DNA of 64,000 nt from Cheilinus undulatus (lineage: Eukaryota > Chordata > Actinopteri > Labriformes > Labridae): NCBI RefSeq assembly GCF_018320785.1, contig NC_054881.1, forward strand, positions 22,010,275 to 22,074,274, read 5' to 3'. Below, piece by piece: positions 1-64,000 of the stretch. The notes under the pieces were generated by a model. That model did not search any database. It was not told the DNA's origin and saw only the letters and a list, made by a program, of their open reading frames with translations. Every line of letters starts with the position of its first letter. Position 1 is the first letter of the stretch. The translations under genes and the position numbers were made by a program.

Positions 1-162
1 ATTTAATAGGGATGCATGATATTATGGGCGGATATTAAACTTAAAAGTTGATTATCATAATTTGCAGATATGACAATTAATGCCAATATTTATGACTAAG
101 ATTTGGGCAACAAAGCCTGTTTTGATAATATTGGCTATATGATGGAAAAAGTTTTACGCTGG

Positions 163-200
163 ACCAACAGACTTACTTCAGCAGACGTAAGTCTGTTGGT
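163..200. repeat. Perfect 14-bp inverted repeat (hairpin)
   Basis: The arms are ACCAACAGACTTAC (163-176) and its exact reverse complement (187-200), with a 10-base loop. The hairpin lies just outside the downstream break of the NMRK-like fragment, so it may mark an insertion junction (inference). Confidence 0.8.
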
Positions 201-234
201 ACTATTAAATTAAAGGTCCTATTTCAACAGGATT

Positions 235-590
235 GTGTTTCAAAAACATGGGCCAGACGTAGCCATCGAACAGGCCGGATGGATCTGGCACCGCGTAGTT
301 CCTAGAGCACCTCCTCTTTTTGCATTCTTCATACGGGATGGGAATAAAGTAACGCTGGTTCAGCACGTCAATCAAAGGTTCGTAGGTGTAAAGCAGAAAG
401 CCTTCCACAATAAGGATGTGAGTCTCCTCCTCCTTAGTGTCAGACTTTGGGATGATCTCAGTGTCCAGGGTGTTATCAACGCCATGAGATTTCTCAAACT
501 TCACCGGGTTATCCAACCATGTGTCGATCGTACTCATCATGGCGTCCATATCCAGAGCATTGATGACTTGAAGAAGTCATCCTGATGGAC
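235..590 (-). pseudogene. Nicotinamide riboside kinase (NMRK-like) fragment, broken
   Basis: The - strand encodes a piece of the nicotinamide riboside kinase family, which phosphorylates nicotinamide riboside in NAD salvage. Recognisable family blocks are VHQDDFFK (590-567), [32 protein letters not shown] and [22 protein letters not shown]. The N-terminal P-loop exon is absent. Between the HQDDFFK block and LDMDAM about 20 expected codons are missing, and the two blocks lie in different frames, so there is a deletion plus frameshift. Similarity stops after FLKH, and a stop follows nine codons later, far short of the family length. There is no splice acceptor before the first block, and the blocks, which I expect to lie in several exons in vertebrate NMRK genes, are contiguous. 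This suggests a 5'- and 3'-truncated retrocopy or captured fragment inside a repeat. It is very unlikely to encode a working kinase. I cannot tell whether the parent is nmrk1 or nmrk2. Confidence 0.8.
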
Positions 591-1485
591 CATATGTTAT
601 CATCATTATTGTATGGCATCAACGTAAAGCTCGATGGTAAAAGTACTGCATGCAGTTTTACTTTTGCCACATCAAGTACATTTTGTTTGCCATGAAAATT
701 GCATATTGATTCAAAATATTGGTCATCAGTCAAATGCACTACTAATAATCAATATCGGCCCTGAAAAGACATTATCAGTTGACCCTCAATACAAATGTAG
801 CTATTCAAAGGGTCAGTTGAACACAAAGACAAGTAATAGCATCTAGACAGCTTTAACATTAGAGACAAAAGTACCATCCCTGGAGCAGAATGTACTGTGA
901 AGAGTTTGGCCACTTGTTACTATGTTGTAAGTCACTTAAATAAGTGGCAGCGTCACTGTGGCTTCTCCAGTCACAGCTTGAATCCTGTTTTCAGGTTTTA
1001 CTACGAACAGTTAGTTTGAGGTGTGCATGAAGTGTACGTTTGGATTAAGTAGTCTTCTCTGCTGCAAGAATCCCGTCAACAGACTTTTCATTAGATTTAT
1101 CAGTCATTAAAATATCAAATCAGTTTCTCAGTGAACCCCTTTTGTAGAGAATTGACAAATTAAAAAAAATTCTTTTTAACGAACTGTCAGAAGGCATTTG
1201 GTTCTTATAAAGCCCCAAAAAGAAGAAATGTGGATTTTCTTTCAGACGTCTTCCTGCTGTTAGCCAACGTTAGCATAGCTTAGCGCAGTTGATCGATTAA
1301 CCACTGATCTCAGGCTTTCATTCTTTGCTGGTTTAGATCAATTACGTATTGTTTGACATCAACGGGGAGTTGTTCAGTCAGGACAAACATTTAAAAAATG
1401 TATCCAATAAACGGTTTATAATAATGTGAGTTTTAAACGAGAGCTGGATTGTTTGGAGTTAGCTAGCATTAAGTGTATCACTTAC

Positions 1486-1918
1486 CTCTTTGATCGATCA
1501 AACTTCCTTTCCAATAATGATGACTTCGTCGACCTAGGATGACATGGATCCCACTTTCGGGATGATTTAGTTGCGTCAAAACATTATACAAATAATTTCA
1601 AAAATTCATAAATCCATCCTGAAGAAATATCTGACCAGAAACAGTCGCCTTGCTGTCGTCCAACAACAAAGGCGCTGGGTGATGCTGTAATGTGTTAACA
1701 GCTTACGGAGCAGATGGGAGGCGCTCGATTTGAAATTTAGCACCTCCCGCTTTTCCTTCTAGGTCTTAGAAGGAGATTCACGATGAAAACCCGCTCATTC
1801 GGTATGCCCTTTTAACTATTTCAAACAAACAAATGGATTCGGCGCATGATGATGACATAGATGTCAAATGTGGCTTCTCCCGAGCTAACATGCCTGCGTG
1901 AGGACAATAAACTTTAAA
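1486..1918. promoter_or_regulatory. Candidate bidirectional promoter / 5' exon region upstream of mrrf
   Basis: A strong donor (GTAAGTATG) on the + strand follows position 1917. A strong donor (GTAAGTGATAC) on the - strand reads leftwards from about 1486. The sequence between is richer in CpG than its surroundings. The + donor could end a non-coding first exon of mrrf, whose coding exon at 5330 is preceded by an acceptor. The - donor would fit a divergent gene extending off the left edge; in mammals RBM18 is head-to-head with MRRF. No coding sequence of that neighbour is visible, so this rests on splice motifs and synteny only. Confidence 0.35.
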
Positions 1919-2647
1919 GTAAGTATGTCTCTGACGGTATTACATTCTTTTTTAGCTCTCAGATAAAAATTAATACCAGACTTAACATTAGTATCTACGT
2001 AGTTAAGGTTTATTGTTCTTTTGAATGCGAAGAAAAGGACGATAGGGCGCTGTATGGTCTCCCCATCGCACCGACCTTCACACTGCTGCTCTAGCCACTG
2101 AATTATTGCTTAATATTTACGTAATATTACGAATAATTCAAACTTATATTGACATTCTTTAATTTTCTGGCAAACTAGCGTGCTATTTGAAACTTGCACC
2201 CATATACAACCACATAAAATCGACTTATTGTATATAAAATACCAATAATTCAACACTTTTGTCATTTGCATTTATTGAAGTGCATATATTTAATATTTTT
2301 CGACGCTACACGTTAGCAAACGTTTTTTTTTTATCATAAACTAATTTGACTAATAATTAAATCAGTGCAACTAAGCAACTTTCTATATGTTACTTTGGTT
2401 AAATAAGCCATAAATTGGGTGCAAATTTTGTCTGAACAGTATGCTTGTTATCCATTTCAATTCATTTCATTTACATAGCACATTTTAAAAGCAATTATAT
2501 CTTTGAGTGTTGCACAATGACAAAAGCACAGAAAAAAATACGTAATTCATTACAGCACAAATGAGAAGTGTAAAATTAATAAAACATATAAAATGCTTTT
2601 AAATTTCAAACAAATTAAAGCAAGTAAACCACTTAAAAGATACAGTT

Positions 2648-2790
2648 ATTAATTGGGATGCACAATGACATCACTATTAGCAAATACTAGCTAAAAAATT
2701 TAATAATGGTGATAATTACAACTAATATATTGGCTGTCAGTATCTGCCTATATCGTCCATAAATGTTGGCCATATTAATACATTTATTTA
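2648..2790 (+). repeat. Copy of the AGGGATGCA-type dispersed repeat, partial
   Basis: GGGATGCACAATGACAT at its start and the following AT-rich text with TATTGGC and TATCG motifs resemble the left end of the repeat at window position 5. Limits are approximate. Confidence 0.35.
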
Positions 2791-5331
2791 AGTTTCAGGA
2801 AGAACCAAAACAGACCTCTTTTTATCATCATTCTTTGTGTTTAAAGGACAGAAACCATACAACTCTCATGGTTTTCAAAGTTGATAAGCTATATGAGATG
2901 TTATTTAAAGAAGTAGCGTGTTCCTTAATTTAGGAATCACTGCAGAAATATTTCTAGGGGTTTTTGACCTTATCTTTGGGATGAAAGGACCAGGCTATTC
3001 AGCAGATGTGATGGATCTCAAGATTTTTTTAGAGGTCAGAAATTTCCTGAGGTGCTGATTCATCTAAAGATTTTAAAACAAACAATAAAACTGAAAAATA
3101 AACTCCAAAATGAACAGGGAGCCAGGAGGGGGCAATGTGCTTATGTTTTCATATGTCTGTTGGAAGATGAGCAGCAGCATTTTGAAATATCTGTAAATGT
3201 GTAAGGGAGGCATGCTAATCTTTGACATAAGTGAATTGCAGTAGTCCAAATGCAAAGAAATAAAACTGTAAATGACTCACTCTAAGTCCAGCAGAGGTTT
3301 AATTGAGCTGCCATCTTTCTTTTCATAGGCAGGTAAATTCGAGTGTTTTTCACATAAATGTGCTATGATATACCACAGAGCACTCTATCTGATCAGATAG
3401 AGTGCTGTATTATTTTTTGCTCTGTAAAATGTGCAGAGGCGAGCTCATGCGGGCTTACCAGCTGGCTTTTGCCTCTTGAAGAAGAAGAGGTGTGTCCACA
3501 GCTGCTGCAGAGTGTGAAATCCACAGGATGTGAGGCAGGCTACAGTATCCCACTGAACACCTGTGCTTCACTTTTTCTGCTTCACTTCTACTCTAAAGAG
3601 ATCCGTCAGCGTCCCTTATCTGCTCTGCCACAGTGCTGTATCATATCAGCTTGTCAGGAAACCTGCCAGCCGTGGATTCATGTTATGGGTTTGTATTGTA
3701 GGTGGTAGTGCAATGTGTGTAGCCTAAATATTGCCTTTGGAACATGTTTGGATTTTGGTTTAGGACAATGTTGGTTTAAAACCAGGGATGGAACTTTGTT
3801 ACATGGCTGTTGCAACTGTTGAAACTCTGAGAGTGTTGTATTTGTGATTTTTTTTGGCTTTACATGGCCTGAAAAGAACTTTCCACTCTACCGTTACAGA
3901 ATAAATACACAGCGTAGATTATTTAAGGCGGATTCTGACATATTTTAGACTCATAGGTGGCCTCTTCTGGAAGAATACAGAACATCTGAACTTCATCTTT
4001 ACATGCTTTATGCCAAGCTGTCTTTAATCTTTCATTATATTTTGTATCCTCTCACAGGTTACAGCTAAAAATTCACAGCAGTCAATGAAGGATGTCAGTC
4101 ATGCTAAAGCACACTGTGAGCTGTTCACAGCCACTGACTGTGAAAGACGGGCTTTAGTGTCTGTTTGTGTCTGTGAGCCTTCAAACCTCACCGTTTGTCT
4201 GTGCTTGTGTGTGTACGCTGAGGTTCACTGACACAGTTCATACTCAAGAGAAGTTTGCAAGGTGGGAGGTGGTGAGTCAATAGGAGCGGTTGGTTTTTAT
4301 ATTGTTGTGTCATTTTTTTTTTAAAGGGAGGTTCCTCTTCAGGAATTCCCAAACAACCGTGCGTGGGATGAGTGTAGACTTTGTTTTGGCCCGATATATT
4401 TTGTGACAGCATGTTAAGTTTCTTTGTAGAGTTACTTTCAGCCAGTTTCATGATCAGCTAGAATTTACTAACAGTACTTTAAATATATGGAAAATACATA
4501 TATAATTGAATGGATCAACTTCACACCTTGTCTTCTGAAAAACACATTTTAGGATTATTTAGGGAAGTGTAAGTCATATTTTTGCTAAATGCCCCTTTTT
4601 GTTTAAATATGTTAATCGAAGTTATAAACATCTATTTATATACATGCCTGTATCTCTTTTTTTCTTGTTAGTTTTATTTTTAAGTACTTGTAAAAACTGA
4701 AATGTATTTTATTCCATTTCTCCAGATAATAATTTTCCAATCCATTTCAAATGTATTTATAAAGCAAATTTGAAAACAACAAAAAGTTGACTTCAGTGAC
4801 TTGACATCTCAACCTAAACCAACTCAGTATTACAGGAAAATAAGAACTGTTATCCTAAAGTAATGAAAAGCTGGACAAGAGTACCACAGAAATGAGGTTA
4901 TTACAGAAAAATCATGTAAAACAAAACTTGTAGATGCATGTCCTCTTAGGACTTCCATAGAAAAAAGGGATAACTTTAGAAGTTATTTAACATAATGTCA
5001 GGAAAACCATTCTTGATTCTTTGCAACTTAAAATAAATTCTAAAAATAAATGTAATGTAAAGAAAAGTTAGCACACTGACTTAGCTGTATATTTTGTTTT
5101 TGCTGCACATAAGTATCCCAAAGCTGTGAAGTGAAGGAGATACTATGGTAATGTTACAGGTTAGAAAAAGATGTAGGCCTACCTCCTACTGGTTGATACG
5201 AGTCATTACCTCATTTCCATTTACATGACTGACAATCCTCTCAACTGATCTGAGAGCCATTTCTGATCCTTTTGAAATACATCCATAAAGCACATTTTTA
5301 ATTCCTCTTTCACTTTTTTCTCTTGACAGTT

Positions 5332-5497
5332 ATGGCTCTAAATCAGCTCAACCTGCTGCGGCCCCTGCTGTGTCAGGCCCTCATACGACAGGTCCGGCCT
5401 CCCCTCATAGCCCCCTCCAGAGTCAGCCGACTCCCTCTGAATCTTGGCCCCTTACCTGCTGCTTGCTCCAGATTGTATGCCACAAAGAAGTCCAAAG
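5332..5497 (+). CDS. mrrf: mrrf coding exon 1 (presequence)
   Basis: Starts at the ATG two bases inside the exon (exon begins 5330 after CTTGACAG) and ends before GTGAGT, phase 1. It encodes residues 1-55, MALNQLNLLRPLLCQ through LYATKKSK, a basic mitochondrial targeting segment. The intron to the next exon is only 125 bases. Confidence 0.92.
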
Positions 5498-8400
5498 GTG
5501 AGTGAAGAGAATGTGAGACTGGAGTTCATGTGAGTGCATCCTCTGCTGTTCTGTTGGAATGAACACAGGTTACATGATTATTTGTCTTAGATACAACTCT
5601 CTGCTTTTCTTCTTCTCTCAAGCCAAGTCAAAAGGCCAGTCAGCGAAGGTGAATATTAATGCAGCTCTGGTGGAAGACATCATCAGTTTGGATGAAGTGA
5701 AGGAGGACATGATGGCTGTTCTGAGTGCGCTCAAAGATGACTTCACACGCAACCTCAGCATCCGAACAACGCCAGGTATTTAAGTCACCTCTATTTCTTT
5801 TTTGAGCGACTCTCATGTTATCTGCCTGACTGTTTTGCCTTGCATCAATCTTTATTTTCTTAACTTTGCTGAACATTTAACATAAAGACTACGCCACTTT
5901 AAAGGCAAGGAGAAGAACAGTTTGCTTTGAGTTATAAATTCTTGTAGGGAGATGGTCCTCCCAACTGAAAGGCATTATGACAGAGTGCAATCCCAAGAGG
6001 AAGAAAGAACCAATAGACTTTCCGAACCAACCTTTCTATGGTCAGTTTAGACAATCATATCACAATCAAACTTTTAGACTTGAAATTGATGGCATTATCT
6101 GGTTTCCTGGAGACACAATCATTGGCATAATCCATTTATCAACCTTTAATTTTTAAAGCATCAATTTACAATAAATGTTAAGTCAAGACACTTTTAAAAG
6201 ATCTGGGGTCCCTTTTATAAAATGGTGTATAGATTATGTAAGTTGTGTGTGCCAAAAAAACAGAATTTTGCATGTGTCAAAAAACGTCCAGAGTCACAAA
6301 CCTTTATTCAGTGTTCCCTTTATGAATCTGGATCCACCTGGAAATAAATGCGCATAGATCATCCTCCTGTTCCTCCCTTTGCACGCTCATAATCACCCAT
6401 TAATGGTCAAAGCGCCTTATAAATGAAAATGCATCAAACAAGCCAGCCATATTGGTAAGAGTTTGCTAACCGATGCACACATTTAATCGTCTGTTTTACA
6501 GATCACATCTTTTGCTTTGGTTTACCAATATCGTGGTATTTTATGTGTGTATGCAATGTTGCAACTAAGGTCTAAACCATACTCTTTGTTATGTTATTTA
6601 CAGAGGCTCCACATTAATCCACCATGACCCCTTAGCAGCATTTAGCATAGTTACAGTGGCAAAGAAAACCTCCTCCAAGGAAAATTTGATCAGTCCAAGA
6701 TTAACACTACAACAATAAAGACTATGAAATGTGAAGGACTGATAATGATCATTATAGCAGTCAGAGTCAAACTGCTTTTGGATTCATGTTAACATTTGAA
6801 ATAATGATAATAGATGTAAGACTGATAATGGTAATAGCTGTAGTAATTTGACTCTGGTGGATCCACAGCAGCAGGCCGTCCACACCAACGATATGCAATA
6901 CAAAAAAGCTCAGGAAGTCACAGGAGGAAACATGGATATTACAAAAACAATCAAGCTTTTAAAAAATGAATGAATGACATGCCACAGTTTTATTTTTCAA
7001 CTGCATTCCCCTTGGGATCCTTTAGAAAAACATATAAGTTCTTCTTTGGGGTTCTCTTTGTTAATCCATTTTGAGCATCTGGATACCAAGATGCACCAAC
7101 AATCCATCGTCAGTGATGACCTGATATCAGCACTTACCTGCCTGCCTCTTATCCCTGCCTCCAACCCCTGCACTCTTACTGAGGCATCATATCCCTGCAT
7201 ACTGTATGCAATGAAGTTGCTGGCAATACAAATGTTTCAGAGCCAATCAGCCATGAGCAAAGAGGCCAGCAATGTCTTAAACAGCTTTACTCCTTTACAT
7301 CAATTATGCTCTAACGTTTGATGACTTGAAAATTATACTGACTGCCATTTGCATCAACTATTTGGGATAATCAGAGAAAAATTAACCTTGTAAAGCAGAT
7401 GGATATGCCCGTTTCCTTGTTTCTCACTGGCAAATCCATCTAGCAGAGTTCCCGTCTGAACCGTTTGGGCCCAGTTAGAAAGTGACAGGACCAATCAGCA
7501 ACGAGGGGCAGTACTTTCAGGCCCGATGTTGCTAAAGCGCCAGTTTTATCAGAACTTGACGACATTTGTTCGTTAAAAGAAGAACAAAGAACAGAAGTGA
7601 GTTGTTTTCTTTTCAAATACGACCAAAGTCGAGTACTTACATGTCTATAGATGCCATGGTTCACATTATTCCTCAGTAGCTGCGTACACGCATCTCGATA
7701 GCGGCTACGTCACATGTTTTGTTGCTCTTATTGGTCCGTAAAGATGTGACAGAACGTTCATCCAATCACACTCCGAGTATTTTTCAAAGCTTCTACCCTT
7801 TCCCTGTTAGAGCATGGTCTAAACGTGGTGTTTGTCTACACCTATCCAATAAAGCACCCAAGGGCTTAAAGTGAGCCAGAGTGTGACCTTACCTTGGCCC
7901 AAACATCATGACCTCTGTTTCCTTATACATCCAGGTTGTGATGCTTTGCCTCAAGGTTCTCGCTCGTAGGAGCTGAGCACAGACGAGTCAGAGGTAAGGC
8001 GTGTATAGGAAGCTCTCGAGGGAGGAGGCAGCCACTCGGATCACACTTCAGACTTTTACTTCTCAGATGAAAGTTGCTTTTTCTCATATCTGATTTGTAC
8101 TTTGTCTCACAACATGCTCAGCTTCTCAAATTTATGGTTCAAACTTTTATTTCCTTGTGATAGATTTCCTCAAACTGCTTCAATTTTCTTGATTCACTTC
8201 TCTAATTCTTTAGCTTTTCCTTTTCTTTCACAAGTCATCTTTCAGCAATTTCCTTGTCAGTCTCCTGACACTCCCTGTTCCTCCATAATTTACACTACTC
8301 TTTTCCCCAATTAATCCCAGCTTTATATTTTGGCCTATGTTCGTCCATGCTTTCATATTCAAATCTGGTACTGACCCACGGGGAAACATTTATTCACAGG

Positions 8401-11400
8401 GCAAAAGAGCACTTCCCTCCCTCCAGCTCCTTCTGTCCTCCCTCTGTTTCTTTGGTCATTTTTTGTCTCCTTCCCTCCATCCTGTCACCCGCCTTGTTTT
8501 CTTCCTCCATCCCTCCATCCTCCTCTCTTCTGTCCAGCTGCACAGTAATCCAGGGAGGCAGCAGGACTTAGAGCTGACAGCAGAGATGAGATGGTGGAAT
8601 GAAATTACGTCAGTTGTCCGAATCTGTGAGTGTGTGTTTGTTCCACAAGCTGCTCATCTGGCTCTCATTAAGATTATGAGTACATACGTGTGGATGTGAC
8701 TGTATGGATTGTAGTTTTCTTCCTTAAATGCAACTTAGCGTGCATATGTTTGTTTTAGTGCAGCAAACGTAGAGGTGAAAGTCATAGATGCATAGAGAAA
8801 TGATCGTTTCTGTGTACCCAGTGTTGTAGTTAGTCAAAGACTGGTAATGTTTTCTCATATAGTAGCTGTGTATAAATTTAAAAAAACTTGGAAGATAGTA
8901 TGGGCAACAACAAAAATGCTGGGAAATGATCAAGAATGCGCTTCATTTTTTAAAAGTTTCTAGAGTTTCTAAGTTAAAGATAAGGTCTAATTTCTGGACA
9001 AATTAAAAAAACATAGGCTAAACCTTCCAAAAAACTTTGTTTTTAGAGCTTAACCAAAGCTGCTAGGGTTAATATTTTTTTATATACTGTGAATTCTGAG
9101 AACAACAGGTGATTGAAAGCAGTCCTTTCATTTTAGTGTCCTTCATCTCACTAGGTATCTTTGCCATATACTTCCTGAATGGAAGCTTTACCGTCATTAC
9201 ACCCCAAGAAATTAATATGAATACACCAACAGTGTGATATTACAGGTCACCATCTGTCAGTTCACAGTGGGTTTCAGCGTTGCAGAAGCTGTAGATGGCA
9301 TGGCACAAACAACACACGGCAAAACATACTCTCACAATCAGATATAGACCCATACACAGGGCTGCACTTCTGCTGGCTCTGCTGATCCTGTTTTCCCCTG
9401 GTGTTAAAGCCCACAACCCTGGTCAAACATTAGGTCTAATATGTAATGCAGCACCTCGCCACAATTTTGATCTGGAAAATGGGGATACATTTCTGCGCTC
9501 CCTGTGTCAAGTTATAGTCACTAACCAAAGCGTGTTTGTGATGGTATTTAACTCAGGATTGTGGACGCTAACCTGCAAAGAGAATCAACAGCTGGGAATG
9601 CTAGCACTAATGTTAGCAACACTGCAGACTAACTTCACATAGTTTGCCTGCTGCTGCTGTGATGTTGTACTATACAGTCAGTGCTCAATATAAGTTTTTC
9701 TCAGTTTCTTCATCTTTTAGTCAGCAATTCTAATTTGAGTTTAACCAAATCTGAAGTTATTTGCCATGGGACATCTCTGCATTTTGATATTGCATGTTTA
9801 GAAACAGTACAATCTCCATTTTATAAAACTAGAGCCCTGAGTGGGACTCTTTTCTGATTTTTTCCAACCCTATTTACACATCATTTATCATCATTTATTT
9901 TCATGTCAAACTGAGGTGGAATTGTTTTCTGATCCCTGGAAAGTTTTTGCGCCGTAAAAACTGCAGCCCACTTCCATCAGCTCTCGCAGACAGTAGGCTA
10001 ATCTTTACTCTGTGTATGCCATGCTGTTCCATCCTCACAACTAGATGCTTAATGCATAAGGGCAAATTACATTGAAAGGAACGTATTTTCACACAAATAA
10101 CTGCAGGGGAGCAATTAAGCACTGTCTTTGGACTTATTTACAAAGATTGCAAGTGCAAGCACTTTTTCCATGTGATTCTTAAACTATGACAATCATTAGA
10201 AAATATTCAACGCTACTTGTTCTCTTTTTGTGGCTTCTGCCGCTCAGTCTACGCATTGGTAGCCCAGTGGTTCATGTCAGGACACCCCATGCACAGAGGC
10301 TATTCTCAAAGTGGGTGGTTCAAGTTCACAGCCATCTTGTGTCTCCTTCCCTGCATGTGATTCCCCTCTTGCTTCCCCCAAGTTTCCAACTTTATCCACC
10401 GTCCTATCTCTTGAATACAGGGAGAAAAGCCACCCGAAAAAGCTTTTACAAGCCATTGAAAATCAAGCAATTATGGTGAACAAATATGTCATATTTCTAG
10501 CTAAAGTTGGCTCCGACTGGATCAGCCACCAGTGTTGACACATTTATGAGTCCTTTAAATAACCAAACATATTTACCCACATTTCTGCTGATCAAGGCGA
10601 CTGTTTGTTAAAATGTTTCTGACAGACCTTTGGTTTCCAAAGTGGTAAAACTGTCAAATCAGGCTACAACAGCATTGATTCTGTTTATCATTCATCTCTG
10701 TGTGGTCAGTGCTGATTACACACTCAGCATTGATTAAGAGTACACTCACAACATTTGAAATTTTGAATCATTTGGCCTTATAATTTAAGTAACTCTAACC
10801 AAAAACAGTATTTTTAGTTGGTAATTTTGTGGATTTTAATTATTCTTTCTTTGCTATTATAGTATATCCCACCTGTTTTCCCAAGATTCCTCCCAACAGA
10901 CACCTCTGTCTCAGAAATGTCCATCTTTCCATCCATATTGCCTCCTAATGAACCATCTGATGTGTAGGTGTTCAGGTAACAGAGACAGGCAGAGGTTCTC
11001 AGATACGGACAAAGAAATGGTCTGCTTATAGGCAAAACACAGCTAGACAAACTGCACCAAAAGGAACGTCTTTTTTTTTTTCAACGGTCTCCACTTCATC
11101 ACTTAAAACCAAGCCATTTATTTTTAATATCGCATTGGTCAGTCTCTTTTCTGCCATTGATGACAAATTGATCGCACAGGGAAAATTACACCATTGGCTT
11201 ACCTCCCCTTCACCCCCCCTCCTTTTCCACACACATACACCACCAGCACAGTCCCCCCTGTGGGTGAGCGCAGAGCGGGTGATGTAAGGCAGAGGTGGGG
11301 AAGGAGGAAACAACTGCGTCTGAGGTTAGCCAGATGGAGGAGAGCAGAGAGAGAGGGAGGGAGGCGGAGACAAACAGAAGTCAACTCATGTTGGCAATAT

Positions 11401-14400
11401 TACGCGCCATTTTCTCAAAGTGTTGACAGTGAAGAGAGACAATAGATCATGGAAACTCTTAACAGAGGATTCTGATGTTTTTTCCTTACTTACTCATAAT
11501 ATTTGTGGCTGCTGCTGCACATTTATTTATCTGTCTTTTTGTTTCATAATCTGTCTGTCACAGTGAGAAAGAGTTAGTATATGTTTGCCTCCTTGGGAAA
11601 ATGTCACCAGAAGAAAGCTAGAGTGTTGAGCAACTTTTACATAATATGTATTTTATTATTCACTTTCTTGAGGTGAAAACCAGTGATTTCATGATGTACT
11701 CAGCTTGTGATACCATGTGAATCACAATACAGGGTTTATACCATGATTTTAACATGTTATCTTATTATGTTATTTTACAGATTTCTTTTATAATAAGACT
11801 GTGGACCTTTTTGAAAAATATTATTGTTTTTTCTTTTCTCTAAAAATAAGAACAAAAAAATATTTTCCCTTGTTTTCTTCATAAATATAACTTATACTTT
11901 CTTATGTAAAGTGGTTTCTAATGTATGTTTTTTTATTTCATTAAATTTATGATAAGTTCTTTAGAGCAGCAATGGGGGAAAACCTCTTCAAGATACATAA
12001 TGTAGAACTTCTGCACAGAAATATCTTTATTGATATAAAAAGTGTCCGTTCCTCTATTACACATATATACACACACAAGGACAGAATTTTTGGTACCCTT
12101 CCGTTAAAGAAAGAAAAACCCACAATGGTCACTGAAATAACATGAAACAGACAAAAGTAATTAAGGATAAAAATGTACTCAAAATTAACTAATGAAAATC
12201 AGACATTGCTTTTGAATTGTGATTCAACAGAAATATTAAAAAAACTAATGAAACTGTCCTGGGGAAATTGATGGTACCCCTAGAAAAGATTGAAAATAAT
12301 TTGACCATAGGGACATGTTAAGCTAAGGTGTGTCCTGTTATTAGCATCACAGGTGTCTTCAAACTTGTAATCAGTCAGTCGGCCTATTTAAAGGGTGGAA
12401 AGTAGCCACTGCGCTGTTTGGTATCATAGACCACAGAAAGCTAAAGAGACAGTTGTCCCAGGAGATTAGAAAGAAAATTGTAGACAAGTATGTTCAAGGT
12501 AAAGACTATAAGACAACCTCCCTAGACGTGGCCACAAGGGGAAAAAAGCACAAAGAAGCCAAGGTTAGTTAGCACCCTCTGTTGTTTGAAAACTTATTGT
12601 GATTATATAATTTTGTCTAATTAATTTAAATCCTCCCAATTTCTATCAGTTTTAATAAAATTGCAAAATACTAGTGCATTCCTGGTGAAAAGCTAAGAAA
12701 ATCATGATAACGATATCTTTCAGAATGTAAATCTTAAAAAATTTAATTAATAGTGGATATCAGATCATACCTTAAACTCTGTAGACATGATAATTGTAAT
12801 ATAAGGGTGTGCCTAAATAAAAATATAACTAGACTTAGCCAGAGTTTAGACTAAAGTCCAATATCTCAAAATGCATCCTGTTAAACTTTTATTATAGCAG
12901 CATACAGATGCTAAAAAAATCTTTATCTATAAATAGAATGAGCTGCAGAAGTGAGGATGCAAAAAAATCAGTGTGATTGCATTGCACATGTCCATAGTAA
13001 GATGATTCCTAAATCAAATGTGTATGTATATAAATCAAGTAAATAAACAATGACATGTATCTGTGTTTGTTTAGGAGCTCTGGATCACATTGTGGTGACG
13101 ACTCAGGGTGGGAAGTTCCCTCTCAACCAGCTGGGTCAGATCTCCATGAAATCACCACAGGTCATTCTAGTCAACATGAGCAGCTTCCCAGAGGTGAGAC
13201 CGTCATATCAATGCACATAACCAAACAAGAGCACAGACTCTTCTGTTATCTGTTTGTCTGATACCAATAAGCACGCAGTAACTTAAAGCTTTATAATAGT
13301 AATCCACAGATAGATGCTCCTCTCAGAAGCTAAGCAATCCAGAGCAGAGTTATAGGCCCACATCTCTGTGTAAATGAAACCTGAGCCTCCGCTCTCAGAC
13401 GCTAATTGATTGATCACTCGCTGAGCCCTTTGTTCTGGGCTGAAAGATAGCAACATGAACTCTGTATGTGCACACTCTGAGATGTGGTTATGTCTGCGTG
13501 TGAGCTGTCACAGAAAAGGAAATTACCTCATTTTACCCCCAGGTTAGGAAGGAACGGATTATTTTTCTTCTTTTTTTCCCCCTTTTTCTCCCTTTGCTCC
13601 TTCGTGGATGATACAACACTGTACTAATCAGAGCTGTGGAGAAAAACTTCAGTAAAGTCTCAACTCTCTGGTGGTCTGTAAAACTTAAGTGTGCTTTTTT
13701 CAGCACTCAGCAGTTTAAAATTCAGTTTTTGCTCTAAAAAGCTTTAAAGCTGATTTACTGGTGAATTAGGGTTTTTTATGCCCCTGGAGGAATCGTACTC
13801 TCAGGTTGTCCACCCTTATATCTGCTGAGTGATTTTCTATAAACTTTGCATATATCGCCTCTGACTCCAGGATGACCTGGTTAGATTTTAGAGGTCAAAG
13901 GTCAAGATCATCAGACCTGGTGTTTATCCTTGCTTGTAAGACTTCTACCAATCACTCTACCGCAGAAAACACAGCAGCCTTACATCTTGACTCAACGCCA
14001 GCCTCGTAGACGGTAGTTCTAGTGTTGTATATACTCCTCTTCTGTATAGGGGAAGAAGAGTATAAATATAGTTTGAATGTTGTTTTTTTTCCATATAGTT
14101 ATACATAAATATTACAGGGCTTTACATAGACGTATTGAGTGCCAACTTGTGTAGTAGATATTGAAAAATCTTTCAATAATGTGATGTCATACAGTTTGGG
14201 ATTATACAATATGGTACAATGCTCTTTGATATTACATAACACGATATCATACAATAAAATATGATTTGTACAAACGTGGCCAGCAATAACAATGATACTG
14301 CACTGTTATGATTTTTTTACTAATTAACAGGAAAACATGCAATGAAGATGCCATGCACATATGTTTCTAACCAATCGTTTTGAGTTTGATGAAGAAGTGT

Positions 14401-17400
14401 GCGTCAAAACTTTAGTCCTCTGCACCTGATTTAACTGCAATAAGTGATTTGTGTGCTCCAGAAATAAGGATTGAAAATGGAAGCACCATCAATGCATACA
14501 AGCACAATACAGTCCATGCCAATACAGACATGACCTTTAAACCACTGGTTCCCAACCTTGGATCTGGGAACCCTAGGGAGGGCACCAGAGATTTTAGAAG
14601 GGACACGAGGCATTGACTTCTCTTAGATTGTCAAAATTAGATAAGCAGATATTAACTAAAATTATTATGAAACACTTCTTTTAAGGGTTTAAAAGTTATA
14701 TTGGTAAGAAAAACATGTCAACCCATTTTTTTGTGTTTTAGCAATAAAACAATAAAATTGACAACAGTGTATCACTTTTTTCCTTCATTTGGGTCCTGGG
14801 GGGCCTCACCTCTTCTTAGACACAAACAGGGGGGGGGGCTTTTCAGAAAAAAGGCTGAGAACCACTTGTTTAACTGATCGACAGCCATTCCTCATCAATC
14901 ATTTTGAACAATGGCAGAGTGTAAGAGAGCCATATCTAACAAAATGGGCACAAAATAATCCATATTAAGTGAATGAAGTCTCAGTCATTTTTGTGTATTC
15001 TTATAGCACATCTTGTAAATTGTGTGTCATATTACAACGTGATGCTGTTGCCGTGTGGTTGAGCTTGGAGTGTTTTAGCCGTATACAGAGGCTACAATCC
15101 TTATCACACTGGCCACGGGTGCCAGATGGTAATGCAGTCCACAGTTGTGTTTCTCTTACTAAGAAGGATGATTACCAAATGTACTTCTGGAGTTATACTT
15201 CTGTTGTAATTGATATATTTCTAGACAACCACACAATGATACATCACAAAATCAGATAAAACAAGGAATAAGAAATTCTCCTAAATGGCACAGTGCAGGA
15301 TTGATGTATTTATTCACTTGGATTCGTCACTGGTTTTACCCTTTATCACTCTTCATCTCCTTTCCTACTGTCTTCCTCTTCCTCTAATTTATTCTCCCAA
15401 TTATACAATGAACATATCATTATTTGGCACTAGCTATAATGTAGCGACATCACACGAGGCAGCAACATATTGTCAGATCAGTATCATATTCTATAATGAG
15501 CCAGAGGAAATCCCCCCGAGGAGTCTTGATTGAAGTTCTGGGCTGACTTTCGACCAACAATGCCATCTCAGGAAACCTTTTGAGCATTAGTGACTTTAAA
15601 AATGACTCTTTTCATCTTTTTGGAAACCCACATGTGTTTTACAACAAAAAAGAGCTTTAACAACGGTCCTTTTCACCTCCTGTTTTCCTGCCGTTCACCT
15701 GTTTTGAACCTGAATCATATTGTTTGACTTTCGTTCCTTTTAGCGCCAAACATGCAAATCATCATACAGCGTTGTTTTTATCAGCATCTCTAATCTTGAA
15801 ACCTAGTTTTTCCACCTGAATCAGGCTTTCAGTGAGTCTGTTGCCTTCCCAGAAGGTCCGACCACAGACCACACACATGCCACCCTGTCATGTCCTACGT
15901 TACCCACACAGAGGTGAGTCGTCAGTACCCAGAGCTAATAGGCTTATAATGATGCCTATCCATTACCAGGCACTCCAGAGGCCCTGCCATTGTTTTCCAT
16001 TCATTCATTAAGAGCAGCCTGGGAAGAAACACTGGAACTAACAACAACTAGCTTACATCAGAAGGCAGTTTAATGTGTGCGTGTTTAAGGATGCATGCGT
16101 GTATGTGCGTGTTAAAGCATCCCAAGACTCATGCACATGCATTCCTCTTTGCTTTGAACCTCTCCGTCAAGTGTTTGATGTGAAACTTTGGTGTAATTTC
16201 TCTTCCTTTCCGACATATTAACCAGATCCTGCACTGCCTTTTTAAAAAAAAAAAAAAGAAAGAAAAAAACAGCCTTGTTTCTCTTAAACAACCGGAGCGG
16301 TCGTCAGAGAGAGGAAGAAAGAGAGAGAGAGAGGAAATGGTGATGAATTTGATGCTGAGAACAATCAAACATAGGTATTTGCTGAATCTATCACCCCACA
16401 CTCAAAAGGGAGAGCAAGCAGAGGGCCTGTGCACCGGATGACTTCAACAAAGGAAAAGAAAAGGAAACCTCATGAATTAATTTAATATGCACAAATAAAC
16501 TCCTTTAATCTCGCTGCCATATTCTTTCCCACAGCAGAAAAGGCTGGAAGGAGCTGTCAAGAAAGGAGAGTGGAGTAGAAAGGGGGTTAAAAAAAAATAG
16601 GAAATGTAATGCTTCTTTCCCTAACATTACACATGAGCAGACTTTGTAAAACTCAGCTAAGGGAATGTTATGTGGTTGCAGAAGTAGTTGAAGAGTGTGA
16701 CTTTGTTTTTATTAGTAAATCAAAAGATTTGGCTTTATCTGTGAGCCTGGTTCAACAATGCATTTATGATCCATTTGGGCATTCAGATACTAAAGATACT
16801 ACTGCGCTTTAGTCCATGTGTCCATATTACACACTAACAATATGTCTTCAGCAATGACCTGAGTTAGGAACTCAGCTGCCCACTTGGTTTTTGAACAACA
16901 GCCCATACATCATTTCTGTTGTGCTCTTACCATGGCTTGGTATCCATGCATGCTGTGAGCAGTGAAGCCACTGCCAATACAAAGGAATGGGGGCAACTTA
17001 GACACAAGCTACAGGCTAGTGGTGCCTCTTTGCAGCTTTTCTCCCCCATTTTGTCATAAATATGCTTTTAAAGGACACAGTGATAAAGAATTGAGCAAAT
17101 TAATCCTCTGCAGTGCTGGTTAAATAGAAAACTGAAATGCCAACTCAATTCAAGACTTGTTGTTCTCTTGTCAATTTGCTTTATGTGTTGTTCATGGACG
17201 AGCTGGTTCTAAGAGCTGACTCTTTATGTGAGTAATGGAAGCAGCACCTGTTTGAGAGACTGTATCCATTTTTAACTTTTTTTTGTTTCAAAGATACATT
17301 AAGAGAAAATAGCACCAAATGATTAGCCAAAGATTGGGTCTTATTATTGAGTTGGGAAAAATAGTCGAGATCTATAAAAAGAGCTGCATTTCCCATTGCT

Positions 17401-20400
17401 TTCTTCATACTATCACAGTAGAGCTCTACAGTGCCCACACACTTTTTGGTGGCTCTGGTTACCAAAGTAAGTTTCACCACTTAAATTCTCCTTTGAAATC
17501 TCTCGATTTAAAACTGTGTTTGAAAACGTGGAAAATGACAAAGGTACAAAGAAGGAATGACATATCCCACAATCCATTGGGATTCCTTTTATTTGTGCTG
17601 GGGGTAGATTTTCAAGCTTTCAAACCATAAATGTATTTTTTTAACAATTATCTTAATTGTAGTGTTCACATTTTAAATGATGTTCTAATACATTGTAGTT
17701 TGCGGATAAATTGCTTCATACTACAGCAGCATGAATGGTCGATTTTACTTCCAGAACTACTCAAGCTTTACAGAGATCACGTCAGTTGACGGAACAGTCT
17801 ACACAACAGCATACGATGCTTCTGCACAGCTAATCTAATCTGGATTATCTGAGGTATCGGATATAAATCAGTTTTCAATGCATATTGAAGTGCATCCACC
17901 AAAAGCATAAAGGTTACCACTAGGGATATAGGAATTTGAATTTGTACCAACTTATTCATTTATACAGCCAATGTTTACAGCTGGTATATCGATTGTAAAT
18001 ATCACAATAACAAATTTTGTTAGCTAATCTCTGCAGATATGGATATCATAATATTTGTGCATCCCTAATTACCACTTGGTATCCAAATGACCAGGACAAT
18101 TTAAGTCTGTTAATGCATTATCTAACCAGAGGCTTTGTATACACTGTTAAACTTTAGCTCTGCTGTTTTCATGTTCTTGATTTAAGTATTGTGCTAAATC
18201 ACTGGGTTACATGTTTATCTTTCACACATTACAACACTGTGCTGGTAGTTCCCCTGAGTCACTTACAAACATGTTTTTCCAACAGCTTGCAAAAAAAAGA
18301 ATGATTCAAATTTTGGCCTACATCATGGGAGAAAAATAATTAATGTGCCAACATTGTTCAATATTGTGACAACAGTATGAACTGATATAAAGAACTGTTA
18401 AAAAGTGCATTTGAAATGGCCTAGAGCAGAAGTTCATCGATGACATGCATATCCAGGCCTCTAATAGGTCAAATGTTCACATTTAGTGAGAAATAATTGC
18501 CTTGTTTAAATATAACACACTCTTAACTATTAACTGATTTTATTAAAATATTTTGTGACTATAGGTGAGCACTTCAAACTGCCAGCAACGTCTTTATCTG
18601 ATCATGCAGTATGGTGTGTTGAGGTCAAATTCAGCCGTTACGAGTGCAGCTGCCTCACCAGTGCAGTGCCCACACTGACACTGGATGCTTGTTAACTCAC
18701 AAAACACAACATTCAAATTTGCGTTTCCCTCTGATTATCTTCATCCCTTAAAAAGACAACAGATGTTGTCGGTGCAGTGTCAGCTGCCGTCTTTCCAACT
18801 TTTTCCTGAACCCATCCTAGACAACAGCTGAGAAGGAAATATTCTGCAGATGTTCTTATTTCTAGTCAGTTTTTATGCATTTTTACTGTCTAAATGAATT
18901 AACCTGACTATTCTTACTGTTTATTTCTGTTTGGGTTGTTGCCTTATAAAGAGTAGAAACATACATGTTCAGTTCTGTTCTTAATGTGGACACTTTTCCT
19001 TGAATTTTGAGCCAGAATGCTCTTTCTCAGACTTGCTGGTGTAGTTATGAGTCATATGTGCACATCCATACAACAACAGCTGTGTTTTGTGTTTCAGATA
19101 ATTTTAAAAACACGATTCACCGCATGTTTTTTTTAATCCTCAAATGATGACATGTTAGAGAGGCACAGTGTGGTTTCAAGCTGACACTAGAGAGGTGTTC
19201 AAATGTGGGACTGGTGTTGAGTTCCTGCTGACTTTAAACCAGCGATAACTCAGTGACAGCAGGAGTGCAGTCTGCCTGCTTCTTACCAGATTCTTCCAAT
19301 ATTTCACAAATGTATTAACTTTTCAAAAATTATGATTCAATTTCTTAAACATTTCAATCGAATTTTATCGGTGAATTTCATGATTGCTTTTTCTCTTAAC
19401 CATATTAAATCATCTCAACCTATCCACTCCAGCTCATTATCAATGCATTTAAAGTTGATTTTAAACTGTAATGTGTTTGCCCTGCCTCCCACTTTACAGG
19501 TTAACCTCCAGATAATTAAGGCGTCCCTTTCAACTCACATCGGGTAATTGTTGGGCCATGTGCAAAATCTGACCGCAGTGAAAGAAAAGTGATCACAGTT
19601 TTACACCTGCATCTGTAATCCTATCACTGTGTTATGATTTCCTTCTCTCAGCTTGTTTAACAACACAAAAGCTGTTTTTTTTTTATTTGGATTAAGCAAG
19701 TTGTTCAGGATTCCTTAAAAGCACACGTGTGTCTGTGGGTGTTTGTGTATCCTTGCATCATACGCGAGCAGACTGTCCTGTGAGGTCACCGTGGGTCGAC
19801 GCCCTGCCCTGCAACCTCTCAGTCCTCTCCCACATGGCCGAGAGCTGACAGTGGCCCGAGGCACTTCCACACCGCTCGGCTTCCAGAGACGCACACATCC
19901 ACACAAATACTCCCCACCCAAACATATGCATGCTAGATACACACCACAACACCTTAATGACTGCCAGCTGGAGCTCGGCCACTACCTGCTGTTGTTGTGC
20001 TGTGTTTCCATTCACACCAGTTTGTGTGTGTTCGTGTGCCCCCAGGCCACAGAGGCCGCCAGCAGGGCCCTCCGAGAGAGCAGCATGAACCTTAACCCCG
20101 ATGTGGACGGGACCATGATCAAGATACCAGTTCCCAAGTGAGTGTCTGTCTGATGCACACATAACCACACGCACTTTTACAAACTGCCTCTAGCTCTGAA
20201 CGCTTTTCATCATGGAGGCACTTTCATTCACTTTTATATGTTCTCCTGATTCCTGTATTTTACTATCAGTTGACCTGTATTCTCACTGCAGCAGTGAAAT
20301 CTGATCAATCAACAAGTGAATGTGTGTTTTTTTTTCTCAAGCATTTTCATCTGTTTTTGTTGTTATTTTCAGAGTTTTATTCAGGAAGACCTCTTTTATG

Positions 20401-22469
20401 CCTCACAAACCTTTGAGTGACTTTTGATGGTTTTTTAGCAGAAACTAATGTCATGTTTTCAAATATTTGAATCTGCAGTGCAACTTAAAATATGGTGGCA
20501 ACAACTGTTAACAACCAACAGAAGCACAGGGCTACTGTAGCAAACTGAATATTTGAAATTGAAATGTAATACTGAAAAAAAAGAAACTATGTTAAAAAAT
20601 AATAATAACAAATATCTACAAAAATATGCAAAAAACTCTTCAAATAAGTTAAAAATAAGAATGATTGAACAAAACAGGATTACAGGATATATCTAGGGAC
20701 TGTACTGCAGCAAGAAACAACAAATGTGAAGTTTTTAAACTAACAAATTGAAATAAAAATGCAAGCTGCTACTGGAAAAAAACTACATTTCCTGAGGTGG
20801 GCATTCACAATAAAAACACTCGAGCAAAACAACAACTTAAGACTTTATGGTGAAGGATTTATCAAAGCAAGGCCGTCCAAAAGGGGGGATAAAAAGGAGA
20901 GCTTTCTGGAGCCCACCCAAATGAGGGGCAGTGAGGAGGCCAGCAAATCATGCTCCAATGTAAAGTTAAACTGTGATAACCATATCTTATATTTAACTAG
21001 AACCGTAACTATTATGAAAGCAACAAAATGGATTTTACTTATTTATGCAGTAGTACATTATCGCCTTTTCCAAAATATAATCATGAACTATTTTTCTTAA
21101 AACTGATTTCTTTTGTAATGCTAACAATTTGGATGGGTAAAATGATTAAACCACTTGAAAAGTAAAGTCAGACTTCACAGTTAAGCCATGATGTGCATAT
21201 AAATAAAGATGTCATAAAATTAAGTAGAAGGAACTGAGACATATTTATGATAAAAGTTATTAGATAATTGCAAAAATGGGTTAAAAGTGGCCTAAGTGAG
21301 TTAGAAGTGGCACAAAAATAGTGAAAATATGGTGGAAAGGGGCTATAGAGTGGGAAAATGTGTTGAAAATGCAAAAGGGTCAGACGGTATCAAAAATGGA
21401 GTTAAAATGGCAAAGATGATGCAAAAATGGCTAGATAAAGAAGTGGGAGGGTGTTAGAAATGAATGAGATAAAAGTGGTTACTACAATGCAAAAAGGGGG
21501 TGTGAGAAAAGGGGTTAAAAGTGGCAAAAAAAAGTATCAAAAAGAGTTGCAAGTGACGAACATGTTAAAAAATGGCAAGTTAAAGTAGTGAAAAAGGATT
21601 AAAGACTGGCAAAAAGTGGCAAAAATGGGTGAAGAAATTAGGGAAACAGGTTAAAAAGTGGCACAAATTAATAATTTGAACTTCAGAACCCAGAAGCAGC
21701 TTGACACACTTTTCAGCTCCAAAATGACGGAACAGGTAGCCAGGATGCTAGCACCAGTGCTACTGATCCAACACACTTGCTATGATATCCTTACCAAATG
21801 ACAACAATTGAGAGCCTACTCTCTGGGTTTTTCAGGGGCCCAGCCAATTCTGGGGGCAGGCCTGGCCGGAAGTACCCTATCATTGATTCAACTTAGCTTT
21901 AGCACTGTGTTTACAGTCAGTCTGGCTGTTGACATTGACTGTTGTCACTCTATATAACAGCTTCTCTAACCACGCTAAACACCACAGCCCGCTTTTTTGA
22001 ATCATAGTGGACTATAAACGAGGGGGTCATGAGTTAAAAAACACTTGTAAACAGTCGTTTGAGCCATTGTAATACGAGTCACTACAGCTCGTATTAAAGT
22101 CACAGACAGGCTAAAGAGTACACTTGCTTCTTGTTGCCTTATTACAGACATTAAACTTAGAGAGAAGAGAACACACCTTTTCCCTGTTTACTGTGCTTCA
22201 CATTAATCACACCAACACAAACAGATGACAGCTGGGTTATCTGATTGCTCTTTAGTGTCTGAGTGAAATATGATGATTAGTGGACTCACTAAGCACACTG
22301 CTAAGCTAGTGGCGTCGTTGTCTGTGTGTGCGGTGACATTCTTAAAAAGGAGAGAGTAGAAACCATTCGTATAGCTGAGCCATTTATGAACCTTTATTTG
22401 GATTTGCAGCCTTATAGAGACCCCCAACTTAACAATGTGCAAGTTGGGCCACTCTTTCTATGTCTATAC

Positions 22470-22527
<58 letters not shown>

Positions 22528-25500
22528 CTCTCTCTCTTTGTTTCTGCCAAGTCAAACACAGCAACCTATTTGTCACTCATTCACTAGCACAGACTGTGTA
22601 TATACAATTAGTTTTTTAACTTATACACACGTGCATGTAAGTATTGGTGTATAAATACCAGCATGTGTTTCATGTGTGTATGTGGAGCAGCAGGTGTTTG
22701 TCTGGCAGAGGAGGGAGACAAGAGTCAGACTGCTTTTCCCCCTGCAATCAGTCTCGGCACGCTCCGAGCCTCCATTTGCATTTCCAAAGAGAAGGCGCTC
22801 CTTGATTGGCCCTGGAATCAGTAATTAGGCCGTATTGTTTGTGGTAAATAGACGCTGCACTTGGATTGTTTGCAAATAGTCCCGAGGCAAAAAACAACGA
22901 GAAAAAAAACAATTAAGGACAAAAAAGGGTGTGAAAATGGGAAGAAGGATTTTCTGAGTGATTAACAAATGCAAAGTGAATGCAAAGTTGTCGGGATGAC
23001 GGATGTCTCAGCTCTGGTCTTACACCTCGGGAAGTGATTGTTGTTAGATGACTGATGCTAAAATGATTAGACTTCAGACCTACGAGCCCTTAACAGTCTC
23101 ATTTGCACAAGTGAGAACAAGTTAGAAGAAATCATTTTGTGCCAGCACAGTTGTGTGTTTCTATGCACACTACACACCAACTAACCCTTTCTTTTAAAGT
23201 CTGTGAAAGCAGTTCGAAGGTCTGGTCAATTTTGAGCCTGGTTTAAACTTATTCTCCTAGATGTCTGGTGTCTGATACTATCACTAAATATCACTTCTAT
23301 CCAGGTTTAAGAGGAGTTACTAAAAAGCCTAAGGCATAAGTAAAGCAAAGTTAATACATGCAACATGTATCACCGATCTGCATACAGATTCAGCTGTTTA
23401 TTTTTTCTGTCTTCTTTTCTCTGTTTACCTGCAGGGTAACACGGGAACACCGGGAGAACCTTGCCAAGCTGGCCAAACAGTTAAGCAACAAGGCTAAAGA
23501 CTCACTGAGGAAAGTGAGATCCAACGCTGTCACAAAGGCGAAAAGGGCAAAGGAAGGAAACTCTGAGGACACGATACGACTCATAGAAAAACAGGTAGAG
23601 ATGGGTAAAGTAAAGGGACAACAGTGCATTCATGCACCTCTTAAAGGAGCCTGCTGACAATAATGTCAGAGAAGTAAAGATGTAACAGTGAGCCTGACTG
23701 TCCTGGGTCACACCTTTTGCATCTGTGAAATAAAAATTAAACCTCAAATAATAACCTAAGATTTATGGATCATTGTATTTTAGCTAGTAAAAAAGAGGGT
23801 TCCACAAGGTTCAACACTGGGTCCTTTTTTGTTTATAGTTTAGATAAATAGTATTATCTGCTATCAAAAATTCTAACAACCATATTTATGCAGATGATAT
23901 AGCCCAGACAATGCAGGGACGGACTTTAAAAAAATAAAAATAAATTAATATAAACATATTTGCATAATTATTAATAAAATTATATTATTAGATTTGATTA
24001 TTATATATTAATATATATAATCATATTACTGTATCAGTATTTTTTCAGTGTTTTTTTTTATATATATAATTTTTCAGGCTGTAACGATGATGTGAGCTCC
24101 TGCTCGTACTGCTCCCACCAATATAAGCTACATCTCTGGAGCTGTCATGTTGTTTTTCCACTGGCTTTAATACTTATATTCTGTGCTGTGATTGGTTAAA
24201 AAAATGTGCTGGAAACTGGCCTTTTGTTTGATTTTAGGCAGATAAAAATGTATTTCAAGTGGAAAACTGACAGAAAATGGCAGATTTAATCAGATCTGGA
24301 TTGCTGAGTACGTGTTTATCATGCATCATATTTTCTAATAATGACTGGCAGGTGAATTTTTATAAAACTAATCAAATGTTAAGTCATCCTTGCTAAAAAT
24401 ATCAGGAATATTGATCTTATTTGGGGTTGATTTATGAGTTTTGGAGATTAAAAGGCACAAGATACCCTTAAATCCACAAAATCTTTTATCCTCTGCATAT
24501 TTGATGAATTTAGTAACCTTTTGGGGGCCGGATGGGAAGCTATAGGAGACCTGATGTGGTCCCCGGGCAGCCAGTTGATCATCATTAATGTACAGGTTAT
24601 TCTATTGAGCCATAGACACTGACACTTTAACAGGACACAATTAAAAAAGTCGTTGGCTAAAGGTACAATATGTCAGATTTTTACACTGAAATGTCTTCAT
24701 TATTTAAAAATGATAACTCATGTTATATTTTTGGTCTAGTGCTTTCATTACTTCAAATATTTCCAACAGTTTCCAAAGCTAGAGGAGCCTTTTCAACAAA
24801 AACTGTACTTCATAACATGTCCCTGAAAAACAGTAAATCTCTGTTTCTGTTTCATGGATGAAGTTCTCATAATGAGGGAGAAAAGAGGTAAAAAGTGGCC
24901 TTCCTGTCAATCCCAGAATGCTTTTCAAGGTAGCTTGCAGCACCTACGAGAAGAGCTACTGTGAACAGCTTTTCTGATATTTATCTGTTAAAGTTACGTT
25001 TTTTATTTAAAAAAAAAATGCAATGTATATCACTGAGAGACTAACTATTTGCCTTAATGATGTGTTCAGTCATTTTAGATGTGATAACAATCTTATAAAA
25101 AAACACAGCATTAGGTATGACTCTATCATCGTATTACTCATTACAAAGTCTGTGCTTTCCTTTCCTGGTTCTTGTCACATTAACATAAATTAGCCCATTA
25201 ATTCTCCCAATCCTGTTAAACTGTTCTTGATCACTTTGGATCTTAACAGGTTGATAATTAAAGCCTTTGGGCCTTCATATGCATAAGAAAAAATATTCTC
25301 CTCCACCTCATTGATAAGTGGGGCATCTAGATCCATATTTGTCAATGGTAAACCTTGTCAAAATCAGAGTAGCTCCCTGCAGTGGTGTCACATTTGGTTG
25401 TCCGTTTTCAAAGTGGAGATAAAAACAGATATAGAAACTCCAGGAGTCACTGTAGTGTTTAAATCTTTAAAAAATCTTTCTAAAATATTTTCATATAAGT

Positions 25501-25854
25501 TGAATCGCTGGTGTATTCAACCTACCAGTTTCTCTTTAAAGCTATCGTTACTAACTTTTCTGCCGACTGGTTTTTATTGCCATTATTTTTATTCATTATT
25601 TTGGTATTTATTCTGTTTTTTTTTGTACTCTCAACATCATGAAGGCATGCCTTCAGTGATTATTTATATTACAAACAAAGGAAGAATGAATAAAGAAAAT
25701 ATTTGTGATACAGAAGAAGAAAATTAAGCCTTAAATGTATATGAAAAGTTTTTTTTTTCTCTCTCTGTCTTGACAGATTCAGCAGATGTCAGACAACGTT
25801 GCTGCAGACATCGACAAACAGCTAGCAGCCAAGACTAAGGAGCTGTTAGGATGA
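5332..25854 (+). CDS. mrrf: Mitochondrial ribosome recycling factor, six coding exons
   Basis: The product releases mitochondrial ribosomes from mRNA after termination, acting in the matrix with the GTPase EF-G2mt (family knowledge). Coding exons are 5332-5497, 5623-5775, 13075-13193, 20046-20137, 23435-23594 and 25777-25854. All junctions are GT-AG, phases agree, and the 768 nt encode 255 residues plus TGA, close to human MRRF (262). Residues 1-55 are rich in Arg and Leu and lack acidic residues, as expected of a mitochondrial presequence. The RRF fold follows: VNINAALVEDIISLDEV, then domain II with LNQLGQISMKSPQ and NLNPDVDGT. The last domain I helices carry VTREHRENL, KAKDSLRKVRSNA and the C-terminal AAKTKELLG. 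The ATG at 5332 follows an acceptor at 5328-5329, so an upstream non-coding exon is likely. It is convergent with cd274. Nothing is broken in the coding sequence. Confidence 0.95.
5623..5775 (+). CDS. mrrf: mrrf coding exon 2 (start of RRF domain)
   Basis: Acceptor CTCTCAAG, donor GTATTT, phase 1 in and out. Residues 56-106 include INAALVEDIISLDEVKEDM and ALKDDFTRNLSIRTTP, the first long helix of RRF domain I. Confidence 0.95.
7080..7320. repeat. Dispersed repeat, first of two related copies
   Basis: The stretch TGCATACTGTATGCAATGAA with GGCAATACAAATG is related to TGCATGCTGTGAGCAGTGAA with GCCAATACAAAGG near 16950. The family is unknown. It lies next to the promoter-like stretch at 7440-7860. 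Confidence 0.4.
7440..7860. promoter_or_regulatory. Promoter-like island inside mrrf intron 2
   Basis: This segment has CCAAT boxes in both orientations (ACCAATCAGC near 7491, TTATTGG near 7729, CCAATCACAC near 7762), a CRE-like TACGTCAC near 7708 and more CpG than its surroundings. On the - strand ACCATGGC (start at 7657) opens five codons ending at a strong donor GTAAGTAC (exon end 7641). A dispersed repeat lies immediately to the left, so the island may be the promoter of a transposable element rather than of a host gene. Confidence 0.3.
10254..10440 (+). repeat. tRNA-derived SINE
   Basis: A box A-like TAGCCCAGTGGTTCATG (about 10260) and a box B-like GGTTCAAGTTC (about 10318) are spaced as in tRNA genes. 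The body reads TCCTTCCCTGCATGTGATTC and then a C/T-rich run, and it ends in a degenerate GGGAGAAAAGCCACCCGAAA tail. This matches a SINE type common in fish genomes. It lies in mrrf intron 2. Confidence 0.7.
12078..12565 (+). mobile_element. Tc1-like DNA transposon relic, internally deleted
   Basis: The left end (GGTACCCTTCCGTTAAAGAA) and the segment AGACAGTTGTCCCAGGAGAT are typical of a fish Tc1-like element; the latter encodes the start of the transposase DNA-binding domain (QEIRKKI-like) with stops. The sequence then jumps to ACGTGGCCACAAGGGG, so most of the transposase and the right end are missing. It is inactive and lies within mrrf intron 2. Confidence 0.75.
13075..13193 (+). CDS. mrrf: mrrf coding exon 3 (domain II)
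   Basis: Acceptor TTTGTTTAG, donor GTGAGA, phase 1 in and phase 0 out. It encodes ALDHIVVTTQGGKFPLNQLG and QISMKSPQVILVNMSSFPE, beta strands of RRF domain II. Confidence 0.94.
14543..14877. mobile_element. Small hAT-like non-autonomous element
   Basis: The ends CACTGGTTCCCAACCTT and GGCTGAGAACCACTT form imperfect terminal inverted repeats. Flanks CTTTAAAC and GTTTAACT could be a worn 8-bp target duplication. A run of G lies near the right end. There is no coding capacity. Confidence 0.55.
16860..17060. repeat. Dispersed repeat, second related copy
   Basis: Related to 7080-7320 over GATGACCTGA/CAATGACCTGA and the TGCATGCTGTGAGCAGTGAA segment. No coding capacity. It lies in mrrf intron 3. Confidence 0.35.
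17926..18068 (-). repeat. Copy of the AGGGATGCA-type repeat, reverse orientation
   Basis: The right edge reads AATATTTGTGCATCCCTAAT. Its reverse complement matches the left edge of the repeat at the start of the window, including the following ATATC/GCAGATATG motifs. Confidence 0.4.
20046..20137 (+). CDS. mrrf: mrrf coding exon 4 (domain II)
   Basis: Acceptor TGCCCCCAG, donor GTGAGTG, phase 0 in and 2 out. It encodes ATEAASRALRESSMNLNPDV and the loop DGTMIKIPVPK, with the conserved asparagine-leucine-asparagine-proline segment of RRF proteins. Confidence 0.94.
20870..21870. repeat. Element with an internal degenerate minisatellite
   Basis: Between AAGGCCGTCCAAAAGG (about 20868) and GGCCCAGCCAATTC (about 21837), the part 21200-21670 is a run of imperfect units built on AAAAATGGGTTAAAAGTGGC, with variable lengths of about 18-30 bases. 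The flanks look like ends of a dispersed repeat. It lies in mrrf intron 4. Confidence 0.45.
22472..22537. repeat. (CT)n microsatellite
   Basis: Uninterrupted CT dinucleotides to 22525, then a short CT-rich extension. It lies in mrrf intron 4. Confidence 0.97.
23435..23594 (+). CDS. mrrf: mrrf coding exon 5 (domain I helices)
   Basis: Acceptor TACCTGCAG, donor GTAGAG, phase 2 in and 0 out. It encodes VTREHRENLAKLAKQL and AKDSLRKVRSNAV, the Arg/Lys-rich helix pair that contacts ribosomal RNA in characterised RRFs. Confidence 0.95.
23785..23920 (+). mobile_element. LINE reverse transcriptase relic
   Basis: The + strand encodes RVPQGSTLGPFLFIV, an in-frame stop, then INSI and, after a short gap, IYADDIAQ. 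These are the PQGS..GPLLF and Y-x-DD motifs of non-LTR retrotransposon reverse transcriptase. The piece is short, carries a stop and sits in mrrf intron 5. Confidence 0.75.
25777..25854 (+). CDS. mrrf: mrrf coding exon 6 with stop
   Basis: Acceptor GTCTTGACAG, phase 0. It encodes IQQMSDNVAADIDKQL and the conserved end AAKTKELLG, followed by TGA. A candidate ATTAAA poly(A) signal lies at 26481-26486. No AATAAA is seen closer to the stop. Confidence 0.95.
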   Translation: MQQMSDNVAADIDKQLAAKTKELLG

Positions 25855-26730
25855 CTTTGATGCAAAGAAAATCCCAGGTTTTATTTTTGATACTTCTGTT
25901 CTGTATTTAGTGGACAGAATAGAAGAGATACACAGTGATTATTAGACATTTACACAGTGACTTTAGGTGGTATTGTTTGCATCTTTTCCAGCCTGAAAGC
26001 TTCACATAGAAGAAAACGTCTCTGCTGGCATGAAGATCACTTGTTTTTTGCTGGTTGACTTCTTTTTTTAACCATCAGTGCATAAACAGAATTTGGCACG
26101 GAAACAACACCACGAACAACAAACTTGGAGCCTCCTCCCTCCACCCTCGATTCTCTTCCTGTCTTCAAACAAACACCCAACGAGCTGCAAATGAACTTTT
26201 AATGGGATTTGCGGGCCTCCTCCTAATCAAACCTCTCGCCACAAGGGCTGTCTGTTTATATCAAACAAGCGCACCCGTCTGGCTGCGGGTTCCTCTCGGT
26301 GGCTAGAGTGCAAAAGAGAGTATGCTCCAAAGTTGCAGGATGTGATTAGCCAAACATTTGTTTCACATTGATACAAAGTCTGTTAAAAAATGCACTTAAG
26401 GAGGAAAAAGGCCTGTAATTTCTGTCCAACGTCTACGATTGATAATACAGCCATTCTGCTCAGCATTATTGATGGGCTCCATTAAAGAAAACACTTTGTA
26501 CCCTGTGCGTCATCTTTTTCTCTTTTGTTTTCTTTTCTTTTTCTCCACTTTGAGTCCAAAGTCACCCCCTCCTCCATTACTCTGAGTGATAATGGACTTT
26601 TCCTGTGTACAGACCTCTTGGCCCAAGCTGTTATGTCCATCAGGAAAACAGGCTTTTATGTTGCACACTTTGGCCCTATTTGTCTTTAAATAGCAGCCCT
26701 TTAAAAGCCATGCTATGGATTTTTTCAGGT

Positions 26731-28525
26731 CCCAATTCCAAAAAAAAAGTTTGGACATGATATAAAATGTCAATAAAAAGAGGAAACTTTGATTTTCAAA
26801 TCCTTCCATGACAAGTAATTGAATGTTCAAACTGATCATTTTATTCTGGTTTAGGAATTATAGACACATTCTCAATGTGATACCAGCAACACGTTCCAAA
26901 AATGTTAGGACAAGAACATATTTATCTCTGCGATACATCCCCTTTACCTTTAATAACACTGAAGACATTAATTGTTGGAGTACTGGAAGTGTAGTAGTGG
27001 AAGTTCCAATAGGAAACAGGTTTGGACTGCATGAAGGCCAGTCTAATACCCTCATGCTTTTACTGTGAAGCCATGCTGTTGTAATTCGTTCAGAGTGTGG
27101 CTTTGCATTGTTTCGCTGAAATAAGCTGGGAGATCCCTGAAGGAGACGTCATCTACATCACTGGTTCTCAATTGGTCAGGCTTCAGGACCCACAATCTCC
27201 TCCTTAAGTGAAATCACAATCCAAATTATTAAAAATTTCCAATTTTATTTAATGAAAAACTTTGCTGTTTGCACCCTAAATGGAAAAACTATTAAAGAGA
27301 CAGATGAAACAAAGCACCTTATTACAGAAGGATTTGCATGCGTACTTCTTATTTTATTCCTTTTTCCCGAAATGGCATGGAATTACCTTGCTATCCTGGG
27401 AAAACCAGCTTTATTATCCAACAAAAACAAGATAAATGGGGAGAAATCTTAAAACAAATGCGGAAATTTTCTCACCATCATACGAAAACAAGCTGTCAAA
27501 GCAACATTAGTATGCTTTTATTTTGAAGGAAATGTCTCCACTTTTTTGTTCCATTTTATCCTCTGTTCCATCTGAATTCCAAACCTGTCAATTTTTCCTT
27601 AAAACCAATTTGGTATCACAGAAAATGTTAAGAAATTCGGGGCACAATTTGTCATTAAGTAGGTAGTGGTGGGTCCTTATGCTTAGTCAGTTTAGAACCT
27701 CTGATCTAGATGGAAGCATGTGCCGCACCAAAACCTGTATGTTCCTCTCAGTGTTAAAGGTGCCTTTACAGATGTGCAAGTTACCCATGTCATGTGCACT
27801 AATACACCCCAACATCATAAGAGATGCTGGCTTTTGAACTTTGTGTTGATAACAATCTGGAAAGTCTTTTCCCTCTTTTGCCTGGAGGACTTTAAAGCCA
27901 TTTTTTTCCCTAAAACAATATGAAATGTGGACTCATCAGACCGCAGCACACTTTTCCACTTTAGGCCAGTCACTCTCATGAGCATAGACCCAGAGAAGAC
28001 AGCAGTTCCTCCAGATGTTGTTCCATGGCTTTCACTCTACCTGGTATGGCCTTAACTTATATTTGCAGATGCAGTGATCTACTGTGTTAACTGATGATGG
28101 TTTTCTGAGCTGCTGCCGAGTCCACGTTGTCATAACCATCTCAGAACGATGCTGGTTTTTAATGCAGTTCTGAAGATAGAGGGCATTCAGTGTTAGTTTT
28201 CAGCCTCTTGCCTCTGCATTCAAAAATTTCCCCAGATTCTCTGAATAAATCAAGTCATTTAATCCACTCACCTGTAGAATGTTCCAGGTGTCTTTTGAGT
28301 ATTCCACAACTTTCCCAGTTTCCTCTTGCCCCTGTCCCAACTTTTTAGGAACCTCTCATTGGCATCGCTTCAGAATGTGTCTATATTTCCAAAAGAGCCA
28401 TCAGATTTATCAGTGTGAATGTTAAATGTCTGGTTTTGCTGTATTTGTGTTTTAAAAGGATTCCCAAAGGACTATTCCATGTTTATTCACATTTGACACA
28501 TGTCTCAACTTTTTTGGAATTGGGG
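26731..28525 (-). mobile_element. Tc1/mariner-like DNA transposon relic, split by an hAT-like insert
   Basis: Terminal inverted repeats are CCCAATTCCAAAAAAAAAG at the left and CAACTTTTTTGGAATTGGGG at the right. The body contains text typical of a very common fish element (for example GATGCTGGCTTTTGAACTTT and AATGTGGACTCATCAGACC), with the transposase on the - strand. Many deletions and stops leave no open frame. A separate 545-bp element interrupts it at 27159-27703. The superfamily assignment is from memory of related fish repeats and is an inference. Confidence 0.7.
27159..27703. mobile_element. hAT-like non-autonomous element nested in the above
   Basis: It starts CACTGGTTCTCAA and ends TTTAGAACCTCTG, imperfect inverted termini. 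It is flanked by ATCTACAT (27151-27158) and ATCTAGAT (27704-27711), an 8-bp target site duplication with one mismatch, as made by hAT transposases. Removing it rejoins the outer element's text. Confidence 0.8.
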
Positions 28526-29676
28526 TTAAAGTGCATCACTTAGAGAAGTGGATCAAACCCAGCACCATATACTTGACTCCTCCTCCATCCATCCTCTGTT
28601 TACTCCATCCTGAGGTTCCCGTCCCGTCCTGCGGTCGCTGTCTTCATCTTTGTCATGATTTGTTTTTGCTTCCTCTGCTACTGGTCGCAGGCAGCCCACA
28701 CGGCAGACAGGTCTCATTTTGCCCACACACACTTGGTCTTTCAGACGCCTGCTCATTTGATGATCACAGCGTTTTTGCAACATTGCAAACTTCTAATTAC
28801 GTTTATGAAAATGCTGCCTGACTTCTTTAAAATTAAGAAAATAAATGGGTAAACGGTGACAGTGCGTTTTCAGAGGTGGTTTATTTTGTTATCTTTGGTG
28901 TTAGCTGCTAGTTGCACGCTACAGATTGTGGCTTTGTTACATTTGCCTTGGCTCAGTGTTTGCTATAATAGTCCAAACAGGGCCGAGTCATTGGATAAAC
29001 AAGAGTTTAGCTAAGAGGAGTGGCTGGGTCAGGGCAGGATGGAAATGGCAGGTTTTTGCGGTGATTCGAGGTCCATATGTCAGCAATTTGAGGGCACTGT
29101 GTACCTTGGCCTAAAACAGAGGCTTCATGATCGATGGAGGGGTGAAAATCTCCCTGCTCCCTGGCGCAGAACACAGGCGAGCACGAGGAAATTGCTTTCA
29201 GCTGATAGCTTCATTTCGGTTGACATTTATCAAGTGAATTACCCCTGTTCTTTTGAATGTTTACTACAACTAGCAGCACCGCCTTTTTTATGTGTGTGCG
29301 ACTGCATTTATGTACGAGAGAGAGAGAGTAACAGAGGTTTGTCTTTGTGTGAGCTCTGCTGTGTCCTTTGGCGATTCCTCACAAAAATATACAACTCTGA
29401 ATGAGTTCAGTAAACGCTTAAGTTGATGGTCGAGCCTTTGATTCATGGCTTGTGCTTTAACAGAAAGATAATGGGACTTGGGACATACAACTTGAACATA
29501 ACAAAGCTGCATTTTTCCTAGAAAGCATCATTGCCTCACACTGACAGGACAAATTTGTGGATGCAAATGGACTGAAGCAACTTAAAGATCTTATTTACAA
29601 AATCTGGGTAAATCTGAACTTGTAATCTCATGTAACAATAAGATAACTCATTAATGCAAATTATGCTCAAATATAG

Positions 29677-29681
<5 letters not shown>

Positions 29682-29727
<46 letters not shown>
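29682..29727. repeat. (TA)n microsatellite
   Basis: Uninterrupted alternating A and T. Confidence 0.97.
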
Positions 29728-29729
<2 letters not shown>

Positions 29730-32700
29730 AAGTTTTCCACATCATGGTTGTACTTCCCTCCTTTTATTATTTATAATAAAGTGAGTTTAAAGGCAAGATG
29801 AAAGACAAAAGAGGCACGACTGGGGCCATGCTCCTTCTGCCTTTGGTGACATTTGTTGCTTTATTTCTTACATTTTTGTACCCTGATTATTACAGTATTT
29901 AGAGTTGAATAAATGTCCATCAGGGTTCATTTACTAAACGTTCTAAATAAGAAATTTGTTCTTAAACTTCATTCATGCAGTTCATAGCTAAGGGCAAACC
30001 CTGTGAACACTAGTGAGCACTCTAATGCACATATGAGCGCTGATATGACAGGACAAAAAGATTAATTTAGAACTTAGCAGCACTCAAATATGCTAAATTT
30101 AAAAAAGACATATTAGCAAAATTTTTAATTATATTTCAGAGCATTTTTTAATCAATTCAAACTTTTATATTATACTAAATGTACAAATATATAATTTAAA
30201 TTTGGTCAAATTACTTATTATTGCAATGTTTGATCTTAACTGCAAAATCTGAAATAATTAATAGAAACTTAGCACTTTAGTAAGGAATTTTTTTATTACA
30301 CTTATTTAAAGCAATAAAAACAGCTTCACATGTGGGTTTTTGAGTGGGTTTAAATCATGTACTATCATTTAATTGTGTCAGTTTTTAACCCTTTAAAGCA
30401 TGATACCTCAAATAATAGCCAGAAGATTCTATTTTTTGGAAATGTGGAAATGAGATGTTTATTTAACTGAAATCCAGAAAAAGAAATAAGGCCATACAAT
30501 TTCACATATACATTTTTGTACCAAATTTGATGCATTAGGAATTGTTTGAAACTGATAATCCACTTGAGGGCGTTTTTAATCATTAATATGATTGTACACA
30601 AACCTTTTTTTAGGACATTGTTAATCCTTTTGATTATATAGAGGTATCAAAAAAGTGCCTATCAAATATGATACAATTGGCTTTAAATGGTTAAGTTAAA
30701 AGAAATCATCTTGTTGTTCATCCGCAATGTATTATTTTCTTTCTTCAGTGGGATGCATATTGCTTCTGATGACAGCCCTATCTGAACAAGTAAGTTCATC
30801 AGATTAATGTATTTGTAGCATGTATTTAGTTTCTATTTGTGCTTAAAATGAAATGAATTTGTTTTCCTCTGGTTTTAATTTGAGCAGCTCTACCTCCTTT
30901 CAGAACTATCTTAGCAGACATATTTCTTAGACTTGGAGTCCAGTGTGTGCTTGCTTTTAAGGTCTATTTTGATTTGGACATCACTGACATCCTCTCACAA
31001 GTCGTATGCCGTCTGTGTTTGCACACAATCCTGCAATCTCATGCCCTCATATGGGTGTTAAAGGGGCATTTTTTTTTCTATTCAAATTATGTAAAACATG
31101 CACAAGCTTCTAGCTAAGGAGCACATGGCGTTCAGTTCATCAATTTAAGAACAGGAGAGTAAAAATTCAGCATTTAAGGAACACATCATAAACAGAGTAC
31201 ATTGTTGAAAGTGGCCCACATATTTTCAGACTAGATTTAACATAGGTTTTCTGCTAGTTATAAAATAATTAACCTGATACAGATGGAGGAAGGTTTCGAC
31301 ATGTTATGGTTGCTGCACAGTGTGGATGTGACTTGTATTCTGGCACACGCCTCCAGTATCATTTGTTTTGTTGTTCTGATTGACCGGTATTGAATGTGAC
31401 AGATTGTTCGTCCAGTTATCCTTTGGGATCTTTTTAATGGTTCTGCCCTTCCAAACACTGTGTATGAAGCTTCTTAGCTGAGAGGCTCCCACACCACAGA
31501 TTTTATGTTCACATAAATGCCAGTGAAAGTTAAGAACTCTTCAGCTATGTAATCAGAAGAGTGTTTGTGACTTTTACACATCATGCACCTTTGCAGGCTT
31601 ATCCTCCCTCTGTCATGTGATGTGGTCGTCGGCTTGCTGTTGTTCCTAAACGCTTCCACTTTCTAACATCACTTACAGTTGAAGTGGAATATCCAGCAGG
31701 GATGAAATTTCACAAACCATCTCAGATTACCCACTCTACAGTTAACAGCAGAGTAATGACTTTAAAAGGAGGCAAACAATGAAGCTGAAGAATGATCAGA
31801 TACAGAGAGTAGAAATGAAAAAGCACAGGGGAAAGAGAAAAAGAATCAAATTTTTGAGGTGCTGCTCTCAGTCTCCTCTCAGCATTTGTCTTCAGCGTCT
31901 CAATAGCCCTACTTTAATGCAGATAGTGCAATGCATAATTCATATCTGAAGAGAGAGGATCTTCACACTGGTGTAATACTAGTTTAGAGCAAAAAGAACA
32001 GCTATTGCATATGGTAAGGCCTGTGTATATTTGAAGATGGATGTCTGTAACCCCTCTGTGTTTCATTCCTGCAGCAGCTGAACATTGAGGAGTCTGAGCT
32101 CCCGCTGAGCCGACCACTTCAGCATCGACAGAACTGAACAAATCTTGCACACGGACACACATGCACCTCTTATTCCCTCTTTCTCTCCCTCTCTCTCTCT
32201 TCTCATCACCTCTGGAGTGTGAAGAGTGAGAGAAGCCATCCTGAAGATCTCATCAAGGATCCAATCAGAGCGTGAATACCAAATGCCCTCTCCTCTTGCG
32301 ATGTGATGATGGGGGGGGGGGGACGACACCGAGAGAGCCCGTCTGAGGTGAAAAAAATCTCTGCATATGCAAATTGAAGTAAAGATTTAAACGGATTTGA
32401 TGCTCATAAGAGTATCTCTGACCCTCACAGGGAAGCAGAGAAGAATAAGTGCAGATTAGCCTATTAATATTTATAGATGTAATTGGTGGAGCTGTGCAGC
32501 ATGCTGGTGTAATAAAGACCACGTTTGGGCCTGATCCAGGTGGGTGCTCTTACCGCCTGTAACAGGGAAATGGGAAATGGGCGGCCATTTTTAGGAGGAA
32601 GCTGGATTTCCTAATAATCAGGTAAACTAATACCGAGCAGTGAGAGTGTTTCCTTCCGTCAGTCATTCACAGAATTGCTCCTGTCTGGTCTGCGAGCCAT

Positions 32701-33500
32701 TTTAACTCAATGAAACGTGCGCTCCCCCTATCAAAGAGAGGACCACACTGAGCCACGAGGAGGAACAAAGCGTTCCTCAGTCTAAAGTGGTTAAACTGTC
32801 ATTTCAAATCGTCTGGACGTCGTGATTACCGGCATGGGAGGAATTATATATTTAGCTTTATGTCCGTCACCATTTCCTCCCCCCGCCCTGATCTGAAGTG
32901 ACTGGCCAGTAGTGCCCTCCATGTTACTATCTGTGAGGAGCTGAGACCTTCCCCCCAGGAGACGAGTGTAATCAAGGGCTGCCAGCAGGAGAGGGAGGGA
33001 GAGGGAAAGAGGTGGGTGGTGTAGGAGACCTGTAGAGAGGGGATGGTGGAAAGAATGACAATGGACCCAATTTATAAATTCATCTTGGGCTGTTTCATCT
33101 TTGTCTCTCTAGCTATTTTCTCTAATTTTCTTTGTGGGATTTAAGAAATGAGGCATTCAGTTTGAATATTTATGATGGCATCCATCCATTTATTTGACAT
33201 ATCATAGATGAGATGCACCGACCCTGCCCTTTCTCTGTTTTCTCACAAAAATGCAATACAGTAAAAAAGAAAAAAGTACCTGCAAAACAGCCGACTACTC
33301 ACTTAAATATTACTGGCACATTTTTCCTTTTATTATTGACTAAATAATGCTTTTTAACAAGTTGTATTATCACAAAAGAAGATTAATTTTTATCAGAAAA
33401 TAATCAAAGGGAAGTAATTGGTGATACAAATTTTTTAAACTTAGTTGCCATGTGATAATTTCACCTTATTTTACGTCAAAGTAATTCTTTTGAGATAATC

Positions 33501-33518
33501 AAAAAAAAAAAAAAAAAA
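33501..33518. repeat. Poly(A) run
   Basis: Eighteen A residues; no adjoining retrocopy was recognised. Confidence 0.9.
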
Positions 33519-33658
33519 CCCCTAAACTCTGGAAAATTAAAAATAATGCCTGATCATCGACAAATGTATGCATCTGTCTGATCTGTTCTGGAATACTTTT
33601 CAAAATGGCTTACGAGCCGAACCCATATGAAACATAACAATACCAAACACACCAAATC

Positions 33659-33686
33659 AATGGATGATGAATGGATGGATGGATGG
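33659..33686. repeat. (GGAT)n microsatellite, LINE tail
   Basis: ATGGATGGATGGATGG lies directly beyond a - strand AATAAAGTTACTTCC, as at the 3' end of a LINE. Confidence 0.75.
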
Positions 33687-34140
33687 AAGTAACTTTATTA
33701 ACATGTTCAGTACACAACGTGCACTACCCTAATGGGTTTATAAGACACCAGGGACACTGTTAGAGTAATTCAGCAGTTTAAAAATATTACAAGCCATTAC
33801 AAAGTTTAATGTTATTTTTATAGCTCAGTTTAAAAAAAAAAATACAATCTGTCTTTTGTCCAAGGCTTTGCAGATCTAATCTGCTACAAAAACATTCCTT
33901 TTCTAAAGCACAACTCAAATATTTTAGGATTGTCCATCCAAAATTCAACATTATCTGAAAACATTTTCTTAAAAGTCCATCCCCTGAGTCATCATAAATT
34001 GGATAGTAAAACAGAAAGTGAACTTTGTTCTCAGTTTCCAATTGCCACACAAAAACCAGACTCTGTTTTTTCCCTTGAGATGCATCAAACCTGACTCTTT
34101 CTAAAGGTACAGTTCCTGAGTTTAACTGTACTTTAATAGA
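33660..34140 (-). mobile_element. 3' end of a LINE retrotransposon
   Basis: The - strand encodes LETENKVHFLFYYPIYDDSG, resembling the C-terminal ENEVHFLFYCPLY segment of fish LINE ORF2 proteins, with the usual cysteines lost. It ends with AATAAAGTTACTTCC and an ATCC microsatellite tail. It is 5'-truncated and inactive. Confidence 0.65.
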
Positions 34141-35269
34141 CTAAAGTAGATGTTACAGAGGTATTTACACTCTATCCAGTCTCCATAAGATAGTATGTTT
34201 CGCTTTGCTTGAAGGTATTGTTCTTCACTGCACTATACATACCCTCTCTTAGCAGTGCGTTGAGGGCTGTAACCTCTGCGTTTGGGCACCTGCGCTTCCA
34301 AATGAGGTAAACTGGCACTCATAACAATGATATCTGACATTATCACAGCTTATTATTTTACACAGGAGCATAAGAAGAAAAAAAGACAGGTGGTCCCAAA
34401 ATGATTCCCTGTTAATGTTATTCACTTGTAGATTAAATATGACATTAAAGACCTGTTCAGATACAAGCCTACTTAATGATATTGATATTTTTAATGCAAT
34501 AATACATTAATGCAATTCAAAGCCTGTACTAAAGGAATACTTGCAATATGCAGAAATGGAAAAGGGAAGGTCAGAGGTGATATACATTAAGGGGAACAAA
34601 TCTTAAAAGTAACCAGGGTGATGCAATTTTTAAGATTATATTACTGAGTCATTGTTCGGAAACTTTCAACTATTTAAATTGACTTTAACCTTTATATACC
34701 TCTAAATAACACCACCCTCAGTAAATTCAGCCTCCAGGAGCTCATCCATCCTGAAGATACTCATTCATCCTCAATAACGTCACTGCTCGCTCATAAATAA
34801 AAGTGACTGGTAGGAAAGCAGATGAACGCAGCCAACCGATTGGACAGGAAGTCAGTTAATCTGCAATCCAATCTGGCCAGAGTCGAGTGAAACCCGGCTC
34901 AGCTCGGCTCAGACCAAGTCCTGGGAGGAAGGAAGTGAAGGACTCAGGAAACGGTGTTCAGAGCTTTCAGCAGTCATATCCATCACTGTGTGAGTCTCTG
35001 TTTCAGCAGTCATATCCATCACACCGCTCCGTCTCCAGGCCCGGCCAGGAGAGCTGGAGAGTCATTAGAGGGGCTGGGCTGCAGGCTGCCGCGCTGCACT
35101 TTAACTAAACATCTTTTCCATAAAATAAATGCTTCCAGGTTACAGCGGGTCCCGGAGAGCCCGGGTCGACTCACTTTTGCTGCCACTCATCTGATCCCAA
35201 TTACCAGGTGGGCTGGGTCAGGGCCCGTGGAGGATACATGGATACACACTATAGATGTGTGTTAGACAC

Positions 35270-35740
35270 CATGTGACAACAAAAGTGTGCCATCCTTTTG
35301 ACTTGAGTCAACAAATTGCCTACTACACCATGTTTGATTCTCCCACAACTGCAATAAGTCAAGAAACATCAACCAAATTTGGTACCCAAAATTGCTCATT
35401 TCTATAACCAGTGTGGTTTTTACGCTTGTAATTGATGTTTCCATTTTGATTCAGGCCCTTAAGTTTGGGTTTTTGAGTGAGTAGACTTTGGTTTGAACCA
35501 TTTTAATGGGATATGTAACTATTCCTGGGATTTATCAGCATTCATAATCTCACCACAAAGCCACCCTGAAATCCATCTAGCAGTTCAGCTACAGCAAAGA
35601 AAAATTAACTGGCCCATAAAACTTGTAGACTCCAGTATATAAAACAAACACACTCCCTTTTGACTGTACCTTAGACAGTGGTTCAGCCAGTCTTTTTCAA
35701 CAGGGTGGCTCAGCTTCTGCAGTGACTTATGCAGGGATGG
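35270..35740. repeat. Dispersed repeat, copy 1
   Basis: Shares GATTCTCCCA, CAGTGTGGTTTTT, TTTTGAGTGA, CTCACCACAAA, GAAATCCA and CAGACAGTGG blocks, in the same order, with 39290-39591 plus 40212-40310. The family is not identified. Confidence 0.6.
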
Positions 35741-35819
35741 CCTTGAATATGTGCACAAATGTGCAAGAATCAACATCTGATTTCATTTTAACATACCTAC
35801 AACCATACTTTTTCGGTAG

Positions 35820-36056
35820 ATTATTTCTCTGTTGTAACAATGCTTCTTGGCAACAATTCTGTTGGGAAGCCTGTTTATTTATCTTTAAAATCGTGCCACA
35901 TTTGTGCAATTGGTGCTACCCACATACTCAGCTCTGCTGCTCATCCCACAAATGCATGCTCCTTACAAATGTGACTCAATTTAATAGGGAAATAAACAGA
36001 ATTTCCAATGGTATAAGATTTATTGCCAAGAAGCATTGTTACAACAAAGAAATAAT
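35820..36056. mobile_element. Hairpin (foldback) element
   Basis: Arms 35820-35853 and 36023-36056 are 34-base reverse complements with a single mismatch. The inner sequence continues with weaker complementarity (for example CTGTTTATTT against AAATAAACAG). It is probably a MITE-like foldback element; no target duplication was identified. Confidence 0.7.
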
Positions 36057-37718
36057 GTACCAAACACAAATATCCTTACTTTTCATGCTTAGCTCAGTAC
36101 TAGAGTGTCATATAGATGTTTTAATCCTGGGTATGTTTTCACTTTTAAAAGTAAAAACAGAGTGACTTCATAATTCCCATTGTTTCCATTTTCTAGTCTA
36201 GCACTGATATGGACAAGGAGCAAATAAAGAAGGAGATGACTCGGCATCAGGAGTGTCTGTCTGGAAGATTTCCTTAATTTTCCTTATTGGCTTGTTAAGT
36301 GGAGATAGATATGTATTATTAATATCCATATTTGAGTTTGAGATGTTATGTTCTTAGGTCCAAGTTAAGGCAAAACTAAACAGCTCATAGGAATCACAGC
36401 CCAGTCATTACAAAGTGCAACACTTCCATTCCCTCACATTCAAACTAAAAGCATTAGATGTCATCATTTTACAAGGGGAAACTGAAATTCACATGGCGAT
36501 GCAATATTGCACACTTTCCTGCTGGGTTTTTTGAGGACCGACCGATAAGAAAAAGGTATAGAGTGTGATCACGTTTTCCTCCACTCTTTGACAGTGTTAG
36601 CTTTACTATTCAGATCCCCCTATACACAGATGACGACAAAGTTATCACCCCCCCATGAAAATGTCAGTTTTTCCTCAAGTATTTCCGAGTGCTGTTAAAC
36701 AGAGCAAGGAATATTTACATCTTTCTCTTCCTACCTCTGCCATGTGACTCTCTTTGAGTTTCTTGATGATACTTCCCTTACTGAAACTTTTATACTGAGT
36801 ATAAATTTGAAGATAACCCTCAGTTTTAACTTGACTTTACAAGATTTGAGCATTGCAAAGGTAAAGCACATCATTGCACAACAGTGGTTTGTGCTATAGC
36901 TCAACAAGAAGGTCACTCCTTAAAGGAGCTAATGATTCAGACCCTGCAGTTTTTGGTTTTGTGAAATAATTTTGTTACTGTAAGCAAACTATCAGTAAAC
37001 AAGTGTTGCATTAGTGTGGCTGCTTTGGCCAACTCTTCAAATGAATGAATTACCACTGGTTGCTGAATAAGATTTATTGTTAAAAAAACAGTTAGGTTTG
37101 CTTCGAAGGCTGCTGTTTTTGAGTGGTGAAGAAGAAATATTGTTCTTGAAAGGCGTTGTTATATCTGAGGTTAAAAGACTGTATTTTTGGTTTAACCACG
37201 GCTGCAGTTTGGGCCGTATGAGGGTTGGTCTAATACTGGTAACAGAACAGGTCTCTGACTGCATAAGGAGCACATGTTATACCATAATCTAACAGAGGTT
37301 AAGTGAAATAAACATTAAAATATTCAAAATCCAATGTGTGGCCCTCAGTGCAGCACCGTCTCTAAATCCACTCCTGTTGTCTTGTATTATGTATGCGAGT
37401 AACCCGATCTTGTAAGAGAGGAAGAGTCGATCATAGTGATATATACACGCCTGTGAGTGTGTTTTTGTGTGGACACAGTGAGCATTTACATCCATACATT
37501 ATTGCATAATTGTTTCCTGATGCTCTTCCTCTTCCACAGAATATTAATTACCCAGTGATGAAACCGCCTCTTTGGTCTGAAGGGTTGAGGTTGGAGGAGG
37601 AAATGGGGGCTGTGCATGTAGGAGGCCATCCTGTTTGATGGGGTTAACTCTCATTTTGAGTGTGTGTGGAGGGGGGTGTAGCATCAACTTTGTTGGGGGG
37701 TCTAATTTCATGATACAA

Positions 37719-37742
37719 TTTTTTTTTTTTTTTTTTTTTTTT
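37719..37742. repeat. Poly(T) run
   Basis: Uninterrupted T residues. Confidence 0.95.
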
Positions 37743-39591
37743 AGATTGAACAGATGCAGGACTTAGTGGGACTTTTTAGTAACTGGTCATGGACGAGCTG
37801 GGATCAAATAATACTTTTTGTCAACTTGCATTCATAAACTCAGTTATGCAATCAGATTTTGTTCTTAAACACATTAATCTCCACTTGTTTTGCATTTTGC
37901 ACTTCTTTTTGTTTTATTTCAGATTTTGCAGTGTCTTAAACTAAGAGTATTTGAGTCTTGTTTAATAAAGGCCTTCTTTCATAGGTAGATCAGAGATTAT
38001 GACATGAGTTTCACCATCAAAAAATAACTTGTAATGGATTGAAAAGGAGATAAGGGGACAGTAAAAGGATAAATGTTTGGTAACACAAGGTTCAGACTTC
38101 TGACTAGTCCACTCAGCTGTCTGTGAGTTTCTAAACTAAAATAAACTGTGATGGACTTGTTTAAGATCACCGTGGCTGCAGGAAGATTGGGACAAAAAAG
38201 CATGCGATTAAAAAAATAATGTTCTCATTTTTGCATTCATTGCACCTTGATTAATCACAATGAATGAAATAAATCTTAACAGCTTTAACGATTATGTGTT
38301 ATTGTTTATTCTAAAGTCTTAAATCTGATTTAATCAGTAAAAGAAAATCACTGACCTCAAAGCTCAGGGCTTATATTTTTAAGCTGAATGCAATATGAAA
38401 CCATAAAACACAATTGAACCAGACAAAATAAGTAAATCATGAGAAATTCTCAAAACTCATAATCAAAAATCGAATTTTCCTGTTAAATATCTGCTTTATT
38501 TTCTATACAATCCTTTCCTGATATTTCCCACCATAATGAACATTTGTCATCAGAAACCTTCAGCACGTTGAGCCAGCATGAAAAGGAGGATGGCGCCATC
38601 TAGTGAAAGTTTAATAACACCATTAACCTGCTGTAATCATTAGCAGTCATTCAAGCAGATTTTAAAGAAAATTCTGATATTCATCCTTCTAAGATTTTAA
38701 ATCTATGATTAGTCTTTATCTAAGAACAAAATCTGTAAATGCTAAAGAGCACTAATACACACATTTGAGTGCTGATGTGGCTGTAAAATAACTCAAATGT
38801 GCCAAATTAAAAGAGAAACAACATATTTTACTGCATTTTTGTCAGTTTCCCTTATGGAATTATGGAATATTTTTATATATATTCAGGAACATGCTCATGC
38901 TAATTAAATTGCATCCTCTTTCTCTGACACAAAGTGGCCACAGACCAGACTGGAATCGCAGCCCTAGGTCAGTCCTTCTTATATCCAGTTAAAACGTCTC
39001 ACAGGAGCCTTAAATGAGTAATTATTTTTGTCTGTAGCAGTTGTTCTCAACTGATGACCCAAAAGTGGGCCACAGAGCTGCTTTCATTGCGAACTGTGGA
39101 AAAAAGTGAGTAATGTATGGATGCCCTACGCAGATCGCATCAGTACATTTCATTCAACATTTTTTTTTATGTGATAACAAGGACAGTTTGGTCTTTTTCT
39201 CAAGATAGCGTCTTCTTCACAAACTTTATTTGGTTTTCCCATGACAACAATGTAATTCCTTGAGAAATTACCAAAATTTTCATGCTGTCTCAGGAAAATA
39301 AAACAGTGGATCATGCTTGATTCTCCCATAACTTCAAGAACTAAAAGAAAAAAAAAATCAGCCAAATGTAGTATTCAAACATCAGTGTGGTTTTTCCACT
39401 TAAAATTGATATTTTCATTTTCATACAGGTCCTTAATTCTGGGGTTTTGAGTGATTAGGTAGGTTTAAGCCTTTTTAATATAAAGTTTATACTGTGATTT
39501 ACCAGGATTTATAACCTCACCACAAACTTGAAATCCAGCCAAATGTTTTGCTGCAGCAGAGAGAAATTAGCTGCTCCTTAAAGGTTGTTTT

Positions 39592-40211
39592 TAAAGGGGG
39601 CATATTTTACCCTTTCAAGACACGTTTGTATTGTTCTAGGAGGTCCCCAAAACATGCCTGTGAAGTTTGTTGCTGAAAAAACACTCCAGTTTTTGATTTT
39701 TGCATGTCTAAAAACCCCTCTGTCTCAGCCCTTATCAGAATGAGCCGTTTCTGTGGCTATAAATGATAATCAGCTGTCTTACTCCTCCCCTGACCACACC
39801 CCTCTCAGGAAATGAATGTGGTACTCCCGATGTTACAATGTTGCAGACACTTTTATCCAAAGTAAGACTTGACTGGGAACCATCAGTCTCCCAAACCAAA
39901 GTCAGCAGGGTAACCCACTGAGCTATCCAGCATCTCAGCTGGCAGCCAAGAGGAAGATCAGGAGAGGAGCGTGGCTCTTTCCTCCAAGCGGGGAGGGCCA
40001 ACCAAACCTGGGGGCGAGTGCTTACTCCCCATGTGACATCATGAGGGTAAAATCTGAGAAAGGCTTGTTTTAGCACACATGTTCTGAAAGGTGGAGAAAG
40101 AGGGTGTAAGGAAATGGATGTTTCTGGTATTTGAGGGGATTGTGGACAGGCCAGGGGCACATATTTTTGTTAGAAAAGCCTGAAAAAGGGATTTTTGCAT
40201 ATGTCCCCTTT
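39592..40211. mobile_element. Non-autonomous element inserted in a repeat copy
   Basis: The ends TAAAGGGGGCATATTTTACC and TTTTGCATATGTCCCCTTT are imperfect inverted repeats. It interrupts the repeat described above. The phrase AGGAGGTCCCCAAAACATGC is typical of a fish repeat family. A tRNA-like segment lies inside. Confidence 0.55.
39860..39932 (-). repeat. tRNA-like segment (SINE or tRNA relic)
   Basis: The - strand begins GCTGGATAGCTCAGTGGGTT (box A-like) and has ATGGTTCCCAGTCAAGTC (box B-like) near tRNA spacing. The 3' end does not pair with the 5' end, so it is not a functional tRNA gene. Confidence 0.5.
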
Positions 40212-40334
40212 GAATGCACTCACTTTTCCCTGTGTCTCAGACAGTGGCATAGCCAGACTTTTTGACTAGTGTGGCCTAATTGCTACAGTTATTGAAGTAG
40301 GGGTTGTCTAGAGTTTGTGCACTCAACAAGGCTC

Positions 40335-40779
40335 ATGATGCATAAAAGTCACCAATGCTCCACTGATTCCTTAGCTGAAGAGTTCTGAACTTCCACTGGC
40401 AATAATGTCAGCACAAAAACTGTGAGGCTGGAGCTCTACAGAGTGATGAATCAAGCTTTTGTGTATGGTAGTCAGATGGGCCAGTCTAGGTTTGGTGGAA
40501 GCTAGGAGAACGTTACCTGCCTGACCTCAACCCCATTGAGCATCTTTGGGATAAACTGGAGCCTTCTCATTCAACATCAGTGCCTGACCTCATAAATGCT
40601 CTACACAGAATGAATGAGCACCAGTTCCCACAGAAACACTACAAAATCTTGTAGAAAGCCATCCAAGAAGAGTGGAGGCTGCAAAAAGGGGTCATATCAA
40701 AGTACATGTGTTTGAATGCAACGCTATTACAGTCCCTGTTGGAGTAACGGGCAGGCAGCCAAATACTTTTGTCCATATA

Positions 40780-40784
<5 letters not shown>
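40335..40784 (+). mobile_element. Tc1-like DNA transposon relic, multiply deleted
   Basis: Text encoding Tc1 transposase remains in order: GAGTGATGAATCAAGC, GGAGAACGTTACCTGCC, CTGACCTCAACCCCATTGAG (the DLNPIE catalytic region) and GCCAAATACTTTTGTCC at the right end, before CATATAGTGTA. Large internal blocks and the left end are missing. It ends in a TA microsatellite. Confidence 0.8.

Positions 40785-40826
<42 letters not shown>
40783..40826. repeat. (TA)n microsatellite
   Basis: Uninterrupted alternation that has grown at the end of the Tc1 relic. Confidence 0.97.
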
Positions 40827-40830
<4 letters not shown>

Positions 40831-41469
40831 CATTTAAAGACTGAAAAAGAACATGTAATTCACAAGTTAAAGCAAAAGCAAAAGTACCAAGAAAAAACAC
40901 TCTCTGAATATGTCCTTATGCCTAAATTAAGTCTGCCCTCTCAGGCTTGGTATGAAAGCCTTTAACTTGTAGCATACAGAATGTTCACTTCCTCACTCAG
41001 TTTTTAGGTCAATTAATCCCTGATACAGAAAAAGCATAATGATGAGTCAGTCGTGCTGACAGAATGGAAATCTCCTCTATGATCTAAGATGTTACTGGAG
41101 TTGAAAAAAAAAACAGCTTTTATGATGAGATGTTACTGGAATCAGATGACTGTCTCGACAGGAATATCCAGTGTCACTTCTCTTTTCACACACAGGCGAG
41201 AGATATTGACGCTGCTGTGCTTGCAGTCCAACGACCCTGATGTTGACCTTTCGTTTTCTCTCAGAATGATACAGAACAGCAACAGCAGTGATCATTTCCA
41301 GCTACCTGATCTATCCAAGATTTTTTTTTGATTCACAGGAGTTTCATCGCGGATTGCACAGATTAAAATGAAGAGTTTCTATGACCTCAATGCTGCTGCA
41401 AGGGTGAAACATGTTTAGCCATTATAAGATAATGTTCACAGCTGTTTTTAAAAGAATACAAAAGCAGTT

Positions 41470-41475
41470 TTTATT
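41470..41475 (-). terminator. cd274: Candidate poly(A) signal of cd274
   Basis: AATAAA on the - strand, about 150 bases beyond the stop at 41625-41627. Confidence 0.5.
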
Positions 41476-41624
41476 GTGCATCTTACAAATGCTGAATTTA
41501 ACAAGTTCTGTAGCATATCTGGGTAGGTTAACAAAATGAAACAGTAAAAAAAGAGTATGAAATGTCTACGTTACTAAAATGTTTAACAAGTGCTTAATGT
41601 CTCTTTTTGGTTGCAAGCTCACTG

Positions 41625-42108
41625 CTATACAGTCTCCATTTGGAGCTTGACTACCCGTCCTGTCCCAACTGTCCCCCTAAGCGTGTCACAGTGTCCAGTG
41701 CAGGCCATGACCAGAAGCCTGCATCCTCCTCTTTCACCCATAAATGTCCTCAAGGACTCATCAAAACTCTGGTTCCCCTCTCTGTATCCGTCCAGCAACA
41801 GAAGAGTCTCACTGGAGCGGCTCAATAAAGTCCTCAGCTCCTCTTCTGTTGCCATCTTTTCCTTGATGGAGAGTTGAGTGGTTATTTCCTGAAACAAGTC
41901 CCCCTTCGCTTCGCTGCAGTCCATATAAAGAAGAAGCTGAACGGCGCTGAGGTCGAGGAGGTTTGGGAAGGCATGTGTGGGACCTTCGGTCCAAGAGGAA
42001 ACCAGGAAGTGGGCTAAAATAGTCTTCCCGCTCCCCGAAGATCCCTCGAGAAGAAGTGTCTCTCCTGCCTCTGGGATTAGAGCTTGGAGATTCACAGGCT
42101 GGCCCTCA
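41625..42108 (-). CDS. cd274: cd274 exon 9: truncated NACHT-like P-loop NTPase and stop
   Basis: Acceptor TGTGTATTTCAG, phase 2. Residues 325-485 hold a P-loop NTPase core. Walker A is GSSGSGKT (347-354) after ETLLLE. A strand LLLYMDCSE (383-391) and LFQEI follow, as in NACHT proteins (hhhhxCRE..LF). Walker B is LLLLDGYREGN (427-437); the usual DGxDE is DGYRE here, so the third acidic position is Arg while Glu435 is kept. The sensor-like strand CRLLVMAC replaces the common VTSRP. The chain stops after GRVVKLQMETV, before the NACHT helical and winged-helix parts. It may bind nucleotide; hydrolysis is doubtful (inference). The frame is open for all 160 codons, which argues for selection. Confidence 0.85.
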
Positions 42109-45100
42109 CTGAAATACACAGAAAAAAAGAGCAATGTGAGACTAAAGACACATTCTACAAAACATTTTAAAGTTGTTTTGCCCAACAATTACAATTTTAA
42201 ATCATGTCACTTAAGGCTAAAGGGGGTTTGAAACTTCTTTATGTTGTTTTCATCTTGTCCTGATGTGTTTAACTTATCATACTGTATTTAACACCAGTAA
42301 TGTACAATATGCTGTTGATGTTTTTCAGCAATTTGTATTTCTTTGTTTAAATGGGGATGTTTTTTGATTAATTTATGTTTTTTGATAGTTCCTACTATAG
42401 AGGCAGATACATGTGTGCAGCACCTGGGGACAGAATTCCCTAAGAAGATGATAAAAGGTATATTATCATACCATATTCAACTTTGTTGTATCAAACTGTT
42501 TCATACTGTATGCAGCATAACACACAGCATATGATATAGTATGGCAATGCCTCATATCACAGTGCAACATGTTATACACTATCATATCATTGTATCATAT
42601 TGTTTGCTATTGTACCATATCATAATGTTCCATATCAATGTCATTCTGAGAAAGGTAATTATCATACGATATTTGAGGTGAGGAAATCCCCCCCCAACTC
42701 AAAGCAGTACACAAATCTAATGTATCATTTTAATAAGCAATTAACAGTCAGTGTTTTCAACATTAATTTCATTTCCTTTTATTCTTTTTGATTTTAAATA
42801 TGGTGCTTTAAAGAAAGAAACTGTCCAAAATGATCCGCAAATCAGACCAGGAAAGTATTAGATCCCCTGTAATGATTGGAAACTGGAACATTTAAACCCT
42901 GAAGCCTCTAACAGTAAAGTGTGATTTCTCTGTTGTGTGCTGTTTGATTTGAGCAGGCAGAAGTCCTTGAGGAGACCTGACTGTGATCAGGTCGATTAAA
43001 GAAAGCATGAGAACAGAGCATGTGTTTTGTATCATCCCGGATGTTCTGGATTTTGGGCTTTTTTAAATGTCACTGTCAGTTTATGTTTTCTCCTGGTGGT
43101 TGAGGACAAATATTTGAAAATTGGTTTTAAAGACTGTAAATCTAGTTCAAATCAATTTTAGCATACTGGATGTGGTTCCTGGACACCAAAATTGTTACTT
43201 GTTCAAATTGAGAATGGCTTTTAACTTTCAAGAGATACTGGCCACTGAGAAATTGGTGGTTTGATTTTTAATCTAGACTGTTACATATCAATTATCTAGT
43301 TCAGTTTTTCATGGGAGGGGGGCCTCAAAAAAGCCAGCCCCGGGGCCCAAAGTCACAGGAAGCCGCCCATGCCTACAGGTAAGATGTGATTAAATCAAAT
43401 CCTTCCCCACCAAATCATATTGTATATATGTGCTTGTATATATGGTATCATTTCGCATGCTATTGTATCCCATCCTATCGTATGTTATTGTAATTGTATC
43501 GTAATCTTATCGTATTGTGATTGTATTTTAATCTATTATACTGTATTGTACCACATCCTATTCTATTGATTCATAATGTAATGTATCTTATTTTATTGAA
43601 TGTTTTCTTATTGTGTATTCACTATTGAATTAAATGTCTCTTCTTGAATCATCCTGCATCCGTGGTATTAAATGTAATGAATTGTGTAACATCTTATCAC
43701 AAACATAAAAACATAAAACTAAAATTAAACTGGAATGGTCTGAACTCATAGTTTATGCTTTGAAGCCTGAACCACGTTAGAATTTATAACAAAGAGTCGC
43801 AAAATTAATTCAGCTCAATGGCAATTTACTGCTTTTTTTAAATGCTTTTTTAAAATAACAATCACTGCTTTTTAGTTGATAATGAGCTGAAAGTTGTGCT
43901 TTGCAAAATTCTGTAGCCCCTAAATTAATGTCTAATTAAAGCAATGCACACACAGCAGGATTTAGTATCCTCAATCACTTAAATAAAAAAGTTTGTGCAT
44001 TGTTTTTTTCCGGAAAGAAAAATGAACCAACTAAACACATTTTAAAGGTTTACAATAAAGATCATATTTTTTGGAAATGAGTCAGGCATTCTGAGTAGCT
44101 CTGTGGAAAATAGTGACTCACTTGTTTTTCAGGCTGTAAGGCAGCATCTCCATACCGAAAGCCTCCCAGTACTGTCTCGGCCTCTCAGTGAAGGAAAGGT
44201 CCAAGTAATAAGCTTTCACAAACGCCTTCAGGTTTTCCTCAACACTGCCTGCAGAGCACAACAGACATGATTATATTCAGATTGATCACATTCAATCAAT
44301 CAGTGAAAAGGGGTCAAAAACTGAGAAAACAAGAAGAAAAACAAGACAGTCCATAATATATTTTTCCAGGAATTCTTACTTATGTGGGGCTTTGTTTTGC
44401 AAAAATTCCAGCCAACACAAATTTAAAAAGTTAAAAAGATCAACACACCATCTCCAGTGTCACTACAGATGATTAATTTCCTATGTATAGACTGTAAAAT
44501 AGGTTACCTAATCGCTGTGTCAATTGCTTCTTTTCTATACATTCACTTTGGCAGTTAACCTAATTTATCTGACTGTTGCATGGAAAAACACCACATGGTA
44601 AAAAAGGAGGTTAATTACTTATATAAATAAGCCCTTCTCACCTATTCTAAACTGCAATCAAGTTCATAACATCTTCAGACTCTCTTACCTTTATTAAAAA
44701 TGGTTCTCTCCTCTTCATTTTCTTTACTCATTTGCAAGCCTGTAGGGAAAAAATATGGTTTTGTGAGCAGTTAATCAAAACTTTAGTCTACTTATCTGTC
44801 CACATCCATCAAATTGAAATGAAAAAATACAACACAAAACTGAGGTATTAAATTAAGTACAAATTCAAAGAAAAGGGGATCTTTATACTTCTGTATTCAG
44901 GAGAACAAACTGAGTGTGAGTCAGTGTCATAAAATAGACCTCAGCAGACAGCATGATGATGGTAAATGATTACATAGGCACATTTTTTGACACATTTTCA
45001 GGTGTAAAGCTTTAAATGCATACACTTAAAACAATTTCTGAATAAAATTTGCTTGTGTCATGTCTAATTCCCTGCAGTGAGAGCTTCCAGATTCACAAAT

Positions 45101-48100
45101 GCATCATCAACAGAGACCCTGGATTTGTTTTTTATTTTAAGTTTATGTAGCAAATTTCAGAACAGTACTACCCTGTGCTTGGAAACAGCAGTATCTATAA
45201 AGCTTCCCAAAACCATTCCTTTATCCTGCAAGGAGTTTTGTTGCTGTTATTGTACTGCAAAAAATTAAAATCTTAGAAAGTTCATTTGTGTAATGTTAGT
45301 CAGAAATGTCTAATTACACTTATTTTAATCTGTTCACTCAACAAACTATATAATCCTCTTGTTTTCATCTTTAAAACCCATAAAAGCATGCATTGAATTA
45401 ATAAATAAAACGATCTGCAAATGATAAGAGCAAATTTTACTTGTTGAGTGTCTTTTTGCAGTGTGCTGCTCCATCTATAGTAATATGTGTGGATTTCCTG
45501 TTACTGTGACTATTATCTTTTTTAATGGGTCCATATACACAGAGGTAATTATGGTAATGTACAATAAGTGCAGTAAATAGTAAGGATGTGTTTTGACTCA
45601 CAAAAAACAGGTAAAACAGTCTTGCTTCCTCCATTTACCATAATGTTCCTGGTGCTGCCTTTTCTGCACCCTGTGAAAAAAAAAAACAGAATGCTTTTGG
45701 TTTATAACAATCAATATATAAACACAAAAAAACATTTACACAGCTAAGTAAAGTGGTGCTGAACTTGGAGAGAATAGAGACTGTTTTAAAGCAACACTTT
45801 TTTGCTATGTTTGGACGGCGGCACATCCTGGGCGACTGATTTAAACAGTTTTGATTTGAAATCATTTAACCTGCTCATATATTTATTTTTTCATATTAAA
45901 GCAGTACAGCTTGGCATGGTTTGGCACAGTAAACCATTTTCTTGCATACATTTTCATCAGAGGTTGAAAGTAACTAATTGCATTTACTCAAATTACTTTT
46001 TTATGTTTTTTTTTTGAGTACAGTTTTTAAATCAGTACTTTTACTTCTACTCAAGTAAATCTCAACCACAGTAACGGTACTTTTACTTGAGTACAATGGT
46101 CTGGCTCTTTGCACACCTCTGATTTTCACAGCCAATGTCTGTCCAGCCTCACTCATAGTGATAGAAATTCCAGCTCTTTTTAGAGATGTGTATCATGTAG
46201 TGAGAGTGTGTATGAGTAGGAACGGGATAAGGGGTAGGAAATAGAGGATTGACTGGATGTATTGATGTACAGTGAAAAGAAGTCAATAAAAGTTCAGATG
46301 AAGGCTATGCATGTCTCCCATCCTGGTCTTTATAGAAAGCCCGAATGCAGCATACTACATATCATTTGGATAGCTCCGTAATAAGAGCCAAACTTTTGGC
46401 TCCCAAAAAACTCTTTAAGGAAACCAACTCTCAAATGGGAGCTGGCCCTCAGAACCAAACGACACATCACTACAGCTCCCAAGTTGTCTTCCTGAAGTGA
46501 GTTACAGTTTCACTTTTGTCCAAAGTAGCATACATTTAAGAGTTATAACACTAGGGGAGAATGACATTAGGATGTCCTTCGAGTCTGACTGGACACAGGT
46601 GCTGCTATCATCCTCACCAAAGCACTGGAGCAATAGTCAACATCATCATGAAATCTCAATACTGTCATCATCAATAACATTGGCATCCTAAAAGAAGAAG
46701 GCAAAATTGAGACAGGACAAACCAGTTGTTTTGGTCCCTTTCCACACTGAAATGAACTGAACCCCACCGCTTTTTTTTACTCATCAGATCTTCATCGAGC
46801 TCAAGAAAAACTCAGCAAGACTTAAACTGAGGCAAAACAAATAGAAATGGTAGATAAATGTGCGGGATTTTTGACGCGTTTCCAAGTCAAAACTTTTTGA
46901 CCTTGCACACTGAATACTTTGACATCACGTTTGACAAGAAAGGTTTCGAAACGGAACCAGTTTCAAAATACCCTCAAATATTTTTTGCTTCTGTAACCGA
47001 AGCAAGACCTCTTATCATTTTCACACAATCACTAGAAATAAACGCGCTGTTAAACAACTTTTGATATGATGGTGCCATTAGTTATACTGAAAAATCACCC
47101 ATGCATTAACAAATTCCCCCTCTCACACACATCAACATCTTACTTGGTGTTTCCAAATCTGCTGGTTGTGACACATGTAATGTCCAAAATGCAAAGTCAC
47201 TCTGACATGAAAAACATGAGTCACATGCTGACAAAAGTCCCGCTTAACAAAGCAGACTACATTACGGTGCCAAATTATATACCTATTTTCTGTACCGCTT
47301 CAAGAACACTTCCTCTTTTTAGCAGCCACATGACTTGACTCAACATGTGTCTCTTTGACAACAAAAACAAGTCTTACTGCTGAATTTATGCATTTCTTAC
47401 TGACAGGACAAAAATTGTTGTGCTGGTTCAACAAAAAAAGGTGGCTTAGAGCTGAATCAATGAAATCTGTATGAGATTAAGGACCATTTTTTCATGCTTG
47501 TTTGTTAAGCAAGTGCAGGTAGGTCTTTTAAAACCTTCTGTTCTGTTTAATCATTTTTTCTTTTGTAGATTATGACACTTGGAAATACAGCAGTTTGAAT
47601 CTTAGAAAACAACTGGATTATCCATTCCTATTTCCTGCAGGTATCAGTGCACATCCTGATGGGATATCCAGCCTTTCAGTGACCTCGTCTTGCTCTCACT
47701 CTGCCTCACAGGCTGCAGACTGACAGACTGTCTCTTTGTTAGAGAAGATATCAGGTAATAATTTCACAAATGCACTGCAGTCCAGTGCATCATGGCCTCA
47801 TATAGGGAGGAAAAACGCAGTCTGTCACTTTTGTGTAAAACATAGACTGCTATTTGCCACTTTATCAACTGAAAGAGATGTAGGAGATTTTGGAGAAATT
47901 ACTAGAACTTTTTTGGCAAGTATCTAACTGGAAAAGGTTAAAGTCTTGACTTCCCTTATCCTATTGTCACATATGCAAAAAACTCAAAACGGAGGACCCC
48001 AAATGCATATAAAACAAAATACTTTTAATGATCAAAAATCCAAAGGGAAAAACTCCAACTAAACTTACTTTACAAAAATAACAAACTAGTTCACAAAAAT

Positions 48101-51100
48101 CCAGACACAAGGGAGACTTCACATGCAGCAGCAAACATCCAACAGCAAACAATGAACTGACAACAGACAGGAGGAAACACAGAACCTAAATACACAGGGA
48201 GTGATTAGACAAGGAGAGACAGGTGTGGTAAACGAGACTCAGGTGAACCTAGTGAGGGCAGTCACAGGGTGCGTCTCACTTCTCTTATTATAAAGTTTGA
48301 GTCTTTGGCTTGAGTCTTTTCCTTGAGTCTTAGTTCCGCCCACCAAAGACTCATGGAGAGACCGAGGAATCGACGCGGAAGACTGAAGCCATAAGACAGA
48401 TGATTAACCGTCCACGGGACGTTCTTATCTGTGCAGCGTCACTTGAAGCGACGTCAGTTTATGATGACGGTGCCGGCTGATCATCAATCAGCTGATCATC
48501 AATCAGCTGTCAGCAGGCAGAAACAGCTGATTGTGTCTCCATAAATTAACAGATGTTGGCATTTACAGGGATTAGAAAAGCCCTGCATGAAGAGAAACCT
48601 GCAGTAAACATCAGAAGTTTTAAAAGGCTCATGAACTGATGGGCTGGGATTTTAAAAAGTGTTTGAAATAAGCATTTACAGTGAAATATTGAAAATATAT
48701 TTAATAAAATCAATGGTAAAGACTGAATCAGTATAGAATTTATATTTGATTAGTTTTCTGATTCACCTTCAAACATCAAACATGTTTAAAGCTCATAAAA
48801 TCAACAGAATCAGATATAAATCTCCCCTTTCCCCCAAAAAACTGACAACATTTAGAGGATTTTTTCTACATTCGGTCCATCATAACCCTGAATTTAGAAA
48901 AAAGATAGTTGTAGAAGATTATTAAATTATTCTGTCCACCTGATGTAGACCAATTTTAGCCCAATAATAGTGGTTAAAAATATGACCATACAGCGACATC
49001 TTTACAGAGACGTCTTTACAACGACATCCAAATTACATGTTTTCACCTTTCACTTTTCTATTAAATCTAGACGCTGTTTAGACAGAGTGGAGACGTTTTT
49101 AACATCATTGCAACTACTTTTTGATATCAAAAAACATGCGGGCTCTTTCTACCTGCAAATTATTCTTTCTACCTTCACATTATTCAGTGTGAAGGTTGAT
49201 CAGATCTGACACTATCAGACTGATAGAAACTTTATTAATACTGCTATGATTTAAATGTGTTGCTTCTTAAAATCAGACAGACTGCTGCTGTCTGATTTTA
49301 ATTCTCTTCATAATCTAATAAACAGAAATTTCTAAATAGACAATAACACTGAGCAAAAGATATTGACTAAATTAAGGCTATGATGGACTGAGTGTAGAAA
49401 AAAACCCTCTAAATGTTGTCAGTGTTTGGTGGGAAAAGGAAGATTTATATCTGAATCTTTAGATTTTATGAGCTTTTAACATGTTTTGTTTGAAGGTGAA
49501 TCAGAAAACTAATCAAATATTAAACTCCATTGATTCACTCTTTATTATTGATTTTATTATTTATTCTCAATATTTCACTGTAAATGCTTATTTCAAACAC
49601 TTATTTTAAATCCCAGCCCATCAGTTATTGAGCCTTTTAAACTTCTAATGTTTATATTCTGTTTAGAGTCTGTTGAGTTTGTTTATCGTCTGTAATAAAC
49701 TCTGTTTCTCCTCCATCATTTATCTCTGCTGGTGCTGTAAAGTTTCACTGACATCCACTGTGTAGCAGCGTCCAATCAGAGAGAAATATCCAATAAGGGG
49801 GCATGCCTCTGAGTAAAAAGAGTTCTGGGAAGCCTGCTGTGATGTGTCTTTGCTCATCGGTCTTGAAATCTCAGTCCTCGGTCTTATGGCTTGAGTCTTA
49901 AAACCCTGTAAGGGCTTTGGCACAGCCGTCAAGATGGCGGATCGGAAACTACTTCCGGTTCGAGCTAATCCGTAGGATCTGGGACCGATCTATAAGCAAC
50001 TTGGGAAGCGGCTACAGTGGAGGGAAACTGAGGAACAATACAAGAAAAGAAGAATCACAAAAGGTAATCAACTAAACACGGGAACATGATACAACATAAA
50101 GCACAAAATAAACAGAATAAACACAGGGAACACTGGGGAACTCAAGAACACAGTAAATCAAACCTAGACTGTGACACCTATCAAGGGAACATCAAAATGC
50201 ACTTTTAATTATTTTTGCGCATATAATTTGGTATCAGGAGAATCTACAGACCCATAAAATGTGAAATCAGCAAGCCCTTTGTTCATCGTCCACCTATGTC
50301 TGAAAACATGAAATCTGGCAGTCTCTTCAGATTCATGAAAAACAAATTTACTTATATGATTACTAATTAAGACAACTTTAACCACATGGGGTGCTGGACA
50401 AGTCCACTAAACATCCCCCAAACTTTTAATCAACCATCTTTGTAAGACTAGACATCAGAAGGAGCCTTATAACCTCATGTTTGAAATAAAAAAATCTTTT
50501 GGATGTCCTTATGGAACATAAAATATAAAGAAGTGCCTTCTAGAGTGCCAGTCCAGAAGTAAAAATGTGATAAATTTCCCTCTAAGGTGCCCTTTAAGTG
50601 AGTAATACACAACAAAGTGCCCTTTCTTCCTCTGACCAAGCTTCATAAAATCCTAGAGATATGCATCGCTAGCTGAGCGACAACTGCTTCAGTAGTGCAC
50701 TGATTCCTGGATTCTTTTCATTTATTTATTTCAATGTATCTAATCTGGAAAACCCCACTTAGATCAAGAATCTCATTTTCAAGCCTGTCCTGGCCAAGAC
50801 AGTCGGGAGCACATTTAACAGAGTAACAGACATGAATCATAGTGGTTACAAACAGATCAACTGATAGCAAGTCACAGGACAAGGAGTCATTAGTCACAAA
50901 CATCTTCAACCCGATGCGTCCTCCTCTAATCTACTTGTAATAGTATAGTAAAAATGTTTTAATAGACCAGCTCCCCAAGACACAAGTTTTGCTGCAGGAG
51001 TCTTTAGATTGGTAATGAACCTCAGTGCCCCATTGTGTACAGTATCCAAAGATTTAAGGCCTTGAGAGGATACATGTATGTATGAAACATCATCATAATC

Positions 51101-54100
51101 AATCAGAGGCCCAAAAGTGGCAGCAAGAAGCCTTTTCTCTGCAGGTTTCAAAACTAGACAACTCACGCAGAGTTTCCTGTATAATATAAAAGACTTCCTT
51201 GAAGCGACAGAAAGCCTGACGCTGTGTAGGTGTGGACCTCTGAATGGCAGTGTCATCCACATATAAAGGGAACACAGCATATCTGTTCTTATGCTGCTAT
51301 GCATTAAGGACATCCTAGTTGATTCCAACACCCTGACAAGGCTCCTTGGTATAAAGTTCATTTTCACTGATATCCTCACTTGTGAATCTTTGCAATCAAA
51401 TGTCAAAGGTCATCATTCATCTGTTTTATAACAAATATGTAGTAACTTTTTCAATTGGCACTGATTCGAAACCAAACACTGTACAAAGAGAGCACCCTTG
51501 TCTCTGATATACACATTAAAAAAATACTTAATCCCAACCAGGTTTTCCTAACTTTTCCCACATCTTTTTGCGTCCCACTGTGCCCCTAAAACATCCTGAG
51601 TCAGCCAATGGCTGAAAATGATGAGACAAAGTAGTAAAAAAATAACTTAGTTACCATTCTGATGTCGATACACGAGAACTGCAGCGACAATGACAATCAG
51701 TATCACTCCAATACACGAAGTAACGATGACAGCACCATTGTTTCCATCCGGAACACGTATTTCATCTGCAAAAAAGAAGAAGGAAAAGAGTTCCTACATC
51801 AAAACCTCATAAATGTTCACAACACAGGAGTTAAACCTATTCTTTCCTTATTTTTTGACCACTACGGAAATAACCAAATATACCAAAGGCTGGTGTAAAC
51901 TTCCCCTTAGTGGTCAACAATTTGAAAAGCACAACTTTTAAAATAACTTGTTGGTTTAGTAGTTTTAAAGCTTTATATGACTGATGATTTTAATGTTGAA
52001 TTTAACCCCAACTCTCTCAATCTAGCTTTACAACAGTCTGTTGTTCAACAATCTGCCCAACTGTAACACCTGATAACAGTTTGTGCTCTAGGAGAAAAAA
52101 AAAAATCTTTTGCACACTTGTATGCACAAACTCGACAGCCTAGAAATACATCCAGGAAGTCACACGTCAACACCCTGTAATATGTGCAATAAAAGCACTC
52201 CTACATGCTGCCAAAGCTTTTAAAGTCAACCCCAAACACCTACAGTCTCAGCAGTTACAGAGGAAAAAACTGTTTTCAAGAGCTGAATTGCTCATATGTG
52301 ATAAATCCCCTCTTTGTTAGTAATCATGTTTGATCTAGGCTGAGAGGAGAAGCCTCTATTACAATATGAGCACAATAGGAAACTGCAGTGCGTGGGGATA
52401 ACTTCACAAGTGATGATGCTATATTTCCAGTTTTTAGGTAATTGTGCTTCATAACTTTGCCTTTATATGATGTGATTGATTTCATGCTAGATGAGGATGA
52501 CTGGGAAAAGAGAGGCTGTCATTATGGGGGAAAAAACAGTCAAGACAATGACACATATACAGAAAGATACAGGCTTACTTATTGTGTTTGCTGATCATTT
52601 CATTTTCTTGTTTTAGTACAGAGTACATAGAAGAACATAGGGGAAGACTTATGAATAATGACATTTGAAATTCTAAAATTAAAATGAGATATGCAAAACA
52701 AAGCATTTGCTTGGTTGTATTGTACTTAGCTCCGACATTTGACAGTGCTTCTATGTTTATTCTGTAAACAAACATTTTGATGATAAGAATTAATTTGAGG
52801 GCTTTTATCATGGCTAAATTGAGAAACCAGAGTTCATGGTGAACATATCAAAAAATAATCTTGGTTCATAACTCCCTGATGATTAAAGACAAAAAAGCAG
52901 CTAATAGAAGCACAAATCATTCTCTTTTGCTTTGCTATCTGCCCTGAATTACAAAGCATATCATACTTATAATATTCAAGCACTAATAGTCCTATAATGT
53001 TTGGCTTCTTTGTGGAGTTTGCTTGTTTTGTGTCTGATCAGCACCACCCCTCTCTGCTTTATGGAGCACTGTTCTTGTCCTAACCAGGTGTTAATTCAAG
53101 GACCCCCTAAAATCTGATTGGTCACCCCAATTCATATGCTGTTTTCTTTTCAGCTACAAAGGAAATCTTTGATGAAGGCTGTATTCTTTCTTTAAGGATG
53201 GTCAGTCACCTAGCATATCTTAACCTATACTTGATTAGATTTCACCAACTCTAATACACTAAAGTTGAGGTATATCAAAGTGGCCCAGTCATCCTTACTT
53301 GTTTTTCTCCATGTGGCCCTTAGTAAGAAAAGTTTCTACTGCCCTGACCTAAAAAATGCTACTGCAACTTCTGCTGTCTTGTTGAAAAATCTTAAGGAAA
53401 AAGTACCTGGAATCTGAAATGTTGCAGACTGTCCATCGTTTCCAAAGCTGCACGTGTAGTTCATTTTGTCTGATGATGGTACACGAATCTGACTGGTAAC
53501 TCTAAAGAGCTTCTCCGTTGTTGATAAGGTAGTTGTATTGGCAAAGAGTTTCTTCATGTAACCATCCTTCCACATAACAGAGGACTCAGGGTATCCCTCT
53601 GACTGGCAGGTCAGCAGCACACCATCCCCTTTTGGATCTTTCTGGATGTCCTTAGTGACTGCTTTATAAGGTGCTGGGGAAGAATGGAAAGAGAGAAGGC
53701 TTGGTTAGCAATGATTTCGCAGTTATTCATCTCTCAACTGGAAGGCCGGGGTTCAAACTCAAGGTCCTGCAGTCAAAGAGCCTCTTCATCCCTTCCAATT
53801 ACAGGAAACATCACTCCTTCTATTACAGCCCAAGGAGATGGCTTCCCTACCTAGAGTCTTCACCTTACAAGTTCTTTCAACTTCCATTTGCTCCCTGAAC
53901 TGCTTCTTTCAATCCATACCCTCAACTCTTCATCTCTCACCATAACCTTCATCCACCTTCATCCATTTCTCCCTTTCCCTTGTTCTTCTGCCTTCATCCC
54001 TCTAACCCTACCCCAGCCCCTTCCTTCTTTGAACCCTAACCTCATCCCTCAATACCTCAATCTCTATTTACCCCCATCCCCTTCTCCCTCTATCCTCACC

Positions 54101-56624
54101 CCCTGTCCCTTAGTTACATCCCTTAACCTCTCTACCCATACCCCTATCCCTTCCTCCCCTGATTCCTAATCTCATCAATTAATCCCTCAATCCCTATTTT
54201 TAGCCTTCATCCCTTGATCCCTATCCCACATCCCTGCTTTTATAGCCAACCCCCAATCCTCATCCCCCAACCCCTATTCTTAACCTTTATCCCTTGATAC
54301 CCTTCCTCATCCCTTACCTCTATCTCTTAACCCCTACCTTCATCCCTATCTCCATCACCCTTCACCCCTTGAACCTTACCTCCATCCCTTCATCCCTTAA
54401 CCCCTACCTGCATCCTTTAATCACAAATCCCTGTCCTATTCCCATGATCTCTCTCTTTATCCCTCATACCTCCATCTCTACCTTTATCGCTTTATCCCTC
54501 AGTCCTTTTCCTCAGCCCTCATCCCTTAATCATCATCCCTGCATACCTTCTGCACTAATGTATTATTTCAATTCAATACTGTAAAATGGTCTTTGTTTGA
54601 GAACGGGATATTGCACAATAGTAAGACACAAGCACAGACAGTTTGAGGTTTCTTTACAAAATTGAGTAATTTTGTTCTTAGTTTCATTTTCACAATGAGG
54701 AGTACTGTAACTGTCCAGAAATGACCAGATGTTACCAAATGAGGAACCCCTTTCCCAGCACAAAGTTCCTGAAGGCATTACAGAAAATAAAGTTACAAGC
54801 TGTAAAATAGTTTGGCCTAACCTTTCACTGACAATTTTATTTCTTTGTAATCAGCTCCTTCTGATGTCTGCACCACACACTGATACATCCCAGAGTCACT
54901 GATTTGCAAACTGGAGATCTGTAGGAAGACAAAAGGAGAGCATATATCACATTATTTATCCTGTTGCATGTTTCATCCATATTAAGATCAAGGATTGTGC
55001 TGTGCAGTCCCTCATTCTGTTTCTCCAGTGTTTCTGTTTCCCAAACACTGGGGATGCTGGGATTCTGCTGCACAAATTCATACTTATTGAATAATGTGAA
55101 TGGCTAGGGTTATTCATACTTACGCCTGGTTTGTGCTTCTCTGTTAATTTTATGCCCTTGTGGCCAATGCCATCTCGAGTCCCCTCATACTTTTGCGCTG
55201 GTATGTCTGCATCGCTGTGCAATGCTTTACCCAAATGCAACTCATCAGTGTGATTTTATGCCCAGTCTCATTGTCATAGTTCCTGCTTGTTTGTTCACAG
55301 GAAACTATATCAACTAAAACTGAGTGTATCATGTTGGAGTTGGAGCTGATAAATACTGAGCAGCAGTTGGTTATACTGCAGTCATTACAAACAAGAAAAG
55401 AGAGGGGCCATTAGAAGAGAAGGGAAGTATGGCTTGCTGAATCAGCTGGAGCAAAGGATGGGGATTTTTTTGTTTTTCTTTTTCACCTACTGAGAGAGAC
55501 ATGAATGAGAAAATGCACGTCTGATATTTTCAGATTCCGTCAAGAAGAATTAACAAGGTCTGTCACCATTTGCAGCCATTATCTCACAGCAGAGTGCACA
55601 CAATACGCCTGATAACATCTGTATCATTTTGGCACATGGTTACATTTTTGAAGAGGTGCACGTTGGCGTAGGCCTCTGTGAAGGATTCAGGACTACTTGG
55701 ACACAAGGGGAGGCTTTGGTGCTGCTTTAAATTAGAAGTATACATCAGGCTTTAGAGTAATAACACCACTCATTCTGATTTTAGATTATTTAAGTAATAA
55801 AAGAATAACCAAACAAAACTCTACATTTAAGAGAAACATTTACTTATGCTATCAGTCTGGCAGGATAAAAACAATGGTGTACTAATTCAAGAAAACACTG
55901 CAGTTCACAAACCATCCCATTTCCTATACACTCGGGAATTTCACCCTACATTAGAAATTCCCAAAAGGGTGAAAAGAAGACAAGCCCTCACAAGTTAACA
56001 AAACACTAAAAGGAAACTGACGAGAAATAACCCATCACCTAGAAATTAAATGTAAATCAGAACATGCCCCTGCACGTACTTACCTGTAACTTGGCCCAGC
56101 CGTCCTTCACCTCCTCAGTGAGAAGCTTCACTCTGCCCTGATAGTCAGGATCCTGGAACTGTAACTGCTCCTTCCAATTATCCATGCTGTAAATATCCCG
56201 AGGCATGGGAGAGTCCATTCGGAGCCAGGTCACCTTTAGCTCAGCACGAGGAGTGGACAGTTTAGGCTTAAAGCTGCAGCCCAGGACAACATCTCCTCCA
56301 TACTCTGAATCATACTTGGTTTGTCCTGCCTCCACAGTTAACAGGACAGCTGGAAGAAAATACAAAATAATGATAACTTTATATTAATTCAACATATAGC
56401 CACAATATGCATGCTTAGATATATTTGAAATATCAAATTGTGCTCATCAGACCATGTAACTTGCTTGTGCTAGACTTGTATTTCAATTAAAACTAGCAAC
56501 AACTAATTATGCATATTCATAAAACTACACTCTATGTGTTGTATTTCATACATTAAAAATTCTACTTACCCGTTACTGATGGCTGAAACAAAACTAGCAA
56601 CACTAGAAAAAAGTCCAAGTCCAT
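41625..56624 (-). CDS. cd274: PD-L1-like B7 family receptor with cytoplasmic NACHT-like domain
   Basis: PD-L1 is a cell-surface ligand that restrains T cells through PD-1 (family knowledge). Coding exons on the - strand are 56624-56570, 56349-56084, 54918-54822, 53673-53407, 51765-51655, 44739-44689, 44248-44122 and 42108-41625. All junctions are GT-AG and phases agree, giving 1458 nt and 485 residues. Residues 1-18 form a signal peptide. The IgV has Cys43, Trp60 and Cys121 (DSGMYQC) and ends near GADYK, as in PD-L1. The IgC has Cys162 and Cys214, and CQSEGYPESSVMW and TTEKLFRVTSQIR resemble human PD-L1. A helix spans about 240-260. Residues 267-485 are cytoplasmic and end in a P-loop NTPase with GSSGSGKT at 347-354. 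The mammalian tail is only about 30 residues. The neighbour plgrkt supports the identity. The NACHT exons could instead be a separate gene starting at Met269 in exon 7. Confidence 0.8.
42450..42640. repeat. Degenerate ATATC/GTATC-type repeat
   Basis: Irregular repeats of TATCATA, GTATCAT and CATATC, similar to those at 43420-43620 and more weakly at 14150-14270. It lies in the last cd274 intron. Confidence 0.5.
43420..43620. repeat. Degenerate TATTGTATC-type repeat
   Basis: Runs such as TATTGTATC, TATCGTATG and TTATCGTATTGTG, with the pentamer-like unit TATCG much decayed. It lies in the last cd274 intron. Confidence 0.5.
44122..44248 (-). CDS. cd274: cd274 exon 8: region before the NTPase
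   Basis: Acceptor GTGCTCTGCAG, donor GTGAGTC, phase 1 in and 2 out. It encodes SVEENLKAFVKAYYLDLSF and TERPRQYWEAFGMEMLPYSL, a helix-rich piece with aromatic residues. I do not recognise the family, but its place just before a NACHT core suggests the helical lead-in found in NACHT proteins. Confidence 0.75.
44689..44739 (-). CDS. cd274: cd274 exon 7: acidic linker
   Basis: Acceptor TTCCCTACAG, donor GTAAGAG, phase 1 in and out, 51 bases. It encodes LQMSKENEEERTIFNK. The in-frame Met269 could be the start of a separate gene if this exon is not joined to the membrane exon. Confidence 0.65.
45639..45670 (-). CDS. Possible 32-nt alternative exon of cd274
   Basis: A long T-rich tract and CACAG precede it, and GTAAATGG follows. 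After the membrane exon it would read GCRKGSTRNIM, and the next exon would then be entered in another frame and stop as ACK. Inclusion would therefore give a short tail (RHQNGCRKGSTRNIMACK) instead of the NACHT tail. The RKG start recalls the mammalian PD-L1 tail (RKGRMMDV), but the match is too short to trust. Confidence 0.3.
45958..46121. mobile_element. 164-bp hAT-like MITE
   Basis: The ends are CAGAGGTTGAAAG and the complement of CAGAGGTGTGCAAAG. It is flanked by ATTTTCAT (45950-45957) and ATTTTCAC (46122-46129), an 8-bp duplication with one mismatch. The interior is the ACTTTTACTT/AAGTAAAT text of a very common fish repeat. Confidence 0.8.
47965..50176. mobile_element. DNA element (outer) split by a palindromic element
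   Basis: It begins TGTCACATATG and ends ACTGTGACA, short inverted ends. The two parts (47965-48264 and about 50017-50176) read as one A-rich element (AAACACAGAACC, GGGAGTGATTAGACAAGG, then GAGGGAAACTGAGG) of a kind common in fish. Confidence 0.55.
48267..50016. mobile_element. Foldback element with ~290-bp inverted arms
   Basis: Arms 48603-48897 and 49368-49654 are reverse complements at high identity (for example GATTAGTTTTCTGATTCACC against its complement), around a 470-base centre that has its own short hairpin (AAAATCAGACAG). The tips GCGTCTCACTTCTCTTA and, on the opposite strand, GCTTCCCAAGTTGCTTA are similar. There is no transposase. It lies in the cd274 intron before the NACHT exons. 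Confidence 0.65.
50890..51400 (-). mobile_element. LINE reverse transcriptase relic
   Basis: The - strand encodes ATFGPLIDYDDVSYIHVSSQ and LDTVHNGALRFITN, typical of the end of the reverse transcriptase domain of fish LINEs. In another frame the same strand has YVDDTAIQRS, the Y-x-DD catalytic motif. Frameshifts therefore separate the motifs, and the element is dead. It lies in the intron after the cd274 membrane exon. Confidence 0.8.
51655..51765 (-). CDS. cd274: cd274 exon 6: stalk and transmembrane helix
   Basis: Acceptor TTTTTTGCAG, donor GTAACT, phase 1 in and out. Residues 229-265: a short stalk DEIRVPDGNNG, the helix AVIVTSCIGVILIVIVAAVL, then YRHQN as the cytoplasmic stop-transfer. 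The phase 1 end joins in frame to the exon at 44739. Confidence 0.88.
53407..53673 (-). CDS. cd274: cd274 exon 5: IgC domain
   Basis: Acceptor CTTCCCCAG, donor GTACTT, phase 1 in and out, the usual exon form of an Ig C-type domain. Residues 140-228 contain LLTCQSEGYPESSVMW, TTEKLFRVTSQIRVP and MNYTCSFGN. Sites for N-glycosylation are seen at NTT (185) and NYT (211). Confidence 0.93.
53671..53770 (+). repeat. Possible tRNA-derived SINE head
   Basis: GGGGTTCAAACTC (about 53750) is box B-like, and TTGGTTAGCAATG is a weak box A. The start overlaps the IgC exon edge, so the left limit is uncertain. Confidence 0.25.
53885..54560. repeat. Pyrimidine-rich degenerate minisatellite
   Basis: About 675 bases of imperfect units built on CCCTTAACCCCTACCTCATC, almost free of G on the + strand. 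In the cd274 transcript it would be a long purine-rich tract (GGGATGAGG). It lies in the intron between the IgC exon and the second IgV exon. Confidence 0.75.
54822..54918 (-). CDS. cd274: cd274 exon 4: end of IgV domain
   Basis: Acceptor CTTCCTACAG, donor GTTAGG (weak), phase 0 in and 1 out. Residues 108-139 are ISSLQISDSGMYQCVVQ and EGADYKEIKLSVK, the E-F-G strands with the second IgV cysteine. Human PD-L1 has the same GADYK before its G strand. Confidence 0.9.
56084..56349 (-). CDS. cd274: cd274 exon 3: first part of IgV domain
   Basis: Acceptor TTCTTCCAG, donor GTAAGTACG, phase 1 in and 0 out. Residues 19-107 include YGGDVVLGC (B strand Cys43), VTWLRMD (Trp60) and YQGRVKLL, the usual R-V-x-L strand D. 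The domain breaks off after AKLQ, before the F strand. Confidence 0.9.
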
Positions 56625-56630
56625 TGAGAC
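56570..56630 (-). CDS. cd274: cd274 exon 2: signal peptide
   Basis: Acceptor GCCTCAG, six bases of leader, then ATG at 56624. It encodes MDLDFFLVLLVLFQPSVT, a short hydrophobic signal peptide, and ends phase 1 before GTAAGT. Confidence 0.8.
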
Positions 56631-56914
56631 CTGAGGCAGAAAGGAAAGGGATTTTGACAGATGTTGCAATCTTTGTTACCGTCAACAGGAGTCATCACAT
56701 AATGAGGAAAACAAGATGTGAATTCCAGGGTTGCCATTTCACTCGGACGAAGGAATGGCAAGCATGATGAGACAGAAAAAAATGTTTGTAAGAAAAAAAC
56801 ATTGACACTCCTTCTGTAACCATGGCTTGGCTCCAATTCAGCATATTCCTTATTGATTTGACCTTATTGAAAACAACTAACATATTAGAGTGCAGTTTCC
56901 TCATTCTTGTGCTG

Positions 56915-56916
<2 letters not shown>

Positions 56917-56950
<34 letters not shown>
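56917..56950. repeat. (CA)n microsatellite
   Basis: Seventeen CA units, upstream of the cd274 signal-peptide exon. Confidence 0.97.
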
Positions 56951-56951
<1 letters not shown>

Positions 56952-57459
56952 GCTCCCCTGCTTAAGCACACACACATATGAAGTAGTTCTTAAGAAGACA
57001 TCAGGCTTCTGAGTAACACTTTAACAGGATGCAGGCATGGCAGCAAATACATCTGCACGTTGCCTTAGATAAGCCGTTGCTACACTTCTAGTAACCATGT
57101 TGCAAACAAGCTAAACCTGCAAAGCAATGCACCAAAGTATATTCACATCATTGGTTTTCAACTGGGTAAGCCTCAGGGCCCACTAAAACTTTCCTAATGA
57201 AAAATCAAAAACCAAATTTCTAACATTTTTTATAAAATCAATAAAAGGGTAAAACATCCAAGGGAATTACTTTTTATAGGCACTGCATCAGAGTGGCTAG
57301 ACATCATGCAAGTAAAAGCAATATTCATTTTTGGTAATGGGTAAAGAATTTGTGTAGTTATTCATAAATAAAAGCTTTACATCCTATCACATGTTTTAAA
57401 TCAAAAACTGACATTACTGAAACTTAGTGATTGTGACATGTCATTTTTACTGTGAATGC

Positions 57460-57540
57460 ATATCAGTTACAAATATTGGTCATCGGTCTCAAGAACTTCT
57501 AATAACCACTATCAGTATAAGCCCTGAAAAATCAGTAAAG
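57460..57540 (+). repeat. Copy of the right end of the window-start repeat
   Basis: Resembles 700-790 in ATATTGGTCATC, CTAATAA and GCCCTGAAAA. An hAT-like start (CATTGGTTTTCAACTGG) lies further left near 57149. Confidence 0.4.
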
Positions 57541-58722
57541 GTCTGGTGTGGACTTTAGATGGCACCTAACATAACTGAACAAAGAGAGAATAACAAACAT
57601 GTTTAAGCACATCATCACAGAAGCAAGGACTTCTCGATTATGGCGAATCTCATGATCACGTTTCTTTTGATTGTACTAAGATTGTGAGAAACAACTCGTT
57701 GATTTTATGTCCGCATCACGTGCTTCAGTCAAAAGTTAAACACTCCAAGCACTTTGAATTTTGAACACTTTGGAAAAATGAGCAAAGAACAATAAGAATA
57801 AAACCATTAATATTAAAAAAACATGAAAACAACAAATTAGTAAAAAAGGATGGACAAAGAGAACACAAAACGTGCAGCACAGTAGTTGTTTAGTCACAAT
57901 AATCTAATTTTCAGGATTGTCAGAGGCCATAATCCTGAATGAAACTGATTATCAATCATTTCTTAACATTACCAGAAGCCCTATATGGACATACAGTAGC
58001 CTACATGAATATACTTTTACTCTGCTGTTTGAGGTAAAATGTACATTTTGGTTGTTTATCTAAGGATTTGAGGATAACAACATACAATTATGGAAAAACC
58101 CGTTTGCTATAGCAAGATAATGACACAACTGAGTCAATATCAAAAGAAAACATCCAGAATGTAAATGCTATCATGACAAAGCAAAGCACAACCCACCAGT
58201 TACATGGAACTTGGAAATTCAAACCTCAAAGTATTTCCACTTATTACATGGTGAAAAGTGCCATAAAAAGCACATTAATTATTGTTCTGCTTTGGTTCCC
58301 ACGGTGCTGAAATTGCAAAAGCAGTCCTGCAGAACATCATCAATATACTGTAGGTTTGATGTCTATTTATTTGTCTCACTCTGTCTCACAATACCAATAA
58401 AATAAGTACTTGAAAGAAGTTAATGTAAGTTAGGTTCACATTAATGATTTAAAAACTGTAGAAACTGTAGTGTTCTGTCAACAACACTGCTAAATTCATT
58501 ATCAAATAGGAAACATTCCTACATTAAAGATAGGCTTCCTTTTCCTATACATATAGGGAAAGAAAAGTTATCTAAATAAATAAATCACACCGAAACAAAA
58601 GCAAGCTCTTAAAACGAGTCAAACATAACTTACAGAAGTAGTAGCTAATAACAAGGCGAATTTTAACAACAGTGTGCATTCAGCTTTGGGCTGTTATGCC
58701 CCAGCTACTGAGGCATTCCTAC

Positions 58723-58820
58723 CTGCTGTTCATGAAAAAAGCCCGTTGTGATTTCATTAGCTGTATCCTCCTTCCTCAAACTCATCGGCCGCTCTGAAGT
58801 CTTTATTTGCTGCCTGTATT
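58723..58820 (-). other. cd274: Putative first exon of cd274 (5' UTR)
   Basis: Inferred from a donor CAG/GTAGGA (exon end 58723) and from the acceptor GCCTCAG in front of the ATG exon at 56630. The transcription start is a guess. An upstream ATG at 58785 is in frame, without stops, with the signal-peptide ATG after splicing and would add 23 residues; its context (CCG before ATG) is poor, so I keep the start at 56624. Confidence 0.4.
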
Positions 58821-58838
58821 GTTTATGTAGATGTGGGT

Positions 58839-58851
58839 GTTTCACTTTTGC
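58839..58851 (-). promoter_or_regulatory. IRF-type element in the cd274 promoter
   Basis: The - strand reads CAAAAGTGAAACA, matching the IRF1 consensus SAAAAGYGAAACC at all but one position. It lies just upstream of the putative first exon. Mammalian CD274 is induced by interferon through IRF1, so the site fits the gene. Confidence 0.5.
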
Positions 58852-58899
58852 TGATAAGGGATGCCCCATGTCTTACACCCACGGACTTTTTTTTCCTTT

Positions 58900-61200
58900 C
58901 TGACTCATTTTTAAATCGAGAATGCACGGCTACATTTACCAAAATCTCCGTATCTAGAGAAAATCAATCTGAAACATTAATAGAGCTAGTTAAACATTAG
59001 GCTGTGTAGTGGTTTAGTTGGTAGTCCGTTGTGAAAGACGAAAGATGTTTGTGAAAGAAGCTGTTCACTTCTTGAAGTCATTGTTTACACGGAAGTGAAC
59101 AGCTTTTCCTGTAAGGAAAAAGAGAGTACCGTTAAAGTCATAATACACTGATAACTATCTTTATCTATAAATAGGCTAGTATCTCGGTAGCTCGTAAATC
59201 TCAGACGTTAAACTTTTAAGTTTAATGGCGATTAGGAGGTAGGAGGTAGTCTAGCTAATCATCGTATTATTTCCCGTCAAGCTGTCAATGTTGGCTATAG
59301 TTTACAATTTCCAGTAAAAAAAAAAAAGGTCTTCCTTTGTTAGCACTTTGCTACATAGCTGCAAATAGCGTTCATTAAATCTAATAGTGAATAATAACGA
59401 TAGCTTACCTCATAATAACAACAAATAGCCCACATGTAATATGCCAAAAATGCAATTAAATCTACTATGATGGGATTTTTGATAAGGAAATCATCACTGT
59501 TTATACGTTATAAAAGCTAATTACACAATCGGGGAAAAGACGGACAATTTCTAATTCAAGTTATTTTAATGTCTGACAATACTGATGCAGGGGTAGGTGT
59601 GAGGCAAGAACATAAACATTAAAGAAACATATATTTTTTATATTTTTCATATCAGAGATTCACAATGAGTAATATACCTTACCTTAAACATCACAACACG
59701 ATAAGATCACAAGTAGAAAACACTACTTAAATATTTAAAGAAAGCTAGAATGTACTACTTTGTTCACCAAAATGGACACAGAATGTTCACTGTATTGTTG
59801 TACATATTTATTTTTAAGTTAAATGTAATAGAGGAAAATAAAGACACAAAAGTAAGGCTGGCAATTTTATGTGTAAAACTTGACAAATTTTATTATAAGA
59901 GGTCAACAACAAGTCAACATCCATCATTTTGGAATAATAAATACTGGCATTGTAAGTCTGATGGAAATACATAAGCAAAAATGTTTTACATATATTTGGA
60001 AGGAACCAGCCCTGTGGGTTTTTCCATACAGGAGGTGGATGCATGTCCAAAATTGAAGCAGCTTTGTTTAACACTGGCACTATCACATCAACAGAATGAC
60101 TGAAAGTACTGGGCTTTCCAATTTCAAAGCTCCAAAATACTGTAGTATTTTGCATTATCTCTGATTTTATCTGTGGTGTTTCCAATGAGTGAGTTTCTTT
60201 GGCAAAGTCTGAAGGAAATGGCACGTTTCAACCATGTTAATTCAAAACCCCATAGGAAAGTTGACATTTATACTGATGTTACTGACCTTATTTACAGGCA
60301 AAAACATATTTTTGTGGGCTAGTTTGGTTCACTGATCCCTGAGTACATGCTTTGAATATGTTTCCCAAGTTATTTTCTCTGTTATGATGTTGGGCTTGAG
60401 TGTAATGTGTATTTTTGGGAGTAGTATTAAGAGTTTTTCCCTTTAAATTCTGAAACAGATGTTTTTGCTGATTTGTGGTAGTAGGTCAGATTTTATTGGT
60501 TTCAAAGGACACAGCTTGGCTTGATATGGTTCTCAGTAACACGAACATTTTCACTTTAACTTTGCAAGTCAAAACAAAGCACAAAGCAGGACTGCAACAT
60601 TACTCTTTAACAATGTTATGGTTGTATCTTCCATCATATGATGGCTTATCCATCTACCATATCCCCTTATCATGTGCAAGATGTTGTTGCCAAATGCAGG
60701 TCACAGCATTAGACAACATTATTTAAACCACTGTAAAATTGAACTTTAGAGTCTGTTGAACTCTTTTAAGTTAATTTTTAAAAATACAAAGAACATAACC
60801 TGCCATGAAACAGCTTTAACATGCTAGTTGTCTTTCTTTTTCTGTCAACAATTAGACTTGTAATCAAGCTTTTAATATATACATTATTAAGAAATCAAAT
60901 CTGCAGAAAATACTTCTAATTACTACATGTATTTGCTTGATTTTAAATGAGGACAAGTCTGAAATAAGTTTCCACATCAAACATACAAGTGACCTACTGA
61001 TGCCAACAGATGGTGGCATTTTCTCATCATTTCTCTTTGCAACTGGGAAGACTTTGGATTCACTTGAAACAAGCTCTATACTTTTTTGACACAAGAACTT
61101 TATGTAAACTGGATCCACCAGGCCACTTTTTTTCAGCTTGGAGGTTATAAAGAATCATATTTATGAACGTGTTGAGCCTTCTTGAAATATTTGCTTTATT
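58900..61200. other. Intergenic region between cd274 and plgrkt
   Basis: No coding exon is supported. A 136-codon open frame on the - strand (60224-59814) shows no family I recognise and lacks a splice context. The rest is AT-rich with no clear repeat. Confidence 0.4.
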
Positions 61201-61209
61201 TTGAAAGTT

Positions 61210-61407
61210 TAACCGGAAGCGCTGGGTTAATCATTATGGCGACGTCACTCATGAGTCAGTAGACCAGAGGCGTAAGGAGGAAGTAGCTGTCTTAAAGGCG
61301 GTGTATGCATGTTTGTTTTCATAGACATGTCCTTGAACACTTTTTAGCCCTGTTTTTGAGACCAGCAGCATTTTAAAATTTAATTTAACGTCTTCAGAGT
61401 ACGTTAG
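61210..61407 (+). promoter_or_regulatory. plgrkt: plgrkt promoter and putative non-coding exon 1
   Basis: An ETS-type CCGGAAG (61213-61219), a YY1-like TTATGGCGAC, a CRE GACGTCAC (61241-61248) and an AP-1-type ATGAGTCA (61251-61258) cluster here, as in a TATA-less housekeeping promoter. A donor GTATGTAA follows position 61407, so a leader exon probably spans about 61270-61407. Confidence 0.5.
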
Positions 61408-61856
61408 GTATGTAAAACCTTTATTTTTTAGTTAGTTTAGCTAACACTCAAGGTCAAAACCGAGGCTAATCAGTTGAAGCATGTAAAGCTGTTTCATTGA
61501 AGTTATATTCGCACATAAAGCTAGCAAGATTCACAAACAGAAGAGCCAAAAAGAGGCATACGCCAGGTTGTTAACGTTTGCTTATAATGTATACTGTCAG
61601 ATAGCAATTGCAAAATCTGTAAACGAAGCATTGAAATGAAATGAGTCAGATGCGGTCTGTGACAGCTGTAAATTGTATTTTACCGAAACACTGTCAGGAA
61701 CAGTAAGGTTAACGCCACTATTTTTATGGTAAAACAGTTTAAAATTAATTACAGTGCGCATAACCTTGATTATGGTATTTTGTCTCCTGTTTTTCTTACT
61801 TTAAAGCTCATTCTGAGGTCCTGTGTCCTTAGGTGAACTTCAGCAACACCAGCATC

Positions 61857-61937
61857 ATGGGGTTTCTACTGTCTAAAACAATGGATGCAAACTTGAAAAA
61901 GCAGCAAGAATTCATGCTCCACAATGCACGGCTGCAG
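61857..61937 (+). CDS. plgrkt: Plasminogen receptor (KT), first coding exon, partial
   Basis: PLGRKT is a small membrane protein that binds plasminogen through its C-terminal lysine and promotes plasmin formation at the cell surface (family knowledge). This exon starts after an acceptor TGTCCTTAG (exon begins 61833), has ATG at 61857 and ends before GTAACTTC, phase 0. Its 27 codons, MGFLLSKTMDANLKKQQEF and MLHNARLQ, closely resemble the N terminus of vertebrate PLGRKT. The next exon, expected to begin near LERQLIMQ, is not found before the window ends, so the gene continues to the right. It is divergent from cd274, as in mammals. Confidence 0.93.
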
Positions 61938-64000
61938 GTAACTTCAGACTCACTCATACATACACACCGTGTTTAAAATAGCATTGTTGAGGAATCTAAT
62001 CTTGAATGTGCTAATATGTTACTTCCTGCACCTGCAACCTTGTGTTCCCTGCAGTGGTGGACTTAACAATTTCAGGGCCCAAGGCAAATACAGACATGGA
62101 GCACATCTATTATTTTCCAGCTTTTCAATCCTTATTTATCCAAGAAAAACCTACTTTTAACTTTCTCTCTTCACTGGTCTTCACACAGCAATGATGGAAA
62201 GATGTCTGGATCTGCTTTGAAAAAAAAACCCCTAAAAACAGTTAAACAATTGCACTCACATTAAATTAGTATTTTTATGAACAATATGATTTCTGAAAAA
62301 GAGAACTTTATTGGCCATTCATATGGAAGGTCTGTCACAGGTTAAGTTGGTTTTTGAGCTTCTCTGGTGGGCTGGGAGTTGATGATGGGCCTCTGTCTTC
62401 TATCTTTTTTGACTAAGTAGAGAAGATTTAATTGGATTGAAAAGTATACAGGAAGACCCCCATACACTGTGTAACTTGCAAAAAAAATGTTTTTTCCTGT
62501 GACACCAGCTGTTAATGGATTACAGGTATTTCGATTAAATTTCATAATAATAATAATAATAATTTTATTTATATAGCACTTTTAAAAACAGTTGTTTACA
62601 AAGTGCTTTACATACAGAAAGAGCAAAAACTGAGGGAAAAAATCAACATCAGCAATCAGAGCAGAATAGGAGCTCTGTAAAATCAAACACTAAGGGAAGA
62701 ACATAATGTGGACATATAACAAGGAAAAATAACAAAAATGAAAATGACACAAGTAGATCTTGAATGAGAGTTACAGTAGAAGATTGTAAAATCTAAAATA
62801 TAATGGCGTCAGTGAAAAGCAATGATTCCTATGAAAATATTTCGAAAGATATGGTAGGATGTGGGAGGAGGAGAGAGTTATATACATATAGTCAAACAAA
62901 CAACCAAACAAATACATGAAGATAATGACAATAATGACGACATCCATCAGTGGGGATAAAACAAAGATAAGATTCAAGACAGAAATGTAGTGGAGATGAG
63001 AACGAGATAAAGAAGAAAATGAACATGAGATAAGAAAGAAGAGTATAAAATTATAAAAATAATAAGAGTAGTGTAAATAAAAGAGAAGTAATGAAATAGA
63101 TAAATAGTTAGAAGGGACATCACATAAAAGCAAGTCTATAAAAGTGAGTTTTAAGGAGTGATTTAAAAGATGTCACCGAATCTGCCAGCCTTATCTCCTC
63201 AGGCAGGTCGTTCCAAAGTTGAGCTTATTACAAAGAAACATAATATATGTTTCTTTGTAATGAGAAAAGTCATTAATGAAGAGAAAAAATATGAGCTTAA
63301 TCTTAGTTTATTAGGTGTTCACGGGCTCCTGGTAGTCCAGGGCCCCAGGCAATTGCCTACCTTTGCCTAATGATAAATTCAGCCTCTGGTTACCTGTGTT
63401 AGATGGGACATGAGATTGAGTCTTGTGCTTTAAGGCTTGTTCTTGAGCTAAAGGGGCTGGATGTGTTTTTGCTTTGCACCTTAAACTTTACCAGCAGACT
63501 AAATGTAAATGTGCAATAACAAAGTAGTTGGTTCAGAGAAGATGGTATAATCCTGAGCCCCCAAACCTCAAGGAATGGATGGAAACAGTAACTGAAATAT
63601 ACAAAATAGAAAAGATAACTTTTTTCACTTAGACCAAAAGGAGCAGATTATGCTAAGAGATGGTTCAAATGGACTCACTGCTGCAGAAAACGGGAATGCT
63701 ATCTTTGTTTGACTTTGGACTTTGATGGACTGTATGATTATTATCTCAGCTCAAGCATGCCCTACTGAGTGTTCTTTTGTCTTTGTGTATGTACATTGGT
63801 GTTTCACCTATGTCTTTATGAATGAAAAAACTGACAAGATAAAGAGCACAAAAAAAACCAGTTGGTTCAGTTTGCCTGCATATACTAGTAGATCCTAATC
63901 TGACATGCAGTTCAATGGGCTTTCTGTGTCAACATTGAGCTGTGAGATAAAACAAAAAGAATATACTATGGATGGGACAAGATGAACAGAATTTATACAT
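61938..64000 (+). other. plgrkt intron 1, mostly repeats
   Basis: No coding exon is seen. Text at 62050 (GGTGGACTTAACAATTTCAG) and 63320-63395 (CCAGGCAATTGCC, CTGAATTTATCATTA on the opposite strand) may be the ends of one DNA element. An (AAT)n run at 62544-62563 is followed by TTTATTTATATAGCACTTTT, a common fish repeat motif. Confidence 0.4.

What the first reader, a model, noticed from the sequence alone, without database searches (positions are those of the whole stretch)
41625..51765. PD-L1-like receptor joined in frame to a cytoplasmic NACHT-like NTPase
The membrane exon of a clear PD-L1 homologue ends in phase 1. The next supported exons (44739-44689, 44248-44122, 42108-41625) continue in matching phases into a P-loop NTPase with Walker A GSSGSGKT and Walker B LLLLDGYRE, then a stop and a poly(A) signal. 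Mammalian PD-L1 has only a short tail. A checkpoint ligand that carries a STAND/NACHT-type module inside the cell would suggest reverse signalling or nucleotide-dependent clustering. I know of no described case, but I cannot search.
Basis: partly seen in the sequence, partly recalled or inferred. Interest (0 to 1): 0.93.

Follow-up and report, generated by a model that had tools for sequence, protein, structure and literature searches.

The report
Fish PD-L1 with NACHT-like tail
In this fish genome the gene for the immune-brake protein PD-L1 appears to continue, inside the cell, into a small ATP-binding-type module of the kind found in inflammasome sensors; a long tail had been reported in fishes as an unexplained extension, and this reading would say what it is.

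Summary
Eight predicted coding exons on the minus strand (56624-41625) splice in matching phases into a 485-residue protein: signal, IgV, IgC, membrane helix, then a 220-residue tail. The last exon (42108-41625) scores above Pfam's NACHT cut-off (39.8 v 26.7 bits); its best solved relative is NLRC4. It is a truncated nucleotide-binding domain: Walker A and B are present, no winged helix, and no sensor-1 arginine that I could align. The match rests heavily on Walker A, yet NACHT is the only Pfam family still listed when Walker A is altered or removed. 'No described case' needs correcting. Long PD-L1 tails encoded by 'exon 8' are published for 9 of 13 representative ray-finned fishes; NACHT, NLR, ATPase, NTPase, P-loop and Walker occur 0 times in that main text (PMC12151841). 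An Ig-membrane-NACHT receptor is known from a sea cucumber (PMC8699970). Here coding exon 8 is this NACHT-like exon. So the novelty is the probable identity of a known, unexplained tail. No transcript, relative or structure prediction was available; mechanism is inferred.

The parts
56570..56624 (-). PD-L1 coding exon 1: start codon and signal peptide
   Evidence: ATG, donor GTAAGTAG (rank 4 of 926 in region); signal peptide by eye, no predictor run
56084..56349 (-). coding exon 2: first part of IgV domain
   Evidence: Pfam V-set 5e-11 on the joined ectodomain
54822..54918 (-). coding exon 3: end of IgV domain
53407..53673 (-). coding exon 4: IgC domain
   Evidence: Pfam Ig_3 7.1e-13 and C2-set_3 5.4e-10
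51655..51765 (-). coding exon 5: stalk and transmembrane helix, ends in phase 1
   Evidence: acceptor rank 2 of 1095, donor rank 38 of 926; helix by eye
44689..44739 (-). coding exon 6: charged linker of 17 codons, phase 1 to 1
   Evidence: acceptor rank 7 of 1095, donor rank 5 of 926; codon usage not coding-like
44122..44248 (-). coding exon 7: pre-NACHT segment, no Pfam match
   Evidence: 0 of 500 null windows as coding-like; no Pfam match; no second copy found in the genome
41625..42108 (-). coding exon 8: NACHT-like nucleotide-binding domain, 160 residues and stop
   Evidence: Pfam NACHT 5.4e-10, 39.8 bits over cut-off 26.7; NLRC4 7.1e-6; no second copy found in the genome
42021..42044 (-). 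Walker A, GSSGSGKT
   Evidence: read from sequence
41778..41804 (-). Walker B, LLLLDGYRE
   Evidence: aligns with FLLDGYNE of NLRC4
41470..41475 (-). poly(A) signal AATAAA
61857..61937 (+). first coding exon of the divergent neighbour plgrkt
   Evidence: Pfam DUF2368 positions 1-27, E 1.7e-4, 21.7 bits, under the cut-off of 25 for a 27-residue piece; the name PLGRKT for this family is recalled; the rest of the gene was not assembled
45602..45670 (-). optional tail exon, not in the best model: 69 nt keeps the frame; a 32-nt version (to 45639) leads to a short tail
   Evidence: strongest acceptor of the region (rank 1 of 1095), donors rank 89 (69 nt) and 43 (32 nt) of 926; codon usage not coding-like; no second copy found

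Best explanation
This is one gene, PD-L1 (cd274), of a ray-finned fish of the long-tailed type. Exons 6-8 give a 220-residue cytoplasmic tail whose last 160 residues are a reduced, NLRC4-like NACHT nucleotide-binding domain, very probably the published but unidentified 'exon 8' tail. Shown here: sequence, phases, domain match, truncation. Inferred mechanism: the module binds ATP/Mg through Walker A and B but lacks the winged helix that locks ADP in full NLRs, so it is not a complete STAND switch. It acts as a membrane-anchored docking or self-association unit: when PD-1 (or BTLA, reported as partner of zebrafish PD-L1) clusters the ectodomains, the packed nucleotide-binding domains recruit cytoskeletal or trafficking partners and drive clustering or internalisation of PD-L1 in the presenting cell, as is reported for the NACHT domain of sea cucumber AjNLRC4 through beta-actin.
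For: Gene model and phases. NACHT over its curated cut-off while the next family, AAA_22, is below its own. NLRC4 top among solved chains and, without Walker A, still top at E 0.088. An NLRC4 segment finds this exon as its second-best place in the genome (1.6e-4, after a NOD2-like gene at 6.0e-6; 5 places at E up to 1). hhalign of exon 8 to nine of this genome's NLR domains P 5.1e-8, score 53.6, best of 200 shuffles 25.5. No second copy found, so no sign of a recent NLR insertion. CpG observed/expected 0.15-0.17 at 44-46 kb against 0.64 and 0.56 at 59 and 61 kb, so no CpG-rich stretch just before exon 6. Coding exon 8 equals the published exon-8 tail in position and single-exon make-up. AjNLRC4 has the same domain order.
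Against: No RNA. The paper's Figure 6 letters were not available, so identity with the published tail is by position only. With Walker A altered, Pfam NACHT falls to 17.0 bits, under its cut-off, and hhalign to 20.9, inside the shuffle range (maximum 25.5). The last 50 residues do not align significantly with NLR sensor-1 segments. Exon 6 is not coding-like. Walker B reads DGYRE where 8 of 9 aligned NLRs of this genome read DGLDE or DGYDE. The exon was not among the 99 scored places of the genome-wide NACHT search, whose weakest row was 3.7e-29. CpG is 0.48 and 0.51 at 48-50 kb, inside the tail intron. The mechanism has no direct evidence, and 4 of 13 representative fishes lack the tail in print.
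Confidence: 0.5

Rival explanations
1. The gene model is right but the module is a degenerate, purely structural tail. It does not use nucleotide; it only sets membrane association, stability or sorting of PD-L1, as suggested in print for the fish tails and for the human tail.
For: No sensor-1 arginine recovered and no winged helix; the C-terminal third does not align; the authors propose membrane interaction through hydrophobic patches (section 23, passage).
Against: Walker A lysine and threonine, Walker B aspartate and the following glutamate are all kept.
Confidence: 0.3
2. The main product is a short-tailed PD-L1, and the NACHT-like tail is a minor splice form. The 32-nt version of the 45670 exon, or retention of the first tail intron, would end the protein within a few residues.
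For: 45670 has the strongest acceptor of the region (rank 1 of 1095). Reading on past 51655 gives a stop after HQNGN, and the 32-nt exon followed by exon 6 gives ACK-stop (both read).
Against: The 69-nt form of the optional exon is not coding-like and its donors are weak (rank 43 and 89 of 926); the published survey argues that presence or absence of the tail between species is not splicing variation.
Confidence: 0.12
3. 44739-41625 is a separate small gene starting at an ATG in the 44739 exon, downstream of a PD-L1 that ends elsewhere.
For: An ATG lies a few codons into exon 6; the intron before it is 6.9 kb; I did not scan that intron systematically for other tail exons.
Against: A good acceptor exactly at the phase that PD-L1 needs; low CpG in the kilobase before exon 6; published exon-8 tails of PD-L1.
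Confidence: 0.06
4. The exon is a chance P-loop or belongs to another P-loop family, not NACHT.
For: Loss of Walker A removes most of the score.
Against: It is above the NACHT cut-off, and none of the other 12 families listed reaches its own; NACHT is the only Pfam family still listed without Walker A (E 0.0054 and 0.0088).
Confidence: 0.05

Closest known systems
Long 'exon 8' cytoplasmic tail of ray-finned fish PD-L1 (PMC12151841, 2025; credited there to Hu et al. 2023, J Immunol)
   Same: Same gene; single terminal exon; coding exon 8 here; described as long, with conserved acidic residues and hydrophobic patches
   Different: The main text has 0 occurrences of ATPase, P-loop, NTPase, Walker, NACHT, NLR; I could not compare letters (figure and supplement not held)
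Sea cucumber AjNLRC4 (PMC8699970)
   Same: Two extracellular Ig domains, a membrane helix, intracellular NACHT at 600-757, no LRR and no CARD
   Different: Reported as a bacteria-binding receptor with a second membrane helix after NACHT; not described as a B7/PD-L1 protein; sequence not compared
NLRC4 and NAIP nucleotide-binding domains
   Same: Best solved relatives of exon 8; GESGKGKS Walker A and DGYNE Walker B in NLRC4
   Different: Full NLRs continue into HD1, winged helix, HD2 and LRR and are cytosolic (general knowledge); this exon stops 50 residues after Walker B
Human/mouse PD-L1
   Same: IgV, IgC, membrane helix; PLGRKT neighbour (recalled); signalling through the tail is reported in dendritic cells (PMC11777207, passages)
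   Different: The mammalian tail is short and has no such domain (short)

Membership tests
PD-L1 (CD274) | IgV, IgC and one membrane helix | tested here: met
   (helix read from the sequence; no predictor run)
PD-L1 (CD274) | closest solved B7 relative is PD-L1 | tested here: met
   PD-L1 aligns over both Ig domains at 1.2e-28 (3.7e-29 for the longest chain); CD276 has a better whole-chain value (8.1e-37) because it matches twice, 9.9e-17 and 1.4e-16 each
PD-L1 (CD274) | synteny with plgrkt | tested here: met
   27-residue first exon only, 21.7 bits, just under the Pfam cut-off of 25
PD-L1 (CD274) | binds PD-1 | not testable with these tools
   needs a binding assay
Long-tailed ray-finned fish PD-L1 | tail encoded by one terminal exon, exon 8 | tested here: met
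   it would be exon 9 if the optional exon is used or a 5' UTR exon is counted; the paper's PD-1 figure is by coding exon, its PD-L1 count was not seen
Long-tailed ray-finned fish PD-L1 | sequence identity with the published tail alignment | not testable with these tools
   figure and supplement not held
NACHT (Pfam PF05729) | score over the curated cut-off | tested here: met
   39.8 bits against 26.7
NACHT (Pfam PF05729) | full-length domain | tested here: not met
   match covers profile positions 2-100 of 167
STAND NTPase / NLR | HD1, winged helix, HD2 and sensor domain after the NBD | tested here: not met
   in-frame stop at 41625, 50 residues after Walker B
STAND NTPase / NLR | sensor-1 arginine | tested here: inconclusive
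   no significant alignment of the last 50 residues to any of 7 NLR segments; the script stopped at the eighth of 9, leaving 2 untested
STAND NTPase / NLR | nucleotide binding and oligomerisation | not testable with these tools
   bench
Ig-TM-NACHT receptor of AjNLRC4 type | order of domains | tested here: met
   the second membrane helix of AjNLRC4 was not seen here (by eye)
Ig-TM-NACHT receptor of AjNLRC4 type | common descent | not tested
   AjNLRC4 sequence not held

The most novel reading that the evidence does not exclude
Ray-finned fish PD-L1 is a checkpoint-NLR hybrid: its tail is a working, nucleotide-gated NACHT domain, so that engagement by PD-1 or BTLA sends an NLR-type signal back into the presenting cell. 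The Ig-membrane-NACHT plan shared with echinoderms might even be an old deuterostome receptor plan that tetrapod PD-L1 lost.
Probability: 0.12. Interest if true: 0.92.

Novelty: new variant of a known kind. Interest (0 to 1): 0.64.

Why it matters
The conserved long tail of fish PD-L1 was published as a puzzle whose function 'remains speculative' (PMC12151841, passage). If it is a NACHT-like nucleotide-binding domain, the puzzle becomes testable by simple biochemistry (nucleotide binding, Walker A change, tail removal in a fish model that carries the tail), and it would give a vertebrate case of a checkpoint ligand fused to an NLR-type module, relevant to the debated question of reverse signalling through PD-L1.

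Tried and rejected
Rejected or led nowhere. A recent NLR insertion: no close copy of exon 8 was found in the genome (next best E 2.0, 5 candidates scored), although at least 99 NACHT places lie over the cut-off (99 of 99 scored of 210 candidates). Prokaryotic or viral relatives: viral contigs gave 4 pattern matches, 0 confirmed; genome contigs 19 pattern matches, 0 confirmed; the patterns used did not include Walker A, so distant NACHT proteins could be missed. Sensor-1 mapping by alignment: not significant (89 and 966 of 1000 shuffles reached the score for the two NLRs that ran; 491 to 1650 of 2000 shuffles for the 7 of 9 segments that ran). By eye the end of exon 8 resembles the last NBD strands, with Cys where the Arg would be; I do not count this. 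No fish other than this one could be searched, so no test of selection. Hu et al. 2023 is not held.

Paper searches. On a fish PD-L1 tail named as NACHT, NLR or nucleotide-binding: 20 of 2796 papers listed; 15 of 21; 15 of 74; 0 found; 12 of 57. On fish PD-L1 in general: 16 (20 of 394), 21 (20 of 219), 37 (11 of 11). On Ig plus membrane plus NACHT proteins: 47 (12 of 14), 51 (12 of 12). Apart from PMC12151841 I recognised no paper on a fish PD-L1 tail among the titles listed; papers on related fish molecules that were listed, such as PMC9245511 and PMC11599192, were not opened.

Full report
What is there. The window is a stretch of a 1.17 Gb genome in 46 contigs, from contig 17; the PD-L1-plgrkt pair and the NLR repertoire point to a ray-finned fish (inference). 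On the minus strand eight predicted coding exons splice with matching phases into 485 residues: signal peptide (56624-56570), IgV in two exons (56349-56084, 54918-54822), IgC (53673-53407), stalk and membrane helix (51765-51655), and three tail exons (44739-44689, 44248-44122, 42108-41625) with a TAG stop and AATAAA at 41475.

It is PD-L1. Pfam finds V-set and C-type Ig domains. Among solved chains, PD-L1 aligns over both Ig domains together at about 1e-28. CD276 has the better whole-chain value (8.1e-37) only because it matches twice, at about 1e-16 each. No second copy of the ectodomain was found: of 92 matches at E up to 10 the first four are this gene's own exons, and the next eight are 27-34% identical. 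A divergent first exon on the plus strand (61857-61937) matches DUF2368, the plasminogen-receptor family as I recall its name, at E 1.7e-4, slightly under the cut-off for so short a piece.

Is the tail joined? Exon 6 has good splice sites (acceptor rank 7 of 1095, donor rank 5 of 926 in a 15.7 kb region) but is not coding-like by codon usage (0.528 of null windows as high). Exons 7 and 8 are coding-like (0 of 500 and 0 of 375 null windows as high). The weights of the splice score were typed from general knowledge, and some joints score modestly: the membrane-exon donor ranks 38 of 926, the exon 8 acceptor 31 of 1095. CpG observed/expected is 0.15-0.17 at 44-46 kb against 0.64 and 0.56 at 59 and 61 kb, but it is also 0.48 and 0.51 at 48-50 kb within the intron. 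So nothing suggests a CpG-rich promoter just before exon 6, and this is weak evidence in fish. An ATG near the start of exon 6 leaves the separate-gene reading formally open. A further candidate exon at 45670 has the strongest acceptor of the region; in a 69-nt form it keeps frame, in a 32-nt form it gives a short tail. No second copy of it was found and the 69-nt form is not coding-like. I did not scan the whole intron for other short exons. Only RNA can settle isoforms.

Independent support from print. PMC12151841 (I read section 12, one of three parts of the reference list, and passages) reports that many ray-finned fish PD-L1 proteins carry a long tail of 'impressive conservation' encoded by a single exon, exon 8, in 9 of 13 representative species, found already in bichir, not found in salmonids, and in the authors' view not explained by splicing. 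In this window the last coding exon is the eighth. The text mentions acidic residues and hydrophobic patches and proposes membrane contact; 'ATPase', 'NTPase', 'P-loop', 'Walker', 'NACHT' and 'NLR' each occur 0 times in the main text. I could not see its Figure 6, so the equation of the two exons is an inference from gene, position and exon structure, which I put at about 0.9. Hu et al. 2023, credited for the first sight of the tail, is not held, so it may say more.

What the module is. Exon 8 alone scores 39.8 bits for Pfam NACHT (cut-off 26.7, E 5.4e-10); none of the other 12 families listed reaches its own cut-off. The match covers profile positions 2-100 of 167. The best solved relatives are NLRC4 chains (7.1e-6), then NAIP (BIRC1) and NLRP14. 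An NLRC4 segment used against this genome finds a NOD2-like gene first (6.0e-6; the name is recalled) and this exon second (1.6e-4). Profile comparison with nine of this genome's NLR domains gives P 5.1e-8, score 53.6, against a maximum of 25.5 in 200 shuffles.

Results against. Replacing Walker A drops that profile score to 20.9, within the shuffle range, and the Pfam score to 17.0 bits, below the cut-off. Without Walker A, NACHT is nevertheless the only Pfam family listed (E 0.0054 and 0.0088) and NLRC4 the top solved chain (E 0.088). The last 50 residues, where sensor 1 should be, do not align significantly with NLRs (7 of 9 segments ran). The genome-wide NACHT search did not list this exon among its 99 scored places, which all scored far better. 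So this is a NACHT-like nucleotide-binding domain with good evidence for its first two thirds, and no evidence for the switch half of a STAND protein.

How it may work. Kept: Walker A lysine and threonine, Walker B aspartate and a following glutamate (DGYRE; NLRC4 has DGYNE). Missing: HD1, winged helix, HD2, LRR. A domain of this kind could bind nucleotide and self-associate but could not be locked by a winged helix. The nearest tested analogue is sea cucumber AjNLRC4: two extracellular Ig domains, a membrane helix, an intracellular NACHT domain (600-757), no LRR or CARD; a dimer-sized form and internalisation are seen after infection, the purified ectodomain oligomerises, and its intracellular NACHT part binds beta-actin (Kd 5.87 uM) to drive uptake (PMC8699970: abstract, passages, sections 31 and 35). 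A second sea cucumber Ig-TM-NACHT protein is reported with the reverse orientation (PMC13133943: abstract and passages). By analogy, I propose that ligand-driven clustering of fish PD-L1 packs the nucleotide-binding domains and couples the receptor to cytoskeleton or trafficking in the presenting cell. Zebrafish PD-L1 on macrophages is reported to engage BTLA on CD8 T cells (PMC12298638, passages citing Hu 2023). Mammalian PD-L1 already signals through its short tail in dendritic cells (PMC11777207, passages). Sub-confidences (judgement): gene model 0.85; NACHT-like identity 0.88; this is the published tail 0.9; nucleotide binding 0.6; the specific clustering and trafficking mechanism about 0.35. 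The 0.5 given for the best explanation is for the whole statement with the mechanism read broadly.

Verdict. A real and interesting feature. The tail itself is known; its likely identity as an NLRC4-like nucleotide-binding domain was not stated in anything I could see (ten searches, mostly as listings cut at 11 to 20 titles), though automatic domain annotation in public databases may already show it, and Hu 2023 and the supplement were not seen.

Noticed in passing
window 45602-45670 (-): Candidate alternative tail exon with the strongest acceptor of the region; the 32-nt form would make a short-tailed PD-L1.
   Followed up: partly
window 50906-51409 (-): 167-codon open frame inside the first tail intron; looks like the end of a LINE reverse transcriptase by eye (recalled), but Pfam gives no match.
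   Followed up: partly
window about 48400-49950: Seen by eye: two stretches of the first tail intron look like inverted copies of each other, as in a mobile element. No repeat search was run.
   Followed up: no
window 19719-20138 (+): Open frame whose end matches ribosome recycling factor (PF01765, E 2.4e-4, 21.4 bits, below cut-off 29.7): possibly an exon of mrrf.
   Followed up: no
window 205-576 (-): Open frame that resembles a nicotinamide riboside kinase by eye (recalled); Pfam found nothing at E up to 0.01.
   Followed up: no
G000 whole genome: NLR-rich genome: 99 of 99 scored NACHT places (of 210 candidates) lie over the Pfam cut-off. The NLRC4 segment found nothing closer than a NOD2-like gene, so an NLRC4 gene proper was not seen.
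   Followed up: no
L010 (G000:C11:30929240-30929584, -): 553-residue open frame with an NLR-type domain whose Walker B reads FVFDDLDY instead of FDGLDE.
   Followed up: no
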